Notes under the pieces: model-generated
Databases searched by the model: none
What the model was told of the DNA's origin: nothing
What the model saw: the letters and a program-made list of their open reading frames with translations, nothing else
Shown: piece by piece, positions 1-64,000 of the stretch
Layout: each line of letters starts with the position of its first letter
How positions within the stretch are numbered: position 1 is the stretch's first letter
Program-made: the position numbers and the translations under genes
From: Halovenus rubra
GTDB taxonomy: Archaea; Halobacteriota; Halobacteria; Halobacteriales; Haloarculaceae
Direction: 5' to 3'
Assembly (NCBI RefSeq): GCF_026586665.1
Contig: NZ_JAODIY010000004.1
Location: forward strand, 304,120-368,119
Length of the DNA: 64,000 nt

Positions 1-918
1 GCTCGACCGCTCAAGCTTGCGGAGATACTGCTGTTACCACTGGTCATTACGTTTGATTACTTGACGCGAGTAGTCAACAAGCTCACAGGGGGGCGGTCTG
101 CTATCGAAGAAGGATATGTGACACGTGACGAGATTCGAGAAATCATCGAAACTGGCGAGCGCGAGGGCGTCCTCAATGAAGAAGAGCGACAGATGCTTGA
201 GCGAACGCTTCGATTCAACCGCACCATCGTCAAAGAGGTAATGACGCCACGACTGGACATGACGGCCGTTCCAAAAGAAGCAGATATTGACGAGGCCATC
301 GAGACGTGTATCCAGAGCGGTCATGAACGATTGCCCGTCTACGACGGTGAACTCGATAACGTGCTCGGTGTCGTTCATATCAACGAGCTCGTTCGAAACA
401 AACACTACAGCAACGGAGGCGTCGATCTTGAAGACGTTATCGAGCCGACGCTCCACGTCCCTGAATCAAAAAACGTCGACGACCTGCTTCATGAGATGCG
501 AGATAATCGTATCAACATGGTCATCGTCATCGACGAGTTCGGAACGACCGAAGGTCTGGCCACAATGGAAGACCTCGTCGAAGAGATTGTTGGAGAAATC
601 CTCGAAGGTGGTGAAGACCAGCCATTTGAGTTCGTCGACGACGATACGGTAAAAGTCAAAGGTGAGGTGAATATCGACGAAGTAAACGAGGCGTTGGATA
701 TCTACCTTCCCGAGGGTGAAGAGTTCGAAACAATTGCAGGATTCGTGTTCAACAGAGCTGGGAGACTTGTCGAGCAAGGCGAGATAATCGAGTACGAAGG
801 GCTAGATATCCTCGTCGAACAAGTCGAGAACACACGTATTATGAAAGCACGAATCAGCGGACTGGCTGAATACGAACAGCAAGACACAGAAGAACCCGTT
901 GAGCAAGAAGATATCTAA
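1..918 (+). CDS. CorC/HlyC-family membrane protein with CBS pair (5' truncated by window edge)
   Basis: The frame is open from base 1: hydrophobic residues (LAEILLLPLVITFDYL) precede the first possible internal TTG start at 61. The true start is therefore to the left and this is the last part of a DUF21 (CNNM) transmembrane domain. A soluble region follows with two CBS repeats (from about 'FNRTIVKEVMTPRLDMTAVP' and through 'VIVIDEFGTTEGLATMEDL'). The C-terminal 80 residues match the CorC/HlyC domain ('VKGEVNIDEVNEALDI', 'TIAGFVFNRAGRLVEQGE'). Families with this architecture are linked to Mg2+/Co2+ efflux, with CBS domains sensing adenine nucleotides. The ion handled here is not shown by sequence. 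Its stop codon overlaps that of the convergent pit gene by a few bases. Confidence 0.9.
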   Translation, partial: ARPLKLAEILLLPLVITFDYLTRVVNKLTGGRSAIEEGYVTRDEIREIIETGEREGVLNEEERQMLERTLRFNRTIVKEVMTPRLDMTAVPKEADIDEAIETCIQSGHERLPVYDGELDNVLGVVHINELVRNKHYSNGGVDLEDVIEPTLHVPESKNVDDLLHEMRDNRINMVIVIDEFGTTEGLATMEDLVEEIVGEILEGGEDQPFEFVDDDTVKVKGEVNIDEVNEALDIYLPEGEEFETIAGFVFNRAGRLVEQGEIIEYEGLDILVEQVENTRIMKARISGLAEYEQQDTEEPVEQEDI

Positions 919-2099
919 AACACTGTTGTGAGCGTGAACAGGACGTAGCCAAGCACGAGTGCAACGGCAAGTGAAGCAATCCACGCAAAGATAGTGTAGG
1001 CGATTTTTCTGGCACTGATTTCACCCGTCCCATCACGCGCTGCGAACCCGCTTCCGACGATAGCTGAAACGATAATCTGGTTGAACGAGACGGGAATTCC
1101 AAAGAAGACAGCCGTCTGAGCCAGCGCGAAGGACGGAATAAGCGCAGCGATAGATCTGTTTGGGCCCAGAGCTGCGTAATCCTGTGAAATTGCCTTAATC
1201 ATTCGAGGCGCGCCTGTCCAAGAACCAACGAGCAGCCCCAGACCACCTCCTAAAAGCACTGCGATAATTGGCACATCGAAGTCGCCAAGCAGTGGCACCA
1301 GCGGTCCAAGCGCCAGCCCCACCTGACTCCCACCTGCCGAAAACGCCACTAGACCACCGAGTACCAGCAGGAATCGGCGCTGTGCGACTGTTTCATTTTG
1401 TTGCATCTGCGAAAAGAGAAGCCCACCAGTCAGACAGCCGACTGCAACGGTTGCGCCAACCGAGACGACCAGTCCACCGCCGACCACTTCAGTGATTGTC
1501 TGAGCAAGAGAGGACTGTTGATCTCCCGGTGCAAAGAAGACAAACTGGATGTTTGCGAGCAAAAGACCGATAACTGCGCCAAAAAGTGGAATCGCAGCCG
1601 GGTTCGGGACGGTATCGGTTCGGAGTATCCGAGCTACTGTGTATGCAACTCCCCCACCGACAAAGGGCGTGCCAATCCAGAGTGTCGCAATTTCGCTGTA
1701 TTTCCCCCATGCAGGGTCACCACCCATCGCCAGTCCGACGCCGATAACGGCTCCAGTAACGGTAAAGGCCGTTGCTATCGGGTAACCGGTGAAAATACCG
1801 ATGGCAACAAGCCCCGCCGCGAGCAACAGTGCAATAGTCGCGGCGAGCGCCGAAAGTTCAGCGTTCCCGGCTATCAGCTCCGTCCCGACGGCTTCAGTTA
1901 CGTTTTTACCCTGAAGCACGGCACCGGAGAGACCAAGAATTCCAACCAGAAAGCCAGCGCGCATGACCGAGATAGCGTTCGCTCCAACCGCGGGCGCAAA
2001 CGGGGTCGAGCCTGATGAACCCGCGCCGATAGCCCAGGACATGAACATGCTTGCAACGCCGGCCACTGCGAGTGTAACGACTCCGCCAAATCCGACCAT
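915..2099 (-). CDS. PiT-family inorganic phosphate permease
   Basis: A 394-residue, highly hydrophobic protein with about ten predicted membrane segments. It carries the duplicated PiT hallmarks: the N-terminal 'GANAISVMRAG' stretch replaces the usual GANDxxNA signature, with the second half-repeat around residues 240-330. The family imports phosphate with H+ or Na+ at the cytoplasmic membrane. Length is at the short end of the family, as is normal for archaeal PiT proteins lacking the long central loop. The start at 2099 gives MVGFGG, followed at once by a membrane segment. Convergent with the CorC-like gene (stops overlap). No PhoU-like partner lies next to it. The weak GAND motif leaves the substrate (phosphate or sulfate) slightly open. 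Confidence 0.85.
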   Translation of the reverse strand: MVGFGGVVTLAVAGVASMFMSWAIGAGSSGSTPFAPAVGANAISVMRAGFLVGILGLSGAVLQGKNVTEAVGTELIAGNAELSALAATIALLLAAGLVAIGIFTGYPIATAFTVTGAVIGVGLAMGGDPAWGKYSEIATLWIGTPFVGGGVAYTVARILRTDTVPNPAAIPLFGAVIGLLLANIQFVFFAPGDQQSSLAQTITEVVGGGLVVSVGATVAVGCLTGGLLFSQMQQNETVAQRRFLLVLGGLVAFSAGGSQVGLALGPLVPLLGDFDVPIIAVLLGGGLGLLVGSWTGAPRMIKAISQDYAALGPNRSIAALIPSFALAQTAVFFGIPVSFNQIIVSAIVGSGFAARDGTGEISARKIAYTIFAWIASLAVALVLGYVLFTLTTVF

Positions 2100-2215
2100 C
2101 TACCTGCCATTCAGCACCGAAGCGTATGAGGGTGCTGGTCGGCTCGTTGTTTGCCAGTTTGTCTCACTCACCGTTGACCGAACCGTTTGTTTACGCTGGG
2201 GAATAAATAGCAGCT

Positions 2216-2731
2216 ATGTATGCAGTCGTTGGCTGTGACGCGTGTAGTGCCCTGTGGATTGTCGATGGGGAACCTGAAACCAGTCAGTGTCCCCGCTGTG
2301 GAAAAACTCGTGGCCATCACAAGCGCCGTAAGTTCATAACTACTGATGACGAAGACCACGCACGCGAAGTGCGGTCGTCGATGCTTGCTTCAAGACAGGG
2401 CCATAGCGACGCCTTTGCTGAACTGGATTCGTTTGCCGAGTTGGATGCTGTCGTTGAGGAAAGCGGTATCGACGACGAAACGTACCTGCGGGAATCAGGT
2501 CTAAATGTGTCTGAAGTGCAGGAGGCGGCTGAGGACGATTCGACGAGTACAAGCAGTCCTAAAGCAATAATTCGGGAGGCACTTGAAACGCTCCCTGAGC
2601 CCACCACCGAGACGATAACAGCCTACGCCAGTGAGCGTGGTGTTCCTGCTGCCGATACTGAACAGCTATTAGAGAAACTCCGAAGAAGTGGTGAGGTGAC
2701 GAAAAATAACGAGCAGTATCGGCTGCTGTAA
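2216..2731 (+). CDS. Zinc-ribbon / winged-helix protein (haloarchaeal DUF5817-like)
   Basis: A 171-residue acidic protein. The N-terminus has a four-cysteine zinc ribbon (CDAC at about residues 8-11 and CPRC at 27-30). A charged middle follows ('DDEDHAREVRSSMLASRQGH') and then a C-terminal winged-helix-like segment from about residue 115 ('AIIREALETLPEPTTETI', '...LEKLRRSGEVTKNNEQYRLL'). The combination of ribbon plus small wHTH suggests a nucleic-acid-binding role, possibly transcriptional. The family is widespread in haloarchaea but has no established function that I know of. Monocistronic: it is convergent with atpD and followed by a T-rich tract. Confidence 0.75.
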   Translation: MYAVVGCDACSALWIVDGEPETSQCPRCGKTRGHHKRRKFITTDDEDHAREVRSSMLASRQGHSDAFAELDSFAELDAVVEESGIDDETYLRESGLNVSEVQEAAEDDSTSTSSPKAIIREALETLPEPTTETITAYASERGVPAADTEQLLEKLRRSGEVTKNNEQYRLL

Positions 2732-2745
2732 TCACTACAGGTACT

Positions 2746-2760
2746 GTTTTTCTTTTCGCT
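2746..2760 (+). terminator. T-rich terminator after the zinc-ribbon gene
   Basis: The sequence ctgtttttcttttcg begins 15 bases after the stop of the zinc-ribbon gene. Oligo-T runs of this kind terminate archaeal transcription without a hairpin. It lies in the convergent gap with atpD. Confidence 0.45.
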
Positions 2761-2799
2761 TCATCACTTCTCGGTCACGAGAAACACAACTGCAGCTAC

Positions 2800-3495
2800 T
2801 CAGTCGCCGGACTGGACAGCAACCTGTTCAGTCTCCCCTTCGGCTTCAGCCTCGCGCTCTTCTTTTGCTTCTTGTTCTTTCTTATCTTTAATCTTTTTCA
2901 GCCGGAAAATCTCTTCGCGTTCTTGTTCTTCGAGCTTTTGCTCGATATACTCCTGATTTTCACGAAGTTCGGGAAGGAGCTTGAACTCAAGTGCATTAAC
3001 GCGACGTTTGGTTGTTTCAATCTCGTCGAGCATCTTTTTCATCGCAGTTTCGACCTCGGCAGCGAGAATAATCGACTCAATCAACTCCTCGTACGCTTCG
3101 GCAGCCTCGTCGATACGGGCACTCGTCCCGAGTACACCGTACCCGCGTTCCTGTAGATCCTTCTGGACTTTCGTTGACTCAATCTGTGGTACCACGACAC
3201 CCATGATATTCTTGGATTGGGTGGTTATCTCGGGGTGTTCTTTCAGTGCGGATGCAGCGCCCCGGACAGCAACGTCACCTTCCATTGCGCGTGCCATGTC
3301 GATGGCGCGCTGGGCGTCCTGATAGTCGGCTTCGAGACCCGAGCGAACGTCTTGTGCTTGGTCAAGAATCTCTTGGAACTCCATAATGAGGCCGTCACGC
3401 TTTTTCTCTAGCGTGTCGTGCCCACGCTCGGATAGCTCGATACGCTCCTCGATCTCCATCAGGTTTTTCCGCGTGGGTTTAACGTCCTTGGCCAT
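2800..3495 (-). CDS. atpD: A-type ATP synthase subunit D
   Basis: 231 residues. Subunit D is the central rotor stalk of the archaeal A1AO ATP synthase, coupling proton flow through the K-ring to catalysis in A3B3. The protein is almost entirely helical coiled coil: N-terminal '[17 protein letters not shown]' and C-terminal '[19 protein letters not shown]'-like motif ('[20 protein letters not shown]'), both diagnostic of the family. An acidic tail ('[12 protein letters not shown]') is a halophilic adaptation. It belongs to the same complex as the atpHIKECFAB genes but is separated from atpB by bat, bop and a small membrane-protein gene, about 3.4 kb away. It probably shares a transcript with the small gene just upstream (about 40 bp gap). 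Confidence 0.95.
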
Positions 3496-3532
3496 TTGGG
3501 AAGGGTTTGTACACCGAGGCAGTTAACCGTTT

Positions 3533-3784
3533 TCAGTTATCGCTACCGTTGGTCGATTCACTGTCGTCGGTATCAGCCACTACTTCACCTTCTGTCGGCG
3601 TGTTTCGGCTGTAATACAGCTGTGACGCCCAGTAGATAAGCCCTCCAAGCAACAGCAAGTCAAACAGGAGTTGATTTGGCCCACTGTCTGTGGTGAACTG
3701 ATAGGCCCAGAGACTAAGCAACGCAACCATCAACACGCCAAAACCATTCCTCGCTGCCCGCAGTATGGGGTCGGTGTTGTTCAT
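3533..3784 (-). CDS. Small two-TM membrane protein between bop and atpD
   Basis: An 83-residue protein from the ATG at 3784 (an upstream in-frame start at 3829 is possible). Two hydrophobic segments ('FGVLMVALLSLWAYQF' and 'LLFDLLLLGGLIYWASQLYY') are followed by an acidic, serine-rich tail. I chose the 3784 start because a TATA-like ctatttag lies 26 bp upstream, giving a leaderless transcript. The bop terminator also lies just beyond. Function unknown. The position directly ahead of atpD and the matching spacing suggest co-transcription with atpD, so an assembly or membrane role for the synthase is possible but unproven. Confidence 0.6.
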   Translation of the reverse strand: MNNTDPILRAARNGFGVLMVALLSLWAYQFTTDSGPNQLLFDLLLLGGLIYWASQLYYSRNTPTEGEVVADTDDSESTNGSDN

Positions 3785-3805
3785 TGGCTGGTAGTAGCCG
3801 TCGCT

Positions 3806-3814
3806 TCTATTTAG
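3806..3814 (-). promoter_or_regulatory. TATA-like element for the small membrane gene/atpD unit
   Basis: On the minus strand this reads ctaaatag, centred 26 bp upstream of the ATG at 3784, the usual archaeal TATA distance for a leaderless mRNA. It would let atpD be transcribed independently of bop. Confidence 0.4.
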
Positions 3815-3845
3815 ACGCATTCCTTGCACTGTTTGGGGCCTTGCG

Positions 3846-3851
3846 AAAAAA
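3846..3851 (-). terminator. Oligo-U terminator downstream of bop
   Basis: Six consecutive T residues on the minus strand (gtcttttttcgc) about 55 bases after the bop stop codon, before the TATA element of the next gene. This is a plausible archaeal terminator that would end the bop transcript. Confidence 0.5.
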
Positions 3852-3905
3852 GACGGTAGTCGTTTGTACTAGTACTGGTGGGTGACAGGAACTACTGGTA
3901 AGGTG

Positions 3906-4688
3906 TCAGGGCGCAGGTGGCGTATCACCCGTTTCCCCAGTCGTGCTTGTTGTCCGTTCTTTGACCGCATCAAGCACCTGATGACTCCGGAGCAGGATGA
4001 TACCGAAGCCGACCTTTGCGGCGAGGTCGAGCACCATGAATCCTGCAGTCTCGAAGTATAGTCCGTCTTCGGGACCGGGAAGAACACCAACACCTTCTGT
4101 GCCGACAAGCCACCAGACCGGGTAGACCAGCCACAGAACGAGTATCAGATTACGCAGCGTACTGAACGTACTCTGTGTACTCGCTGGAAGGTCCTTGACT
4201 CGCTCGGTCAACGATGTAAATAAGAAATACAGCAACACGAGCAAGAGTCCAGTACTGACACCCCACCAGACGAGGCGGTTAGCAACAACTTCGTCGAGTA
4301 GCGGTGCAGTCGCTAGCGTCGCGATAGCGCCAGTACCAATCATCAGCACGTCAAGCCCGATGAGCGTCCCGATAGTGTTACGATCAGCGCCTGCGAGCAA
4401 CGCGAGGTCATACAACAGCAGTGGTGTTGTTATCAACCAATCTGTGTATCGAGCCCAGTATATCGCGTACGTTTCACCTTCGTATGTTATTTCTATTAAC
4501 CCAAATCCGGTTGCCATTGAGAGGTAGTTTACGAAGGCAATCGCAGTTATCATTATCGTCGCGATATAGAACTTCTCGCGACGAGAGTCGTTTACGTTCC
4601 ATCCCCGGATGATGAAGTACAACATCCCGAGGAACATGCCTGCGGTTCCTAGCCAGAGCCATAACGCTTCACTTCCTGGTTGTGCCAT
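3906..4688 (-). CDS. bop: Bacteriorhodopsin, light-driven outward proton pump
   Basis: 260 residues, seven TM helices. Proton-pump residues are all present (BR numbering in brackets): R80 (R82), D83 (D85), T87 (T89), D94 (D96), E198 (E194), E213 (E204), D221 (D212) and the retinal lysine K225 (K216). The D-T-D set separates it from halorhodopsin (no Asp at position 85) and sensory rhodopsins (no Asp at 96), and no transducer gene is adjacent. L91 (L93) predicts green absorption. The helix F-G loop between the two proton-release glutamates is five residues longer than in BR. The sequence resembles the Haloarcula-type BR (N-terminus [20 protein letters not shown]). The ATG at 4688 is preferred over 4703 because of the family N-terminus and a TATA box 25 bp upstream. 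Confidence 0.97.
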
Positions 4689-4710
4689 GGTTACACATTC
4701 CAATTAGTTG

Positions 4711-4717
4711 TTATAGG
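4711..4717 (-). promoter_or_regulatory. bop TATA box
   Basis: Minus-strand cctataa centred 25-26 bp before the bop ATG at 4688, placing the transcription start at or next to the start codon (leaderless mRNA, as is common in haloarchaea). Confidence 0.6.
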
Positions 4718-4732
4718 TATTACATTCCATAC

Positions 4733-4745
4733 CCAATATAATTGG
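4733..4745 (-). promoter_or_regulatory. Palindromic upstream activator candidate for bop
   Basis: CCAATATAATTGG is an inverted repeat (CCAAT-ATA-ATTGG) whose near edge is 16 bp upstream of the bop TATA box. That is the position where the Bat-responsive UAS lies in Halobacterium bop-type promoters. The outline (ACC...TTGG around an A/T centre) is similar to that UAS, but the match is inferred by eye. Confidence 0.5.
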
Positions 4746-4784
4746 TTGATTAGGTGGTACTTACAGCGAATAAATATGTTCTAG

Positions 4785-6815
4785 TTACTGTTTATCGTAG
4801 AATGCTTCGAGGAGCTTTCGTTTGGCACTGCGGAGATGTTGATGGAACGTTGATTGACTAATTCCCATGCCTCCGGCAACATCCTCACCGTTTGCCCGTC
4901 GTGGCCAGTCGAAGAATCCACTCACATATGCCGTCTTGAGGGCATCGCGCTGTCGGTCTGTCAGTGCAGCGTTGACTTCACTCACGAACTCCTGATTGGT
5001 CCGTTGCGGTCGCTGGTTTTCGAGGTACGATTCCAAAACGGCGTTTGGGACTCGCATCTTAAACTCCTCGACGAACTGCCTGGGGTCGGTGTCTTTTGGC
5101 AACTGGACAGTCACTGTCCCGGTTCTCCCTTCTGCGACTGCGTCGGTGATTGTCCCTCCTCGCTCAACCACGACATCGACGAGCGGTGAGGAGCTAACAG
5201 ACAGCCGAATCAGGCCCCTGTTTTCTCTCCCACTCCGGATTACTGACGCTTTCTTTACCTCTTGGCGACGTTCGGCGGCAACAACTATTTCAGTCGGTGG
5301 GGCTCCCTCAACGTCGAAAAATAACACAGTACACGAATCTTCGGTCCGAGAGATGGTCCCGACATGTTCAAGACGACAATCAAGTGATGAGGTAACCCCG
5401 ACGAAACTCTCTTCGGGACCGACTGTCAGTCTCAGTTCCATTACGGCATCTCCCTGTACCATTGACTGCGTTTGGACCGCGTTCAGCGCTGTCCCAATGA
5501 TACGACCGATAGTTGAGAGCACGATAGTCTCGTGTTCATCGAACTGATGGTCTTCCTCTGCACAGATACCAACGACGCCGTACGTTGCCTCTCGATATGT
5601 GACGGGGACGACCGCGTGGGTTGGTAATGAACTGTTTGGCAACTCAGTATCGTTTTGTACCGCTACTGCGGCGCTCGTTTCAGGCCTGATATCGGAGTTG
5701 TCACTATCTAATACAACCTGTTCGGTTGAAAGTGCCCGCTCGACAAGTGGTGTTGGTGGTGTCACCTGTCCCTGACCTGTTTCACACCCGGATTGTGCCT
5801 GTGCATCTACTGTAATTTCTTGCTCTACCGGTTCCTGCTTGCCAATCCAAGTCAGCGTGTAGCCGTTTGCCTGAACAAATGCATCACAGACCTGTTGCTT
5901 GATTGTTGACTCCGTTCGTGCATGAATTACTTGTTCCGAGACATCCTGAAGTAATCCCTCGATTCTCTCAAGTAACGACTCGAATTCGGCCTGTTTTTGT
6001 TCTAACTGTTCGGCGCGGGACTGTGCTCTAATCTCGGCTTCCTTGCGTTCTGTTACATCGGTCTGATAGCCGACATAATGTGTTGCTTCCCCATCCTCCC
6101 ACCGAATCGGTGCAATTTCGACCCGATTCCAGAATTTGGCTCCATCTTTCGTGTAGTTACGTAGCTCTACGGCAGTTTCCGCGTCGTTCTCTATTGCCTC
6201 CCGCATCTGGTCGACTTTTTGCTGGTCAGACTTCCCGTTTTGTAGAAATCGACAGTTCTGGCCCAGTGCCTCTGACGCCGAGTAGCCAGTCAGTCGCTCG
6301 AACGCATTGTTGACGTAGACAAGCGGCTCGCCTGTCACCCGCATATCGGCAATCGTAATGCCTGCAGGCGCCCGGTCCATTGCCGTGTCCTTGAGCGACT
6401 CCTCGATTAGGTGGTCCTTTGTTCTCTGTGTCTCAGCGACATCTAATACCCGTTCGACCAGTTGATTTAGCTGGCTATTGTGGGGTGTCTTTGGAATATA
6501 CTCTGAAACACCGGCAGTTACCGCATCACTGGCTATTCGCTCGTTCCCATCACCTGTAAAGAGGACGAACGGAATCTCACCGTACGTTTCGCGAACAGAC
6601 TTGAGAAAGGAGATGCCTGTTTCGAGTGGAAGGTCGTGTTCGCTAACGATGCAAGCAGGGCGACAAGCAGCGAGGTGTTCTAGTGCATCTTCGCTGTCTG
6701 GGGTCACATCGACTGTTACTGATAGCTCTTCGAACGCGTCTCTTACCCGCTCTCGTGTCCCCTCGTCCGGGTCGACGTACAGTACCCTCAGCTTTCTTCC
6801 CCGTTGAGACGACAT
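4785..6815 (-). CDS. bat: Bat-type bacterio-opsin activator: receiver-LOV-GAF-HTH
   Basis: 676 residues. Residues 9-125 are a CheY-like receiver. The phosphoacceptor position is Glu (E59 in SEHDLP) where Asp is expected, while the acidic pocket D15/D17, T88 and K109 are kept. Residues about 143-258 form a PAS domain with the LOV signature GQNCRFLQ (adduct cysteine C188) plus the other flavin contacts N187, R189, Q192, N220 (RNYTKDG), N230 (FWN) and Q251. A coiled linker and a GAF domain (about 285-450) follow, then the Bat regulatory region and a C-terminal HTH_10 domain (about 618-673, 'GISQSTFHQHLRSAKRKLLE'). Bat proteins activate bop and related genes in haloarchaea. The gene directly precedes bop on the same strand. 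Blue-light sensing and a locked receiver are inferences from residues. Confidence 0.93.
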   Translation of the reverse strand: MSSQRGRKLRVLYVDPDEGTRERVRDAFEELSVTVDVTPDSEDALEHLAACRPACIVSEHDLPLETGISFLKSVRETYGEIPFVLFTGDGNERIASDAVTAGVSEYIPKTPHNSQLNQLVERVLDVAETQRTKDHLIEESLKDTAMDRAPAGITIADMRVTGEPLVYVNNAFERLTGYSASEALGQNCRFLQNGKSDQQKVDQMREAIENDAETAVELRNYTKDGAKFWNRVEIAPIRWEDGEATHYVGYQTDVTERKEAEIRAQSRAEQLEQKQAEFESLLERIEGLLQDVSEQVIHARTESTIKQQVCDAFVQANGYTLTWIGKQEPVEQEITVDAQAQSGCETGQGQVTPPTPLVERALSTEQVVLDSDNSDIRPETSAAVAVQNDTELPNSSLPTHAVVPVTYREATYGVVGICAEEDHQFDEHETIVLSTIGRIIGTALNAVQTQSMVQGDAVMELRLTVGPEESFVGVTSSLDCRLEHVGTISRTEDSCTVLFFDVEGAPPTEIVVAAERRQEVKKASVIRSGRENRGLIRLSVSSSPLVDVVVERGGTITDAVAEGRTGTVTVQLPKDTDPRQFVEEFKMRVPNAVLESYLENQRPQRTNQEFVSEVNAALTDRQRDALKTAYVSGFFDWPRRANGEDVAGGMGISQSTFHQHLRSAKRKLLEAFYDKQ

Positions 6816-6840
6816 ATAATAACTACTGTCGCTTCACTTA

Positions 6841-6878
6841 TCAGTGTTCACCACAGCCTCACCGTGGCTGGGCACTGA
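6841..6878 (-). other. Imperfect stem-loop between atpB and bat
   Basis: On the minus strand, TCAGTG and CACTGA flank an inner CAGCC/GGCTG pair with a seven-base loop. It lies 26 bases upstream of the bat start codon. It could structure the bat leader or bind a regulator. It is not followed by a T run in the bat direction, so it is not a simple terminator. Confidence 0.4.
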
Positions 6879-6881
6879 TAT

Positions 6882-6899
6882 CAAAATCAATAAAAGCGA
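6882..6899 (-). terminator. U-rich tract downstream of atpB
   Basis: The minus strand reads cgcttttattgattttga within 10-28 bases after the atpB stop. Interrupted U-tracts terminate archaeal transcription, and the same TTTTATTG could serve as an A/T-rich promoter element for bat. Either way the atp transcript may end or weaken here. Confidence 0.35.
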
Positions 6900-6908
6900 A
6901 TGACAGTA

Positions 6909-8327
6909 TCAGTCAGCAGTAACTTCTTCAGCTTCGGCGTCCTCATCGTAGTGCTCGTCGATGAGGTCTTCGTCGATACGGCTGAGGACATCTTTCGGAA
7001 GCATAGACAGTAGGTCCCAACCAATGTCGAGTGTCCCGTCGATATCGCGGTTCTGCTTGAAGCCTTGTTCAATGAACTCGTCTTCGAAGCGGTCCGCGAA
7101 GTCGAGATATTTGTTGTCTAGGTCCGACAGTGCCTCCCGACCGACAATGTTCACGAGGTCACGCTTGTCTTCGCCCTCTGCGTACGCTGCATACAGCTGG
7201 TCGGAAACATCGCCGTGGTCTTCACGCGTAAGCCCCTCGCCGATACCGTCGTCCATCAGCCGGGAGAGACTTGGCAGGACATTGACTGGCGGTGTAACTC
7301 CCTGAGAGTTTAGGTCTGGGTCGACGATTATCTGTCCCTCCGTAATGTATCCAGTAAGGTCCGGAATCGGGTGTGTAATGTCGTTGCTGGGCATTGTCAG
7401 GATGGGGATCTGCGTAATTGACCCCTCTTCGCCCTTGATACGACCGGCCCGTTCGTAGATCTGTGCCAGGTCGGTGTACATGTATCCGGGGTAGCCACGA
7501 CGGCCAGGGACTTCCTCGCGTGCTGCACCGATTTCCCGCAGTGCCTCACAGTAGTTGGTCATGTCCGTCAGGATAACCAGAACATGATAGTCTTTCTCAA
7601 AGGCAAGATATTCCGCGGTGGTCAGCGCCAGTCGCGGCGTAACTGTCCGTTCGACTGCTGGGTCGTCCGCGAGGTTCATGAAGACAACTGAGCGCTCAAG
7701 TGCACCGGTTCGCTCGAAGTCGTCCATGAACTCGTTTGCCTCTTCCTGTGTAATCCCCATCGCGCCAAAGATAACTGCGAACTCGGAGTCATCGTCGTCG
7801 CCTTCATCTTCTGCTTCTTCAGGGACAGTTGCCTGTCGGGCAATCTGCAGTGCGAGGTCGTTGTGTGGTAGCCCTGCTGAGGAGAAAATCGGGAGCTTTT
7901 GCCCCCGAACGAGCGTATTCATGCCGTCGATGGCGGAGACACCCGTCTGGATAAACTCTTCTGGATACTCTCGTGAGAAGGGGTTGATTGCTTCACCAAC
8001 GATGTCTTGTCGTTCTTCGGGGACGATATCGGGACCGTCATCGATAGGTCGACCGGAACCGTCGAGAACGCGACCAAGGAGGTCCTCCGTCACGGGCATT
8101 TTCAGTGTCTCGCCGATGAATCGAACCGACGCGTTGCGGTCGATGCCATCAGTCCCCTCGAAAACCTGAATCGAGACGAGCCCATCGCTCGTTTCGAGTA
8201 CCTGTCCACGCTTGGTCTCTCCGTCGGGTGTCTCGATCTCAACAATCTCGTCGTAGCCGACCGGTTCGTCAACCTCGGCAAAGACCAGCGGACCGCTGAT
8301 TTCGGTAATCGTTTTGTATTCTTTCAT
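6909..8327 (-). CDS. atpB: A-type ATP synthase subunit B
   Basis: 472 residues. This is the regulatory, non-catalytic subunit that alternates with A in the A3B3 head. The fold is the usual beta-barrel ([20 protein letters not shown] at the N-terminus), nucleotide-binding-like domain without a Walker A lysine loop, and C-terminal helical bundle. Family signatures include '[19 protein letters not shown]' and '[20 protein letters not shown]'. The acidic tail is halophilic. It lies two bases after atpA, in the same operon. It is the last subunit before the bat-bop insertion. Confidence 0.97.
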
Positions 8328-8329
8328 TG

Positions 8330-10108
8330 TTAGTACAGCTCCCGGAGTTGCTCGGTGATGTCTTCCTCAATTCCGGAGACAAATTCGTCTGCCTCGTCGT
8401 CGGGCGTCGTGCCAATACGGTTCAGCTGTGGCGTCGCGTCGATGTTTTGTATCTCGTCGACCGGAACGCCCGCCTCAAGAGCCTCGAAGGCCTCATCGTT
8501 GAACGTCTTGATTCCTTGAAGAATTCGGAAGGTCTTTTCTGGCGGCGAGTAGCGGTCGACACCGTGTAGCGCGTTCTGTTGGAGCCACGCTTCACGGAGG
8601 TAACGCGCAACTTCCAGCGTAAGCTGCTGGTCGTCTGGGAGTGCATCTTTCCCGACCAGTTGAACAATCTCCTGTAGCTCGCTTTCCTCGTCAAGCACGT
8701 CGATTGCCCACTGGCGCTGACTTGACCATTCTTGGTCAACGTTACTCTCGAACCACTCGTCAAGCTGATCTCGGTACAGCGAGTAGGAGTCGTTCCAATT
8801 AATAGCCGGGAAGTGGCGACGCTCTGCAAGGTCTGAGTCAAGAGCCCAGAAGGCTTTGACAATACGCAGTGTATTCTGCGTGACTGGCTCTGAGAAGTCA
8901 CCACCTGGCGGCGAGACAGCACCGATTGCCGTCACCGACCCCTCTTTACCATTGATTGTCTGATAGTAACCCGCCCGCTCGTAGAACTCGGCGAGCCGAG
9001 CTGCGAGGTATGCGGGATACCCTTCCTCACCTGGCATCTCTTCAAGCCGCGAAGAGATCTCACGCATGGCTTCTGCCCACCGAGAGGTGGAGTCTGCCAT
9101 TAGCGCCACGTCGTATCCCATATCACGGTAGTACTCCGCGATGGTGATTCCCGTATAGATACAAGACTCGCGAGCCGCAACGGGCATATTCGACGTGTTT
9201 GCGATTAGACAGGTACGGGCCATCAGTGGGTTCCCTGTCTGTGGGTCTGGGAGTTCCGGGAAGTCGTCGATGACCTCGGTCATCTCGTTGCCACGTTCGC
9301 CACAGCCAATGTAGACAACGATGTCGGCATCTGCGAACTTCGCAAGCGACTGCTGTGCAACCGTTTTTCCAGAGCCAAACGGCCCCGGAATAGCAGCCGT
9401 TCCGCCTTTAGCAATCGGGAAGAGTCCATCGAGGATACGCTGGCCACTCACGAGTGGCTTTTTTGGCGTATACTTTTCAGCAGCCGGGCGCTGTTTGCGG
9501 ACCGGCCACTCCTGGCGCATCGAAATCTCTTCGCCGGTGTCGAGCTCTGCAACTGGTTGCTCAACGGTGAAATTACCGCTCTCGATTGAGACGATTTCTG
9601 CCGTCTCACCCTCCTCGAGAGCGTCAGGTGGCACCATCACTTTGTGGTCGATACTCTCGGTTTCGGGAACGATACCGATAACCTCTCCACGTGTTACCTC
9701 GTCTCCTTCTTCGAGTTCAGGCGTGAACTCCCAACTTTTTTCCAGGTCGATACCCGGCGAGTCGACACCGCGGTCGAGAAACGCCGAGTCCATCTTGTCT
9801 TCGAGGACATCCAGCGGGCGCTGGACACCGTCGTAAATCGTATCCAGCACACCTGGTCCAAGGTCGACTGACAGGGGCGCACCTGTCGACTCGACCGGCT
9901 GACCCGGCGATACACCCGATGTTTCCTCGTACACCTGGATTGTCGTAATGTTCCCTTCGATTTCGATAACTTCGCCCATCAGCCCCTCGTGACCGACGTA
10001 GACAACGTCGTTCATCCGCGCGTCGAGGTCGACCGCAGTCACGACGGGGCCGCTTACGCTCTCGATGACGCCGTCTTCACGGACGTCGGATTCTGTTGCT
10101 TGACTCAT
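8330..10108 (-). CDS. atpA: A-type ATP synthase catalytic subunit A
   Basis: 592 residues. This is the catalytic subunit of A1, making or hydrolysing ATP at the A/B interface. The P-loop [16 protein letters not shown] is present (about residues 236-251), followed by [11 protein letters not shown] with the catalytic Glu and the '[12 protein letters not shown]' motif. The V/A-type non-homologous insertion lies between the barrel and the P-loop (about residues 110-200). No intein is visible, although atpA is a known intein host in archaea. It starts one base from the atpF stop, indicating a tight operon. Confidence 0.98.
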
Positions 10109-10109
10109 G

Positions 10110-10445
10110 TTAGTCTTCGTCCTCCATCAGATCGATACCGATTGCTCGTTTTATCTGCTCACGCAGATTGCCGCTGCCTGTGCCGCCTCCGAGCGTGACG
10201 ACGACGGGTTCAACGCTTGTCTCGACGGCCTCGCGCACGTCCCGTGAGAGGTGTTCGAGGTCGTCATCGTGCATCACGACGATGCCAATGTTGTCATCCT
10301 CCATCGTCTCGGATACAGCATCGTCAAGTGCGTCGTCTTTCTCTTCGTCGGGCACGTTCTCGAACTTTCGTACGCCAGCCAGCCGGAATCCCGTTGTAAA
10401 CTCCGGGCTTCCGACGACTGCGATTTCTTGACTTCCTGCACTCAT
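10110..10445 (-). CDS. atpF: A-type ATP synthase subunit F
   Basis: 111 residues. Subunit F binds the D stalk in the rotor and modulates rotation. It has the Rossmann-like pattern of the family: '[20 protein letters not shown]' at the start, then '[14 protein letters not shown]' and 'PVVVTLGGG'. It overlaps the atpC stop by four bases, indicating translational coupling. Confidence 0.95.
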
Positions 10446-11503
10446 GTTACCACCAGTTCCTCTTCAACCTCTTCGACCGTGAGACCGACCTCTCGGCCGC
10501 GGGCGATTGCCCGAATATTCTCTATTTCGCGCTCCTTGGCGAGGATGTACGAGAGTGCAGAGCAAATGGAGACTGGATAGGTATACGAAAGCGCATCCGA
10601 GTACTCCAGCAGTGCCGAGTCCAGTGCGTGTTCGAACTGAATGAGACTTTCTGCCTCATTTAGGTCAGACAGCGCACTCGAAAGCTCATCACCATATGTG
10701 CTTTCACGAATGTAGTCGACAAATTCCTCGAAGTTACCTACGAGTTGGCGGAGCTGTCCTTCCTCGAACAACTTTCCACCTTCGATGTAGTACTCATCCG
10801 GGTTGAGATCCGTCCCAGTTCTCGACAGTCTGAGTGCGTTACGGATGTTCCGGAAGTCAATTTCTGCCTGGAGCACGTCCAAGTAGAGTCCGTCTGGCGT
10901 GTTCCGGTCGACTATCGTCGTGTTGATTCCGTCCAGCAGGTTCTCGTAGAACGTCTTATCGATAGCGTTCTCTAGGGGCACAAGCACTCCCTGCTCGTCG
11001 AACTCCTCGTAGGCAGCTTCGAGTCCCTCCTCGAAGAACGTCCCTGTGAGCAACTCGACAACTTCTTCGACGGAACCTGCGGCTGCCATCTGGTCGAGTA
11101 CTGTATCACCGAACTCGCCAGCACGGATGAAGTCCGTCGAAATCTCGTCTGTGTCTGCCCCGGAATAGACACCACGGATTGCCGTTTTGGCGTTCCAGGC
11201 GTCAAATTTCCGGAGGTAGTTCGCAATCTGCGTGTACAGCGTTCCTTCTGCCCAGTCGAGCAACTGGTCGAAATGCTTCGCCAGATTCTCGTTGAGCGTG
11301 TATTCGATGAGGTCAACGCCCTTGTGGCGGGAACCGAGCGAGTTCATCTCCGCTTCGTACTCGGTTTCTTCCATGTAGCGAGCGATTTCACCAGTCCCCA
11401 TCCGGACGAGTTTACGATAGTCTTCTTCGTTGAAAAGCGCCGCTCGGCGCGCCCTCACGCGAGAGTTGACGTACTCCGGATTTGAGGTTCCAGCCTGGCT
11501 CAT
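10442..11503 (-). CDS. atpC: A-type ATP synthase subunit C
   Basis: 353 residues (V-type subunit d homologue). It forms the conical adaptor that joins the central stalk D/F to the membrane K-ring. It is all-helical and about the family's normal length. Characteristic stretches are 'YVNSRVRARRAALFNEEDY' near the start and 'LSYILAKEREIENIRAIARG' near the end. The ATG at 11503 is chosen because it forms an ATGA overlap with the atpE stop. An upstream in-frame start at 11548 would lie wholly inside atpE. Confidence 0.95.
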   Translation of the reverse strand: MSQAGTSNPEYVNSRVRARRAALFNEEDYRKLVRMGTGEIARYMEETEYEAEMNSLGSRHKGVDLIEYTLNENLAKHFDQLLDWAEGTLYTQIANYLRKFDAWNAKTAIRGVYSGADTDEISTDFIRAGEFGDTVLDQMAAAGSVEEVVELLTGTFFEEGLEAAYEEFDEQGVLVPLENAIDKTFYENLLDGINTTIVDRNTPDGLYLDVLQAEIDFRNIRNALRLSRTGTDLNPDEYYIEGGKLFEEGQLRQLVGNFEEFVDYIRESTYGDELSSALSDLNEAESLIQFEHALDSALLEYSDALSYTYPVSICSALSYILAKEREIENIRAIARGREVGLTVEEVEEELVVT

Positions 11504-12081
11504 TGCTCGAAGAGCGTATCGCTTATCTCGCGGAGGTTGTTCTCCCAAACCTCCTCGAGAATCGAGTCAAACGTGTTCTTGACACGAACACGCGACTCAT
11601 TACTTTCAACGACGACACCACCGAGACAGTCGTATTCGCCCGCATACTCGAAGCCATCGTACTCCTCGAGAAGCGATTCCAGTAGGTCTTGGTCATCGGC
11701 CGTCCCGTAGACGTCGACAGCCGCACCGTCGTCGACCTCGGCGGCGGCCGCATCCAGCAACGCCTGGGTCAGCTCCTCGCGCTTGTCGTCTTCAAGCGTC
11801 GCAATCTCCTCTTCGACATCGGCACGAACCGACTGGAGAACATCACGACGGGCTTCGAGACGGCTCTGTTTGGCTTCCAGCTTGGCACTGGACATGCGTT
11901 GTTCGCGCTCCTGTTCTATCTGGCTCTCCGCATCAGCCAGAATGTCCGCGCGAATCTCATCCGCGTCGGCTTCAGCTTTGTCGATGATCTCATCGGCTTC
12001 GGCTTCTGCCTCTTCGCGGATCTCTTCCGCACGCGCGCGGGCTTGCTCTCTAATGTCTTCGACGACGGTATCCAGAGTCAT
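11500..12081 (-). CDS. atpE: A-type ATP synthase subunit E
   Basis: 193 residues. This is the peripheral stalk subunit paired with H and anchors the A3B3 head against rotation. The N-terminal 100 residues are a right-handed-type coiled coil rich in Glu/Ala/Arg ('REQARARAEEIREEAEAEAD'), and the C-terminal globular domain binds subunit B ('LGGVVVESNESRVRVKNTFD'). The gene sits between atpK and atpC, with an ATGA overlap with atpC. Confidence 0.95.
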   Translation of the reverse strand: MTLDTVVEDIREQARARAEEIREEAEAEADEIIDKAEADADEIRADILADAESQIEQEREQRMSSAKLEAKQSRLEARRDVLQSVRADVEEEIATLEDDKREELTQALLDAAAAEVDDGAAVDVYGTADDQDLLESLLEEYDGFEYAGEYDCLGGVVVESNESRVRVKNTFDSILEEVWENNLREISDTLFEQ

Positions 12082-12102
12082 AGGTTGGGTAGTGGGGTTA
12101 CG

Positions 12103-12366
12103 TTACACCACGAAGATGGTGACGAACGCGATAATGATGAGCGTCTCCGGAATCGCAGTGAAAATCAGGCCCGAAACTAGGTTGTCGCTGTCCTCGGCGA
12201 CGGCACCCACTGCGGCGGACCCTATCCCTCGCTGTGCATATCCTGTTGCAATTGCAGCCAGACCAACTGCGATGGCGGCTGCGGCTTCTTTGGTCAGTGC
12301 AGGTGATGCAGACGACGCATCTGCCGTCAGTACAGCATTCGTCAGTTCAGGTAGTGCTTCGAACAT
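12103..12366 (-). CDS. atpK: A-type ATP synthase subunit K (proteolipid c)
   Basis: 87 residues. It is the rotor-ring subunit. A short N-terminal leader is followed by one hairpin of two TM helices: a glycine/alanine-rich first helix ('AIAVGLAAIATGYAQRGIGSA') and a second with the ion-binding glutamate in 'FTAIPETLIIIAF'. There is a single hairpin and a single Glu per subunit, unlike the duplicated V-type forms. No Na+-type extra ligands are obvious, which fits proton use. Confidence 0.95.
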   Translation of the reverse strand: MFEALPELTNAVLTADASSASPALTKEAAAAIAVGLAAIATGYAQRGIGSAAVGAVAEDSDNLVSGLIFTAIPETLIIIAFVTIFVV

Positions 12367-12377
12367 GGTTTTTGATG

Positions 12378-14558
12378 TTAGTTGTCAGTAGTGTAGCTTC
12401 TGTCGTATCCGAACGGTTGGTAGTTCTTTCCACCGCCTTCATAAAACTTCTCAAAGAACTCGAAGTATTCCAGCCTGATAGCCTGTATCGCCGCTGTGCC
12501 ACCGACTGCCAAGACAACTATGTGTCCAACAATCAGGACTGGTAATCCGAGTATTGCACCTTCGAGACCGAGGCTGAGGGGCCCGAGTGCAAACTCCGAC
12601 CCCATATTGGCTATTCCGCCAAAGACGAGTTCCGCCTCTTCACCGTGTGGCTCGTACCCTGGCTTATACTCGTACATGTAGTGGAAGCCTTCTTCGTCTC
12701 TGTACGCACCCCAGTACAGCAGATTCACGGCAAGAGCCATTCCGGCCTTTGCCAGCAGTACCGCCGTTAGTCGGGTGTACGACAGCGTATGGGCAAGCGG
12801 TGCAAGGAACTCGAACGCTTCGAACCACGGGCCGGTAATCAGTATCCCGAGACCGGCCACGAAGGCAAGAAGCCCGAGCATCCCTGCAATTTCGGGGAAG
12901 CCAGTGAAGCCCAGTCCGAATGGGTTCCCGTTGAGCGCTGCGTTAGTGCCGATAAGGAACGATGGCTTGCTTCCGTTAAACAGGGTGCTGAAGATGAACA
13001 CCCAGAGGCCATTCAGCATCAACAGCCACGAGCCAACTTCGACGACTGCTGCCTTCGCCCCGTGCAGTTGGAACTCCTCAACGAAGTTGAAGATGTAGCC
13101 GATGTTAAGATGGATCCAGCCAGCGATGACTGCAACGACTAGCCACGCTTTGGCCCACATTGTGTCGGAAATACCCTTTTCGAGTGGCGGATGCGCGCCG
13201 AACCACTCAAAGAAGTGTAATCCGAGTATCTCACCATACAGGACGCCAAAGGCCATAGTGAAGACGCCAAGCCACATGACGATCTTCCCGAAGTCAACAA
13301 GTCCCTTTGACTCGACTTTGCTGACTACTCCGTAGCCAAGTGTCACGTAGAGCAGTCCGTATCCCACGTCTCCGATCATGAAGCCGAAAAACAGTGGGAA
13401 CGTAAGGAACATCGCAATCGTTGGGTCGAGCTCCGAGTATTTCGGCCGGTTGACGGCCTTTACTAGTAGTTCGAACGGCCCAATGATGTTTGGATTTTGC
13501 TGGATGACAGGGGGATTGTCTTTGACAGTAACAACCCCGCTGTCGGTACCGCCATCGGTTGCAACCTCAGTGCCGGTATCAGCATCCTGTGGCTCTGTCT
13601 CCTCACTGTGATGACCGTCATGAGGGCTGTTGGTATACCGTGCCCGTTCGATCTCTTTGATTTCGAGGCGTCCGCCGACTTGTTGGTCAAGTTCCTCGGT
13701 GAATGCCACGTATTTCTCGGTTGGCACCCATCCTTCGACGATGAACGAACGCTCTGTCGTGGCGAACCTAAGCGGTGCCTCGTACTTTTGAGCCTCGATA
13801 GAGAGCTTTTCCTCGAGCGCGAGCAAGAAGCCCGCGTGCTCAACTTTCATCTCTTCAAGCTCAGCTTCGGTCCGTTCGAGCTTCGTCTGGACTTCCTCGT
13901 ACTCGTGTTTGAGTTCTTGGACGTTCGTGGTTGGGTTACCTGTCGTCTCAGGCACGTCATAGGCACTGAACGGCACGCCAACCATTGCGTCTTCAAGTGC
14001 CCCATCTGCCTGTTCCTGTGCAAAGACAGCGACACTGTAAGTGCCACTGAACACATCATAGGCGTCGATGTCCTCGCTCTCTGCGAGTGCGCTTTCGATG
14101 GCTGTTGAGTCACCTTCACCGACACGGACCGCAAGGGAGTCGTACCCCCAGAGAAGGTCTAGGTCCATTCCGAGGTCAGCGAACAACTCCATTTGGTCAA
14201 GTTGTTCCTGAATCTCGCGTTGTCTGCCCCGAAGCTCGTCGCGTCTATCGTCGAGCTCGTTAATTTCGGTTCGAATCTCTTCGAGTTTCTCTTCAGCATT
14301 GTCGAGGCTGACTGTGGCAGTCGAGCCAGCATCGTCCTCGCTGATATCGAGCGTACTCTCGATTGCCCGCACGGTGACGAGCATGCTCGACGTTTCGTCG
14401 GCTCCTTCGAGGGAGTCTCCAGGCTGGAACCCCTCCCAGGAACCGTCGTAGTCCGTGATGTGGACCAGGTTCTGATCGTGCATCGTCTCGATAACCTCGT
14501 CCATGACGGACTTTGCGCCGGTCACCGAGACTTTCGACATTTGCTCAGGTCTGAGCAT
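12378..14558 (-). CDS. atpI: A-type ATP synthase subunit I (a)
   Basis: 726 residues. It is the stator membrane subunit that forms the proton half-channels and contacts the K-ring. The cytoplasmic N-terminal half (1-375) contains two coiled-coil stretches ('LEEIRTEINELDDRRDEL', 'VQTKLERTEAELEEMKV') that hold the E-H peripheral stalks. The C-terminal half has eight TM segments, beginning with 'PTIAMFLTFPLFFGFMIGDV'. The conserved channel arginine lies in 'AHTLSYTRLTAVLLAKAGMA'. It overlaps atpH by 14 bases. Confidence 0.96.
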   Translation of the reverse strand: MLRPEQMSKVSVTGAKSVMDEVIETMHDQNLVHITDYDGSWEGFQPGDSLEGADETSSMLVTVRAIESTLDISEDDAGSTATVSLDNAEEKLEEIRTEINELDDRRDELRGRQREIQEQLDQMELFADLGMDLDLLWGYDSLAVRVGEGDSTAIESALAESEDIDAYDVFSGTYSVAVFAQEQADGALEDAMVGVPFSAYDVPETTGNPTTNVQELKHEYEEVQTKLERTEAELEEMKVEHAGFLLALEEKLSIEAQKYEAPLRFATTERSFIVEGWVPTEKYVAFTEELDQQVGGRLEIKEIERARYTNSPHDGHHSEETEPQDADTGTEVATDGGTDSGVVTVKDNPPVIQQNPNIIGPFELLVKAVNRPKYSELDPTIAMFLTFPLFFGFMIGDVGYGLLYVTLGYGVVSKVESKGLVDFGKIVMWLGVFTMAFGVLYGEILGLHFFEWFGAHPPLEKGISDTMWAKAWLVVAVIAGWIHLNIGYIFNFVEEFQLHGAKAAVVEVGSWLLMLNGLWVFIFSTLFNGSKPSFLIGTNAALNGNPFGLGFTGFPEIAGMLGLLAFVAGLGILITGPWFEAFEFLAPLAHTLSYTRLTAVLLAKAGMALAVNLLYWGAYRDEEGFHYMYEYKPGYEPHGEEAELVFGGIANMGSEFALGPLSLGLEGAILGLPVLIVGHIVVLAVGGTAAIQAIRLEYFEFFEKFYEGGGKNYQPFGYDRSYTTDN

Positions 14559-14877
14559 GTACCGCCTCCGTGAACAGCTCGACCGTGTGTTCTATCACCT
14601 CGTCGACTTGCTCGTCTGCGGCTGCCTCTAACTCATCGCGTTCTGACTCGCCGTCAGCGATAATTTCTTCTCGTTCGCTTTCGATGTCTTCTCGGGCCGT
14701 TTCGATTCGCTCGTCGGCCTCTTCTTGAGCGTCTGTCTTGGCCTCTTCGCGAATCTCCTCGGCTCGTTCACGCGCCTCGGTGACACGCTCACGGGCCTTG
14801 GCTTCGGCCTCCTCGATTATCTCGTCGGCCTCTGCTTCGGACTCCTTGATTCGTCGTAACACCTCTTGCTTGGGCAT
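14545..14877 (-). CDS. atpH: A-type ATP synthase subunit H
   Basis: 110 residues. It is the coiled-coil partner of subunit E in the peripheral stalk. It is almost entirely heptad-like Glu/Ala/Arg helix ('EEAEAKARERVTEARERAEE') with a short C-terminal helix. It is the first gene of the atp operon. A TATA-like element lies about 34 bp upstream of its ATG. Confidence 0.93.
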   Translation of the reverse strand: MPKQEVLRRIKESEAEADEIIEEAEAKARERVTEARERAEEIREEAKTDAQEEADERIETAREDIESEREEIIADGESERDELEAAADEQVDEVIEHTVELFTEAVHAQT

Positions 14878-14905
14878 TCCTCAATCGTCTGGTTGTAACA
14901 AGAAA

Positions 14906-14915
14906 GCCTATATGG
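14906..14915 (-). promoter_or_regulatory. TATA element of the atp operon
   Basis: Minus-strand ccatataggc, centred about 34 bp before the atpH ATG at 14877. It lies in the divergent gap with the methyltransferase gene and would give a very short leader. Confidence 0.5.
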
Positions 14916-15026
14916 TAGTTGCGAAATGGATTTTGGATGCTATTGACTCACATGGGGCTGTCATATCCCAAGTAAAGACACCACAGATTCGCCAGATTAT
15001 TGCACTCGGACGCCAACATATCAGCG

Positions 15027-15656
15027 ATGGGTATCCTCGAAAACAAACAGCGGGCACGGCTCTTTTACCGATATCTCTCGAAGGTGTACGACCGCATCAA
15101 CCCCTTCATCTGGAACGAAGAAATGCGCGACGAAGCTATCGAGATGCTTGATATCGGGACAGAAGACGAAGTGCTCGATGTGGGGTGTGGTACCGGATTC
15201 GCTACTGAGGGGCTGCTCCAGAAGAGTGAACACATCTACGGACTTGACCAAAGCCGGCATCAACTTGATAAGGCATTCAAAAAGTTCGGCAAGCACGGCA
15301 AGGTACAGTTCCATCTTGGCGACGCCGAACGATTGCCCTTTGCCGACGACAGGTTCGACGTTGTCTGGTCATCTGGCTCAATCGAATACTGGCCCAATCC
15401 GGTAACTGCACTTAGGGAACTGCGGCGGGTTGGAAAACCAGGTAGTCAGGTTCTTGTCGTCGGTCCTGACTATCCGAACTCGACTGTCTTCCAGAAGGCG
15501 GCTGACGCGATTATGCTCTTCTACGACAAGAACGAGGCCGACAGGATGTTCCGAGAGGCTGGGTTCGAGGAGTTCGGACACACGATACAGCAGGCTAGTT
15601 CAAACAGTCCTCGGGCGATAACAACAATCGCTCACGTGCCTGACCCCTCACCGTAG
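15027..15656 (+). CDS. SAM-dependent methyltransferase, MPBQ/MSBQ (VTE3)-like
   Basis: 209 residues. Class I SAM fold with motif I 'VLDVGCGTGFATEGLL'. The order of motifs 'ARLFYRYLSKVYDRINPFIW', 'EEMRDEAIEML', 'LDQSRHQLDKAFKK', 'GDAERLPF', 'SSGSIEYWPNP', 'VVGPDYPNS' and 'MLFY' closely parallels plastid 2-methyl-6-phytylbenzoquinone methyltransferase, known to have archaeal relatives. In haloarchaea, which make menaquinones and methylmenaquinones, a role in quinone-ring methylation is a reasonable inference. The ATG at 15027 starts the conserved part; the upstream TTG at 15000 is rejected. It is divergent from atpH, so it shares an intergenic region with the ATP synthase operon. Confidence 0.8.
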   Translation: MGILENKQRARLFYRYLSKVYDRINPFIWNEEMRDEAIEMLDIGTEDEVLDVGCGTGFATEGLLQKSEHIYGLDQSRHQLDKAFKKFGKHGKVQFHLGDAERLPFADDRFDVVWSSGSIEYWPNPVTALRELRRVGKPGSQVLVVGPDYPNSTVFQKAADAIMLFYDKNEADRMFREAGFEEFGHTIQQASSNSPRAITTIAHVPDPSP

Positions 15657-15746
15657 GGAACCCCGCGCTGGCCTGTGGCTCCCGGCATGACCTGTGTTTT
15701 ATACCAGTATCAAGATAAAGTCCAAAGCCTCAGCCGTATGCGCACT

Positions 15747-16205
15747 TCAATTTGCTGTTGTTTTGGTGTCGAAAATAATTGTGTTGTCGACAACTATCTG
15801 TACTGCAACAGTACTGCCTCGCTCAATAAGTGGGCTGTTCGTTGTGGCAAGTTGGAAGCTTGTCTGTTGTCCTGTCCGCAATCTGTTTGGACTCGCAGTA
15901 TTAAACGCTCCGTCTGGCCCGCTTTTGAACCCATCTGACGCAAAAAATGGGACTGGTGGTTGATAGACAAGAGGCTGATCATCGACAGTCACGTGAATAT
16001 CTATCCGGGACACATCGAGAGATTCTCCACCGCGGTGTGACAGCGTGACCGTGTCGGTTGTGGCGTCGGCTGAGACAGTAAACGTGGCACGAGGTGGCGG
16101 CTCTGAGACATCTATCGTAACTGTCCCAAGCACTGTCATCGACAACAGAAGGGTAAGAGCTACGAGCGTAATGACGCCAATTACCGGCGAGAGAGCACGG
16201 TCCAT
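15747..16205 (-). CDS. Archaeal type IV pilin-like protein
   Basis: 152 residues. The N-terminus 'MDRALSPVIGVITLVALTLL' is the class III signal/hydrophobic H-domain of haloarchaeal pilins (cleavage expected between Arg/Ala and Leu-Ser-Pro by prepilin peptidase). It is followed by a beta-rich extracellular domain of about 115 residues ('RATFTVSADATTDTVTLSHR', '...ESLDVSRIDIHVTVDD'). Such proteins form adhesion pili or minor pilins. It is solitary here with no PilB/PilC assembly genes, so it would depend on machinery elsewhere. Confidence 0.8.
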   Translation of the reverse strand: MDRALSPVIGVITLVALTLLLSMTVLGTVTIDVSEPPPRATFTVSADATTDTVTLSHRGGESLDVSRIDIHVTVDDQPLVYQPPVPFFASDGFKSGPDGAFNTASPNRLRTGQQTSFQLATTNSPLIERGSTVAVQIVVDNTIIFDTKTTAN

Positions 16206-16282
16206 AATCGGCTCTGTGTTCTTTTTCGTATATGAACTGTAACACCGGTCTCATGCTCATCAACGCCACGTGGGCACGTTAG

Positions 16283-17503
16283 CTAGGGGAAGACAAGAAC
16301 CGAGACCTGATCGCCCGCGTCTGTCTGTGCAGTAATCTCGAACGGTCCAAGCGGCTGGATAGTATAGAAATCTTCGCCGGACGACAGCGTGGTAAGCTCC
16401 TCGTCGTCAATAGAGAGTGTAATATTTTGTGCATCAAGGTCGGCAGTTTCGATAATTTCGACTCGCATCGGGCCTGTCGGATTTGTTAGCTGAACGTCAA
16501 GCCGTAGCCCGTTTTCGGTGGTCTGCGTGAAGTCAGTTACCGGGACCGAGAACGGGTTTTTCTCCTGTAACTCGTAGAATGGGTTGGTGGTTCCACCATC
16601 GACATACGTCTGTAGCTCTCCGTGTGTGTGACTCGCCTGCAGACGGTACACTGCGGTGTCGCCGAATCCGCGCACCTCGGACTGTGCGGCGTCACTGACG
16701 GCCCAGGGGTACAATGCCTGAGCACGCGCGAACGCATCGTCCGCTTCGGAGCGTTCGCCATCTCCAAACTGTAGCGGGATTTCGTACTTTCGCTGTTCAG
16801 GCAGAGTTGCTTGCCGAAGGAACGTGTCGCCCTGAACTGTCGCCAAAACGAGCGATTCATTTCCTCCCTGAACGTACAAAGGCGTCTGCCCACCGGTTGT
16901 GAACCCGCTTTCGAGGTGTGAGACGATAGGCGACGGCAACAATGCGAACTCGCCCATCAGACTCGAATACTGGCTCGAGACACGGTCTAACGCTGGCGTT
17001 CCGGATTTGACAGTTTCTGCTAGACGCACGTACTGGTCGGCGGTGACGCCAAGCCGGACTATTTCCCGAAAGAGCTGTTCGGTCTTCATCTCGCCCGTAC
17101 CGTACTCCCTGTAGAGTTGCCTTTTTTGTTGTTCGAGGGTACGGGCATTCTGCTTGAGACGCTGCAATATCTCCATGGCGTCCCCTTCGGCGTCATCTGT
17201 TGTCGCCAGCTTGTTTCCGAGTCGACGTACTTCTTGGGCGCCTTGTAGTCGGAGTGCATCTCCCTGCACTGCACCGGACACATCTAGCGTTGCTGTTTTG
17301 TATGTCTGTTGTGTGACGTTCTCTACTGGCGGCGACAGATAGTTGCTGGAGTTCTCCACGGCGATTATCGAGGTGTTTGACTGTTGCTCTTGACTCCACG
17401 CCAACGATCCGGAACCAGCCGCCGCTACCACGCTGCCCCCAGCGATTATCAGGACTCCGAGACAGAGCAGGAGTGGAAGCATTCGTCTGGAGGGAAACGA
17501 CAT
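16283..17503 (-). CDS. Secreted or surface-anchored protein with coiled coil, unknown function
   Basis: 406 residues. A Sec-type signal peptide (residues 1-29, 'LPLLLCLGVLIIAGGSVVAA') is followed by an exported region. Residues about 85-170 are strongly helical ('LQRLKQNARTLEQQKRQLYR') and the C-terminal half is beta-rich ('GPFEITAQTDAGDQVSVLVF'). The protein ends without a second membrane segment. I do not recognise the family. It is divergent from the membrane-bound HTH protein at 17641 with a 137-bp gap, a common signal of functional linkage (sensor or surface partner). A ttatataaaaag stretch in that gap could serve as its TATA box. Confidence 0.7.
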   Translation of the reverse strand: MSFPSRRMLPLLLCLGVLIIAGGSVVAAAGSGSLAWSQEQQSNTSIIAVENSSNYLSPPVENVTQQTYKTATLDVSGAVQGDALRLQGAQEVRRLGNKLATTDDAEGDAMEILQRLKQNARTLEQQKRQLYREYGTGEMKTEQLFREIVRLGVTADQYVRLAETVKSGTPALDRVSSQYSSLMGEFALLPSPIVSHLESGFTTGGQTPLYVQGGNESLVLATVQGDTFLRQATLPEQRKYEIPLQFGDGERSEADDAFARAQALYPWAVSDAAQSEVRGFGDTAVYRLQASHTHGELQTYVDGGTTNPFYELQEKNPFSVPVTDFTQTTENGLRLDVQLTNPTGPMRVEIIETADLDAQNITLSIDDEELTTLSSGEDFYTIQPLGPFEITAQTDAGDQVSVLVFP

Positions 17504-17640
17504 TCTACAAGATTCTTTCTTGTGATTATATAAAAAGTCCCCGGACAGGCTCTCTCAGACATACGGTACTCTTCGACTCATAGCCAAACTCTCCGGGCAC
17601 GAGCACGGCTGAAACGGTTTATACAGCAGGCTAACGTTTT

Positions 17641-18897
17641 ATGGAAAAGGTTTTCCCCCGCCGGAGTAAAATCGGCTACATGCCTACGTCGCTTCGAGGT
17701 ACCCTCCCCATACTCTGTCTGAGTATGGTTGCTGTTCTGGTGATTTTTGGTGCTGTCGCGCCAGGAACGGTACTTGGTTTCTCCTCCGCCGGTGAGACCA
17801 CTGCTGATACCTCATCTTCTCTTTTTGCACAGGAAGCCAGCACACAGACAGTTGAATCCAATACCACATTTATTGTCGAGTTGCAACCGAATGGTGATGC
17901 TCACTGGCAAGTTGTCGAGCATTTCGAACTTACCTCCGACGAAGACAGAGAAGCGTTTGAAGATCTCGCCGATAATTTTGAGTCCAAGAGCGTGGCCGGG
18001 GCTGACCTCGGGTTCGCAACATTTCAGCGGGCGGCCGAGTTGATTAACGGAGAAGTAGATCGTGATCTCACAGTTACCAATGAAGAACGGTCTAGTTCTG
18101 TGGACCTTACGTCTGGAACGCTTACCCTCTCATTTACCTGGGAGAATTTCGCCCGAGTCGATGGAGACCAACTTGTGCTTGATGATATCTTCGAGAGTGG
18201 AGATACTCTGTGGTTCGAGCAACTGACTGGTGACCAGACACTACTGATCAAAGCACCAGATGGGTTTGGGTTCGATGATGCAAACGTGTTACCCGAAAAT
18301 GGGACCCTCAAGTGGCAGGGGCCGACTACGTTCACCGCTGAATCACTACAAGCTGTCCTCATTGGTACTGGAGTCGACACTACGACACCAGTGCCGTCTC
18401 CTTCGCCGACTGAAGTGCCTCCTCCTAACAATTCTAGCTCGTCGTTCGGTTCGTTCCTGTTTGTAATGGGTGCCATTGGACTACTGGGCGTTGTTGTCGT
18501 TGTTGTGGTGATGATGGGGGGACATGACCACCTCAAGACAATACTCATGGGTACGAGAACCAGCGATGATGAGACAACAGATGACTCTGAGCCTGCTCCT
18601 GGCTCCCAGGAGACAAGCCAATCAGCTGAACCAGAGACTGCCTCTGAACCGGAAACAGACTCCGAGCCAGATGTTGAACTATTAAGCGACGAAGAACGCG
18701 TCGAGCGATTACTCGAACAGAATGGGGGTCGAATGAAGCAGGCGTCGATTGTCAAAGAAACCGGCTGGTCAAACGCAAAGGTCTCGCAACTCCTTTCGGC
18801 TATGGAAGAGGATGACCGCATCGATAAACTTCGTATCGGCCGTGAGAATCTCATCTCTTTCCCCGAAGAAGACGTTACTGAAATTGGCGATAGCTAA
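17641..18897 (+). CDS. Membrane-anchored protein with extracellular domain and cytoplasmic winged-helix domain
   Basis: 418 residues. Signal/anchor at about residues 14-42, an extracellular domain (about 50-245) with repeated 'FELTSDEDREAFEDL' and 'LSFTWENFARV' motifs, a Pro/Ser/Thr-rich linker, and one TM helix (about 276-299, 'FLFVMGAIGLLGVVVVVVV'). A cytosolic acidic linker then leads to a winged helix ('DEERVERLLEQNGGRMKQAS', 'KVSQLLSAMEEDDRIDKLRI'). This is the topology of a one-component transmembrane transcription regulator: outside sensor, inside DNA-binding. The family is recurrent in haloarchaea. Its ligand and regulon are unknown. An alternative start is 17680. It is divergent from the secreted protein at 17503. 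Confidence 0.8.
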   Translation: MEKVFPRRSKIGYMPTSLRGTLPILCLSMVAVLVIFGAVAPGTVLGFSSAGETTADTSSSLFAQEASTQTVESNTTFIVELQPNGDAHWQVVEHFELTSDEDREAFEDLADNFESKSVAGADLGFATFQRAAELINGEVDRDLTVTNEERSSSVDLTSGTLTLSFTWENFARVDGDQLVLDDIFESGDTLWFEQLTGDQTLLIKAPDGFGFDDANVLPENGTLKWQGPTTFTAESLQAVLIGTGVDTTTPVPSPSPTEVPPPNNSSSSFGSFLFVMGAIGLLGVVVVVVVMMGGHDHLKTILMGTRTSDDETTDDSEPAPGSQETSQSAEPETASEPETDSEPDVELLSDEERVERLLEQNGGRMKQASIVKETGWSNAKVSQLLSAMEEDDRIDKLRIGRENLISFPEEDVTEIGDS

Positions 18898-19055
18898 CAC
18901 GCAAAATAAACACACTGTTTGTTTTATCACACTGGAGAGAGATAGAACAGATTTTGAGTGTCTAAAACACCCGAGTGTGTTATGTGGTAAACACCGCCAC
19001 TGTTTACGAGCGAACCAATAACGTTTATCCCGAACCGGGTTCGATAACTATATGT

Positions 19056-19835
19056 ATGAAAATCCTCGTGACAGTATCCGAGGTCGCAGAGGCCGACGAC
19101 GAGTTCGAAATTGACGGCCTCAGCATCGACGACCGGTACCTGACTTACGATCTCAACGAGTGGGATGACTACGCCATCGAGGAGGCAGTCCAGATTAGCG
19201 AATCCCGCGACGACGTGGAGGTTGTCACAGTCACTATTGGTCCGGAACGAGCCGAGGAGACAATCAGGCAAGGACTCGCAAAGGGGGCTGACCGCGCGGT
19301 CCGCGTGTGGGACGATTCCATTGAGGGGTCTGACCTGCTCGATTCCAATACGAAAGGCGAACTCCTCGCGGCCGTGGCCGAGGAAGAAGAACCTGACCTC
19401 ATTCTCGCAGGTGTCCAGAGTGGTGACATGGCCTTTGCCTCGACGGGCGTTGCTCTGGCTTCGACGCTTGGGTATGAGTGGGGTGCTGTTGTCAACAACC
19501 TCGAACTTGACGGGGACATGGCAAACGTCCACCGTGAACTCGAAGGTGGGGTCGAAGAACTAACCGAGGTTGAGTTGCCTGCTGTACTGACTATCCAGAC
19601 AGGTATCAACGAACCACGGTATGCCAGCCTTCGGGGTATCCGACAGGCCCAATCGAAACCGCTCGACGTGAAGGCACCCGAAGACCTCGGTGTCGAACTC
19701 GGCGAGTCTGTTCTCTCGCTTACGTCGCTTGAGGAACCTGAAACCGAGAGCAACGTGGAGCTTTTCGAGGGAGGAGCTGAAGATTCAGCCGGACAGCTTG
19801 CTAATCTGCTCCGCGAGAAGGGGGTAGACGCATGA
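19056..19835 (+). CDS. etfB: Electron transfer flavoprotein beta subunit
   Basis: 259 residues. EtfB binds AMP/FAD-associated nucleotide and, with EtfA, carries electrons from acyl-CoA and related dehydrogenases to the quinone pool. The start ATG at 19056 (MKILVTVSEVAEADDEFEI) fits the family N-terminus. Later motifs are 'DPDLILAGVQSGDMAFASTG' (here EPDLILAGVQSGD) and 'LPAVLTIQTGINEPRYASLR'. It is translationally coupled to etfA by an ATGA overlap. No fixC/fixX genes follow, so the membrane oxidoreductase must be elsewhere. Confidence 0.95.
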   Translation: MKILVTVSEVAEADDEFEIDGLSIDDRYLTYDLNEWDDYAIEEAVQISESRDDVEVVTVTIGPERAEETIRQGLAKGADRAVRVWDDSIEGSDLLDSNTKGELLAAVAEEEEPDLILAGVQSGDMAFASTGVALASTLGYEWGAVVNNLELDGDMANVHRELEGGVEELTEVELPAVLTIQTGINEPRYASLRGIRQAQSKPLDVKAPEDLGVELGESVLSLTSLEEPETESNVELFEGGAEDSAGQLANLLREKGVDA

Positions 19836-20785
19836 GTGATATTCTTGCAGTCACGGATCACCGCCGTGGTGATCTCCGTGAGGTGAGTTTTGAGACAATT
19901 ACAGCTGGCCGCGAGTTGGCTGATACCACAGGTGGGGACCTCCATCTAGCAGTCATCAACGGCGACGTTGAGTCGTTTGCCGAGTCGGTCAACCGAGACG
20001 GTGTCGATGTGATACATACGGTTGAACACGGTGACGACTTCAACCACAACGTGTACACGCAGGCACTAGAACAACTCTCAACCGATATCGACCCCAAGTA
20101 CGTCGTTGCACCACACTCCGTCAATGGTCTCGACTACGCCCCAGCGGTCGCACAGCGACTCGATTACCCACTTATTACTGACGCAATTGGCTTTGACGCT
20201 GCTGATAGCCTGACAGTCACTAGGGAACTGTACAACGGTAAGACCGAAGCAGGTGTTTCCGTAGCAGAGGACAACGCGTTTCTGACTATCCGGCCCGGTG
20301 AGTGGGAACCTGCAGAGGGCGATGGTAGTGCAACTATCGATGCGTTTGATGCAGCTATCGACGAGGCAGATGTTGGTTCGACCGTTACTGGGTTCGAGGA
20401 AGTCGGATCCGGTGATGTTGACATCTCGGAAGCGGATGTACTCGTATCGGTCGGTCGTGGTATCGAGGACGAAGACAACCTCGATCTCATCTTTGACCTT
20501 GCCGATGCGCTTGATGCAACCGTGTCGTCGTCTCGTCCGATTGTCGACAACGGCTGGCTTCCACAGGACCGACAAGTTGGTCAGTCCGGGAAGTCCGTAA
20601 CACCTGAGGTGTATCTTGCAATCGGTATCTCCGGTGCAGTCCAGCACGTTGCTGGCATGAAAAGTGCAGAGACAATTATTGCTGTTAACAACGACCCCAG
20701 CGCGCCGATTTACGACCTCGCTGATTACGGTATTGTCGACGACCTCTTCGACGTTGTGCCAGCACTCACTGAAGAATTCCAGTAA
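19832..20785 (+). CDS. etfA: Electron transfer flavoprotein alpha subunit
   Basis: 317 residues. The N-terminal domain pairs with EtfB, and the C-terminal FAD-binding domain has the signature 'VSVGRGI', 'ASRPIVDNGWLPQDRQVGQS' (here SSRPIVDNG...) and 'YLAIGISGAVQHVAGMK'. These residues bind the redox FAD. It forms an operon with etfB and starts inside its stop codon. Length is normal. Confidence 0.95.
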   Translation: MSDILAVTDHRRGDLREVSFETITAGRELADTTGGDLHLAVINGDVESFAESVNRDGVDVIHTVEHGDDFNHNVYTQALEQLSTDIDPKYVVAPHSVNGLDYAPAVAQRLDYPLITDAIGFDAADSLTVTRELYNGKTEAGVSVAEDNAFLTIRPGEWEPAEGDGSATIDAFDAAIDEADVGSTVTGFEEVGSGDVDISEADVLVSVGRGIEDEDNLDLIFDLADALDATVSSSRPIVDNGWLPQDRQVGQSGKSVTPEVYLAIGISGAVQHVAGMKSAETIIAVNNDPSAPIYDLADYGIVDDLFDVVPALTEEFQ

Positions 20786-20805
20786 CGCTACGCCCTCGGC
20801 TTCTG

Positions 20806-21099
20806 TTATCGTCGTTCGGCTAGTTCTTCTCGAAGGTCGGCGACAGTCATATCATGCATCGCGAGCAAAACGAGCATATGATAGACGATGTCGGCTGCCT
20901 CGTGAGCGAGTTCGTCGTCGTCGCCGTCTTTGGCCGCGAGTACGAGTTCCGTACTTTCTTCACCCAGCTTTTCGAGCACTGCGTTTTCGCCTTTCTCGTG
21001 TGTGAACAGTGAGGCCGTGTAGGAGTCGTCGGGTACGTTCTCTTTCCGGTCCTCGATAACCGAAAACAGTTCATCGAGAACATCATCGTCGCTGTTCAT
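20806..21099 (-). CDS. hisE: Phosphoribosyl-ATP pyrophosphatase
   Basis: 97 residues. It catalyses the second step of histidine biosynthesis, hydrolysing phosphoribosyl-ATP to phosphoribosyl-AMP. It is a stand-alone MazG-like all-helical HisE. Metal-binding motif 'EKLGEESTELVLAAKDGD' followed by 'HEAADIVYHMLVLLAM' gives the EExxE...D arrangement. It is full length. It lies convergent with etfA and is not in a his operon here, as is usual in haloarchaea, where his genes are scattered. Confidence 0.95.
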   Translation of the reverse strand: MNSDDDVLDELFSVIEDRKENVPDDSYTASLFTHEKGENAVLEKLGEESTELVLAAKDGDDDELAHEAADIVYHMLVLLAMHDMTVADLREELAERR

Positions 21100-21163
21100 G
21101 TACCGTGTTTGCTGTGGGAGTCATTTATGTCGTCGGTTACGTGGCTGCCGACCATGACCAGCA

Positions 21164-21769
21164 TCAGGGTACCGAAAGAACGGTATCGTCTTCAAAGAAC
21201 GCAAGGTCGTGAATGCGCGAGTCCGCTGTCAGTTCTGGGTGAAACGCGGTTCCGACGAGTGGACCCTGACGCACGGCGACTGGACGTCCGTCCCACTCTG
21301 CGAGTATTTCGACATCGTCACTGACACGTTCGATTGCGGGTGCACGAATAAAGACAGATGGAAACGGTTCTGCCAAACCCGCCACCGAAAGCGGTGCCTC
21401 GAAACTATCACGCTGCCGTCCAAACGCATTGCGTTCAACTTCTACATCGAGGAGGTCAACTGTCTCAACACGGTCATCGCCAGAGTCACTACTGACGAGA
21501 ATCAGTCCTGCACAGGTTGCCAAGATTGGCTTACCAGCCTCCGTGTGTGCTATCAGTTCCTCTGCAATGCCCTCGCGATGGACAAGCCGTGATATCGTCG
21601 TTGACTCGCCCCCCGGCAAGAGCAACACGTCACACTCCGGAACGATACCGGCGGTACGAACTTCCTTGATATTCGTGTCGAATCCGTGGGTCTCTGCTGC
21701 ACGCTCGATTGCCCGGGCATGCTCTGAGACATCACCCTGCACTGCAACGACGCCTGCTGTAACAGTCAT
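21164..21769 (-). CDS. pdxT: Pyridoxal 5'-phosphate synthase glutaminase subunit
   Basis: 201 residues. PdxT is a class I glutamine amidotransferase supplying ammonia to PdxS for PLP synthesis. The nucleophile is the Cys in 'PILATCAGLILVS', and the His/Glu of the triad lie in 'GTAFHPELT'. The oxyanion region 'LLLPGGESTTISRL' is intact. The start at 21769 (MTVTAGVVAVQGD) is preferred over the ATG two codons upstream. pdxS is not in the window. Confidence 0.93.
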   Translation of the reverse strand: MTVTAGVVAVQGDVSEHARAIERAAETHGFDTNIKEVRTAGIVPECDVLLLPGGESTTISRLVHREGIAEELIAHTEAGKPILATCAGLILVSSDSGDDRVETVDLLDVEVERNAFGRQRDSFEAPLSVAGLAEPFPSVFIRAPAIERVSDDVEILAEWDGRPVAVRQGPLVGTAFHPELTADSRIHDLAFFEDDTVLSVP

Positions 21770-21872
21770 ACCCATCCTAAGTGCTACCTGGGGAAAAAAC
21801 GTCGCGGTTGGCTGAAAAGCTGCCTCCAGTTGCTGTTTCTTGTTCTCTTTGGCGCAGTCAGGAAAAGCCGCG

Positions 21873-21962
21873 TCAGTCGTCGTCGGTCTGCTCGTGGTTG
21901 ACTCGACTGTCGTCTGGTGGGCTTTGGTAAATCATTCCTCGACTTGGACTATGTTGTGCCAT
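21873..21962 (-). CDS. Candidate 29-residue acidic microprotein
   Basis: An ATG-to-TGA frame encoding MAQHSPSRGMIYQSPPDDSR followed by an acidic tail ending DDD. It would normally be missed because of its size. Support comes from a minus-strand TATA element (gttatatc, 21985-21992) centred 26 bp before the ATG (a leaderless arrangement) and from the acidic composition. There is no domain and no recognised family. It lies alone between pdxT and proline dehydrogenase. Confidence 0.45.
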   Translation of the reverse strand: MAQHSPSRGMIYQSPPDDSRVNHEQTDDD

Positions 21963-21984
21963 ACTGCTTCTGAATAGTTTGAAA

Positions 21985-21992
21985 GATATAAC
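21985..21992 (-). promoter_or_regulatory. TATA element before the 29-aa ORF
   Basis: Minus-strand gttatatc at the canonical distance (26 bp) from the ATG at 21962. Confidence 0.4.
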
Positions 21993-22073
21993 ATTGTTCC
22001 TTATATTTCCTATTATAGTCGCAAGAATATCCACACAATACGGCTGAGAAATAGAAGAATGTCCACTCTGTCG

Positions 22074-22904
22074 TTAGCTTGAGATGACCGCTCGGGCAGC
22101 AAATAGAATATTCTCTTTGCGCTCACGGACGCGCCGGTAAAAGTACGAGAACCACTTGCTCCCGTACGGAATATACTGATAGACGCTGATGTCTTCTTTT
22201 GACAGGTCAACCTGTGCACTTTCGCGGACGCCCATCAGCATTTGCACCTCGTAATCTGTCTCGTACTCGTCGTGAAGCTCACGAGCGTGGGCAATCATTG
22301 CTGGGTCGTGGCTTCCGACGCCGATACCACCTTCGAACTCTTGGAACATATATTCGAGCAGGTCGCGGTAGACGGCGTCGACGGTCTCTTTGTCTTTGTG
22401 TGCAATCTCAGCCGGCTCGTCGTAGGCTCCTTTGACTAGCCTGACCTTTCCCGGCAAGTCAGCCAGTCGTTTGAGGTCGTCTCCGGTACGCTTGAGGTTT
22501 GCTTGGATACAGACGCCGACGTTTCCGTCCGTCTCGTGAGCAAATCGCTCGTACGCATCGAGTGTCGTGTCGGTCGTCGTGTGGTCTTCCATATCAATCC
22601 AGACGAAACAGTCTGCTGCGTTGATGATTCGTTCGAGATTGCTCTCGAACACATCGGCACTGATATCGATACCGAGCTGGCTGGGTTTGACCGAGATACA
22701 GGCATTGACATCGCGTGAGTCAATCATCCGGGCGAGCCTGACGTACTCATCGGTGTCACCTTCTGCGTCTGCAGGGTCTTCGTAGTGTTCACCGAGCAAG
22801 TTGAGAATACCCGCTACGTCGTCATCATTAATCTCCTCAATATGGGAAAGGGCCTCTGTTGGTGTCTCCCCGGCAACGAAGTTATTTGCAATCGGCGGTA
22901 TCAT
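22074..22904 (-). CDS. Proline dehydrogenase
   Basis: 276 residues. It is a monofunctional FAD-dependent PRODH (TIM barrel) oxidising proline to pyrroline-5-carboxylate and passing electrons to the quinone pool. Signatures: 'ISVKPSQLGID', 'FVWIDMEDHTTTD', 'VRLVKGAYDEPAEIA', 'QMLMGVRESAQVDL', 'YIPYGSKWFSYFYRRVRERK' (substrate-binding RRxxE region). The ATG at 22904 (MIPPIANNFVAGETP) starts the conserved core. The frame runs open to 23057, but that part overlaps the halocyanin 3' end and is not family-like. It is downstream of the halocyanin gene on the same strand, so electron-transfer linkage is possible but unproven. Confidence 0.92.
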   Translation of the reverse strand: MIPPIANNFVAGETPTEALSHIEEINDDDVAGILNLLGEHYEDPADAEGDTDEYVRLARMIDSRDVNACISVKPSQLGIDISADVFESNLERIINAADCFVWIDMEDHTTTDTTLDAYERFAHETDGNVGVCIQANLKRTGDDLKRLADLPGKVRLVKGAYDEPAEIAHKDKETVDAVYRDLLEYMFQEFEGGIGVGSHDPAMIAHARELHDEYETDYEVQMLMGVRESAQVDLSKEDISVYQYIPYGSKWFSYFYRRVRERKENILFAARAVISS

Positions 22905-23005
22905 AGTTTCGACTCTGGACCGTCGGGACTTGAAGCCTACTATTTTGATAATAACAGACCGCGACCGAGAACCGAATCTTTCAGTGAACGCAAACTGTTG
23001 TTTCG

Positions 23006-24667
23006 CTATTCGACGATAACCGCGCCAAGCTGTCCGACTGCCGAATGTGGCTGACATTCATAGAGGACAACACCCGACTCCTCGAAGGTATAACTCCAGG
23101 TGAACCCTTCGCCCTCGATACCGGAGTCGAAATCGGCTCCCTCGGTAGCCGCGACGGAGTGCCCGGCTGAGACCCATTCCCAGGTAACTTCAGTGCCCGA
23201 ATCGACACGTATTGCACTTGGACCAAAGGCGTAATTGGGTTCATTAACACCGTTTTCAACAGAAACCGAATCTTGTCCGGTCATATCTTTGATGGAGCCA
23301 TCGTACCCGTTAGCGTCTGCGAGGTACTCATCAACCCGGCTTGCAGCTTCGCCACCGTCTCCACCCGAGTCACTCCCGTCACCACCCGAGTCAGACTCAC
23401 CTTCGACAACAACTGCACCGAGTTGCCCGAGTGCTGCGTGTGGCTGACATTCATAGAGCACAACACCGGGCTCGTCGAAGGTGTAACTCCAGGTGAACCC
23501 TTCGTTCTCGATACCGGAGTCGAAGTCTCCGCCTTCGACTGCTCTTACACTGTGACCGTCTGACGCCCACTCCCACGTAATCTCTGTCCCAACATCAACG
23601 CGGACAGCGGCAGGGCCAAACTCGTAATTCGGTTCATTAGCCCCGTTTTCGATAGTAATTGACCCCTGACCAGTCATATCTTTGATAGAGCCGTCGTACC
23701 CGTTAGCGTCTGCGAGGTACTCATCAACCTGGCTTGCAGCTTCGCCACCGTCTCCACCCGAGTCAGATTCACCCTCGACGACAACTGCACCGAGTTGCCC
23801 GACTGCTGCGTGTGGCTGACATTCATAGAGCACAACACCGGGCTCGTCGAAGGTGTAACTCCAGGTGAACCCTTCGTTCTCGATACCGGAGTCGAAGTCT
23901 CCGCCTTCGACTGCTCTTACACTGTGACCGTCTGACGCCCACTCCCACGTAATCTCTGTCCCAACATCAACGCGGACAGCGGCAGGGCCAAACTCGTAAT
24001 TCGGTTCATTAGCCCCGTTTTCGATAGTAATTGACCCCTGACCAGTCATATCTTTGATGGAGCCGTCGTACCCGTTAGCGTCTGCGAGGTACTCATCAAC
24101 CTGACTTTTAGCTCCGTTGCTCCCACCACCACCACCACTGCCACCGTCTCCGACAATAATTGCTCCTATCTGCCCGACTGCTGCGTGTGGCTGACATTCA
24201 TAGAGCACAACACCGGACTCCTCGAACGTGTTGCTCCACGTGAACCCTTCGTTCTCGATACCGGAGTCGAAGTCCCCGCCTTCGACTGCTCTCACACTGT
24301 GACCGTCTGACGCCCACTCCCACGTAATCTCTGTCCCAACATCAACGCGGACAGCGGCAGGGCCAAACTCGTATTCCGGTTCATTAGCCCCATTTTCGAT
24401 AGTAATCGAATCCTGTCCGGTCATGTCTTTGATCGATCCATCGTACCCGTTAGCACTATTCTCAGTGAGGTACTCATCGACCATGGTGGCGGGGTCAGTC
24501 CCGCCGTCATCCCCTTCGCCATTGGATTCGCTTTCTTCGCTCGGGTCTGTCGTCCCGGGCACTCCTTGTGTATCTGCAAATGGACCGATACAGCCTGCGA
24601 GGCCGAGTGATAATCCTGCGGCGCCCGCTTTCAGTATTTTTCGTCTGTCTCTATCAAAGTCCGTCAT
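23006..24667 (-). CDS. Tat-exported lipoprotein with four halocyanin (blue copper) domains
   Basis: 553 residues. The Tat/lipobox signal (RRKILKAGAAG...LAGC) predicts lipidation at C26 and outer-face anchoring. Four type 1 copper domains follow in tandem, joined by Gly/Ser/Asp linkers. Ligands are His-Cys-His plus a fourth position: H123/C158/H161/Q166, H248/C283/H286/Q291, H372/C407/H410/Q415, H503/C538/H541/Q546. The fourth (axial) residue is Gln in every domain (motif CQPHxAxGQ), where halocyanins and plastocyanins normally have Met, as in GM. Domains 2 and 3 are nearly identical at DNA level. Halocyanins are membrane-attached electron carriers. Four domains suggest a multi-copper wire. 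The partners are unknown. Confidence 0.93.
   Translation of the reverse strand: MTDFDRDRRKILKAGAAGLSLGLAGCIGPFADTQGVPGTTDPSEESESNGEGDDGGTDPATMVDEYLTENSANGYDGSIKDMTGQDSITIENGANEPEYEFGPAAVRVDVGTEITWEWASDGHSVRAVEGGDFDSGIENEGFTWSNTFEESGVVLYECQPHAAVGQIGAIIVGDGGSGGGGGSNGAKSQVDEYLADANGYDGSIKDMTGQGSITIENGANEPNYEFGPAAVRVDVGTEITWEWASDGHSVRAVEGGDFDSGIENEGFTWSYTFDEPGVVLYECQPHAAVGQLGAVVVEGESDSGGDGGEAASQVDEYLADANGYDGSIKDMTGQGSITIENGANEPNYEFGPAAVRVDVGTEITWEWASDGHSVRAVEGGDFDSGIENEGFTWSYTFDEPGVVLYECQPHAALGQLGAVVVEGESDSGGDGSDSGGDGGEAASRVDEYLADANGYDGSIKDMTGQDSVSVENGVNEPNYAFGPSAIRVDSGTEVTWEWVSAGHSVAATEGADFDSGIEGEGFTWSYTFEESGVVLYECQPHSAVGQLGAVIVE
23366..24109 (-). repeat. Two near-identical 372-bp tandem units inside the halocyanin gene
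   Basis: The units 23738-24109 (domain 2) and 23366-23737 (domain 3) match base for base except for scattered single changes (for example ccgactgctg versus ccgagtgctg). Domains 1 and 4 align with them but have diverged further. The in-frame 124-codon period shows recent duplication or gene conversion. Confidence 0.9.
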
Positions 24668-24768
24668 TTATCTGGTCATTCCGAGATTACTGTGGGGTCC
24701 GATTGAATGCTTCGGTTTTCCTCGCGATATGAGAATGGTGTCTGCCGGCCTGGGAAGCTAGTTCCTGC

Positions 24769-25980
24769 TTATTTTTCTGCCTGGTCGACCGACGAATCGC
24801 GCTGTGGGTTTGAGGGGTGATACTCGGTATCGTACTCCCCTACCTGACCGTCGAGTCTATCAGGATTGATTCGCCCGCTCAACAACATGAAATCAAGAAT
24901 GACAAGCCGAAGCATTGCCTCGACTACTGGAACTGCGCGCGGCATCAGCACCGGGTCGTGACGCCCCACAACCTGTATGTCCTCCTGTTTGCCGGTTTCC
25001 CAGTTCACGGTCGTCTGTTGTTTGGGAATACTCGTCGGTGCGTGCCAGGTCGCTTCGCCGTATATCGGTTCGCCCGTCGTAATTCCGCCTTGTAGTCCTC
25101 CGTGGTCGTTCCCTTCGGGTACCGGGTCGCCTTCCTCGCTGACTGTCTCAGGGTGTGACTCGCCATCGTCGAGCTCCCAATCTTCGTTTCGCTCGCTTCC
25201 TCGCATCGTTCGGGTGTCCCGGCCAACACCAAACTGGAACCCACTGGTCGCCGGAATCGAAAAGAGTGCCTGCCCAAGCCGGGCTGGAAACGAGTCAAAC
25301 CGTGGTGCGCCCAGACCCCGCGGGACACCACGACACTCAAAGTAGACTGCGCCACCGATGGAGTCGCCATTTTCCTGGTATTCGTCGATTCGCTCGCGCA
25401 TCTTTTCTGCTGTCTCTGGATGGGCACACCGAACCTCGTTGTCTTCAGTGTGTTCACGCATCTCCTCAAAGCTAACTTCCGGTGCCTTGATGTCTCCAAC
25501 CTGGCTCACGTGTGCTTTGACTGTCACATCGTACTCACTTTGGTCGAGTACCTGTTTTGCCACAGCACCTGCTGCAACCCAATTGGCAGTCTCCCGCGCC
25601 GAAGAGCGACCACCACCGCCCCAGTTACGTGTTCCAAACTTTGCTGAATAGGTAAAATCGCCATGTGAAGGCCGGGGTGCCGTAACGAAGGGCTTGTACT
25701 TGCCCGACCGAGCATCCTTGTTTTGAATAACCATCCCGAGTGGCGTCCCTGTCGTATAACCGTCTTGTAGACCGGAGTTTATCGTTACTTTGTCAGGTTC
25801 CCCCCGCGAGGTCGTTATCATCGATTGCCCCGGTTTTCGCCTATCGAGTTCCGCTTGGATAGCATCTGCGTCAAGTTCGACGCCTGCTGGACAACCGGAT
25901 ACTGTACAGCCCATCGCCTCCCCGTGTGACTCCCCGTACGTCGTTACTTCGAAGAGTCGACCAAAGCTGTTCCCGTTCAT
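24769..25980 (-). CDS. aroC: Chorismate synthase
   Basis: 403 residues. It converts EPSP to chorismate with reduced FMN, the last common step of aromatic amino-acid synthesis. Signatures 1-3 are present: 'GESHGEAMGCTVSGCPAG', 'GRSSARETANWVAAGAVAKQ' with the catalytic His/Arg set, and 'RHDPVLMPRAVPVVEAMLRL'. It has the standard length plus an acidic C-terminal extension. It is monocistronic, between the halocyanin gene and ftsY. Confidence 0.97.
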   Translation of the reverse strand: MNGNSFGRLFEVTTYGESHGEAMGCTVSGCPAGVELDADAIQAELDRRKPGQSMITTSRGEPDKVTINSGLQDGYTTGTPLGMVIQNKDARSGKYKPFVTAPRPSHGDFTYSAKFGTRNWGGGGRSSARETANWVAAGAVAKQVLDQSEYDVTVKAHVSQVGDIKAPEVSFEEMREHTEDNEVRCAHPETAEKMRERIDEYQENGDSIGGAVYFECRGVPRGLGAPRFDSFPARLGQALFSIPATSGFQFGVGRDTRTMRGSERNEDWELDDGESHPETVSEEGDPVPEGNDHGGLQGGITTGEPIYGEATWHAPTSIPKQQTTVNWETGKQEDIQVVGRHDPVLMPRAVPVVEAMLRLVILDFMLLSGRINPDRLDGQVGEYDTEYHPSNPQRDSSVDQAEK

Positions 25981-26043
25981 TTGCTGATATTCGGGAACGC
26001 TCGCTTTAAAATATCACGTCCGCGGAAAAGCCCACTACTGTTT

Positions 26044-27234
26044 TTACTCTTCACCAAGCAGTTCGTCCACAATAACGTCGGGCTCAAATCGGTCGATATC
26101 GTCGTAGTCTTGTCCTGTTCCGAGGAAGAGGATTGGTTTACCGGTCACGTATGCAACAGAGATAGCTGCACCGCCTTGCTGGTCGGCGTCTGCTTTCGTA
26201 AGGATGCTCCCATCAACCGACGCGGCGTCATCGAACTCTCTCGCGCGGTTGACGGCATCCTGCCCGGCTACCGCTTCATCGACGAACAGCGTCATATCAG
26301 GGTCGATGACGCGGTCTATTTTCTCTAGTTGGTCCATCAGTCCCTCGTTGGTGTGGAGACGGCCTGCTGTGTCGCCAAGCACTACATCCACGTCATTTGC
26401 CTTCGCGTACTCGACTGCATCGTAAATGACTGCTGCGGGGTCAGACCCTTGCTCGTGAGAAATAATTCTCTTGTCAAGATTATCGGCGTGCTGTTCGAGT
26501 TGCTCGTTCGCGCCGGCCCGGAACGTATCTCCGTTAGCCAGCACAGATGAGAGCCCCTGCTCCTCAAAGTACTGCGACAGTTTCGCAATCGTGGTCGTCT
26601 TTCCGACACCGTTTACACCGGTAAAGATGATAACGACTGGCTTGTCGGCTGACTGGACGCGCTCGTTGAAATTGAACTGCCCGACACTGATGACATCGTA
26701 CAGTGACTCTCTTAGCGCATCTTGGACCATGTTCCCGGTACTAGAGAGTCGTCGTCGGGTATCCCCAACGAGGTTCTCTTTTACGCCATCCAGAATCTCT
26801 TGAGCAACTTCCATCTCAACATCGCTGCCCAGCAGTGCAAACTCTAACTCTTCGAGGTGTGAGTCGAGATCACTCTCGTCGATGACCGTCTTCCCGGTCG
26901 CCAGTAGCTTTGCGCGCTGCCCTAGGCCACGGCCACCGTCGTCGTCAGACGACTCTTTTTGTTCGTCCTTCGAATCGGCCTCGGATTTGACATCGGATTC
27001 TTCTGGCTCTGTCTCGTCCGATTCTGTCACTTCGGTCGTGGTGTCTGGCTCTTGTTGTTCGGGAGGCTGTTCAGTTGCGTCTGTCTGGGACTCGACTGCG
27101 TCGTCCTCGCCGAGTTCCTCGTCTTCGGCCTCCGCATTGCTCTCACCTTCGGTTTCAGCCGCGCTCTCAGCCTCGACATCATCCTCAGCGTCTTCAGTGA
27201 AACTACTCAGTTTGTTTTTGAGTCCGTCAAACAT
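26044..27234 (-). CDS. ftsY: Signal recognition particle receptor FtsY
   Basis: 396 residues. It is the GTPase that docks SRP-ribosome complexes at the membrane. It has a long acidic A-domain (1-105, Glu/Asp/Ser-rich), then an NG domain with 'GVNGVGKTTTIAKLSQYF' (G1), 'DTFRAGANEQL' (G2), 'DTAGRLHTNEGLMDQLEKI' (G3), 'TKADADQQGG' (G4) and 'FLGTGQDYDDIDRF' at the C-terminus. It is the third gene of rplX-pfdA-ftsY, a conserved archaeal arrangement. Confidence 0.97.
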   Translation of the reverse strand: MFDGLKNKLSSFTEDAEDDVEAESAAETEGESNAEAEDEELGEDDAVESQTDATEQPPEQQEPDTTTEVTESDETEPEESDVKSEADSKDEQKESSDDDGGRGLGQRAKLLATGKTVIDESDLDSHLEELEFALLGSDVEMEVAQEILDGVKENLVGDTRRRLSSTGNMVQDALRESLYDVISVGQFNFNERVQSADKPVVIIFTGVNGVGKTTTIAKLSQYFEEQGLSSVLANGDTFRAGANEQLEQHADNLDKRIISHEQGSDPAAVIYDAVEYAKANDVDVVLGDTAGRLHTNEGLMDQLEKIDRVIDPDMTLFVDEAVAGQDAVNRAREFDDAASVDGSILTKADADQQGGAAISVAYVTGKPILFLGTGQDYDDIDRFEPDVIVDELLGEE

Positions 27235-27243
27235 GGCGACAGC

Positions 27244-27705
27244 TTATTCGTCGGGCTGCTGTTGCTGCATCTGCTGCATCTGTTGTTGTTGCATCTGCTG
27301 GGCTTGCTGTTCAAGCTGATCAGCTTCGCTTTCTAGCTCGGAGATGTCGGACCGAAGCTCTTCGATACGGTCGTCGAGAGTCTCTTTTTTCGACTCAAGC
27401 GAGCTGATTGCGCCTTCGCTGTCGCGCTGTGCGGAGTAATCTGCACCAAGGTCAACGATAATCTCGTCGATGTTCGCGATCTCTGCGCTGACGAATGCGC
27501 CACCGCCAAGGGGTACCTTCACCGTCGAGCCGGACTCTAGGCCTTCGATTGCCTCGATAGCATCGTCGACTTCACCTTTTTCGGTCTGCAGGTCGGAAAT
27601 CTCATTCTGGATAACTTCCTGCTCCTGCTCGATTTCTTCGATTGCCTGTGCGATTTCTTGAAGCTGGCCGCCGCCACCGCCGCCACCGCCACCACCGAGG
27701 CTCAT
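27244..27705 (-). CDS. pfdA: Prefoldin alpha subunit
   Basis: 153 residues. It is an archaeal prefoldin alpha subunit: two long coiled-coil helices ('EEIEQEQEVIQNEISDLQ...' and '...ESKKETLDDRIEELRSD') flank a beta hairpin ('SGSTVKVPLGGGAFVSAEI'). Six subunits form a jellyfish-shaped co-chaperone passing unfolded protein to the thermosome. A run of ten glycines at the N-terminus and a Gln/Met-rich tail ('QQMQQMQQQQ') are low-complexity, probably slippage-prone, additions. It overlaps rplX by four bases. Confidence 0.95.
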   Translation of the reverse strand: MSLGGGGGGGGGGQLQEIAQAIEEIEQEQEVIQNEISDLQTEKGEVDDAIEAIEGLESGSTVKVPLGGGAFVSAEIANIDEIIVDLGADYSAQRDSEGAISSLESKKETLDDRIEELRSDISELESEADQLEQQAQQMQQQQMQQMQQQQPDE

Positions 27706-27875
27706 TGTGCCACCTCTTCGACTTCGACCTGTGGGCGTTTGAGGCCGTGTTTCGAGCCGAACTCTGCGTAGACGTGCTCGACCGCGACGTCTTCGTTCTC
27801 GGCGTTAAGTTCCTTCTCGAAAGTCTGCCAGCCATCGCGGGCCTGCCAGCGCCCACTGACCGTGTATTCACTCAT
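27702..27875 (-). CDS. rplX: 50S ribosomal protein LX (L18Ae/L20e)
   Basis: 57 residues starting at 27875 (MSEYTVSGRWQARDGWQTFE). Archaeal LX is a short, single-domain relative of eukaryotic L18a/L20 in the large subunit ('VAVEHVYAEFGSKHGLKRPQ'). The longer open frame to 28049 has no support upstream of this ATG. It heads the rplX-pfdA-ftsY operon. The usual upstream neighbours in haloarchaea (L31e and translation factor aIF6) are absent here. Confidence 0.93.
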   Translation of the reverse strand: MSEYTVSGRWQARDGWQTFEKELNAENEDVAVEHVYAEFGSKHGLKRPQVEVEEVAQ

Positions 27876-28336
27876 ACTCTCTGGTCCGATACGTAGCCGG
27901 AAGAATCTTGCTACTTGAATGCCCGCCGGTGACCGCAATACATATATCCCACACTCCAAAACAGCAATCACTGTTGAACAGGGTCTCCAGGTCGCCCGGC
28001 CACATCTAAGCGGCGGCGACCGGCTGGCCGGCTGTGGGTGTCTCTCCAAGGGGGCCGTGCAACGGTTTCCCGGGTGACATTACGCTTTCGGTCACTGACT
28101 CGCGTGCCCTTCTGTAGCTATTATGCCGCGAGTCAAATCTAGAACACAATCTAGGGACTGTGATTCGTGGCGTTTTGCTGAGGGCAGGCAAGTCCAGCAT
28201 ACAGACTGTCCAGCCATGTACGCCCCAAATCAATGCAGTTCATCACACGACATCGATTGTATCGTCTCTCAAGTACTTGCAGACGGACACACACACCGCC
28301 ACTGCCGCTTTGCTCCTCGGATGGGGGGTGGAAGCA
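27876..28336. other. 461-bp divergent intergenic region, GC-rich middle
   Basis: No convincing ORF on either strand. The central part (27985-28110) is GC-rich with short inverted repeats, for example gtgac(28075)...gtcac(28095). I found no tRNA, SRP RNA (no GGAA/AGCAG helix-8 motif) or RNase P signature. It holds the promoters of the leftward rplX operon and rightward methyltransferase. A structured RNA cannot be excluded. Confidence 0.4.
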
Positions 28337-29464
28337 ATGACTCACGTACCGCGGTCTCTCTCGCTAGAGTCGAAGGTTCCGGAGGGACCAGACAGATACC
28401 AGTTCAGTACTGTCGACGGACTGCACTCATCCGATTCGTTTCGTGAACCCGAACTCCTGTTGCTCGAAACGCTGTGGGAGCGTTCGCTCGGAGACATGCT
28501 CGTCGTTCAGGGGAACTACGGTGTCATCCCGAGCGTTCTCGGCGCCACGGCGACGACCATTACGATGACCGAGACGAGTGCCCGGGCCGCCCGTCTCGCC
28601 GAAAAGAACATCGACCGAAACGGTGCGTCCGCTGACGTGTCTCTGGTCGTTTCTCCCGCCGATATCGACGCCACGTTTGATACCGTCTGCTACGCACCAA
28701 AACCCTACACACCCCTCGAAGTTGGGAAACAAAACATCATCGACGCGCTCTCGTGCCTCCGAGATGGGGGACGGATCTACGTCGCTGGGGACAGGTCGGC
28801 GGGCATCGAGCGGTACGAAACGTGTCTGAACGAACACGCGCCTCGGGTCCGAACAGTGCGCCAGGAGGGGGGCTGTCGCGTTGTCGAGGCGACCAGACCA
28901 GGAGAGGTCGACGCACCCGAGTTCGTCACGTCTCGGACAATCACCTCCCGCGTCGACGGTGTCGACCTGACAATGGTCACCGAAGCGGGGCTGTTCTCGA
29001 CAGGAAAACTCGATGACGGAACGCGACTCCTCCTTGAAACAGCAACCGTCGAGGACGGCGAGACGGTGCTGGACCTCGCTTGCGGCTACGGTCCGGTTGG
29101 CACGTACGCCGCAGTCACTGCCGATGCCGACGTGATACTCACCGACGAAAACCTGCGAGCAACTAATTGTGCCGAAGCAACACTGGATTCCGTTGGCGTC
29201 GACGGTCGGGTTGTCACCGCGGATTGTCTCAGAGGCGTCGAGGACACGGTCGACCGCATCCTGTGTAACCCGCCGACGCACGCCGGTAGCGGCGTTCTTT
29301 CTGACCTGTTTGCTGGCGCGCAACGAGTTCTCGCGGCTGGCGGAACTCTTTGGGCCGTTCACCACCGCTCACTGGACCTTGACGAGTATCTGGAACAGGC
29401 TGGCCGCATTGTCGGCCGGGAGACAGGTCCTGAACACACTGTCGTATCGGTGCGCTCGGAGTAG
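28337..29464 (+). CDS. RsmC-like rRNA methyltransferase (tandem Rossmann domains)
   Basis: 375 residues. The N-terminal half is a degenerate methyltransferase domain ('SLGDMLVVQGNYGVIPSVLG'). The C-terminal half is active-looking, with 'VLDLACGYGPVGTYAA' (SAM motif I) and the base-methylation motif IV 'CNPPTHAG' in place of the usual NPPFH. This tandem inactive/active layout is that of RsmC/RlmG, which methylates the exocyclic amine of a rRNA guanine. The start at 28337 (MTHVPRSLSLESKVP) is chosen because upstream residues are unlike the family. The gene and its neighbour at 29467 look more GC-rich than flanking genes, so recent transfer is possible. Confidence 0.82.
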   Translation: MTHVPRSLSLESKVPEGPDRYQFSTVDGLHSSDSFREPELLLLETLWERSLGDMLVVQGNYGVIPSVLGATATTITMTETSARAARLAEKNIDRNGASADVSLVVSPADIDATFDTVCYAPKPYTPLEVGKQNIIDALSCLRDGGRIYVAGDRSAGIERYETCLNEHAPRVRTVRQEGGCRVVEATRPGEVDAPEFVTSRTITSRVDGVDLTMVTEAGLFSTGKLDDGTRLLLETATVEDGETVLDLACGYGPVGTYAAVTADADVILTDENLRATNCAEATLDSVGVDGRVVTADCLRGVEDTVDRILCNPPTHAGSGVLSDLFAGAQRVLAAGGTLWAVHHRSLDLDEYLEQAGRIVGRETGPEHTVVSVRSE

Positions 29465-29466
29465 GT

Positions 29467-30426
29467 TTACAGGTCGAGTCGGCCGACGGCTTCCAGAATC
29501 TGCTCCGTATAGAACTCTGCCTCGTACTCCGAGAGCTCTCCGAGCTCGACCATGCCACCGACAATCTCTGTCAGTGTCTCGACCCTGAAGAGCGGTTCGC
29601 TGTCCGCAAACCTGTCGTCAAGAGAACGAATCTCACGATAGCCGTCGTAGAATTTCTCCCGGACTTCCCAGTCGACACAGGGGTCGTGCATCCAGAAGGC
29701 GTTTGCCGCTTTGACAAGGTCGCGGCGGCCGTGCCCGGCGATTGCTCTATCGAAATCGAGGATGCCGGTAATCTCGTTGTCCCGGTAGAGGATGTTATCG
29801 GGGCTGTAGTCGTTGTGACAGAGCACTGGCGACCCCCCGCCCGGGAGATCCTCTTTCAGAGGATCGACAAGATTTGCTACGCGTTTGCCCGCGGGTTCAA
29901 GGCCGTTCTGTTCAAGGAGTGTCGAATACTGTCGTACTCTCTCGACGATTTGTCTCCTCTGAGTACCTTCTTCGAACTGACGAACGGTCAGGTCCTCATC
30001 CTCGAACCCTATCCATCCGGTCGTCTCGAACGTCCAAGTGTCGTGTATGCGTGCCAGATATCGGCCTGCAGCGAGAACTCGCTCCGGCGAAATGTTGTCT
30101 TTGGCCGACTCGCCAGGGAGTTTCTCCACGATGCTGTAGGTGTCACTATCGTGGTCCCGGATTTGCTCGGTCACCACATCCGGAACGGGTATCCTGGAGT
30201 CCTGGAGATGTTGGTAGAGTTGAAGGCCACGACGAAGCTCGTTCCGTCGTTCCCCAGCAGGGGAAACTTGCAGGACGTAGGCTTCATCCTCGTATTCCAG
30301 TTCGTACGTCTCGTGGAGCAAGCCCTCGGGAACCGTCGAGATACTGGCTAGCCTCGCGCCCAGTTCTGTCTCAGCAATTCGTCCAATGTACTCGTCGTCC
30401 ACTCGGTCACTCTCCTGAACGGTCAA
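29467..30426 (-). CDS. APH/choline-kinase-like phosphotransferase
   Basis: About 319 residues from a TTG at 30426 (LTVQESDRVDDEYIGRI); the exact start is uncertain. The longer open frame runs antisense through RaSEA and is not real. Protein-kinase-like fold: nucleotide-binding N-lobe ('HETYELEYEDEAYVLQVSP'), Brenner motif 'CHNDYSPDNILYRDNEITGI' and metal-binding 'LDFDRA'. Substrate unknown: aminoglycoside-phosphotransferase-family enzymes also act on homoserine, choline and sugars. It is divergent from RaSEA with about 40 bp between them and convergent with the RsmC-like gene (two bases apart). Confidence 0.8.
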   Translation of the reverse strand: MTVQESDRVDDEYIGRIAETELGARLASISTVPEGLLHETYELEYEDEAYVLQVSPAGERRNELRRGLQLYQHLQDSRIPVPDVVTEQIRDHDSDTYSIVEKLPGESAKDNISPERVLAAGRYLARIHDTWTFETTGWIGFEDEDLTVRQFEEGTQRRQIVERVRQYSTLLEQNGLEPAGKRVANLVDPLKEDLPGGGSPVLCHNDYSPDNILYRDNEITGILDFDRAIAGHGRRDLVKAANAFWMHDPCVDWEVREKFYDGYREIRSLDDRFADSEPLFRVETLTEIVGGMVELGELSEYEAEFYTEQILEAVGRLDL

Positions 30427-30465
30427 TCGCAGAGGGTTTAGTTCCTGGGCCGCTATCGGGCGGTA

Positions 30466-31542
30466 ATGAGCAAGCCAAGCCCCGAGGTCTACGAAGAGGG
30501 CAAGGGCATGGACGCCCACAACCAAGCGATGCGAGAGATTCGCTCTCGCAAAGACGAGAGCTACGACCCGACTGAGCCCACGCGGGTCTGGCTCGACGAG
30601 GACAACACACCTGACGGTGTCTACAATTCCCTTACCATCATTCTCAACACTGGCGGTTGTCGGTGGGCGCGTGCGGGTGGCTGTACGATGTGTGGCTACG
30701 TCGCCGAGAGTGTCGAGGGTGGTACGGTTGCCCACGAAGACCTTATGACACAGGTCCAGAAGTGTCTCGACCACGAAGCAGACAATGCCGATGAACCAGC
30801 AGGCCAAATAAAAATCTACACATCCGGCTCGTTCCTCGACGAACGTGAGGTGCCCGCAGAGACACGCAAGGCTATCGCTGAGACATTTGCTGACCGAGAC
30901 CGCATGGTTGTCGAGTCATTACCCGATTTTGTCGACCGCGAGAAGATTACCGATTTCACTGACCACGGTGTCGAAACTGACGTCGCAATCGGACTGGAGA
31001 CGGCCACCGACCGGGTACGGCATGACTGTGTGAATAAGTACTTCGACTTTGCTGAGTTCGAGCGCGCAGCCGAAGCCGCCGTTGCCTGTGGTGCTGGAAT
31101 CAAAGCATATCTCCTGATGAAACCTGCGTTCCTCTCGGAGTCGGAGGCGCTTGAAGACATGGTTAGCTCTGTCAAGCGCTGTGGTGCTGTCGACGGCTGT
31201 CATACTGTCTCGATGAATCCCTGTAACATCCAGCGCCACACGATGGTTGAAGACCTTTATTTCGGTGATGGCTACCGCCCACCGTGGCTCTGGAGTGTCG
31301 CCGAAGTGCTTGATCGGACGGCTACAGAGGACGTAATTGTCGTTTCAGACCCCGTTGGCCACGGAAGCGACCGTGGCCCGCACAACTGCGGTGAGTGTGA
31401 TGATCGCGTCCAACGTGCAATCAAGGACTTCAATCTCCGGCAGGACCCCACAGTGTTCGAGCAGGTCTCTTGTGACTGTGAGGCGACTTGGGAAGCCGTC
31501 CAAGAACGTGAGCGAAGCTACTCGATGCCGCTTGCGCGCTGA
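30466..31542 (+). CDS. raSEA: Archaeosine biosynthesis radical SAM enzyme RaSEA
   Basis: 358 residues. With ArcS, RaSEA converts lysine-modified preQ0 at tRNA position 15 into archaeosine. The Elp3-type radical SAM cluster is 'CRWARAGGCTMCGY' (three Cys at spacing 8 and 3), followed by 'YTSGSFLDEREVPAETR', 'ESLPDFV', 'AIGLETATDRVRHDCVNKYF' and 'SMNPCNIQRHTMVEDLY'. A C-terminal Cys group ('HNCGECDDRV', 'SCDCEATW') may bind zinc. Length is typical. No arcS or tgtA is in the window. Confidence 0.92.
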   Translation: MSKPSPEVYEEGKGMDAHNQAMREIRSRKDESYDPTEPTRVWLDEDNTPDGVYNSLTIILNTGGCRWARAGGCTMCGYVAESVEGGTVAHEDLMTQVQKCLDHEADNADEPAGQIKIYTSGSFLDEREVPAETRKAIAETFADRDRMVVESLPDFVDREKITDFTDHGVETDVAIGLETATDRVRHDCVNKYFDFAEFERAAEAAVACGAGIKAYLLMKPAFLSESEALEDMVSSVKRCGAVDGCHTVSMNPCNIQRHTMVEDLYFGDGYRPPWLWSVAEVLDRTATEDVIVVSDPVGHGSDRGPHNCGECDDRVQRAIKDFNLRQDPTVFEQVSCDCEATWEAVQERERSYSMPLAR

Positions 31543-31744
31543 TTGTCTCCTTCTCGTGTTGTATGCAGTGACGATTTCTCCTGTTCTTTCTAACAGATGC
31601 CTACCACAGACTCCGTTGCCAGATTCGGAACACAGCAGTTGTCTGTTCCGAAATATCTTCTCGTGGGGCTTGCCTGTGTAACTAGATTAAACCCCTGTTT
31701 GTGCCACCTAAATCGTTAATACGTGATGTGGCGATAGTGGCCGT

Positions 31745-32353
31745 ATGGACCGGCGCAGTTACCTTGGCAAGTGTGGTGTTGGGACCCTTGCCTTTTGCTC
31801 GGGATGTGTGACCGTTCTCCGAGACGGATTTACTGACAACTCCACTTCCGGCGAGGATACTCTGCCGTCGTCGTGTCCTGACCCGAATGCTGATGTTGGA
31901 TATCGATGTGGTGGTGGTGCTCCGATTTCTGCTAGTGAGCGTTTCGACGATGATGACGAAGTGCGCGTCAACGAGAATGGAACCGTCGATTTTGTTGTCG
32001 GATACGTTGGAGGCGAACCCAAGTACAAGTCCCACGCGTTCGAAGACTGGGGACGATTGGTCGCAGCGGATGTCGGTGGACAGGCTGCTATCGAGACCGT
32101 ACGTACGACGCTTGACAATACGAGTGGGCTGGCATCCGGAATCGGGGGACCGGGTCCCCGTACAGGCGCTCAGTTCACTGTGTACATCGGCGAAACGGCG
32201 GAAGATACTCCTGACCCTGTACATTTCGATACTGTGGTCAATACCGCACCTGCGTTCGTCAAGACAACAATCTGGCTCAAGGAGTACGAGTACTACGATG
32301 ACATTCCAGTGTATGTGGATACCACCAAGTATCGTAGTCATGACGCCAAGTGA
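31745..32353 (+). CDS. Predicted exported lipoprotein, unknown function
   Basis: 202 residues. The start MDRRSYLGKCGVGTLAFCSG has twin arginines, a short hydrophobic stretch and a lipobox-like Cys (FCSGC). It would therefore be exported, probably by Tat, and lipid-anchored. The rest is acidic and beta-rich ('VDFVVGYVGGEPKYKSHAFE', 'FDTVVNTAPAFVKTTIWLKE'), with a second Cys pair after the signal. I do not recognise the family. It has no obvious operon partner: 202 bases separate it from RaSEA. Confidence 0.7.
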   Translation: MDRRSYLGKCGVGTLAFCSGCVTVLRDGFTDNSTSGEDTLPSSCPDPNADVGYRCGGGAPISASERFDDDDEVRVNENGTVDFVVGYVGGEPKYKSHAFEDWGRLVAADVGGQAAIETVRTTLDNTSGLASGIGGPGPRTGAQFTVYIGETAEDTPDPVHFDTVVNTAPAFVKTTIWLKEYEYYDDIPVYVDTTKYRSHDAK

Positions 32354-32472
32354 TAGCCTTCCACTTTTTGGCCCGCTGACACTGCTGTTCGCAACCACCC
32401 TGACCGAACCACCGATGATATTAGGCCGTTTCCAAAGAAAGATACTCGCCCACGCCAAACAGTAGGGTATCC

Positions 32473-33234
32473 GTGACGAACACGCAGGTTACCCATATCC
32501 AGATAGATAACTACGGTCCATGGACTGTGACACCGGAGCCCCGACGCGAAGTTGACCTTCAGACGCTCCAGTCTCGGCTATACGCGGACCTGTCGCAACT
32601 CTTTGGCAACCGGAATGGTTACGTCTTTTTCACCCGGTTCGACAACATGATTGCCGTCTCGAACGGCGTTGACATGGATGCCCACGCGCTCATTCAGGAG
32701 TCTGTGTCGAACCGTTATCCTGTGACGATGAGCCTCGGTGTTGCAACCGGACGGAGTCCGGTCACTGCTCTTGGGACAGCAACGGAACTGCTTCAGGAGG
32801 AAGGAAGTGCACAAGACAAACACCGACGGGAGATACTCAAAGGGCGGGTTATCGACGAGGAGTTTCGACAGCCCGATGACGTGCAGTTAGCTCATTTCGA
32901 TGTTGATAACGCGACCGAGAAATACACCGACCAACTCAACGAGTTTGATACGTTTATCAACATTGAGCAAGGCTACGCCGAACTGATGAAGTATATGCGC
33001 CACGAACATAACTCGCTCTCGTTTTTTGTCGGCGGTGACAACATCATTGCCGTCTGTCCTGAGCTTGGGAACGACGCCTATCAAGATGCTGTAGACCACG
33101 TCAGTGAGACAGTCAATGTACAGCTCAAGGTCGGCGTCGGTCAGGGCAAAAATCCTGCTGATGCAGGAATGGATGCAAAGCACGCACTAGAGAGTTGTCG
33201 TGCAACTGGGGAGACAGTTGAACTAGATTTCTAG
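32473..33234 (+). CDS. gch3: GTP cyclohydrolase III
   Basis: 253 residues from GTG 32473. It makes 2-amino-5-formylamino-6-ribosylamino-pyrimidinone phosphate from GTP, the archaeal entry to riboflavin/F420. The protein shows the tandem ferredoxin-like/cyclase fold of the family: half 1 'HIQIDNYGPWTVTPEPRREV' and 'YVFFTRFDNMIAV', half 2 'LAHFDVDNATEKYTDQLNEF' and 'LSFFVGGDNIIAVCPELG'. The metal-binding Asp residues sit in each FDN/GDN hairpin. It is monocistronic. Confidence 0.93.
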   Translation: MTNTQVTHIQIDNYGPWTVTPEPRREVDLQTLQSRLYADLSQLFGNRNGYVFFTRFDNMIAVSNGVDMDAHALIQESVSNRYPVTMSLGVATGRSPVTALGTATELLQEEGSAQDKHRREILKGRVIDEEFRQPDDVQLAHFDVDNATEKYTDQLNEFDTFINIEQGYAELMKYMRHEHNSLSFFVGGDNIIAVCPELGNDAYQDAVDHVSETVNVQLKVGVGQGKNPADAGMDAKHALESCRATGETVELDF

Positions 33235-33362
33235 TGACTACCCGATCGCAACCTAAACGCAAGAAACAGTAAATACAGGTTCCAACTACTATGCTACGTG
33301 TGGTATAGGTATAAACGTACTGTAGGTATCTTTTTGCCCCAGTATGTCAAATAGTACCATAT

Positions 33363-33932
33363 ATGAATAGGGATGTGACGGTTCAGGACGTAATGGACCG
33401 AGAATATGTTGGGGTTAGCGAGTCAGATGGGTTGGTCGAGACTGTTGAGTTACTGTTGCGAAACGACGTGGATGCAGCCGTCGTCCAGCGGGGGAGCGAA
33501 CACATCGGTGTCCTGACTCACGAAGACGTACTTGCGTTGCTCGTAGAGGGGCCGGACCCTGCGGAGGCGGCTGTTAGCGATGCGATGACTGAAAGCGTCC
33601 CGAGTGTGTCGCCGGGGGTGGACATCGCTGTCGCAGCGGACAGAATGTCTACACAAGAGTCTGGTCGACTTGTCGTAACCAACGGTACTGAACCGCTTGG
33701 AATCGTCTCTGAGCGCGACCTGCTTGCGACACATACCATGGATACGGCAACTGAGAACACTGAGGAAGCACAAGTGCTTGTCGGACGAGAGAGTGACACA
33801 GAGCCAGAAACTGCCGATGACACAAACGGCGGGTTTCAAGACCAAAGTATCTGTGAAGGTTGTGGAACATTTGCCAGCGACCTTACGGTATTTAATGGTC
33901 AGCTTCTGTGCTCAGACTGCCGAGCGATATAA
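33363..33932 (+). CDS. CBS-pair protein with C-terminal zinc ribbon
   Basis: 189 residues. Two CBS motifs (1-62 'VQDVMDREYVGVSESDGLVE' and 70-125 'VSDAMTESVPSVSPGVDIAV', each ending in a VxxxxEPLGIVSERDLL-like strand) form an adenylate-sensing module. An acidic linker leads to a four-cysteine ribbon 'CEGCGTFASDLT...LCSDCRAI'. The CBS plus ribbon combination occurs in haloarchaea and suggests nucleotide-controlled binding to a protein or nucleic acid. An A/T-rich promoter (tataggtataaacg) lies about 55 bp upstream. Confidence 0.82.
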   Translation: MNRDVTVQDVMDREYVGVSESDGLVETVELLLRNDVDAAVVQRGSEHIGVLTHEDVLALLVEGPDPAEAAVSDAMTESVPSVSPGVDIAVAADRMSTQESGRLVVTNGTEPLGIVSERDLLATHTMDTATENTEEAQVLVGRESDTEPETADDTNGGFQDQSICEGCGTFASDLTVFNGQLLCSDCRAI

Positions 33933-33978
33933 GGACTCGCGGTGGGTAGCAGTGACCACAGTGCAATAGAGGTTCCCA

Positions 33979-34446
33979 ATGGACGTATTCAATCCCTCAC
34001 TCTCTGTGGCGGACCAACTCGTGGAAATGTGGCTCTCGCTGGCGGAGGGCCAACGTCGGTTTGAATCGCACCTTCTTGTCGACAAGAATCAGGCGCGAAT
34101 CCGTGAATCAGTCTGTAACCATATCGCCACCGAACGGCTGCTGGTCGCACAAGCCGACGAAATCTGTGGGTTTGTCATGTTTACTGTCGAGGTTGGCGGA
34201 TACGAACAGGATGTTCGCCGTGGCATCGTCGAAAATATCTACGTTGAGCCAGCGTACCGAGACGAGGGCGTCGGTGGGCGGTTGTTACACGAGGCAGAAC
34301 AAGAACTTGGCCAACAGGGTGTCGATGTAATCGCACTTGAGGTTATGGCAAAAAACGAAGCCGGGAGACGGTTCTACCGACAACAGAACTACGAACCACA
34401 CCGCGTAGAGCTCGAAAAGACAATCAAAGACGGTGAGAGACAATAA
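33979..34446 (+). CDS. GNAT-family N-acetyltransferase
   Basis: 155 residues. It has a single GNAT domain with the acetyl-CoA signature 'VEPAYRDEGVGGRLLHEAEQ' (R/QxxGxG/A) and C-terminal 'VMAKNEAGRRFYRQQNYEPH'. Substrate unknown. It could act on a protein N-terminus, an amine or a small molecule. The 46-base gap to the CBS gene on the same strand suggests a possible operon. Confidence 0.85.
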   Translation: MDVFNPSLSVADQLVEMWLSLAEGQRRFESHLLVDKNQARIRESVCNHIATERLLVAQADEICGFVMFTVEVGGYEQDVRRGIVENIYVEPAYRDEGVGGRLLHEAEQELGQQGVDVIALEVMAKNEAGRRFYRQQNYEPHRVELEKTIKDGERQ

Positions 34447-34558
34447 TCACGGCAATAGGAGTCTTCATTACGGAACAAACGCCACGCTCTTGTGAATAGT
34501 TCACACAGCCGACGAAAAGCGATACACACTCAAAGGGCGACCCTCAACAGAAAAATGC

Positions 34559-34632
34559 GCCAGGGGAGCTTGGGTGGTTCAAGCACCCGACTTGTAATCG
34601 GGAGTACGTGGGTTCAAATCCCACCCCTGGCT
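34559..34632 (+). tRNA. tRNA-Thr (anticodon TGT)
   Basis: A 74-nt cloverleaf: acceptor GCCAGGG/CCCTGGC plus discriminator T, D-arm gctt...aagc, anticodon stem cccga/tcggg with loop cttgtaa (anticodon TGT, reading ACA), and T-arm gtggg-ttcaaat-cccac. CCA is not encoded. No intron. Confidence 0.95.
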
Positions 34633-34830
34633 TAACGTTCTCAGTTCAAAGCTCTCGACGACGAACAGATCTATAGCAGTACTGGATATCGTTGCTTTCT
34701 CCCGTCTTTTCGCCCTCGGCTGGACCACGGTCAGGTTCGTTTTAGTCTGGTGCGCTCTCGTGTGGGCTGCTGTGCGGGCGTCATGGCACGCATATCACAC
34801 AGGAACAGTTCTCCTTCACCAATTCGGAAA

Positions 34831-35068
34831 CTATCTCTCTGAGTTTTCGAGTCGGCGATGAATCTGGCCGGCACGCTCTGGGTTTTCGATTACGATATCC
34901 TCCTCGGTTACGAGTATCGACGATAACCCGGTTTCGTCGCGGTGAATACTGCGAACACGCTCTTCGACGGTTGTCTCCCAGCTGTCTCGCCCTGTGACCG
35001 ACCAAAATCCAGGAAATACTCGTGGCTGTGCTACGTCAAGAAGTGACTCTATACTCCCGGACAGCGAC
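34831..35068 (-). pseudogene. C-terminal remnant of an unidentified gene
   Basis: The minus strand reads in one frame for about 76 codons: from SLLDVAQPRVFPGFWSVTGR through VEERVRSIHRDETGLSSILV to ENPERAGQIHRRLENSER and a TAG stop. It has typical haloarchaeal composition and helix pattern but no start codon, and in-frame TAG TAG lie immediately upstream. It reads as the tail of a decayed gene. Family not recognised. It lies in the otherwise gene-free stretch between tRNA-Thr and the NhaC gene. Confidence 0.5.
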
Positions 35069-35180
35069 TACTAAAGGATGAGACAGAGCTGAGCTGTTGT
35101 GAGATTCGGTACCAAGTTCCATGCACTGCACGAATATAAAGCAAAACATTAATACACCAAAGTAATATAACAGAGGATGC

Positions 35181-36635
35181 ATGCCAACACTAAACTTCGA
35201 ACCGCTAACGTACCAAGACATTCCTGATGCAAAGCGTCCGAGTCTGTTACAGGCGTTTGTCCCTATCCTCGGTGTTATCTTGTTCCTTGGAATCGGATCC
35301 GGCTACCTGAAACTAGCACCACATGGGCCGCTTCTTTGGAGTATTGTGCTGACTGGTGCGGTCGGTAAATACTGGCTCGGCTACTCGTGGGATGATCTCT
35401 ATAATGGTCTCGCGGATAGCCTATTGATGGGACTACAAGCAATCCTTATTCTGTTCGTGATTTACGCACTCATCTCGACTTGGATTAGTGCCGGAACAAT
35501 TCCTGGGCTCATGTACTACGGGCTGGAGGTATTGACTCCCAATGTCTTTCTCCCAGCGACAGCGCTGCTTTCGATGGCCGTTGCGTTTTCGGTCGGATCG
35601 TCATGGACGGCAGCGGGAACTCTTGGCGTCGCATTTATCGGCATCGGCTCGGGTCTCGGTATACCTGAACCGATGACGGCAGGTGCAATCCTTTCGGGTG
35701 CCTACGCGGGGGACAAGCAATCTCCCCTGTCAGATACGACAAACCTCGCGGCTGCAGTTACTAATACTGACCTCTACGATCACATCCGCGCGATGCGTAA
35801 CGGGACTCTATTGGCGTTTGGTCTGTCAGTGCTTCTCTATGCGTGGCTGGGTCTGCAGGCTGGTGGAACGATTCCAGCCGGGCGCGTCGCTGAGATACAG
35901 ACCGCCCTTAGCGGGACCTACGGCCTTTCGGGGCTAGTTTTCCTCCCGCTAATTGTTACCTTCGGACTGGCGCTTTACGGTGTCCCCGCACTTCCGACGC
36001 TGGTCGCTGGCGTCTTCGCTGGGGTCGTTACGACAATCCTTGTACAGGGTGCCACGTTCACCGCTGCATGGGATATCTTCCTCAACGGGACGGGTCCCGT
36101 TACTGACGTAAAGCTCGTCACAGATCTACTGGACAGCGATGGCCTTGCTGGGTCGGCCTGGACGATTTCGGTCGTGGTTGCAGCACTCTCTTTGGGCGGA
36201 CTTCTAGAGCGAACTGGTGTTCTTGCAGTACTTGCACACGCGCTCGCATCGGCTATCCAAGGCCCGCGTAGTCTCGTCGTCGGAACTGGCGTCTCTGCAA
36301 TCTTCGTCAACGCGTTCTCTGCCCAGCAATACATGAGTATTGTTGTCCCGGGGCTCACCCTTCGGAATCTCTACGACGAATACGGGCTAAACGGGGACGA
36401 CCTATCACAGGCAATTGAAGCTGCAGGGACCCCAACTGGTGCGCTTTTCCCGTGGCACGCTGGCGCGGTCTACATGTCTGCTGCCTTCGGTGTGGGAACT
36501 GTTGAATACGTCCCGTACTATTTCTTTGCGTTCCTTTCACCACTCGTTTTATTTGCAACGACGCTTCTTGGTGGGCGGTACGGGGAAAGAACTGAGATTA
36601 CTGCTGGTGAGTCATCGTCAGTGGCCGACGATTGA
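35181..36635 (+). CDS. nhaC: NhaC-family Na+/H+ antiporter
   Basis: 484 residues with about eleven TM helices. It matches the NhaC/ArsB-NhaD-like fold: 'SSWTAAGTLGVAFIGIGSGL', 'GAILSGAYAGDKQSPLSDTT' (acidic transport motif GDKxSPLSDTT), and the inverted repeat 'VNAFSAQQYMSIVVPGLTLR' and 'AGTPTGALFPWHAGAVYMSA'. It expels Na+ at the cytoplasmic membrane in exchange for protons. Some NhaC relatives carry malate/lactate, so the substrate is inferred. Several A/T-rich tracts upstream (acattaatacacc, aatataac) serve as promoter. Confidence 0.9.
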   Translation: MPTLNFEPLTYQDIPDAKRPSLLQAFVPILGVILFLGIGSGYLKLAPHGPLLWSIVLTGAVGKYWLGYSWDDLYNGLADSLLMGLQAILILFVIYALISTWISAGTIPGLMYYGLEVLTPNVFLPATALLSMAVAFSVGSSWTAAGTLGVAFIGIGSGLGIPEPMTAGAILSGAYAGDKQSPLSDTTNLAAAVTNTDLYDHIRAMRNGTLLAFGLSVLLYAWLGLQAGGTIPAGRVAEIQTALSGTYGLSGLVFLPLIVTFGLALYGVPALPTLVAGVFAGVVTTILVQGATFTAAWDIFLNGTGPVTDVKLVTDLLDSDGLAGSAWTISVVVAALSLGGLLERTGVLAVLAHALASAIQGPRSLVVGTGVSAIFVNAFSAQQYMSIVVPGLTLRNLYDEYGLNGDDLSQAIEAAGTPTGALFPWHAGAVYMSAAFGVGTVEYVPYYFFAFLSPLVLFATTLLGGRYGERTEITAGESSSVADD

Positions 36636-36768
36636 CTACTCCCCGTCTAATCTACTCAACTGTACCCGAGCTCGCGTCTCTGAAACTCTGTCGTGTATGA
36701 ATAAATAGCAAGGGAGCCAAAACGAGAGGACGAACGCCGTGTTCAACCGGGACACTCTGGCTACACCT

Positions 36769-39700
36769 TTACCCAGCTCTGTTAGGACAGCTAACGACCC
36801 AATCGGTGTGTCTCGCTTTTATCTCTTCGTGAGCAGTCGCTAACAGCGTCTCCGCACGGTCACACCAGGAATCTATCGCGTCCGTGTTCCCCTGTTCACT
36901 GTGTAGACGAACGAGCCGTTTTATTGTCCTGAGTGCATCATTATTTACTCCTGTTTCGTGAAATAGTTCTACTGCGTCTGTCCACTTTTCGGCCGCACAT
37001 TCGGTGTTGCCGTCGGTCTGTTCGATGCGCCCACGAATTTCATCGCAAAGAGCAATACTGTGTTGGTTATCAAGCGTTTCGGCGAGTTGGCGGGCAGTCC
37101 TAATCTGTTGTCGTGCAGCCTTCGTCTCGCCTTCATCCAGCTTGAGTTTCGCCAGTGCGATCCGGACCTCAAATACGTCTGTGGGGTTGTCAATCTCCTC
37201 GGCACAATCAAGGGCCGTTTTGAGAGAGTGAACTGCTGCTGTGTGTTCTCCGCGCTTTTGTTTTAATATCCCACGTCCACGTAGATTCTCGATTTTCTGT
37301 CCAGTACTATCTAGCTCTTTGGCAATTGGTTCGGCAGCTTCATAATACTCTCTGGCTTGGTCGTACCGTCCTTGTCTTCGATATACATCTCCGAGATTGT
37401 TGAGATTAAGTAGTTCGGAGAACCGGTTGCCAATCTCTCGTGAGACTGTGAGGCTCTCCTCGTAATACTGTTCGCTTCGTTGATATCGCCCCATTTTGAA
37501 CGCAATCCGACCAAGGTTTCCCAGTCGTGATGCAGTACCACGCTTATCGCGTATCTCTTTGGTGATAGCTAAGCTCTCTTCGATTATCGACCGAGCGCGA
37601 TCATACTCAGATTTCTCTGTCGCGACGATTCCCTGGTTGTTTAGTGTTGCTGCAATCAGCATGCGGTCGTCGCTCTCTCGTGCAATCGAAAGCGCGGTGT
37701 CGAAGTGAGATTTTGCTTGCTCAAGCTCGCCGAGACGCCACAGACTCAGGCCCAAATCGTTGACAATCTGGGGTCTTCTCGACTGATCCTTATCTTCTGG
37801 GAGTCTCTGTAGCGCCTTTTTATACTGTTCACGGGCCATTGTGAAATCACCTTGATGAAATTTCACCCGACCAAGAAGATAGATCGATTCAGCCAGATAC
37901 CGCCCGGAATCACAATCGTTTGCTAACTCCTGCAGTTGCTTCGCTGTTTTCTGTGCCTGTTCGTACTGTCCTTGGCTCACCTCGGCGGTGGCCTGCCGAA
38001 ACACTAGCTGACAGTCAGACTGTGACGGGGTAGTATAGTCGACGACATCTGTCAGTCCCAGGACTGCGTCATACTCACTCAGGCTATGATGGATGTTTGC
38101 TAAGGAGATATATATCTGCTTCAGCTGGGTCCTGTCAGTCGAATCAGCTTGCTTGAGGAGTGCCCGTGCCTGCTCATAGTATTGGATTGCCTCGTCATAT
38201 GCATGGGTCCCCGCAGCGTATTCCCCAGCATCTCGGTAATACGACACAGCTGTTTCATACTGGCCAGCCTGTTCGTAGTGATACCCCAACTGCCCAGCAT
38301 GGGAATCGATATTTGCTTGCTTGACAGTCTCGATTGCTTCTGCAACGTGACGATGTTTTTCGGGCAGGTCTCCGTCGTCAATTCGTTCGACAGCCTGGTT
38401 GCGCACGACGCCATGTGAGAACTCGATTGTGCCAGCTTTTTGTGTCCAAATCTGCCGTCTCACCAGTGTCTCGATTGCCCTGACAAGTCCCTCGGTTGAT
38501 AACTCAGTTACCTCCTGAAGCAAATCAAATCTGAACCCGCCTCCGGCAACCGCACCGGTCTCCAGTACTGGTTGCACTGAGTCGGGAACCCTTTCAAGTC
38601 GTTCAGTAACTGTTTGGTCGACCGTTTCAGGGATTCCTATCTCGTGTAGATGCTCTGGAAGGTCAGCGTGGGTCTCTGGCTCGAATGTCTCCAGCAGGTG
38701 TCTCGCTATTTCGCTAACGAAAAGTGGTGTTCCGCCTGTATGGTTGTAGACTGACTCGACAAACGACTCTGTCATGTCTTGTATCTCCAGAATATCTACG
38801 AGCAACGACTGCACGGCTTCTCGCTCTAATGGGTCTAGTTCGATAACTGTCCCACGGCCTGCCTCAGATGTCCACTCAGCGATTTCGAGAGCAGGAGTAT
38901 TAGCCACTATATTGCCAGTCCGATATGTACTGAGAAACATGACCGGATAGCTCCAGCTTCCAACTTCGTCGACAAGATGCTTGAACAGGGCCACTGTTCC
39001 TTGACCAGCCCACTGTAAATCTTCGATTACCAGTACAACTGGCTGCATTGTTGCGAGCGTTCGCAACCCGTCTGCGACATCTGCAAACATCGCCTGTTTT
39101 TTTGCCGTCACGTCCTCAGCATCCTCAACCGGACTTTCTACCGGCTGGTTGAGCGTTTGAACTATTTCCTCGACATCGTTCAAATCATCGAGCATCTGTC
39201 TGAAGGCGTGATACGGCGGCTGGTCGCCTTCATCACAGACACCGGTGGCGACCACCTGTTCTCCGCTCTCGGACAGTTGTTCTCTGAACTGACGGACCAG
39301 TGTTGTCTTGCCGATTCCGGCTTCCCCGGTAATTAACACTGTCTGTCCGCCAGTGCGCTCTACCGTAGCGTATATCTCTTCGAGTTGTTGTCGTGGCTCT
39401 ACCCGTCCGATAACGGTTTCATCGTGAACCCGTTCAACGGAAGTGTCCTGAACATGGGCAGGCGCTTTTGTGAGTGGCTGGCCAAGCTCCGTCGCCCGAC
39501 CCTGCCTTCCGGTCTCGTCGGTTGGAAACCGGATTCCCATTAGCGTCCCCGACCCTGTTCGATGAATAATCAGCTCCGCATCCGAGTATTCCGTAAGCCA
39601 GCGGACAAGCCAGAGACCAACACCACTCGTATGTTCCAACTCAGTCTCGTCACCTCTTTGCAGCATCGTCATCTCGTGTTCAGAGAGTCCACCAGACTCG

Positions 39701-40941
39701 TCCTCAACATACACAGTTCGTGCTTGCTCCTTTTTGTCGAACCAGATATCGACGGTTGCTTGATTGGTCGCATGGACAATCGCGTTCTCGATAAGTTCCT
39801 TGAACGCCATCCCGATGTTCGGATGAGCGTATACAGTGAATGGTGGTTCCGCAACAGTAATCTCTGCAGCTGGGTAGTCTTCTTGTGCTCGTTCGACAGT
39901 ACGCTGTAGCTCTTCTCCCAGATTGACTTCCGTAGACTGTGTTGTCTCGACAATTCCCTGGATGGTTCGTGCTTTCTGGCTGTGGTTCTCGATACGTTCA
40001 GCTGATGCTATGATGTCTGTTGCCTCCGTTTGTATCTCCTTGCTGTGGTTATTGGCAAGAATCTCTGCCCGTGAGGTAATGACAGATAACTCATTTCGAA
40101 TATTGTGCCGAAATACGCGTGAGAACATTTTCTTGAGTAGATCCAGGTTCTGTTCGCGACGATTACGTTCTCGAATATCACGTAACAAACCGACAGACCC
40201 CGCAGTATCACTATCTTCGCCAGTTATACTGCTGACGTGTGCTTCTGTCTGGATTCGATCACCATCTTTTGTGATTATTGTTACCTCGACCTGCCGAGAA
40301 AACGAACTGGACTCATTCTCAAACTCGTTGGTCTGTAGCAACTTCTTGGCTTTGTGGCCAGCTGGAAGCAACTCCTCGATATCACGGCCACGCAACTCTT
40401 CTCGTTTGTAGCCGGTATATGCGACCATTGCTTCGTTTACCGTCTCTAGCTGTCCGTCTGTATCAACCACATACAATGGATCGGCAATCGAATCAATCAA
40501 TCTCGGGGCGCGGGTGTGTTCGGGTAACTCTTCTTTGCTTCGTGCAAAACAAACCATTCCTGGGTTTGACTGACGAGGGATAGTGATGAACGACAGTAAT
40601 TCAACAGCTCCGTCACCTGTCTGGATTGGCGCGGTGAACTCCGTTTGCTCGCTCTCAAGAATGTTGACTTTTAGCTCGGTTGCTGTGTGGCAGTCTGCCT
40701 TGTTTGTGACGGCTGCGTCCGTAGCGAACAAGGCTGTTACCGGGGAATTGACTAACTCCTCGGTCTCGTATTCAAGTGTCGATGGGTCAGTATCTACACA
40801 TTCTCGAATCACACCATCTTCAGAGAGTGTCAGTACAACATCTGCAAATGTAGTTACCCCTTCCGCAAGATCGTCATGTGACATAATATCAAGTATAGCA
40901 CTCTCACCGCCGTTACTCCGGTTCTCACCACCTCTTCCCAT
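36769..40941 (-). CDS. Histidine kinase - AAA/STAND ATPase - TPR fusion protein
   Basis: 1390 residues, soluble. PAS 1 (about 28-135), PAS 2 (145-258), archaeal dimerisation/phosphoacceptor box 'VFRHNIRNELSVI' (H279), and HATPase_c (340-475) with N-box 'ELIENAIVH' (N386) and G-box 'TSGVGLWLVRWL'. These are followed by an AAA_16/STAND-type NTPase (505-870) with Walker A 'GEAGIGKTTLV' (539-549) and Walker B 'VLVIEDLQW' (637-643). The C-terminal 500 residues are about twelve TPR repeats ('LGRIAFKMGRYQRSEQYYEE', 'NLGDVYRRQGRYDQAREYYE'). The order PAS-HK-STAND-TPR suggests a kinase whose output or input goes through a switch ATPase and a TPR docking array. There is no receiver or HTH in the protein and no partner regulator next to it. 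It has an AT-rich upstream gap. Confidence 0.9.
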   Translation of the reverse strand: MGRGGENRSNGGESAILDIMSHDDLAEGVTTFADVVLTLSEDGVIRECVDTDPSTLEYETEELVNSPVTALFATDAAVTNKADCHTATELKVNILESEQTEFTAPIQTGDGAVELLSFITIPRQSNPGMVCFARSKEELPEHTRAPRLIDSIADPLYVVDTDGQLETVNEAMVAYTGYKREELRGRDIEELLPAGHKAKKLLQTNEFENESSSFSRQVEVTIITKDGDRIQTEAHVSSITGEDSDTAGSVGLLRDIRERNRREQNLDLLKKMFSRVFRHNIRNELSVITSRAEILANNHSKEIQTEATDIIASAERIENHSQKARTIQGIVETTQSTEVNLGEELQRTVERAQEDYPAAEITVAEPPFTVYAHPNIGMAFKELIENAIVHATNQATVDIWFDKKEQARTVYVEDESGGLSEHEMTMLQRGDETELEHTSGVGLWLVRWLTEYSDAELIIHRTGSGTLMGIRFPTDETGRQGRATELGQPLTKAPAHVQDTSVERVHDETVIGRVEPRQQLEEIYATVERTGGQTVLITGEAGIGKTTLVRQFREQLSESGEQVVATGVCDEGDQPPYHAFRQMLDDLNDVEEIVQTLNQPVESPVEDAEDVTAKKQAMFADVADGLRTLATMQPVVLVIEDLQWAGQGTVALFKHLVDEVGSWSYPVMFLSTYRTGNIVANTPALEIAEWTSEAGRGTVIELDPLEREAVQSLLVDILEIQDMTESFVESVYNHTGGTPLFVSEIARHLLETFEPETHADLPEHLHEIGIPETVDQTVTERLERVPDSVQPVLETGAVAGGGFRFDLLQEVTELSTEGLVRAIETLVRRQIWTQKAGTIEFSHGVVRNQAVERIDDGDLPEKHRHVAEAIETVKQANIDSHAGQLGYHYEQAGQYETAVSYYRDAGEYAAGTHAYDEAIQYYEQARALLKQADSTDRTQLKQIYISLANIHHSLSEYDAVLGLTDVVDYTTPSQSDCQLVFRQATAEVSQGQYEQAQKTAKQLQELANDCDSGRYLAESIYLLGRVKFHQGDFTMAREQYKKALQRLPEDKDQSRRPQIVNDLGLSLWRLGELEQAKSHFDTALSIARESDDRMLIAATLNNQGIVATEKSEYDRARSIIEESLAITKEIRDKRGTASRLGNLGRIAFKMGRYQRSEQYYEESLTVSREIGNRFSELLNLNNLGDVYRRQGRYDQAREYYEAAEPIAKELDSTGQKIENLRGRGILKQKRGEHTAAVHSLKTALDCAEEIDNPTDVFEVRIALAKLKLDEGETKAARQQIRTARQLAETLDNQHSIALCDEIRGRIEQTDGNTECAAEKWTDAVELFHETGVNNDALRTIKRLVRLHSEQGNTDAIDSWCDRAETLLATAHEEIKARHTDWVVSCPNRAG

Positions 40942-41088
40942 AATCTCTCTTTTATCATTATTAAGACGCAGTTAAAAACTTATCTTCGACTCAACTGGCG
41001 GTGTTTAATAGATACCATAGCACCGATTCTCTACTCTTAGTAAGTGAATACGACATGGACACGGCTCGCTCAAATGGCTTGATACGTC

Positions 41089-41196
41089 TCACTGCTCGCG
41101 TGTGTTTTTCCAGGCTGGATAAAACTCCAGCGCGGCGACTAAGCTGATTACGACGCCAGCAACAACCATTGCTGTATCCGGGTCAAGGTCCTCCAT
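41089..41196 (-). CDS. Candidate 35-residue single-TM microprotein
   Basis: Frame MEDLDPDTAMVVAGVVISLV... ends in 'YPAWKNTREQ'. An acidic N-terminus, one hydrophobic helix of about 18 residues and a basic tail predict a small membrane protein (N-out). The ATG at 41196 is the only start before an upstream stop. No family recognised, and no clear promoter. A protein of similar style (TM plus charged tail) is encoded opposite at 41535. Confidence 0.45.
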   Translation of the reverse strand: MEDLDPDTAMVVAGVVISLVAALEFYPAWKNTREQ

Positions 41197-41534
41197 ACTG
41201 ATATGCGGTGTTGTAGACGTGAAACAGTTTGGCCTCTCGTGAAGCGGTGAGTTCGATGTTGAATACCGTCGGGGCTATGTTGGAGAGTATCTGCGAGTTC
41301 TCGACTGTTCGTTATCAGGACAGCCCTACGCTTATTGGACCGAAAGAGGAGACATACTGCGATTTGTTTACTGTCGAAACAATAAGGCCTGAGAGTCTGC
41401 AAATACGTATCTAACGCGGTCGTATCTGCACGCTCACGGATTGGCTTTATCGTCGTAAATGGTGTCTTTTTGAGCCAAGCTAGCATATTCCGTGGTATAG
41501 GAAGTGATTTACCTGTACGAACCTAGTAAGATAC
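41197..41534. other. 338-bp gap between two small membrane-protein ORFs
   Basis: The reading frames here (forward 41229-41414, reverse 41148-41486) lack family features and overlap each other. I see no RNA gene. It is probably a divergent promoter region, possibly with decayed coding sequence. Confidence 0.35.
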
Positions 41535-41774
41535 GTGAGTAACCCAACTGAAAAAACAAAAATAGAGAATACAGAAGGAACCACCGCTGACGGCATTACC
41601 CCCGCTGTGCTGGCGTCTATCGGTTCGGTTGCCCTTGCCCTGTATTTCTATTACGTACGCGGTGACAAACAGCGCGGCCAGTTTGTCGGTTTCTGGCCCG
41701 TAACGATACTCAGCCTTGCCTCGTACTTCAAGCTACAAGAGATAAAACAGATGCTGGCCGAGCGTGACGAGTAA
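41535..41774 (+). CDS. Small membrane protein, unknown function
   Basis: 79 residues from GTG 41535 (SNPTEKTKIENTEGTTADGI). A polar N-terminus, one clear hydrophobic segment ('AVLASIGSVALALYFYYV'), a short loop, a second weaker segment ('FVGFWPVTILSLASYF') and a charged helical tail 'KLQEIKQMLAERDE'. Two-TM hairpin with a cytosolic helix. I do not recognise the family. No operon partners. Confidence 0.6.
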   Translation: MSNPTEKTKIENTEGTTADGITPAVLASIGSVALALYFYYVRGDKQRGQFVGFWPVTILSLASYFKLQEIKQMLAERDE

Positions 41775-41907
41775 CCTTGGGGTCCGGTCGGACAACTGAG
41801 TACAGCTGGTTTTGAGAGATACTGTCGCAATTGCGGCTATTGATTCAGTTGGTCCCAATCGAACAGAAAACACGGTTGTCACCGTCGGGTAAGTCGCTCA
41901 GAGTCTG

Positions 41908-42684
41908 CTACCGTGAGTAGAGTTTGCGCTCTAGCTCTTCGACGGCATCAGATATCATCGCTGCCAGCTCTTCGTCTGAGGCCAACCGATATGTCGGCCC
42001 TGATATATCAAGTGCCCCGAGTACATCGTCACGAGGATCTGTCACTGGAACTGCAACAGCCCGTGCACCTTCAATCGACTCCTGATCGTTGACTGCATAG
42101 CCACGCTCGCGGACATCATCAAGGGTCTCAAAGAGCGTTTGTCGGTCCGTGATTGTGTTGTCTGTCTCGACTGGCATACCCCTGTGATTCAGTATCTCAT
42201 TGATCTGAGCCTCTGAAAACTGTGAGAGGATTGCTTTCCCAGCGGCTGAGTTGTGCATATAGAAGTATCGGCCAACCTGAAACCCTTTCGTCGAGCGATT
42301 CGCAGCGAAATTGAACAGCGTGATAACACGCCCATGTTCTTCGACGCCAAAGCCCGCTTCTTCTCCAGACCGATCAGCAAGGGCGGTCACTGTTGTCCGG
42401 ACTGTATCGAACCACTCGTTTCGTGTCCGTGCCTGCTCACCGAGGTGAAACAGCTTCAGCCCTAAAAGGTAGTGCTCTCCACGTTTGATCAGGTATTCTT
42501 GTTCAAGTAGTGTCTGAAGATGGGCGTGGACTGTACTTGTTGAGCAGTCCAGACGCCTGGCAAGTTCGCTCATCCGTGCCCCTTCCATCTCGCTGATAAG
42601 GTCGACTATTTCCAGCGAGGTAGTTGTAGTCTGGAGACCATCCCTGTCTGGGTCTACCATACCAGTGTGTACAGTCACCCTCAT
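41908..42684 (-). CDS. IclR-family transcriptional regulator
   Basis: 258 residues. N-terminal winged helix ('TTTTSLEIVDLISEMEGARM', recognition helix in 'LARRLDCSTSTVHAHLQTLL') and C-terminal IclR effector-binding GAF-like domain ('AAGKAILSQFSEAQINEIL', 'VAVPVTDPRDDVLGALDISG'). Family members bind small metabolites and repress or activate adjacent operons. It is divergent from the NhaC-type antiporter at 42988 across 303 bp, so that gene is a likely target. A start at MVDPDRDG, nine codons in (42657), is also possible. Confidence 0.9.
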   Translation of the reverse strand: MRVTVHTGMVDPDRDGLQTTTTSLEIVDLISEMEGARMSELARRLDCSTSTVHAHLQTLLEQEYLIKRGEHYLLGLKLFHLGEQARTRNEWFDTVRTTVTALADRSGEEAGFGVEEHGRVITLFNFAANRSTKGFQVGRYFYMHNSAAGKAILSQFSEAQINEILNHRGMPVETDNTITDRQTLFETLDDVRERGYAVNDQESIEGARAVAVPVTDPRDDVLGALDISGPTYRLASDEELAAMISDAVEELERKLYSR

Positions 42685-42987
42685 AAAAAAGTCCGGCTAT
42701 AGACAAAGAGCTACGCCAAAAGCAGATCTATACCGCATGAATAATAATAAAAGAATAACTCATAATAATATTTTGGTAGCTATTAACCAATATATATGCC
42801 TCTATTCGAACGAGGCCTGTTTCGCTCGACTGGCTTGGTGCTCTATTTCGCCAGAACTGAACTTTTATATACAATTCTGCCCGCCTCTGAACAGAAGTGT
42901 CCAGCCAACCCGACAACAGTTCATTTGTTTCCGGAACGCGGCTATTATTGTAACCGTTGCCACTCATATCGGATGTGTTCCAAACCT
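42685..42987. promoter_or_regulatory. Divergent IclR/NhaC control region
   Basis: An AT-rich 303-bp gap. tttatata at 42864-42871 is a good TATA box for the rightward gene, implying a 5' leader of roughly 95 nt. The leader contains the short palindrome ttccggaa (42929-42936). The open frame through the leader has no plausible protein content. Confidence 0.4.
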
Positions 42988-44541
42988 ATGACTGAACCTG
43001 GAACCGAAGCTGGTACAGATATAGAGGGGATCGGAGAAACCAATGAGCAACAGTTGACGTTTTACGGTGGCCGCTGGATGAGTGCCATCCCAATCTTGCT
43101 TTTTATTCTATGGGCGATTCTGCAAAGCGGCGTGTTCAGAATCAGCGATACGACCGGACTAGTCGCTGGGATGTTGATCTCTTTGATTGTTGGTATGTTT
43201 TTCGTCAAAGGTGACTGGAAAGTCTATGCTGACACCATCTTTGATGGAATGACGAAACGGGTCACGGCGACAACCATTGTCGCCTGGCTGTGGGCTGGCA
43301 TGTTTTCAAGTACAATTCAAGCAGGGGGGTTCGTCGGTGGACTTGTCTGGGCGGCCGACACGCTGGCAGTGGGTGCGGTTGCGTTTCCGGCAATCACGTT
43401 CCTGCTGGCCGGATTGCTTGCGACCGGTATCGGCAGCGGGTACGGGACAGTCGTTGCTTTCACAACACTGTTTTTCCCAGCCGGCATTTTGCTTGGCGCT
43501 AATCCAATCCTCATGTTTGGATCGATACTTTCGGGGGCTGTGTTTGGTGACAATCTTGCACCAGTAAGCGACACAACGATTGTCAGTGCGGTTACGCAAG
43601 ATGCTGATATTGGCGGCGTTGTTTCATCACGATTCAAATACGCAATTGTCGCTGCAGTGCTGACGGTCGTTGCATATCTATTTGCTGGGACCGCAATGTC
43701 TGGTCTTCAGATATCACAGGAGGCACGCGATATCTTCTTGTCGAACAGTACACCGGCTGGCCTCGTCCATCTGGTATCGATGCTGGTCGTCATCGTGACC
43801 GCCGTTCTCGGACGACACATCATCGAAGCAATCTCATGGGGGCTAATTGTCGCAATCCTGTTCAACATCGTCTTTGGGCTCGCACCACTTAGCGACGTTC
43901 TTCTCTTCAGTGTCCCGGAGACCTCGATCGCTTCTGATGTGGCTGGTTCCCTCCCTGTCGTCACCATCGTTAAAGCAGGGAACGCTGGCGTCGGTGGGTC
44001 AATCTACAACGGTGCTGCAGGGTTTTTCCCGCTTATTGCATTGGTCTTGCTCATCATTGCAGGCTCCGAAATCATGATCCGCGGTGGTGCATTTGCCGCC
44101 ATTCAGGAGTTCCTGTTGCGTAACGTCGCAACAACCGTGCGTAAAGCAGAGATGACGATGGTCATGGGGACCGCGTTTGTCAACTCCATGATCACAATCA
44201 ATACTGCAGCAGAGATTGCTATCGCACCGTATATCGCACGTATCGGACAGAAGTACAACATCAACGCCTATCGTCGTGCAAATATTCTCGACGCAAATAC
44301 GTCCGCGCTGGGATACATCTTCCCGTGGGCCGGCGGCGTTCTCGTTGGATTCGCCCCGATGCAAGGGTTGCCCGGCCAGTACGAATGGTTCACCGAGTCG
44401 ATGATCGTCAATCCGATTGAGGTCTGGCCGTTTGTCTTCCAAGGGTGGTTCCTATTCGGAGTCTTCATTTTCTCGGCGTTGACTGGCTTTGGACTGGAGT
44501 ACACTAGTGACCGACAATCCAGCGAGGTGAGTCGCGTATGA
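42988..44541 (+). CDS. NhaC-family antiporter (second copy)
   Basis: 517 residues from ATG 42988 (MTEPGTEAGTDIEGIGETN). About eleven TM helices. The transport motif is 'GSILSGAVFGDNLAPVSDTT' and the second repeat has 'MTMVMGTAFVNSMITINTAA' and 'NTSALGYIFPWAGGVLVGFA'. It is only distantly similar to the copy at 35181. The DNLxPVSDTT form of the motif is common in NhaC relatives that exchange organic acids or amines for Na+/H+, so the substrate need not be Na+ alone. It is probably controlled by the divergent IclR gene, whose family usually governs catabolic uptake, and is coupled to the next gene by ATGA. Confidence 0.85.
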   Translation: MTEPGTEAGTDIEGIGETNEQQLTFYGGRWMSAIPILLFILWAILQSGVFRISDTTGLVAGMLISLIVGMFFVKGDWKVYADTIFDGMTKRVTATTIVAWLWAGMFSSTIQAGGFVGGLVWAADTLAVGAVAFPAITFLLAGLLATGIGSGYGTVVAFTTLFFPAGILLGANPILMFGSILSGAVFGDNLAPVSDTTIVSAVTQDADIGGVVSSRFKYAIVAAVLTVVAYLFAGTAMSGLQISQEARDIFLSNSTPAGLVHLVSMLVVIVTAVLGRHIIEAISWGLIVAILFNIVFGLAPLSDVLLFSVPETSIASDVAGSLPVVTIVKAGNAGVGGSIYNGAAGFFPLIALVLLIIAGSEIMIRGGAFAAIQEFLLRNVATTVRKAEMTMVMGTAFVNSMITINTAAEIAIAPYIARIGQKYNINAYRRANILDANTSALGYIFPWAGGVLVGFAPMQGLPGQYEWFTESMIVNPIEVWPFVFQGWFLFGVFIFSALTGFGLEYTSDRQSSEVSRV

Positions 44542-44810
44542 GTCTTCTCAGCCGGTTTCTGGTTGGTGCAACGTTCCGCACGAGCGAGCCAGAGTTCGAT
44601 ATTGGCGAAGAGATTGAGGTGTACGTAACTGACTACGATGAGGACAGCGACAAGGTGTTCGCTCGTGTTGGCCAGAGCCAACTCCGTTTCACCGACGCAA
44701 CCAAGGATCTGGTCGGCTGCCGTGTTCTCGCTCGTGTTGAGCAGTATGACACAGCACAGAACCGTGGAGCAGCGATACACCTTGAAACAATCGAGCAGAG
44801 TTCGTGGTAG
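44538..44810 (+). CDS. TRAM-like small protein, translationally coupled to the antiporter
   Basis: 90 residues. The pattern 'FDIGEEIEVYVTDYDEDSDK' then 'VFARVGQSQLRFTDATKDLV' and 'GCRVLARVEQYDTAQNRGAA' is a five-strand OB/TRAM-like barrel, a fold that binds RNA. It is preceded by a short basic N-terminus. The start overlaps the antiporter stop (ATGA). Similar small proteins are common in haloarchaea without a known role. An RNA-chaperone or post-transcriptional role is possible. Confidence 0.6.
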   Translation: MSLLSRFLVGATFRTSEPEFDIGEEIEVYVTDYDEDSDKVFARVGQSQLRFTDATKDLVGCRVLARVEQYDTAQNRGAAIHLETIEQSSW

Positions 44811-45484
44811 ACAACGCAGCGTGTCGGGATAACAGCCACCAGCAAGCAGAGAATTGCCGTGGAGAACACAAGCAAACAGCTACCCAAAGCAGGTGATGGT
44901 CGCTGGTGGGCCACTAGCCGTCGAGACACTGTTGAACCTGCTATGGGTGCGTGCTGTTGGTCCTGAGAAAACCTTACGTCCCGACTGCCGCTTCGACGGA
45001 CGTACCTTGTGACAGCTTGTATCGGACAGAGCCTTGTATAGACCTGGCGCTACACCGCATGTCGAGTTGTCGCCCAGAGAGAGACAATCTACAGACCGCG
45101 AGGGCGGTGAGTCTGTGCTTGTACCGGACGACGACCGTGGCGGGTGCTGAAACACGACCCACATATTTAATAGAAACAAGTAGAATCAGTAGAACAAGAG
45201 CAGATGACCCGCTGCACAACAGTTCGTCCTGTTTACTGTCCGCGGTCGCCACCGGCCGCACTTCTGGTTGGATAGCTGCAGCACTCGGGTCGATTCACTA
45301 CGTTTGCCGTAGTTGCAATTCTTCCAGCTATCCACACGCATATGCCTACGCTATCCAACCAGCTGGTCCGAAACGACCAGCGTATTCGTCAGCTCAGTGT
45401 GGTCCACCCAGACCACACATCGAACCGCACGCAAACCAGATCTCTTCCCCCAAGTAGTCGTCAGTCTATCCAGAAGGTGTTCCG
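44811..45484. other. 674-bp gap before the MFS gene
   Basis: Overlapping open frames on both strands (for example 44951-45457 forward, 44974-45261 reverse) have unnatural composition and no family features. A TATA box tatttaat at 45164-45171 would give the MFS gene a leader of about 290 nt. The leader contains a 48-codon frame (45341-45487) that ends in the ATGA of the MFS start. No RNA gene seen. Confidence 0.35.
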
Positions 45485-46807
45485 ATGAGTGGGTACAGTG
45501 ACTCGACGCAAGATACGTCTGAGAAGCACCAACCCATCTGGCGCAACCGGAACTTTCTCCGGTTTTTCATGGGCCAGTTCGTCACGAATGCTGGGGACAG
45601 TCTGTACTCTGTTGCCACACTGTGGCTCGTCTTCGAGCTCAGCGAATCGACGTTCCTGACGGGGCTTGCAAGCTCGATGCTCCTGTTGCCGTATCTGCTT
45701 CAGATCATTGCAGGCCCGATAATCGACCGATTCCCAATCAAACCCATTCTTGTTGGAACACAGCTCGTTCAGGGGGTAATACTCCTCGTCTTGCCGCTTG
45801 CGTCGTACACTGGAAATCTAACAGTGGGTCTACTATTCCTGACAATCCCCACGCTGTCGCTGTTCGCGCTGCTAATGTTCCCGATCCCATCGACACTGTT
45901 GCCCCGTATCGTCGCCGACGAGCAGTTATCCAAGGGTAACTCCGCGCTCTCGACGATTACACTGGGGCTGGATATGATATTCGATGCCTTCGGCGGGCTG
46001 TTCATCGCTGTCTTTGGAGCGACAGCACTGTTGGTCCTCGACTCGTTTACGTTCGTGGTCGCAGGCGTGTTGTTCCTCGGAATGACAATTCCACGCGTCC
46101 GGGGTGGCGGCGATCGAGACAAAGCCCAGAGCGATGAAACGACTCTTCAGACAGTCCTACAGGCCTACGTCGCCGACCTGCGAATAGGCATCGACATCCT
46201 GCGTGGCTCTGTATTCATCGAACTGATGGCGACTGCGGCCATATTCAACTTTGCTGTCGGCATCACACTTGCTATCTTACCTTCGTTTGGCGAATCGCTC
46301 GGAGGTCCCGCGTTCTATGGCTTCATGCTGGGTGCACTCGGCGTCGGGCGACTCGTCGGATCTGTGGTCGCAGCTGGCCTCGACGACGTGCCCTATGGTT
46401 GGCTGGTGACAGTCTCCTATCTCTGCTCGGCGTGTCTCTGGGTCGGGTCAATCTACGTGACTTCTCCTTTCCTCACGGTCGTGTTGTTCGGCCTCGCGTG
46501 GGTGTCTCCCGGCATCAATGGTGTACTAACCAGCACGCTGAACCAGACGGTGTTCCCGACTGACTTGCTCGGACGCATCGCTTCGATCAAAGGGACTGCC
46601 TCGACGGCCACGCTCCCGCTTGGGTCACTGATTGGTGGTGGCGTCGCCGAATTACTAGGCACCACCACAACAATGGGACTGGCTGGGCTTGGCTTCGGAG
46701 TTGTCGGTCTCTACTTCGCGCTGCGACCTCGGCTCCGTCAGATTCCGGCGATTAGTGAGGCCGATTCCGAGACGTTTGACTTGGATTTTGTGTCAGACGA
46801 ATCTTGA
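45485..46807 (+). CDS. MFS transporter (EntS/MFS_3-type exporter)
   Basis: 440 residues, twelve predicted TM helices. The N-terminus 'WRNRNFLRFFMGQFVTNAGD', with 'ASSMLLLPYLLQIIAGPIID' and 'VADEQLSKGNSALSTI', matches the MFS_3 group of drug/siderophore exporters. The central cytosolic loop ('RGGGDRDKAQSDE') separates the two six-helix halves. The likely function is efflux of a small hydrophobic compound; the substrate is not predictable. Monocistronic. Confidence 0.87.
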   Translation: MSGYSDSTQDTSEKHQPIWRNRNFLRFFMGQFVTNAGDSLYSVATLWLVFELSESTFLTGLASSMLLLPYLLQIIAGPIIDRFPIKPILVGTQLVQGVILLVLPLASYTGNLTVGLLFLTIPTLSLFALLMFPIPSTLLPRIVADEQLSKGNSALSTITLGLDMIFDAFGGLFIAVFGATALLVLDSFTFVVAGVLFLGMTIPRVRGGGDRDKAQSDETTLQTVLQAYVADLRIGIDILRGSVFIELMATAAIFNFAVGITLAILPSFGESLGGPAFYGFMLGALGVGRLVGSVVAAGLDDVPYGWLVTVSYLCSACLWVGSIYVTSPFLTVVLFGLAWVSPGINGVLTSTLNQTVFPTDLLGRIASIKGTASTATLPLGSLIGGGVAELLGTTTTMGLAGLGFGVVGLYFALRPRLRQIPAISEADSETFDLDFVSDES

Positions 46808-46925
46808 AGCCCTGCCAAGACGGGTACACTGCCTCATGGTCGAGCATAAAGCTGGAATACTGTCCGATATCGAGACGGGACCGTCTACGTCGTTGAGTGC
46901 CGTCGTGGAGGGACCCAATCTCTCG

Positions 46926-49436
46926 TTACTCTGTTGTGGTGTCGAGTGTCAGCGCCACCGTCTGTGGGAGCGTTTCAGTTGCCCCCGGATCACAGGACGC
47001 TTCCATGATGCTTTCGTCGTCAAGCGTGTTCACGACTTCTCCGGCGGCATACGAATTGACCGCGATGTCGACTGACAGCTCATCTGGTTCACTGACACAG
47101 TCGGTGTACTGACTCCCGTCGTAGCTGTCTTCGACGATAGTCCGAAGCACTGTCACCTCGATCTCGTAGAGGTCGTCGTCGACTATCTCATTCAGTGGCA
47201 AAGAGAGGCTAAATGACGAACTGGTAGTTGTCCACTCCAGTTCTGTCCCGTTGACCGAGACAACAACGTTCGCCGAATCTCCGTTGACAGTGAGATACCA
47301 CCACTGCTCGAACTTCGAGTCGTCTCGGCGGTTCCACGGCGTCGGGACAGTATCGGCGTACTGTTCGAGGGTTTCCTCGAGTTGTTCCTGTTTCTCGGTC
47401 CCCGGTGGCTGCGTTTCGTTGTCACACGCCGAGAGGCCGTAGCGACACCACTCCCGAACCGCCGCGCTATCACCGTCGCGCTCGCACAACTCGACGAGCG
47501 CCGTTGCCCAGGTAATCGCTGCCCACGTGCCTAGCTCATCGCGTGTTTTGTCAGCAGTGAGCCCCCGTTCGAGGTGTGTCCGGGCATCGTCGGTATCGCC
47601 CCACGACTTACAGTGGCTTCCGTACCAGCAGCGAGTCATCGGATCGTCCGGGTCGATATCGAGTGCCGCCTCAAACTGTGTCTCAGCCACGTCGCGGTTA
47701 TCCCACGTTGCGAGTGTATCGGCGAACAGTCGTCGTATCTCGAGTGCGTCGGGGTCGCGTTCTATCGCCCGTTTGTAGTGGTGATACACCGCCTCTTTGT
47801 CCGGCGGATCAGCGGCACTCGCAAGCCTTGCCAGCCCGAAGTGTGCGTTGGCGTGTCCCTGATCTTGTTCTAGTGCTTGCTCGAAGTAGACACTCGCAAG
47901 GGGTTGGGCCTCCGTTTTCCTATACTTATGTCCGATCTCAGCGAGCGTGTCGGGGTCGGTTATATCTCCGGTGTCGTGTTCGATAGCAGCCGCCACCTGC
48001 TCGTCCAGTGACGCGTCCGTGTCGGCCATCGCATTCCCGTTGGCAGACATCTCGTCGGTTGTCTCCGATTCCGTCGGGGTCTCGGTCTCGTCGGTCGACC
48101 CTGTACTGTCGTCTGCGGGCGGCCGATGTGAGTTATAGCGCTCTTCTAAAGTCTGTAGCGCATCTTCGTTGTCTGAAATCTCGTCTCCATTGTCGAGTGC
48201 GTACTCACACCAGCGGACGACGGCGTCGTCCTCACCGACCTGCTCGAGTATTTCGACGAGTCTGACCAGCGACGGCAAAAACGTATCCAGATCCACGTCA
48301 CCGAACCCGGCGTCGATCATCTCGAATCCCGCTTCGAGATACGGACGAGCCAGCTCCGGCATCCCGCGTTGATCGTGAAAATGCCCGAACCAGATGCGCG
48401 CGACGGGGTCGATACGATCGTCTTCGATAGCTCGCTCGAACTGCGCCTGTGCCTGATCGAACCGCTGCAGTGTGGCGAGAAACCGCGCGTAGTATCGTCT
48501 AAGAACGTGATCGGCCCCAACAGTTTCGAGTCCACGTTCGTAAATTTCGGCGGCGTCGTCCGGCTCTCCGGCATCCCGAAGCCGTTCGGCGTACGTCCGG
48601 TAGAGGCGTTCGTTCGTCGGTGCCTGTTCGAGTGCCTGCTCGAACGCGTCCCGACCAGCGTCTTCGCCGTCGTGATCCCACCGGAAACTAGCGTGATAAC
48701 GGAGCGCGCGGGTGTTTCCCGGGTCGAGTTCGAGTGCGCGCTGCAGATGACGCCGTGTTGCTTCGGTCGTCGTGAGGTCACGGGACCGGGCCAGCGCAGC
48801 GCCTAGACCAGCGTGAGCGGCCGCGTCGTCCGACTCAAGCAGGAGCACTGATCTGAACGAATCCGCCGCCTCGTGGAATGAGCCGGAATCGAACTGTGTC
48901 TCGCCTCTCTGACGGTGTGTCTCGACACGTTGGTCGGCGTCCGCCGGCCCGTCGCCGAGTGTCGATTCGAGGTGTGTCTCCAGTTCACTCACACTGGACT
49001 GTAACGCTGCTGTCGTCGGCGGCTCCATCCCGGTCCCAGCAGCCGCGACACGACATATCCCGTCTGCCGATTCGTCAAGCGATCGTAACACAGCAACGAG
49101 TGCGCTGAGAACACTATATCGCCGTTCGTGACGGTTTGTTTCTGGTATCGCCGCTGCGATCGCCTCGTCAAACTGATCAACGAGGTCGAACACGGCTTCG
49201 GGCGGTTCAGTGTCCACGACTAGCCGCTCACGAGTGATGATCGACAGTCGCTCGTCTGTCCGTTCGAGGGCCTCGAAGAACGTGGCCTCCAACTCCTCAC
49301 TCAAACCGGGTTCGAGATCGGCAACCGCGTCCTCGATGTCGATACTGTCGTCATCAAACCGAAGGTCTGTCTCCGTGGCCGAACGTTCCCAGGCCAGTCG
49401 TGCTAGCGACGTGAGTATCGGAACAGCGGTCATCAT
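46926..49436 (-). CDS. Large TPR-repeat protein with C-terminal beta domain
   Basis: 836 residues from ATG 49436 (MMTAVPILTSLARLAWERSA). The helical N-terminus (1-180) is of unknown type. Two TPR blocks (about 175-450 and 510-690) contain motifs such as 'AHAGLGAALARSRDLTTTEA' and 'ANAHFGLARLASAADPPDKE'. They are separated by an acidic Ser/Thr linker. The C-terminal 110 residues are a beta-sandwich-like domain ('WWYLTVNGDSANVVVSVNGT', '...YEIEVTVLRTIVEDSYDG'). It has no signal peptide. It is a scaffold-type protein of unknown role. Composition is more GC-rich than the genes to its left. It is divergent from the FIST gene. Confidence 0.75.
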   Translation of the reverse strand: MMTAVPILTSLARLAWERSATETDLRFDDDSIDIEDAVADLEPGLSEELEATFFEALERTDERLSIITRERLVVDTEPPEAVFDLVDQFDEAIAAAIPETNRHERRYSVLSALVAVLRSLDESADGICRVAAAGTGMEPPTTAALQSSVSELETHLESTLGDGPADADQRVETHRQRGETQFDSGSFHEAADSFRSVLLLESDDAAAHAGLGAALARSRDLTTTEATRRHLQRALELDPGNTRALRYHASFRWDHDGEDAGRDAFEQALEQAPTNERLYRTYAERLRDAGEPDDAAEIYERGLETVGADHVLRRYYARFLATLQRFDQAQAQFERAIEDDRIDPVARIWFGHFHDQRGMPELARPYLEAGFEMIDAGFGDVDLDTFLPSLVRLVEILEQVGEDDAVVRWCEYALDNGDEISDNEDALQTLEERYNSHRPPADDSTGSTDETETPTESETTDEMSANGNAMADTDASLDEQVAAAIEHDTGDITDPDTLAEIGHKYRKTEAQPLASVYFEQALEQDQGHANAHFGLARLASAADPPDKEAVYHHYKRAIERDPDALEIRRLFADTLATWDNRDVAETQFEAALDIDPDDPMTRCWYGSHCKSWGDTDDARTHLERGLTADKTRDELGTWAAITWATALVELCERDGDSAAVREWCRYGLSACDNETQPPGTEKQEQLEETLEQYADTVPTPWNRRDDSKFEQWWYLTVNGDSANVVVSVNGTELEWTTTSSSFSLSLPLNEIVDDDLYEIEVTVLRTIVEDSYDGSQYTDCVSEPDELSVDIAVNSYAAGEVVNTLDDESIMEASCDPGATETLPQTVALTLDTTTE

Positions 49437-49645
49437 GCAGGAAATTGTTGACTGTGTGAAATAAACGTTTATGAGTAACATCACGGTAGACTCCAATTTT
49501 ACAGGACGCCCCTAATCCACCGGACAGCAGTGGGGAGTCGGTGGCCCACGCTTCGATATTTGACCGGGTGCCGAATACAGCAGTAACTACCCTGTGGGAG
49601 ACACGTCAGCGGTATAATTAAGACAAATCCGAAAAAACTATTCAC

Positions 49646-50851
49646 ATGAGCACAACTCGTTTCCGCCGCGGAGCATCATCGGCGTCAAACACGAGTGATG
49701 CAGTCCATGAAGCGGCCGAGGCGGCCCTCGCCGAGGGTGATAACATCGAAGACGTCGCCTTGGGGGTCGTAATGACTTCGCCGTCGTACGATATTCCGGA
49801 GGTAATCGATGTACTCGGGACGAGACTGCCATCGGTCCCACTGATTGGCTCGACCACTGCAGGAGAGTTTACCGACGAGGGGGTCACCGAAGGTGGGCTT
49901 GTCATCGCGTTGATTGTCTCCGAGAGACTGTCAGTCGCGAGTGCCGTCGCTGACGGCGTTTCCGAGGACGTCTTCGGTACCGTCCAGGCAACGGTGAACA
50001 ACCTCCCAGCCGTTGGCGATATGGACGGCGAACACGTCGCAGCGATTACATTTCACGATGGCCTCACTGGCAAAGGCGAGGAGATCGCGCTGTTGACGCG
50101 GCAGTTGCTCGGTGGTGTCCCGCTCGTCGGTGGTTCTGCCGGCGACGACCTCAATCTGGCTGAAACGACCGTCTTCACGGACTCGGGTGCTTCTAGTGAC
50201 GGAGTAGCAATCGCTCTCTTAGCTGCTGAGGAACCCTTCGGACTCGCGGCAAAGCACGGCCATACGACGCTGTCGGACACCTACGAAGTCACCCGTGCCG
50301 ACGCCAACGTTGTTCACGAACTCGATGGCGAACCCGCATTCGAGGTCTGGCAGAGAGAAGTCGCGAAAACGGCGCGGGACACATACGCCATCGATGTCGA
50401 CGATCTCGACCCGAGCGATGATCGTTTTGCCATCCTGCTCACCCAGTTTGAACTCGGACTCAAAACGAAAGATGGCGGCTACAAGATCAGGTGGCCGGGG
50501 ATGACCAACTCGACCGACGGACCGTTGACGTTTGCGACTGGCGTTCCCGAAGGCTCAGAGGTTCGGGTCATGCACAGCCCGAAAGACGAGCAAATCAATT
50601 CTGCCCGCGAGGCCGCCCAGGCGTCTCTGGCGCATTTCGAGGGCGAGGACGTCGCGGGCGCACTCGTCTTCGACTGTGTCTGTCGCGGGTTAATCCTTGA
50701 GGATGAATTCGGGACCGCCGTCGACGCGATTGCGAGCGAACTTGAGTCCCCGCTGGCTGGCTTTGAGACCTACGGTGAGATTTCGATGCCGTCCGAGGCG
50801 GCAACCGGATACCATAACACGACGACGTCGATACTGTTGTTTCCGGCCTGA
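49646..50851 (+). CDS. FIST-domain sensory protein
   Basis: 401 residues. FIST_N (about 25-215) with 'VALGVVMTSPSYDIPEVIDV', 'LIGSTTAGEFTDEGVTEGGL' and 'LVGGSAGDDLNLAETTVFTD', followed by FIST_C (about 220-385) with 'GLILEDEFGTAVDAI', 'PLAGFETYGEISMP' and 'YHNTTTSILLF'. FIST proteins are predicted small-ligand (amino-acid-like) sensors that work with histidine kinases or chemoreceptors. A histidine kinase lies 180 bp downstream on the same strand, the usual pairing. A TATA-like tataatta is about 35 bp upstream. Confidence 0.9.
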   Translation: MSTTRFRRGASSASNTSDAVHEAAEAALAEGDNIEDVALGVVMTSPSYDIPEVIDVLGTRLPSVPLIGSTTAGEFTDEGVTEGGLVIALIVSERLSVASAVADGVSEDVFGTVQATVNNLPAVGDMDGEHVAAITFHDGLTGKGEEIALLTRQLLGGVPLVGGSAGDDLNLAETTVFTDSGASSDGVAIALLAAEEPFGLAAKHGHTTLSDTYEVTRADANVVHELDGEPAFEVWQREVAKTARDTYAIDVDDLDPSDDRFAILLTQFELGLKTKDGGYKIRWPGMTNSTDGPLTFATGVPEGSEVRVMHSPKDEQINSAREAAQASLAHFEGEDVAGALVFDCVCRGLILEDEFGTAVDAIASELESPLAGFETYGEISMPSEAATGYHNTTTSILLFPA

Positions 50852-51030
50852 AATCCCCCCGGAACCCAGTAAGCGGTCGACAGACGCATCTGCTAGGCCG
50901 GATCTCGGCTTCGTTCACACTGAAATACACAAGCTTCAAACAGTTCTATAGCCTGCAAACATACGATGGACGGTTCATGGCTTGGTATCAATATGTGTCC
51001 CTGGTACAGGACTCATCGTAGGTGAATACA

Positions 51031-53202
51031 ATGGTCAAGACGTATCCGGTCGCGAGTCTGCTCCAGTTCCTCACGGCGGGGATCGTACTCGCACTCGGCG
51101 TGCAAGCCCTTCGCCAGCGACGGCAGCGGGTCAGTGTTGCCTTTGTCGCGATGGCTCTCGGTTCCACCGGATGGGCGCTGTCCGCTGGGGTGAGTTCCGC
51201 CGTCGCCGATCCGGAATTGACCTACATCTTCGGGTTCGCCGTCTATCCATTCACTCTCTTTAGCTCCATTGGTTGGTTCTTTCTGGCCGCCGCCCACAAG
51301 GGCAGAAACCGCCTCTTTCGCCGACCCGTCCTGACCGCGTTCGCCACTATCTGGCTCCTGAACGTGGTCGCGCTGGCGAGTAATCCACTCCATCATCAGT
51401 TCATTGACGCGGCGACGAGGATTCCAGAGAGTGGGATCGCCGAACCGGTCGCTGGGCCGCTGTACTGGGTGTTCATGTTGGTTACCTTTAGCATATTTTT
51501 GGCTGGCGTTGGCTTGCTCGCCGTTGACCCCCTGACAGGAAAAGGGATCCACCACAGGCAGACACGGGTCGTCATGGGTGGCGGGCTGATTCCGATGCTC
51601 TTTGCGCTTGTTGAGGTGTCTGACGTTGTCCCGGCCCCCGGCCTAGACTTGGGTGTCCTCGGTCTCACTATCGGCACGGGCGTGCTCTTTTATGCCGTGT
51701 TCTACGCTGACTTCCTCAAGATCGTCCCGATCCAGCAGAAGACGTTGCTCGAAAACATGGACGACGCCATCGTCGCCCTTGACACTGCGGATCGGATTGT
51801 CGATCTGAATCCCCGGGCAACAACCTTCTTCGACCTTTCGGCGTCTGCGGTCGGACAGGACATCGATGCGGCGTTGGCTGACAAGCCTGAACTGCGTGCG
51901 GCAATCGAACGGGCACCCGCAAGCGACGATATCGAGGCGGCCCCGTCGGTTCCTGCCGCTGGGGACGAGGCCATCTGGTCCGACGAGTTCACCGTCACGA
52001 AAGATGGACAACAGCGGCACTTCGCGCTTAGTGTCTCCGCAATCGAAACTGACCGACCCGGCTCCTGGACCAACCGCACTGAAAGTCGAGAACGGGTCGG
52101 GAGACTCGTCGTCGTCCGTGACATCACGACGCGCCGAAGGCGCGAACGGCGGCTACAGCAGTACGAAACCGTCGTCGAAACTGCTGGCGACCCTATCTTT
52201 GTCCTCGACGAGGACGGTCACATCGAACTACTAAACGATGCGATGGTCGACTTTCTGGACTCCCCCCGAGAGAAACTGGTTGGCGAACACGTGGGTAACT
52301 TCCTCGACCCGGAGAGTCTCAGCATAATCATGGAGTCTATTACCCACATGGCGTTGACCGGAGCGGACGCCCAGCAGTACAAGATGGAACGGACTGGCCC
52401 GGATGGGGAGACTCTCCACTACGAGGTCAATACCCGCCTCATTGAGGACGACGTCGGTGATACCAATATGACCTTTGGGTCGGTCGGCGTTATCAGGGAC
52501 GTAACCACCCACGTGGAACGCAAGCAAGAACTGGACCTGCTCAACCAGATCCTTACCCGGGTCCTCCGGCACAACATTCGCAACGACCTCAACGTCATCA
52601 GCGGCAACGCCGAGATTCTGGAGAGCCGACTGGCGGGCAGCGAGGCCGAGATTGCCCAACGAATAAAACAAAACGCCATAGATGTGATCCACCTCGCTGA
52701 CGAAGCGCGAACTGCCCAGCGGGTCACCAACACCGACAGCGAACGGACCAGAATCGCTCTCTCGGAGATACTCCGTCCCCCGGTCGAAAACATCAAAGAA
52801 CGCTACCCAGATGCAGATCTTACTGTTGATATACTGGACTGCAACGTGCTAACGACCAAAGAGATGGACATGGCCGTTGAACAACTCTTAGAAAATGCCA
52901 TTGTCCACAACGACGACGACCCCCACGTCGAGGTCAGCGCCACGCGCCACAAGACAGCTACCAAGGTAACTATCGCCGACGATGGCCCCGGCATCGATAT
53001 GAGTGAGGTTTCCGTGATTAATGAAGGCGAAGAAACGGACCTAAGCCATGGAAGCGGCCTAGGGCTGTGGTTGATTACCTGGATTGTCAATCGGTCCGGC
53101 GCCACTGTGGAGTTTGCGAACACCGAGGCAGGTACGCAAGTCACGTTGACGCTTCCGACCCAATCATCCACTGGGTCCGGAAGCAAAGAGAAGTCTGCCT
53201 GA
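51031..53202 (+). CDS. 7TM-PAS-PAS histidine kinase
   Basis: 723 residues from ATG 51031, chosen over the GTG at 51022 because aggtga sits six bases before the ATG as a Shine-Dalgarno. The N-terminal seven-TM sensor (about 1-225) is of the 'histidine kinase N-terminal 7TM' type. PAS 1 (about 230-360) and PAS 2 (370-490) follow. The archaeal phosphoacceptor box is 'VLRHNIRNDLNVISGNAEIL' (H about 514), and HATPase_c has N-box 'EQLLENAIVHN', 'IADDGPGIDMSEVSV' and 'GSGLGLWLITWIV'. The C-terminal organisation matches the 1390-aa protein at 36769, so these are family paralogues. It is likely partnered with the FIST protein; no receiver follows. Confidence 0.92.
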   Translation: MVKTYPVASLLQFLTAGIVLALGVQALRQRRQRVSVAFVAMALGSTGWALSAGVSSAVADPELTYIFGFAVYPFTLFSSIGWFFLAAAHKGRNRLFRRPVLTAFATIWLLNVVALASNPLHHQFIDAATRIPESGIAEPVAGPLYWVFMLVTFSIFLAGVGLLAVDPLTGKGIHHRQTRVVMGGGLIPMLFALVEVSDVVPAPGLDLGVLGLTIGTGVLFYAVFYADFLKIVPIQQKTLLENMDDAIVALDTADRIVDLNPRATTFFDLSASAVGQDIDAALADKPELRAAIERAPASDDIEAAPSVPAAGDEAIWSDEFTVTKDGQQRHFALSVSAIETDRPGSWTNRTESRERVGRLVVVRDITTRRRRERRLQQYETVVETAGDPIFVLDEDGHIELLNDAMVDFLDSPREKLVGEHVGNFLDPESLSIIMESITHMALTGADAQQYKMERTGPDGETLHYEVNTRLIEDDVGDTNMTFGSVGVIRDVTTHVERKQELDLLNQILTRVLRHNIRNDLNVISGNAEILESRLAGSEAEIAQRIKQNAIDVIHLADEARTAQRVTNTDSERTRIALSEILRPPVENIKERYPDADLTVDILDCNVLTTKEMDMAVEQLLENAIVHNDDDPHVEVSATRHKTATKVTIADDGPGIDMSEVSVINEGEETDLSHGSGLGLWLITWIVNRSGATVEFANTEAGTQVTLTLPTQSSTGSGSKEKSA

Positions 53203-53328
53203 CCGGCAACCCTCGTTGAGGCACTCATATCCTTACAAAGCAACAACAGAGTGCCTGCTGGCCTTCGTTGAGGCAGTTTAGAGTCTGTTCGCTACGCACC
53301 TGAGGGACGGACTCGACTGGTGTGTGAG

Positions 53329-53883
53329 CTAGTCTTTCGGCGTCCACTCCGAGCGAAGCAGACCGAACGTGACGACATCGTGGTATTCGCCACGGTACCA
53401 AGCAGCGTCGCGTCTGGTACCTTCGTGTTTGAATCCGAGAGATTCAAGCAGTGCAATCGAGCCGTCGTTGAACGCACCAGCGTGTGCGTCCACTCGTCGT
53501 AGATTTCGGTCACGGAATGCGTACTCGACCAGCGTTTCGGTCGCGTCAGATCCGTATCCATTGCCATGGTGTTCCGGTGCAATCCAGTAGGCCAACTCGG
53601 CAGATCGGGCCCGTGATGTTTCCGTGGGGCCGTACTGCGACTCGGTCAGCGAAACGTGGCCAACAGGCTCGTCGTCGTGACAGACCAGACAGTGGACATC
53701 GCCTTCGGTGGTGAGAACAGTCTCGAAAAACTCCTCGGACAACTCGTCGTTCATCGGATTGATATCCAGTGCAGGCCGCCACACTGCAGGATCGTTCATC
53801 ACACGCTGCACAAAATCAAGATCCTCTCGGTCGATTGGTCGGAGGGTGACACGCTCGCCGTTGAGGAAGACTGGACCAGGCAT
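53329..53883 (-). CDS. GNAT acetyltransferase, RimJ/RimL type
   Basis: 184 residues. It has an N-terminal start 'MPGPVFLNGERVTLRPIDRE' typical of RimJ/RimL-like N-acetyltransferases, acetyl-CoA motif 'ELAYWIAPEHHGNGYGSDAT', and C-terminal 'GSIALLESLGFKHEGTRRDA'. It probably acetylates a protein N-terminus or a small molecule; the target is unknown. It marks the left border of the decayed region. Confidence 0.9.
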   Translation of the reverse strand: MPGPVFLNGERVTLRPIDREDLDFVQRVMNDPAVWRPALDINPMNDELSEEFFETVLTTEGDVHCLVCHDDEPVGHVSLTESQYGPTETSRARSAELAYWIAPEHHGNGYGSDATETLVEYAFRDRNLRRVDAHAGAFNDGSIALLESLGFKHEGTRRDAAWYRGEYHDVVTFGLLRSEWTPKD

Positions 53884-53919
53884 GGTTCATCTCCTGTCGT
53901 GATAGTAAAATGTTTTGTG

Positions 53920-54383
53920 GACACAGACTTGACCCCGTTGACGGTGAGGACGCCAAACACGGTGTACCAGTCCAGCAGAGCCGCGACCGGATTGGGTCTC
54001 TAATCGCGGATACCCTGACGCTGTCGCGTGCTAGCGAGACCGTCAAAGACCTCAACTAGATTATGCTTGCCAACGTTGTCAGAGAGGCGTGAGACACAGT
54101 CACGACTGACGGAGCAGACACTAAGTCATAGGTGACAGAGTCTGTGGAAATCACGGCTGCCAGTGCATGGCTCCAGCGTGTCTTCAAAAATGTCTTTGGC
54201 AACGCAATTGAGGATAATTGTTCTCTTCTCAATATCCGAGTCGGGTTGATTGAGGGCGCCGACGAGACTGGTGGAACCACTGCCTCTGGGTTTTATCTTG
54301 TAGATAACGGCAGTGGTATCCCGAAAGACGAACGTGATGATTTCTTCGGTTATAGATATACATTTCCCACAGAAGGTGGTTAA
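53920..54383 (+). pseudogene. Decayed partial copy of the histidine kinase at 58254
   Basis: Bases 53920-54383 align almost without gaps to about 59380-59820 of the intact kinase. They share VDGxDxxHxV, the run ctgacgctgtcgcgtgct, ADxRLQRVFxNxF and 'RVGLIEGADETGGTTASGFY'. The copy has stop codons (tag at about 54058, tga at about 54090, tag at about 54129) and ends after 'IPKDERDDFF' in unrelated sequence. The last readable piece (54132-54383) is only the middle of HATPase_c. It has lost the sensor, the phosphoacceptor and the G-boxes, so it cannot be an active kinase. Confidence 0.85.
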
Positions 54384-54720
54384 TGACGCTACCACTGATC
54401 TAACGACAGCAGCGGGCCAGTCGGCACCCGAACCTAGGTGACTTACCACTACTAATCGATCAATAGTCGCTTCTACTGTTGGAATCTCAATGGTAAAATG
54501 GCAATTCGATACCGGTGTGGGTTACATATCGGATATATTATCTTCCCTTTCGGGCGTGCAACATGCAAAGCGCGAGTACAGCAGCCGGCAACTATTGATT
54601 TTGAAGCGGTCCCGATGAACCAACCGGTCAGTAAGCCTGCTGATTATGCCCAGAAGAACTTATTATTTGAGACGAGTATTCTGAACCCTGTGTGAAAATA
54701 AACGGCTCGTACTACCCAAT
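54384..54720. other. 337-bp non-coding stretch after the kinase remnant
   Basis: Only short, unsupported ORFs (for example 54498-54695). AT-rich. Nothing recognisable. Confidence 0.4.
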
Positions 54721-55107
54721 TCAGGCTTGTTGGCACCATTCGACCGCTTCGTCGACCGACTCAAATGAGTCTGTTTCAACATCTGCTTCAGTGTTCATTT
54801 CTACGGTAGTTGCCATCATCCCGTCAGCAACGTATGCGAGTCTCTCTATATTAACGTCGTCGGCTAATTTCGACCACTCTTCGTTAATGTGGTCCAGAGA
54901 GTCTCGGATGCTGCTTCCGAGTGATTCTGCATTTTCAATGACGACTACCGTTGCTTTCATGCTGTCTTTCCCTGCTTCCTGACGATAATGTGCCTGACCT
55001 TGCTCTATTTCGGATTCAAAATGCGCTGCAAAGTCAGCGGTTGTCCACACCCCAACACTACCGTACTTTTCGTACTCTAAGTGATTAAGGTCGTGTATCG
55101 ACGTCAC
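54721..55107 (-). CDS. STAS/SpoIIAA-like small protein
   Basis: 128 residues from GTG 55107; an upstream in-frame ATG at 55182 is possible. A TATA-like gttttaatatac is centred about 27 bp before the GTG, supporting the shorter form. The alternating strand/helix pattern ('SLDHINEEWSKLADDVNIER', 'LAYVADGMMATTVEMNTEAD') and the ending 'VETDSFESVDEAVEWCQQA' resemble the SEC14-like STAS/SpoIIAA group, in which a protein-protein interaction domain ends with a 'F...EAxxWL' helix. Function unknown. It lies between sensory pseudogenes. Confidence 0.55.
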   Translation of the reverse strand: MTSIHDLNHLEYEKYGSVGVWTTADFAAHFESEIEQGQAHYRQEAGKDSMKATVVVIENAESLGSSIRDSLDHINEEWSKLADDVNIERLAYVADGMMATTVEMNTEADVETDSFESVDEAVEWCQQA

Positions 55108-55314
55108 AGCAAACTGTTGGCGCAGTATGTATATTAAAACCACGCTCAGATATTTATTCTTGAAAACTGGACACACAAACACATTGTTTTACATAAACCA
55201 ATGATACTTCCTCCACCGTACTCGAGGTTCCAGATAGTCTCTTTCATACTATCATTGAGCTCATAGAACTCCAGTTCTTCCAGAGTTCTGCCCACCGCCA
55301 GGTTCGTCCTGCTG

Positions 55315-55671
55315 TCAAACTCTTCGTAGAATATTTTGAATGTACGCGTCGACGCCTCGTCCGACCGCCTCTACTGTGACTGCTTCGCTCCCTCGACCAG
55401 TGTAGAGAATGACCGGCAACGAGTCGCCGATGGTCTTGACACGCTCGACTAGCTCCAGTCCGCCGATTTCTGGCATATTGTAATCGCTGATGAGACAGTC
55501 GACCCGCCTCCGCTTTGACTCGCTCGGGAACAGTTGTCGGGTCTGTCTCAGTTTTGACGGTGAAGATGTTGTCCCTTGGCAGAGAAACTCCGACGCGACA
55601 TCGACCAGTGCCGAATCGTCATCGACGTGTAGGACTGACACCCCTGCCGGTTCTGTGAACCGAAACTCCAT
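55315..55671 (-). pseudogene. Receiver-domain gene with compensating frameshifts
   Basis: The frame reads a receiver domain: 'VSVLHVDDDSALVDVASEFL' (acidic pocket), 'CLISDYNMPEIGGLELVERV' (phosphoacceptor Asp) and 'LPVILYTGRGSEAVTVEAVG'. Between about 55575 and 55505 it is nonsense (QGTTSSPSKLRQTRQ...). The neighbouring frame there gives the expected receiver text 'RDNIFTVKTETDPTTVPERV' plus KAEA. So there is one indel at each end of that stretch. The end 'AYIQNILRRV' also replaces the conserved Lys region and stops early. It is a recently disabled or alternative-frame receiver, formerly a response regulator or the input of a hybrid kinase. Confidence 0.75.
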
Positions 55672-55813
55672 CCGAATATGTCACTCAGATACTCTCCTCA
55701 GTACTGTTATTTGGGTCTGTACGCTTCGTAGACCCTCTCTCAACGGATTATTGCTACCGATGCGCACGATAAACGACCAGTGAGACTAACCGCCAGGGGC
55801 TGAAACGGGCTGT

Positions 55814-56764
55814 ATGGCTACCGGGCAGTTTGTCTCGGCGCGACGGATACAGCAGGCGGACATCACTGGACAGCTCTACGCCGGGGTTGGACAGGGACCA
55901 CACAACGGTGTGCTCGTGCTCCACGGAGGCGGCGGTGGCGGCGGCTACGAACGAGCGTACGCCAGGCTCCTCGCCCAGCACGGCTACACTGCTCTCTGTC
56001 TGGAGTACTTCGGCACCGCTGACAGACCAGATGCACTCGCGGAGATTCCCCTCGAGTACTTCGAGCAGGGAATCCAGTGGCTTCGCTCGCGTCGGCAGGT
56101 CCTCTCCGAAGATGTCGGTGTCGTCGGGTTCTCACGTGGTGGTGAGGCCGCCCTACTGGTCGGGAGTCACGCTGCCAACGTTGGCAGCGTTGTCGGCTAC
56201 GTGCCGAGTGGAATCGCCTTCCCGGCCCCGACGTGGATGGACGGTATCGAAGAGGAAGGGCCAGCGTGGACCGTCAACGGCGACCCGGTTCCGTATCTCC
56301 CCGTCGACGAGTTTGTCGAGACGAGCGACGAGGGTCTCGCCGAGACTGTCGAACAAACCGCAGCGAGTGAGCGACCTGGCGCGCTCGACGGCGCGAGCGC
56401 AGAACAGAGACGACGTGCCGAGATTCCAGTCGAAAACATCGATGGCCCCGTACTGCTCGTCTCTGGCGGCGCCGATGCGGTCTGGCAGTCACCGGCGCTG
56501 GCCGAACGTGCCGTCGAGCGACTACAGAGACACGACCATCCCCGGTCCGTCCAACACCGGACGTTCCCAGAGGCCGGACACGCGATTCGGGTGCCGTACC
56601 GACTTGACGGCGAGGTCGACCCGGACGAGAAACACCGATTCGGTGGGACACACGCCGCGAACGCCCGAGCGTCGGCACAGGCGTGGGCGGCGACACTCCA
56701 AGTCCTGCGAGAGGGTCTCGGAGAACAGGCAGATTCTCGTCATCACACCCACGGCCGCCGCTGA
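55814..56764 (+). CDS. Alpha/beta hydrolase, BAAT/acyl-CoA thioester hydrolase type
   Basis: 316 residues. The nucleophile elbow 'VGVVGFSRGGEAALLVGSHA' carries the catalytic Ser in GFSRG. The acid lies near 'PVLLVSGGADAVWQSPALAE' and the His in 'FPEAGHAIRVPYRL'. The cap insertion and 'HGYTALCLEYFGTADRPDAL' match the BAAT C-terminal/dienelactone hydrolase family. It probably cleaves acyl-CoA or other ester/thioester bonds; the natural substrate is unknown. The coding sequence is visibly more GC-rich than the AT-rich decayed flanks, so it may have arrived by transfer. Confidence 0.85.
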   Translation: MATGQFVSARRIQQADITGQLYAGVGQGPHNGVLVLHGGGGGGGYERAYARLLAQHGYTALCLEYFGTADRPDALAEIPLEYFEQGIQWLRSRRQVLSEDVGVVGFSRGGEAALLVGSHAANVGSVVGYVPSGIAFPAPTWMDGIEEEGPAWTVNGDPVPYLPVDEFVETSDEGLAETVEQTAASERPGALDGASAEQRRRAEIPVENIDGPVLLVSGGADAVWQSPALAERAVERLQRHDHPRSVQHRTFPEAGHAIRVPYRLDGEVDPDEKHRFGGTHAANARASAQAWAATLQVLREGLGEQADSRHHTHGRR

Positions 56765-57246
56765 CTGGCTGACTGCTGTCTCCAGAATGAGTGCGCTGAT
56801 CACCCAGTCCACTGGCTGGTCGCATATGGCGACCACTAGCGGACGGTATTGGTGGCTCCAGCAGTTCAATGCCGTGATGATTCTGTTATACTTTCGACAG
56901 GGCGCACTGATGATCTATCTCAGCACGACCCTCGACGGAACTCCCGACAAAGATAGCATACGCAGTTTTGTGACGTTCATTTATTGTTATCGAAATTGGC
57001 ATCAGTAAATCGGTGGCCTCGACACTCGAACCCGGATGATGTACAGGTATCAAAGGTAGTGCATTTCGAACACCAGTCTTCCTCACCTCAGGTCGTGGTG
57101 AATTAAGCGGTCAGTCGAGAGCCATACTGCCGGCTGTAAGTACCTAAAGATTCGAGCAGGGATTTTCGGAGGAAAAAACTCTCTTGAGAACGAAACAATA
57201 TGAAAGTATCACAGTTATTTTGATTGAGCGCAAGGGAGACGGGACT
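56765..57246. other. 482-bp intergenic region containing repeat copy A
   Basis: No supported gene. The reverse frame 57002-56889 (MPISITINERHKTAYAIFVG...) is readable but has no recognisable family. The dispersed repeat lies at 57004-57050. Confidence 0.35.
57004..57050 (+). repeat. Dispersed repeat, copy A
   Basis: Contains taaatcggtggcctcg followed by acactcgaacccggatgatg and tacaggtat. Best match is to copy C at 60123. Confidence 0.75.
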
Positions 57247-57963
57247 ATGGATCTGTCCACGTTCCAGCAGTACACGGCGTGGCACGCTGAATGGAATCAT
57301 CGTCAGTACGCCGCGCCGGCGGAGCCATGGCGACTCGTCGAGGTTCCACTAACAGAGGTGACGTATTTCACCAATGAGATCCGCCTCAACTGGGGCCTCG
57401 GCCGGGTTCAGGGCGGAGACTGGGGCGTTGATGGGGATCATCGTCTACTGCGTGAAACTCCACGGTATTGCAGCCTTGAGCAACATTTCGAGAAAGGTGT
57501 TCCCTGGGAGAGAACCGAACTGTATGCGCGCGCCGCACAGCAAATCGAATCCGGTAACCAGGTTCGGGGCTACGAGAGCCTCGGTGCCTTCCGAGAGAGA
57601 CGCTGTGAGTACATCGACGATCTCTATAGGTCGATTAAAACCGAGGGGTATCGACCTAATGAGAAGGAAGGCCATCACCCGGCGGACGACAACGCATTTG
57701 AGGATGCATACGCGCACCATCTCGAACCGCTCGTGGTCATTGACCGCGATGGCGAACCATTGCTGACGGAGGGATTCCACCGATTCATAATCGCTGATCT
57801 GCTGCAATTAGACTCGATTCCTGTATACGTACTCTGTCGCCACGTAGAGTGGCAACGCACCCGGGATCGAGTCGCTGGTGTTCCGTCAGGCGAATTCCCA
57901 GAGAAACTTTCCTCACTTCGCTGCCATCCGGATCTCACGGATATTATGTCTTCTTCGGGATAG
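57247..57963 (+). CDS. ParB-like/unknown haloarchaeal protein
   Basis: 238 residues from ATG 57247 (MDLSTFQQYTAWHAEWNHRQ); an upstream TTG at 57184 is also in frame. Features are 'LGRVQGGDWGVDGDHRLLRE', 'YEERRCEYIDDLYRSIKTEGYRP'-like text ('RERRCEYIDDLYRSIKTEGY') and 'PLVVIDRDGEPLLTEGFHRF', which recall the ParB/sulfiredoxin-like fold with its 'D-GxHR' motif. Such single-domain proteins occur near glycosylation or mobile loci in haloarchaea. The ATPase/nuclease residues are not evident and the function is unknown. Flanked by repeat copies A and B. Confidence 0.6.
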   Translation: MDLSTFQQYTAWHAEWNHRQYAAPAEPWRLVEVPLTEVTYFTNEIRLNWGLGRVQGGDWGVDGDHRLLRETPRYCSLEQHFEKGVPWERTELYARAAQQIESGNQVRGYESLGAFRERRCEYIDDLYRSIKTEGYRPNEKEGHHPADDNAFEDAYAHHLEPLVVIDRDGEPLLTEGFHRFIIADLLQLDSIPVYVLCRHVEWQRTRDRVAGVPSGEFPEKLSSLRCHPDLTDIMSSSG

Positions 57964-58019
57964 ATGTGGGCCACAAGTGGATTCTACCTTGCAGCTCTCA
58001 ATCGGATCTGCTTCATACG

Positions 58020-58067
58020 AGTAAATCGGTGGCCTCGGTCGTCGAACTTGGATGGCTTACCAGTACA
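58020..58067 (+). repeat. Dispersed repeat, copy B (diverged)
   Basis: agtaaatcggtggcctcggt followed by cgtcgaacttggatggcttaccagtaca. It shares the first 17 bases exactly with the other copies, then drifts. Confidence 0.65.
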
Positions 58068-58117
58068 TTCCACATTGCCAAAGCTGACGACGGGAGTGGC
58101 AGTGACAATAGACCTGC

Positions 58118-58210
58118 TGACGGGTTCCTGAGCAGATCCTTTTAGATCTGGCCGAACAGGAGCTAGCCCACCAGTACAGAACGTTCGACGGAATTCTTGA
58201 TAGTGTCTGA
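58118..58210 (+). pseudogene. Short C-terminal coding remnant
   Basis: One frame reads VPEQILLDLAEQELAHQYRT and FDGILDSV before a TGA at about 58208. It has good helical, haloarchaeal composition but no start codon (in-frame stop just upstream). Scrap of a decayed gene, family unknown. Confidence 0.35.
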
Positions 58211-58253
58211 TGTTTTAGTTAATAAATTTGGTATCATGGCAGAAACTTATTAA

Positions 58254-59969
58254 ATGGACGAAAAACAAGGAAACAGCGTGGCAAATACTCTCTTTCTATT
58301 ATACGTGGGTATACTTCTTGTTTCGGGTATTCTTGCGGCTTGTCTGGGTTATTTTGCGTTGACACGAACCCAAATGCGGTCGAAACGGTGGTTCGGGGTA
58401 TTGATGATATCACTAGTTCTCTGGTCACTCACAGCGGCAGGTGAACTCGTTCTCTCCGGACGGACCGGTCAGCTAGCCATGAAGCATCTGTTTCTGATAG
58501 TTGGTACGACTATTCCATTGGTTTGGGTGGTCTATACCGCCGACTACACGTACCGGTCGATACGCACGAATTCAGTCGTTCGGCTGGCTGCCATCATATA
58601 CATTCCACTTATTTTAACGTTGGTCACGAATCCGTTTTACGAGTTCTATGCTCCGCTTACACCTCACGAAACGCCATTTACGCACATAGAAATCGGCGTC
58701 GGTCCAGCGAGGATCGTTGCGATAGCATACGTCATAGGTAACATGGCTGTTGGGACCTACTATTTGGGGCATCTCTTCGAGCGTGGCCGCAGCCAGGTAA
58801 GCAGACCAGTAGCGATTCTGGTTGGCGCAGTTCTGCTTGGACTCGTTCCGTTCCTGGGTTCGGTATTTGGATTCGTCCCCGTTGAAACGTACGACCACAC
58901 TTCGCTAGGTGTCGTGGTGTTTTTATTCGGGGTTAGCTACGTAGTATTCCGGCACGGCTTCTATCACATTTCCCCGATTGCCCGTGATATCATTCTCGAA
59001 GAGGCAAAGGATCCGATATTCGTTCTGAATAATAACTCGCGCCTTGTTGATCACAATACTGCTGCTGCAGAGATTGTTCCGGACCTGCATGCATCGGGCA
59101 CCAGAGCGTTATTCTCGGAACTCCATACGGAACTTGCAGCGGTAGTCGATGAATTAGAGCCTGATCAAAAGCGCGAAATCATGCTGCCAGTTGGCGAAGA
59201 ATCACGGTATTTCTCAGTCCAGATTTCAGAGGTTACTGTGAACGCCGAGAAAATTGGGACTGTCGTTTTTTTACGCGATATCACCAAACGCCGTACTCGT
59301 GAGAAACAACTGGAACGCCAAAACGAGAAACTCGACGATTTCGCTGGCGTAGTCAGTCATGACCTCAGAAATCCATTGAATGCTGCACAGTTACGACTCA
59401 ATCTCGTCGACGGTGGGGACGACGAACACGTTGTATCAGCTCAGCAAAGCCTCAATCGGATGGAGATGATAATCGAAGATATCCTGACGCTGTCGCGTGC
59501 TGGCGAAACCGTCGAAGACCCCGAGCAGATTCGGCTTGCCGACGTTATCAGAAAGGGGTGGGACACAGTCACGACTGACGGAGTCGACATTAAGTTACAG
59601 GTGACAGAGTCTGTGACAATCAGGGCTGACAGGGCACGGCTCCAGCGCGTCTTTGAAAATCTCTTTCGCAACGCAGTTGATCACAATCGTGCTCCGGTTA
59701 AAATCCGAGTCGGGTTGATTGAGGACGCTGATGAGACTGGTGGAACCACTGTGTCTGGGTTTTACGTCGCAGATAACGGCGGTGGTATTCCGGAAGACAA
59801 ACGCGATGATATCTTCGATCACGGATACTCCAGTAGTGACGAGGGGACAGGATTTGGGCTTTCGATTGTTGCGGACATTGTTGACGCTCACGACGGGGAT
59901 ATCGGTGTTACCGAAAGCGACGATGGTGGTGCCCGATTCAATATTACTGGCGTCACAATTTCCAGCTGA
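58254..59969 (+). CDS. 7TM histidine kinase with HisKA
   Basis: 571 residues. Seven-TM N-terminal sensor (about 12-235), PAS-like module (240-345, 'DPIFVLNNNSRLVDHNTAAA'), HisKA dimerisation domain with 'FAGVVSHDLRNPLNAAQLRL' (H about 368), and HATPase_c (460-571). The latter has N-box 'VFENLFRNAVDHN', 'VADNGGGIPEDKRDDIFDHG' and 'GTGFGLSIVADIVDAHDG'. This is bacterial-type HisKA, unlike the FRHNIRN kinases elsewhere in the window. An old, decayed partial copy lies at 53920-54383. No receiver gene is adjacent, apart from the frameshifted one at 55315. Confidence 0.92.
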   Translation: MDEKQGNSVANTLFLLYVGILLVSGILAACLGYFALTRTQMRSKRWFGVLMISLVLWSLTAAGELVLSGRTGQLAMKHLFLIVGTTIPLVWVVYTADYTYRSIRTNSVVRLAAIIYIPLILTLVTNPFYEFYAPLTPHETPFTHIEIGVGPARIVAIAYVIGNMAVGTYYLGHLFERGRSQVSRPVAILVGAVLLGLVPFLGSVFGFVPVETYDHTSLGVVVFLFGVSYVVFRHGFYHISPIARDIILEEAKDPIFVLNNNSRLVDHNTAAAEIVPDLHASGTRALFSELHTELAAVVDELEPDQKREIMLPVGEESRYFSVQISEVTVNAEKIGTVVFLRDITKRRTREKQLERQNEKLDDFAGVVSHDLRNPLNAAQLRLNLVDGGDDEHVVSAQQSLNRMEMIIEDILTLSRAGETVEDPEQIRLADVIRKGWDTVTTDGVDIKLQVTESVTIRADRARLQRVFENLFRNAVDHNRAPVKIRVGLIEDADETGGTTVSGFYVADNGGGIPEDKRDDIFDHGYSSSDEGTGFGLSIVADIVDAHDGDIGVTESDDGGARFNITGVTISS

Positions 59970-60557
59970 CTGAATATCTCTATATTTTTATCCCGGGTGT
60001 CGAGTACATCTTGAACTGTTTGTACAGATCTGGCTGAACAGAGCGTCCCCTGTTAGGCCTGAACGAGCAATTATACGCTTTCAGAAGGCGGCAGACACGA
60101 CTTTCGTGTTCCCTGGTGCACCTAAATCGGTGGCCTCGGCACTCGAACCCGGACGATGTACATGTACTGGGATAAATTGATACTACTTAGCCCGGATCAG
60201 CTATCCGCGGTAATTGGCACGTCTGAGTAACGTTCCACTGCTTTTGTTACTTCATCGAATTCAACACCAAAACTACTGTCTCGGGCGATTCAAACCGAAT
60301 ACAATCTCAGAAAATGCGGGAGGACGGGAACTCGGAACCACACGACGGTTCAACTCAAAATCTGGGCCGAGATCAAAAATCGCCCTGAAAACAGGAATTT
60401 GTGGTAGAGTGTCTGATAGTGGGATTCTCATTGGCTAGGAATCGTGTATTCTATGGATGGGAACGAGCGGGGCACACCCATACTCTTACAAGGACTAAGC
60501 TACCGTTTTTTCACTGTAGATGCCCTTAGTCGACAATTCGTGACAGGCGACTAATTC
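59970..60557. other. 588-bp intergenic region with repeat copy C and reverse coding scraps
   Basis: Repeat copy C at 60123-60167. On the minus strand, 60440-60280 reads RAIFDLGPDFELNRRVVPSS and on to EIVFGLNRPRQ, and then 60295-60207, in a shifted frame, DSSFGVEFDEVTKAVERYSD followed by VPITADS and a stop. These look like the frameshifted tail of a decayed gene of unknown family. Confidence 0.4.
60123..60167 (+). repeat. Dispersed repeat, copy C
   Basis: taaatcggtggcctcggcac followed by tcgaacccggacgatgtacatgta. Almost identical to copy A over about 42 bases. Confidence 0.75.
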
Positions 60558-61982
60558 TCACTCGGTCTTGGGCAACTCCACGACGAGGACCGAGCCTTCA
60601 GGGTCGTTGTCTTCGACCCACACTTCACCGCCGTAATTTGTGACGAGTGTTTCGACCAAATAGAGGCCAAGCCCTGTGCCGTCGCTTTCCAAGCCATGGT
60701 TGCCCTTACCGAAGATGGCGTCTTTCTGGTCATCGGGAACGCCAGGGCCGTTATCGGCGACCCGAACAGTCACTGTGTCGTCTTGATCGGTTGCCGAGAC
60801 TGTCACCTCTGCCACCGGCTTATCGTTGTGCTGTATCGCGTTCTTCAACAGGTTCTGAAAGACCGAGGAAACCATGTCATTGGCGTTGATCGTGACAGAA
60901 GGAATCGTCGTATTGTAGGTCACGGCGGCGTTCGGATACGAGGATTGCACCTCGCTCACCTCTTTTTCGAGGGTAGTGCGAATATCGACCTGCTGATCTT
61001 CTTTTGTGGCCGAGAGCATTACGTTGGCTATCTCCCGTGCTGTCCTCGTGAGTTCGGTAGCATGGTTGGCACTGTCCTGTATCGTGGTGGTGTACTCTTT
61101 CACGCCCTCATCTTCGCACTCTTCGACAAGTAGATCTGCATAAGAAGAGACGAGTTGTAGGTCGTTGCGAATATCGTGGCGAAGAACTCCGTTCAGCATT
61201 TCGAGGTTGTCGCGCTGTTCTTCGAGGTCTTGTTCGTACTCTTTCAACTCGGTTATATCACGGGCATAGCCAAGTACCGCACTCTCACTTTGTTGTACCG
61301 TTGTGAACGGGATTCTGGTCGTCCGGAAGACGTGTTGTTTACCGCTGGCACTCATCAATTCCTCTTCGTAAGTCGTTGACTCGCCTGTCTCCATGACCGT
61401 TCTCTCCCGCTCTCGATACTTGTCGAAGTCAGAAATGTTCTCGACAGCCTGCTCAATATCCCGTTCTCGTATACCTTCGATTTCGTCCGTAGTTAATCCG
61501 TGTAACTCGGCGTTTGCCTCATTTGAGAGAATCACCTCGTCGTCCCGGCTCTTGACGAAGATTGGATCGGGGATGAGGTCGATGACCTGTCGTAGTTCAT
61601 CGCGGGTTCTCTCAAGCGCTTCTTCGTACTCTTTTTGCTTGGAAATGTTTTGCACATAGGCGACGAGTCGGCCATCTTCGATTTGTACGGCTTCGATGAT
61701 TACGTCTACTGTGTGGCCGTCCTTGTGACGTAACTGGTATTCAGTCCGCATATGGCCTGTTTCGCGGACTTGAACAAAGTTAGGCATGTCCTCGGGGTCG
61801 TCCTGTTCGGGGGCCAAGTCAGCGACCGACATTTCGAGTATTTCATCCTCGGAAAAGCCGACCATATCACAGGCAGCTTCATTCACATCGATGTATTCAC
61901 CCCGTGGGTTCACCTCGAAGATTCCGATGGGTGCTTTTTCAACGTGGGCATGATACGACGAGTCCCCCGTGGGTGAAGTCAT
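60558..61982 (-). CDS. PAS-PAS histidine kinase
   Basis: 474 residues, soluble. PAS 1 (about 10-125, 'APIGIFEVNPRGEYIDVNEA') and PAS 2 (135-245, 'DLIPDPIFVKSRDDEVILSN'), archaeal phosphoacceptor box 'VLRHDIRNDLQLVSSYADLL' (H about 267), HATPase_c (355-474) with N-box 'FQNLLKNAIQHND', 'VADNGPGVPDDQKDAIFGKG' and 'GTGLGLYLVETLVTNYGGEV'. PAS ligand unknown. It is an orphan: no receiver follows. It is a paralogue of the kinase at 51031. Confidence 0.92.
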   Translation of the reverse strand: MTSPTGDSSYHAHVEKAPIGIFEVNPRGEYIDVNEAACDMVGFSEDEILEMSVADLAPEQDDPEDMPNFVQVRETGHMRTEYQLRHKDGHTVDVIIEAVQIEDGRLVAYVQNISKQKEYEEALERTRDELRQVIDLIPDPIFVKSRDDEVILSNEANAELHGLTTDEIEGIRERDIEQAVENISDFDKYRERERTVMETGESTTYEEELMSASGKQHVFRTTRIPFTTVQQSESAVLGYARDITELKEYEQDLEEQRDNLEMLNGVLRHDIRNDLQLVSSYADLLVEECEDEGVKEYTTTIQDSANHATELTRTAREIANVMLSATKEDQQVDIRTTLEKEVSEVQSSYPNAAVTYNTTIPSVTINANDMVSSVFQNLLKNAIQHNDKPVAEVTVSATDQDDTVTVRVADNGPGVPDDQKDAIFGKGNHGLESDGTGLGLYLVETLVTNYGGEVWVEDNDPEGSVLVVELPKTE

Positions 61983-62149
61983 ATACTTGAATACTCGTGG
62001 GAGTTATTAAAAAGCGCCGGGGGGATTACTCGGTATACTGAGAGACTATGGGTGCCAGCGGCAGGTACGCGCTGTGTGCCGACTCCTCGGAGACATCCAT
62101 CCCCAAAGAGCGCGTCGATGGCTGCTAGCAACCCTGCTGTGGGACGGGC

Positions 62150-62475
62150 TTAGAGGTCAGGAGCACGCACGGGAGTCTCGTCTTCTGTCCCGGAGAGACA
62201 CTCACAGGTGAGTACACTGTCTTGGACGGGTTTGACGATGGCTGTCTGGGTGCCGGGACATACGCGTTCAGCGACGACGCGTCGGAACTCGGTCCGGGCG
62301 AGCGAAGCGACAACGGCGTCGAGTTTGCCTCCGACCCGACACGGAGCGTCCGGCACCTCAATATCATGCTCGGCGACGACGGTGTCGACGAGGTCGTGGG
62401 TATATGCGAGGGCAACCACGCCAAGTATACCGTCGACGTCGATACCATAATCAGGGGCTCCATCTCTCCCATCGA
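62150..62475 (-). pseudogene. Possible C-terminal remnant of an unidentified gene
   Basis: The minus strand reads about 105 codons: GIDVDGILGVVALAYTHDLV, then 'HDIEVPDAPCRVGGKLDAVV' and 'ASLARTEFRRVVAERVCPGT', ending in a TAG. Composition looks coding, but the frame runs on upstream into the antisense of a kinase fragment and no start is evident. The GC content is higher than that of the surrounding DNA. Family not recognised. Confidence 0.35.
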
Positions 62476-62477
62476 CA

Positions 62478-62614
62478 GTCAAAAGCGAACCGGATACGGT
62501 CTCTCTATCGTCAAGCAAATTGTGGAGTCCCATGGCTGGAACATCTGGACTGTCGAGGGTTCCGAGGGAGGGGCTCGGTTCGAAATCACCGGCGAGAATC
62601 TCGTTGATGAGTAG
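62478..62614 (+). pseudogene. Histidine-kinase HATPase tail, truncated
   Basis: The last 45 codons read 'RTGYGLSIVKQIVESHGWNI' and end '...SEGGARFEITGENLVDE', the G2 box and final strand of a HATPase_c domain. The upstream part of that frame (62222-62477) is not kinase-like, so the sequence has been joined to unrelated DNA at about 62477. No catalytic core remains. Confidence 0.75.
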
Positions 62615-62952
62615 ATTTTCTCTCTGTTGCACCGATTTTCTAACGGGTTCCAACTAAGTCATCACTCTCCACAGTCGTGCATATTGTGTACTGATTGACC
62701 ACAGCGAGTTCGAACAGACCAAGCTGTCGTGGAAGATACCGCACCTTATATCTCCATGCCAATTCGGATATCGTTCTAATTTGATAGGTAACTCGCCACT
62801 TAATACACACTACGTTTCGGTTGAGAATAGTTCTATGATGCCCTCCTGTTTGAGTTTACTTTTTTGTAGTAACTCTGTCAGTTGTCACATCTATCGTATC
62901 TATCCACAATGCCTGGGAACGTCCCGTTGTAAGTGTCTATTTTGATATACAG
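62615..62952. other. 338-bp AT-rich intergenic region
   Basis: No ORF or RNA feature seen. It includes short A/T-rich promoter-like stretches before the small ORF at 62953. Confidence 0.4.
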
Positions 62953-63087
62953 ATGGGTGACAAAGAGCCACAGCAGACCGAATGGGAGTCCGAGGTCGGG
63001 TTGTCCGAAGAAACTACCTACGTGGCCATTTACCCGAGTCGCAAGGACACCGGGGAGTGGATTGGGGGCCTAGAAGCAAGTTACTGA
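62953..63087 (+). pseudogene. 44-codon ORF, probably a truncated gene
   Basis: ATG 62953 gives MGDKEPQQTEWESEVGLSEE and continues through TYVAIYPSRKDTGEWIGGLE to a TGA. Immediately after, another frame reads YILADGETQYALELMTIPLR before its stop. The pattern suggests one gene with a frameshift near 63085. No recognised family. A genuine small protein cannot be ruled out. Confidence 0.4.
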
Positions 63088-63197
63088 TATATTCTTGCCG
63101 ACGGCGAGACACAGTATGCACTCGAACTAATGACTATCCCTCTCAGAGGCTAACAGACGCGATTCTCGATGTTCAGCCAGGATGCTTCTGTGGTACC

Positions 63198-63230
63198 AGT
63201 AAATCGGTGGCCTCGGCACTCATAGGGTTC
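63198..63230 (+). repeat. Dispersed repeat, copy D (truncated)
   Basis: agtaaatcggtggcctcggc followed by actca. It shares the first 25 bases with copies A and C, then differs. Confidence 0.7.
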
Positions 63231-63367
63231 GTCATCCGAACGCGAGGAACGAGTCACCTCGTCCAGCCCCGCGACATCGGAACCTTATTTTCTCGTCATC
63301 GGCCATCTTATTCTACAATCGGTGCTCAAATGAGCGTTCCGCCATCAAGTCGCACCTCTCAATTACC

Positions 63368-64000
63368 TTAGTACAACGAGGTAATGGCTCCAGCAATTTG
63401 GTCGACGGCAGTTTCCCAGATAGAGAAGCCAGTTACGACAGCGAGCAGTGTATCGGCAGCGAAAAAGACAAAGAGTCCAGCACCGAACATATGGGCTTTC
63501 CGTATGTCAATTTTGTTTGAGAACGTGTAGAAAAAGTACGCGTTCGCTAGACTAACCGGAATGATGACCAGCATTTCGCCAATCCAGATACCGGGGCTTG
63601 CACCGAATTGAGCAGCGAGCGTAATCGTAATCAACTGTGTCTTATCACCGAACTCTCCAGCAGCCATCATCGCAAAAATCGGGACGAACCCACCGAGAAC
63701 GTTCGGGACTTTCTGACCGAACAGTGTCACATCGAGTTCTGAGGCTGCAGTCAACCCTCCGCCGTCTGTCGTCGCCGTTGCTGTCCCCTGCTCGGGCATG
63801 GACCGCCATAACAAGACAGCAAACAGTGCGAACAACACGACTGTAATAAGGTCAAGATACACACCCGGAATCGTGTTCTGAAGTGCGTTCCCAAACAATA
63901 TTTCGAGGGCTGTCCAGCCTGCAAATGCTGTCCCGGCAGCGGATACCACTAGCAGCGGGTGGTATCGTGTTGAGAGACTCGCAATGATGAGTTGCACTTT
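63368..64000 (-). CDS. TMEM165/GDT1 (UPF0016) family cation transporter, 5' end beyond window
   Basis: At least 210 residues and open to the right edge. The usable first ATG (63997) would remove the first signature, so the gene continues outside. The visible part starts inside TM1-2 ('LIIASLSTRYHPLLVVSAAG'). It has a hydrophilic central loop and then the second conserved motif EFGDKTQLITITLAAQFGAS, with the acidic residues that bind the ion. Family members exchange Mn2+/Ca2+ for H+. The first E-x-G-D-K-T copy should lie just beyond 64000. Confidence 0.9.
   Translation of the reverse strand, partial: KVQLIIASLSTRYHPLLVVSAAGTAFAGWTALEILFGNALQNTIPGVYLDLITVVLFALFAVLLWRSMPEQGTATATTDGGGLTAASELDVTLFGQKVPNVLGGFVPIFAMMAAGEFGDKTQLITITLAAQFGASPGIWIGEMLVIIPVSLANAYFFYTFSNKIDIRKAHMFGAGLFVFFAADTLLAVVTGFSIWETAVDQIAGAITSLY

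Follow-up and report, generated by a model that had tools for sequence, protein, structure and literature searches.

In Halobacterium salinarum, Bat is an activator encoded next to bop, and it mediates the induction of this gene by oxygen and light (PMC3184054). It has the domain order REC-PAS-GAF-HTH_10. This Bat lacks the reactive cysteine of LOV domains (PMC4844311), and a near relative, Halobacterium sp. TGN-42-S1, has His188 in that place. With the Cys-less Bat, together with Brz and Brb, bop of H. salinarum is still induced by light (PMC3184054), so a cysteine adduct is not the universal light mechanism of Bat. In Halorubrum hochstenium, the LOV domain of Bat (BAT-LOV*) has Pro188 and Trp172, and has been purified (Yee et al. 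2015, PMC4682037). It binds FMN, FAD and riboflavin in vitro and changes shape upon chemical reduction, while Trp172 shortens the excited state of the flavin (PMC4682037). An engineered P188C variant showed light-driven full reduction of the flavin with little semiquinone, and the authors discuss the new cysteine as an electron donor rather than an adduct former (PMC4682037). Thus, the presence of a cysteine is not enough to guarantee an adduct.

Other described proteins carry the canonical cysteine. Losi and Gartner (2014, PMC4844311) listed haloarchaeal LOV-HTH proteins with this motif and the order RR-LOV-GAF-HTH. Their survey is a domain list, and the literature cited here does not place such a protein beside bop in an ATP synthase cluster; tracing of the cysteine on a Bat tree is likewise absent from that literature and is given in the present survey. 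ALovD-1 of Halonotius sp., a canonical haloarchaeal LOV domain belonging to a PAS histidine kinase, has a photocycle from 446 to 390 nm that persists at salt concentrations as high as 3 M (Valle et al. 2025, PMC12202551). The spacing of its Y30 and Y48 equals that of Bat residues 172 and 190, a match of positions that is inferred, suggesting that related haloarchaeal pockets form the 390-nm adduct. The LOV domains of YtvA and YF1 (4gcz) are among the closest crystal structures of a LOV domain with a signalling helix, but their output is STAS or kinase.

We analysed a stretch of 64,000 nucleotides from Halovenus rubra (hereafter, the window), in which a bat gene lies directly upstream of bop. 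The gene order is atpA-atpB-bat-bop-ORF98-atpD, all on the minus strand, whereas bat of H. salinarum clusters with brp. The features are as follows (positions are those of the window).

2800-3495, minus strand: atpD, subunit D of the A-type ATP synthase, following bop and ORF98 (PF01813, E 6.8e-59)
3533-3829, minus strand: ORF98, encoding a small protein with two stretches that look hydrophobic, between bop and atpD
3906-4688, minus strand: bop, a bacteriorhodopsin-type proton-pump opsin (PF01036, E 1.5e-66)
4711-4716, minus strand: TATA-like CTATAA read in the sequence 28 to 23 nt before the bop ATG
4730-4747, minus strand: imperfect palindrome AACCAATTATATTGGGTA, similar to the Bat box (UAS), centred 50 nt before the bop ATG
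4785-6815, minus strand: bat, a Bat-type transcription regulator of 676 aa (REC-LOV-GAF-BAT-HTH_10 by Pfam)
4806-4964, minus strand: HTH_10 DNA-binding domain, residues 618-670 (Pfam)
4983-5918, minus strand: joined span of GAF (300-444) and BAT (456-611) (Pfam)
5922-6053, minus strand: predicted signalling helix of 44 residues (255-298) from LOV to GAF (full-length AF2 model)
6048-6386, minus strand: LOV core, residues 144-256 (best matches are LOV photoreceptors; AF2 model)
6063-6065, minus strand: Q251, predicted signalling glutamine at flavin N5/O4, invariant in alignments
6252-6254, minus strand: C188, predicted photo-adduct cysteine in GQNCRFLQ (185-192), aligned with the adduct Cys of YtvA
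6456-6788, minus strand: pseudo-receiver domain, residues about 10-120, with Glu59 at the phospho-acceptor position
6909-8327, minus strand: atpB, subunit B of the A-type ATP synthase, the gene just upstream of bat (similarity to flanking genes of related loci)

The domains found by Pfam in the window Bat are Response_reg (11-120), PAS_9 (163-256), GAF_2 (300-444), BAT (456-611) and HTH_10 (618-670), and this order is the published one for Bat (PMC5847659). BAT (PF15915) scored 111.5 bits against a cut-off of 25.8, and HTH_10 (PF04967) scored 77.9 bits against 23.1 (E 4.9e-22). The gene contains no stop codons, and the LOV residues and the downstream domains are all intact. In the receiver domain, Glu59 (6639-6641, minus strand) replaces the phospho-acceptor Asp, as it does in many other Bats; given this residue, phosphorylation may be absent. 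In a full-length AF2 model (mean pLDDT 85.6), single long helices flank the LOV core, one before it (114-147) and one after it (255-298), the latter running unbroken from LOV to GAF. The pTM of 0.44 makes the placement of the domains in this model unreliable.

A preliminary description of this DNA had proposed a complete LOV core in a Bat adjoining bop. Reading the sequence confirmed the Bat ORF and its coordinates, GQNCRFLQ, C188 and the listed FMN contacts: N187, R189, Q192, N220, N230 and Q251 are all present, and all of these contacts except R189 are invariant in an alignment of 35 Bats. We searched the 3.57-Mb genome for NCRFLQ as degenerate DNA and obtained three matches, while a reversed control pattern had none. 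All three lie inside LOV-like domains, in Bat and in two PAS histidine-kinase-type proteins, indicating that the motif in Bat is not a chance occurrence. With the Bat LOV domain alone as query, the top PDB sequence matches were LOV proteins (6hmj, 6e-32; YtvA 2pr5, 5e-29), and with a family profile the best matches were again all LOV proteins (best E 4e-48). The best NCBIfam match of the LOV part was the YtvA blue-light photoreceptor family with 147.2 bits, which is below the 250-bit cut-off of that full-length model. In sequence, the domain is not closer to the flavin redox PAS domain of NifL, which reached 59.6 bits, far under the YtvA family.

The AF2 model of Bat residues 128-285 has a mean pLDDT of 94 and contains the complete set of LOV strands and helices. 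Its listed Foldseek matches were LOV structures, and the best VIA-align match was a Meiothermus LOV domain (9vf7_D; Z 21.4, rmsd 1.2 over 138 residues). The predicted LOV/PAS fold includes the A' and J helices and superposes on LOV structures with Z about 21 over 105-138 residues. Flavin-free PAS domains of EAG (4hoi, 5j7e) superpose too (VIA-align, Z 20), and flavin binding is therefore not proven by the fold alone. BAT-LOV* and the window Bat share family, domain order, flavin pocket and even the residue number 188, but the window Bat combines Cys188 with Phe172 and is without the Trp172 that blocks photochemistry in the work of Yee et al. Tyr250 stands beside Q251 in the window Bat, where most Bats have Phe, and could act as a flavin quencher. 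By its sequence and its predicted model, the LOV core of the window Bat is complete in residues and correct in fold. Formation of a C188-flavin adduct is likely, judging from these residues and from analogy with ALovD-1, the one haloarchaeal LOV domain with a proven photocycle.

The preliminary description overstated the novelty of this LOV core. Proteins with the Bat-like order RR-LOV-GAF-HTH had appeared in a 2014 list (PMC4844311), and the purification of a Bat LOV domain followed in 2015 (PMC4682037), so that the window Bat joins published LOV-HTH proteins of Bat architecture, and the LOV domain in Bat itself was already known. The contrast it drew with classical accounts, in which Bat responds to oxygen, redox and light, is one between lineages, because the classical Bats are those without the cysteine (H. 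salinarum, PMC4844311; Halorubrum, with Pro188). It is not a contrast between an old and a new understanding of one protein. What is new here is the distribution of Cys188 among Bats and its link to the gene neighbourhood.

For this survey, the bat loci of 392 genomes belonging to the order, together with 80 named opsin loci, yielded 125 distinct Bats. The criteria for inclusion were resemblance to a Cys188 Bat (E <= 1e-85) and opsin similarity, and the set is not an unbiased census. Querying the genome contigs with a single Bat protein gave no related loci, and the named loci came from a scan with an opsin alignment. Residue 188 is Cys in 88 Bats, Pro in 30 and His in 7. Together with residue 172, the combinations are Phe-Cys (77), Tyr-Cys (11), Trp-Pro (30) and Phe-His (7). 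Trp172 thus accompanies every Pro188 and no Cys188, a link seen in a single clade and thus amounting to one evolutionary event. Besides the window Bat, all 39 Bats linked to ATP synthase genes have Cys188, and none of the 37 Cys-less Bats has this linkage.

In a Bat tree computed without the motif columns, Pro188 and His188 each form one clade (SH-aLRT 100), each beside Cys188 Bats. The Pro188 clade includes Halorubrum species, and the His188 clade takes in Halobacterium sp. TGN-42-S1 and Haloplanus ruber. Forcing the two into a single clade was rejected (p-AU 0.0009). Since two separate Cys-less clades adjoin Cys-bearing Bats in this unrooted tree, two changes at residue 188 are suggested within Bat, and we prefer two independent losses of Cys188. 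Loss is favoured over gain because outgroup LOV domains bear the cysteine and the Cys-less clades are narrowly spread. Rooting with HTH_10 paralogues, or with YtvA and other LOV domains, failed as the long branches joined, and a LOV-only tree for rooting had too few columns. The window Bat sits on a long branch (1.1) of the unrooted tree, and looks like one that keeps the original LOV photoreceptor state of the family.

Within the genus that we took as Halorubrum (g20), all 28 genomes with a match at E <= 1e-85 held exactly one Bat. Among these, 27 were typed: 20 with Pro188 and 7 with Cys188 in the ATP synthase cluster. The two forms are distributed in this genus as if they were alternatives. 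The nearest relatives of the window Bat (L062-L065), which have the same gene order, keep C188, and their flavin-phosphate Arg189 is changed to Asn or Asp. By sequence, the flavin pocket is thus not under absolute constraint among these relatives.

The preliminary description placed bop and bat beside the ATP synthase genes; they are in fact inside the cluster. The bop gene starts with ATG at 4688, with an in-frame TTG at 4703, and its product keeps the pump residues R82, D85, D96, E194, E204, D212 and K216 (bacteriorhodopsin numbering). The closest bop relatives within the same family share 69-73% identity with it. In total, four opsin genes are present in the genome, along with one homologue of the retinal-forming Brp/Blh, the latter on another contig. 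ORF98 had no match in Pfam and NCBIfam searches, and is possibly comparable to Bap, a small bop-linked protein.

That bop can be linked to H+-ATPase genes had been reported for Haloarcula (PMC1885257). The named Haloarcula loci have bop between atpB and atpD, and bat was not found in them (L177, L185, L189, L196, L198 and L202). In loci of Halorubrum, Halobellus and Halorubellus, a Cys188 bat is located between atpB and bop. Six further loci (L049, L053, L060, L090, L096 and L230) have bat in the ATP synthase cluster next to atpD, and bop was not found in the locus; their motif is NCRYLQ, or NCRFLQ in L230. In these, the regulator was apparently retained after the loss of its pump gene.

We compared the palindromic box between bat and bop with those of other loci. 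It stands where other bat-bop loci have their ACC-AACTAGTT-GGT box, and CTATAA sits between it and the bop ATG. We scanned the upstream regions of 34 bop genes, of the Cys188 and Haloarcula types, for TACCAAACTAGTTTGGTA. In 29 of them the best match begins 58 or 59 nt ahead of the ATG, in four it begins at 55 or 56 nt, and in one it is elsewhere (-99). We take the TACCAAACTAGTTTGGTA-type box to be the upstream activator sequence of H. salinarum (Baliga and DasSarma 1999). Such a box was not clearly seen in the short upstream part of an H. salinarum contig (L142). The bop gene of a near relative carries a similar box. Similar boxes also precede opsin genes linked to His188 and Pro188 Bats. The window box AACCAATTATATTGGGTA ranks with the poorest fits to the consensus and seems more like the Haloarcula version: 11 of its 18 letters match, with p about 0.02 at that position and 0.30 anywhere in the 110 nt. 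In five of the six bat-less Haloarcula loci the upstream region was read, and in these five bop is preceded by an AT-rich box like that of the window. A degenerate box, ACCNNNTNNANTNGGT, defined no regulon, having 36 matches in the genome against 22 for a reversed control. Since the window box is weak, we also dropped the idea that the bat-bop gap alone could prove control by Bat.

Taken together, the window Bat is probably a flavin-binding, blue-light-switchable activator of the neighbouring bop, acting through its HTH_10 domain. In the dark, the LOV domain would hold oxidised FMN. Blue light would then lead to a covalent bond between C188 and flavin C4a, and protonation of N5 would rotate Q251 and shift the last β-strand. 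This change might travel along the helix 255-298 and reach GAF, BAT and HTH_10, in what is probably a parallel dimer. HTH_10 would then act at the palindrome located some 50 nt ahead of bop, and transcription of bop would presumably rise. As the flavin would be redox-active, and as the GAF and pseudo-receiver domains may add further signals, oxygen or redox state and blue light would converge in one Bat protein. The cysteine is not to be equated with blue-light control, given the donor behaviour of P188C and the light induction seen with a Cys-less Bat.

The domain could instead be a flavin redox or oxygen sensor, for which FMN or FAD reduced at low oxygen is the signal, C188 is of minor importance and light has an effect, if any, through photoreduction only. 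The shape change of the Cys-less Halorubrum domain upon chemical reduction and the reduction of P188C by light (PMC4682037) are consistent with such a sensor, as is the Cys-less Bat of H. salinarum mediating both oxygen and light induction (PMC3184054). However, C188 is retained in the 88 Bats, whose overall identity falls as low as about 33%, and only the two clades lack it, the sequence is far nearer to LOV photoreceptors than to NifL, and the window Bat has Phe172 instead of the Trp that stops photochemistry. We thus consider a pure redox sensor unlikely here. It is also conceivable that an intact-looking LOV domain is a relic without a present regulatory role. The long branch of the window Bat and the loss of R189 in its nearest relatives would fit a relic, but with intact LOV residues and downstream domains, no stop codons and a high-confidence fold, this appears very improbable.

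A different doubt concerns the target. The LOV photocycle may work while Bat controls other genes or mainly represses, with bop expressed along with the ATP synthase operon or driven by a different HTH_10 paralogue, of which there are many. The location of bop within the ATP synthase cluster, where all genes share one direction, would allow this, and the genome holds about 50 Bat-, PAS- or HTH_10-related matches. The two genes also occur apart: Haloarcula has atpA-atpB-bop-atpD with the same type of box and no bat found in the loci, several genomes have atpB-bat-atpD without bop, and the box in the window is a weak match. On the other hand, bat adjoins bop in many genera, the gap between them holds the TATA-like element and the box, and Bat of H. 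salinarum activates bop (PMC3184054). A target other than bop therefore seems to us a little less probable still than a pure redox sensor, and a blue-light-switchable activator of bop is the reading that we prefer.

We tentatively suggest, with slightly less than even confidence, that Bat originated as a blue-light LOV transcription factor coupling a blue sensor to a green-light pump, and that the two model lineages independently lost the cysteine. If so, Halorubrum exchanged it for Pro together with a flavin-quenching Trp, and Halobacterium exchanged it for His, and decades of work on 'oxygen and light' would have used derived Bats without adduct photochemistry. Direct light sensing by Bat has been suggested, but not definitively established (PMC4682037). 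The present survey points to the Bats worth comparing, namely the Cys188 forms on one side and, on the other, the Pro188 and His188 forms studied until now. The survey is also relevant to the idea that LOV domains were ancestrally redox sensors lacking the cysteine.
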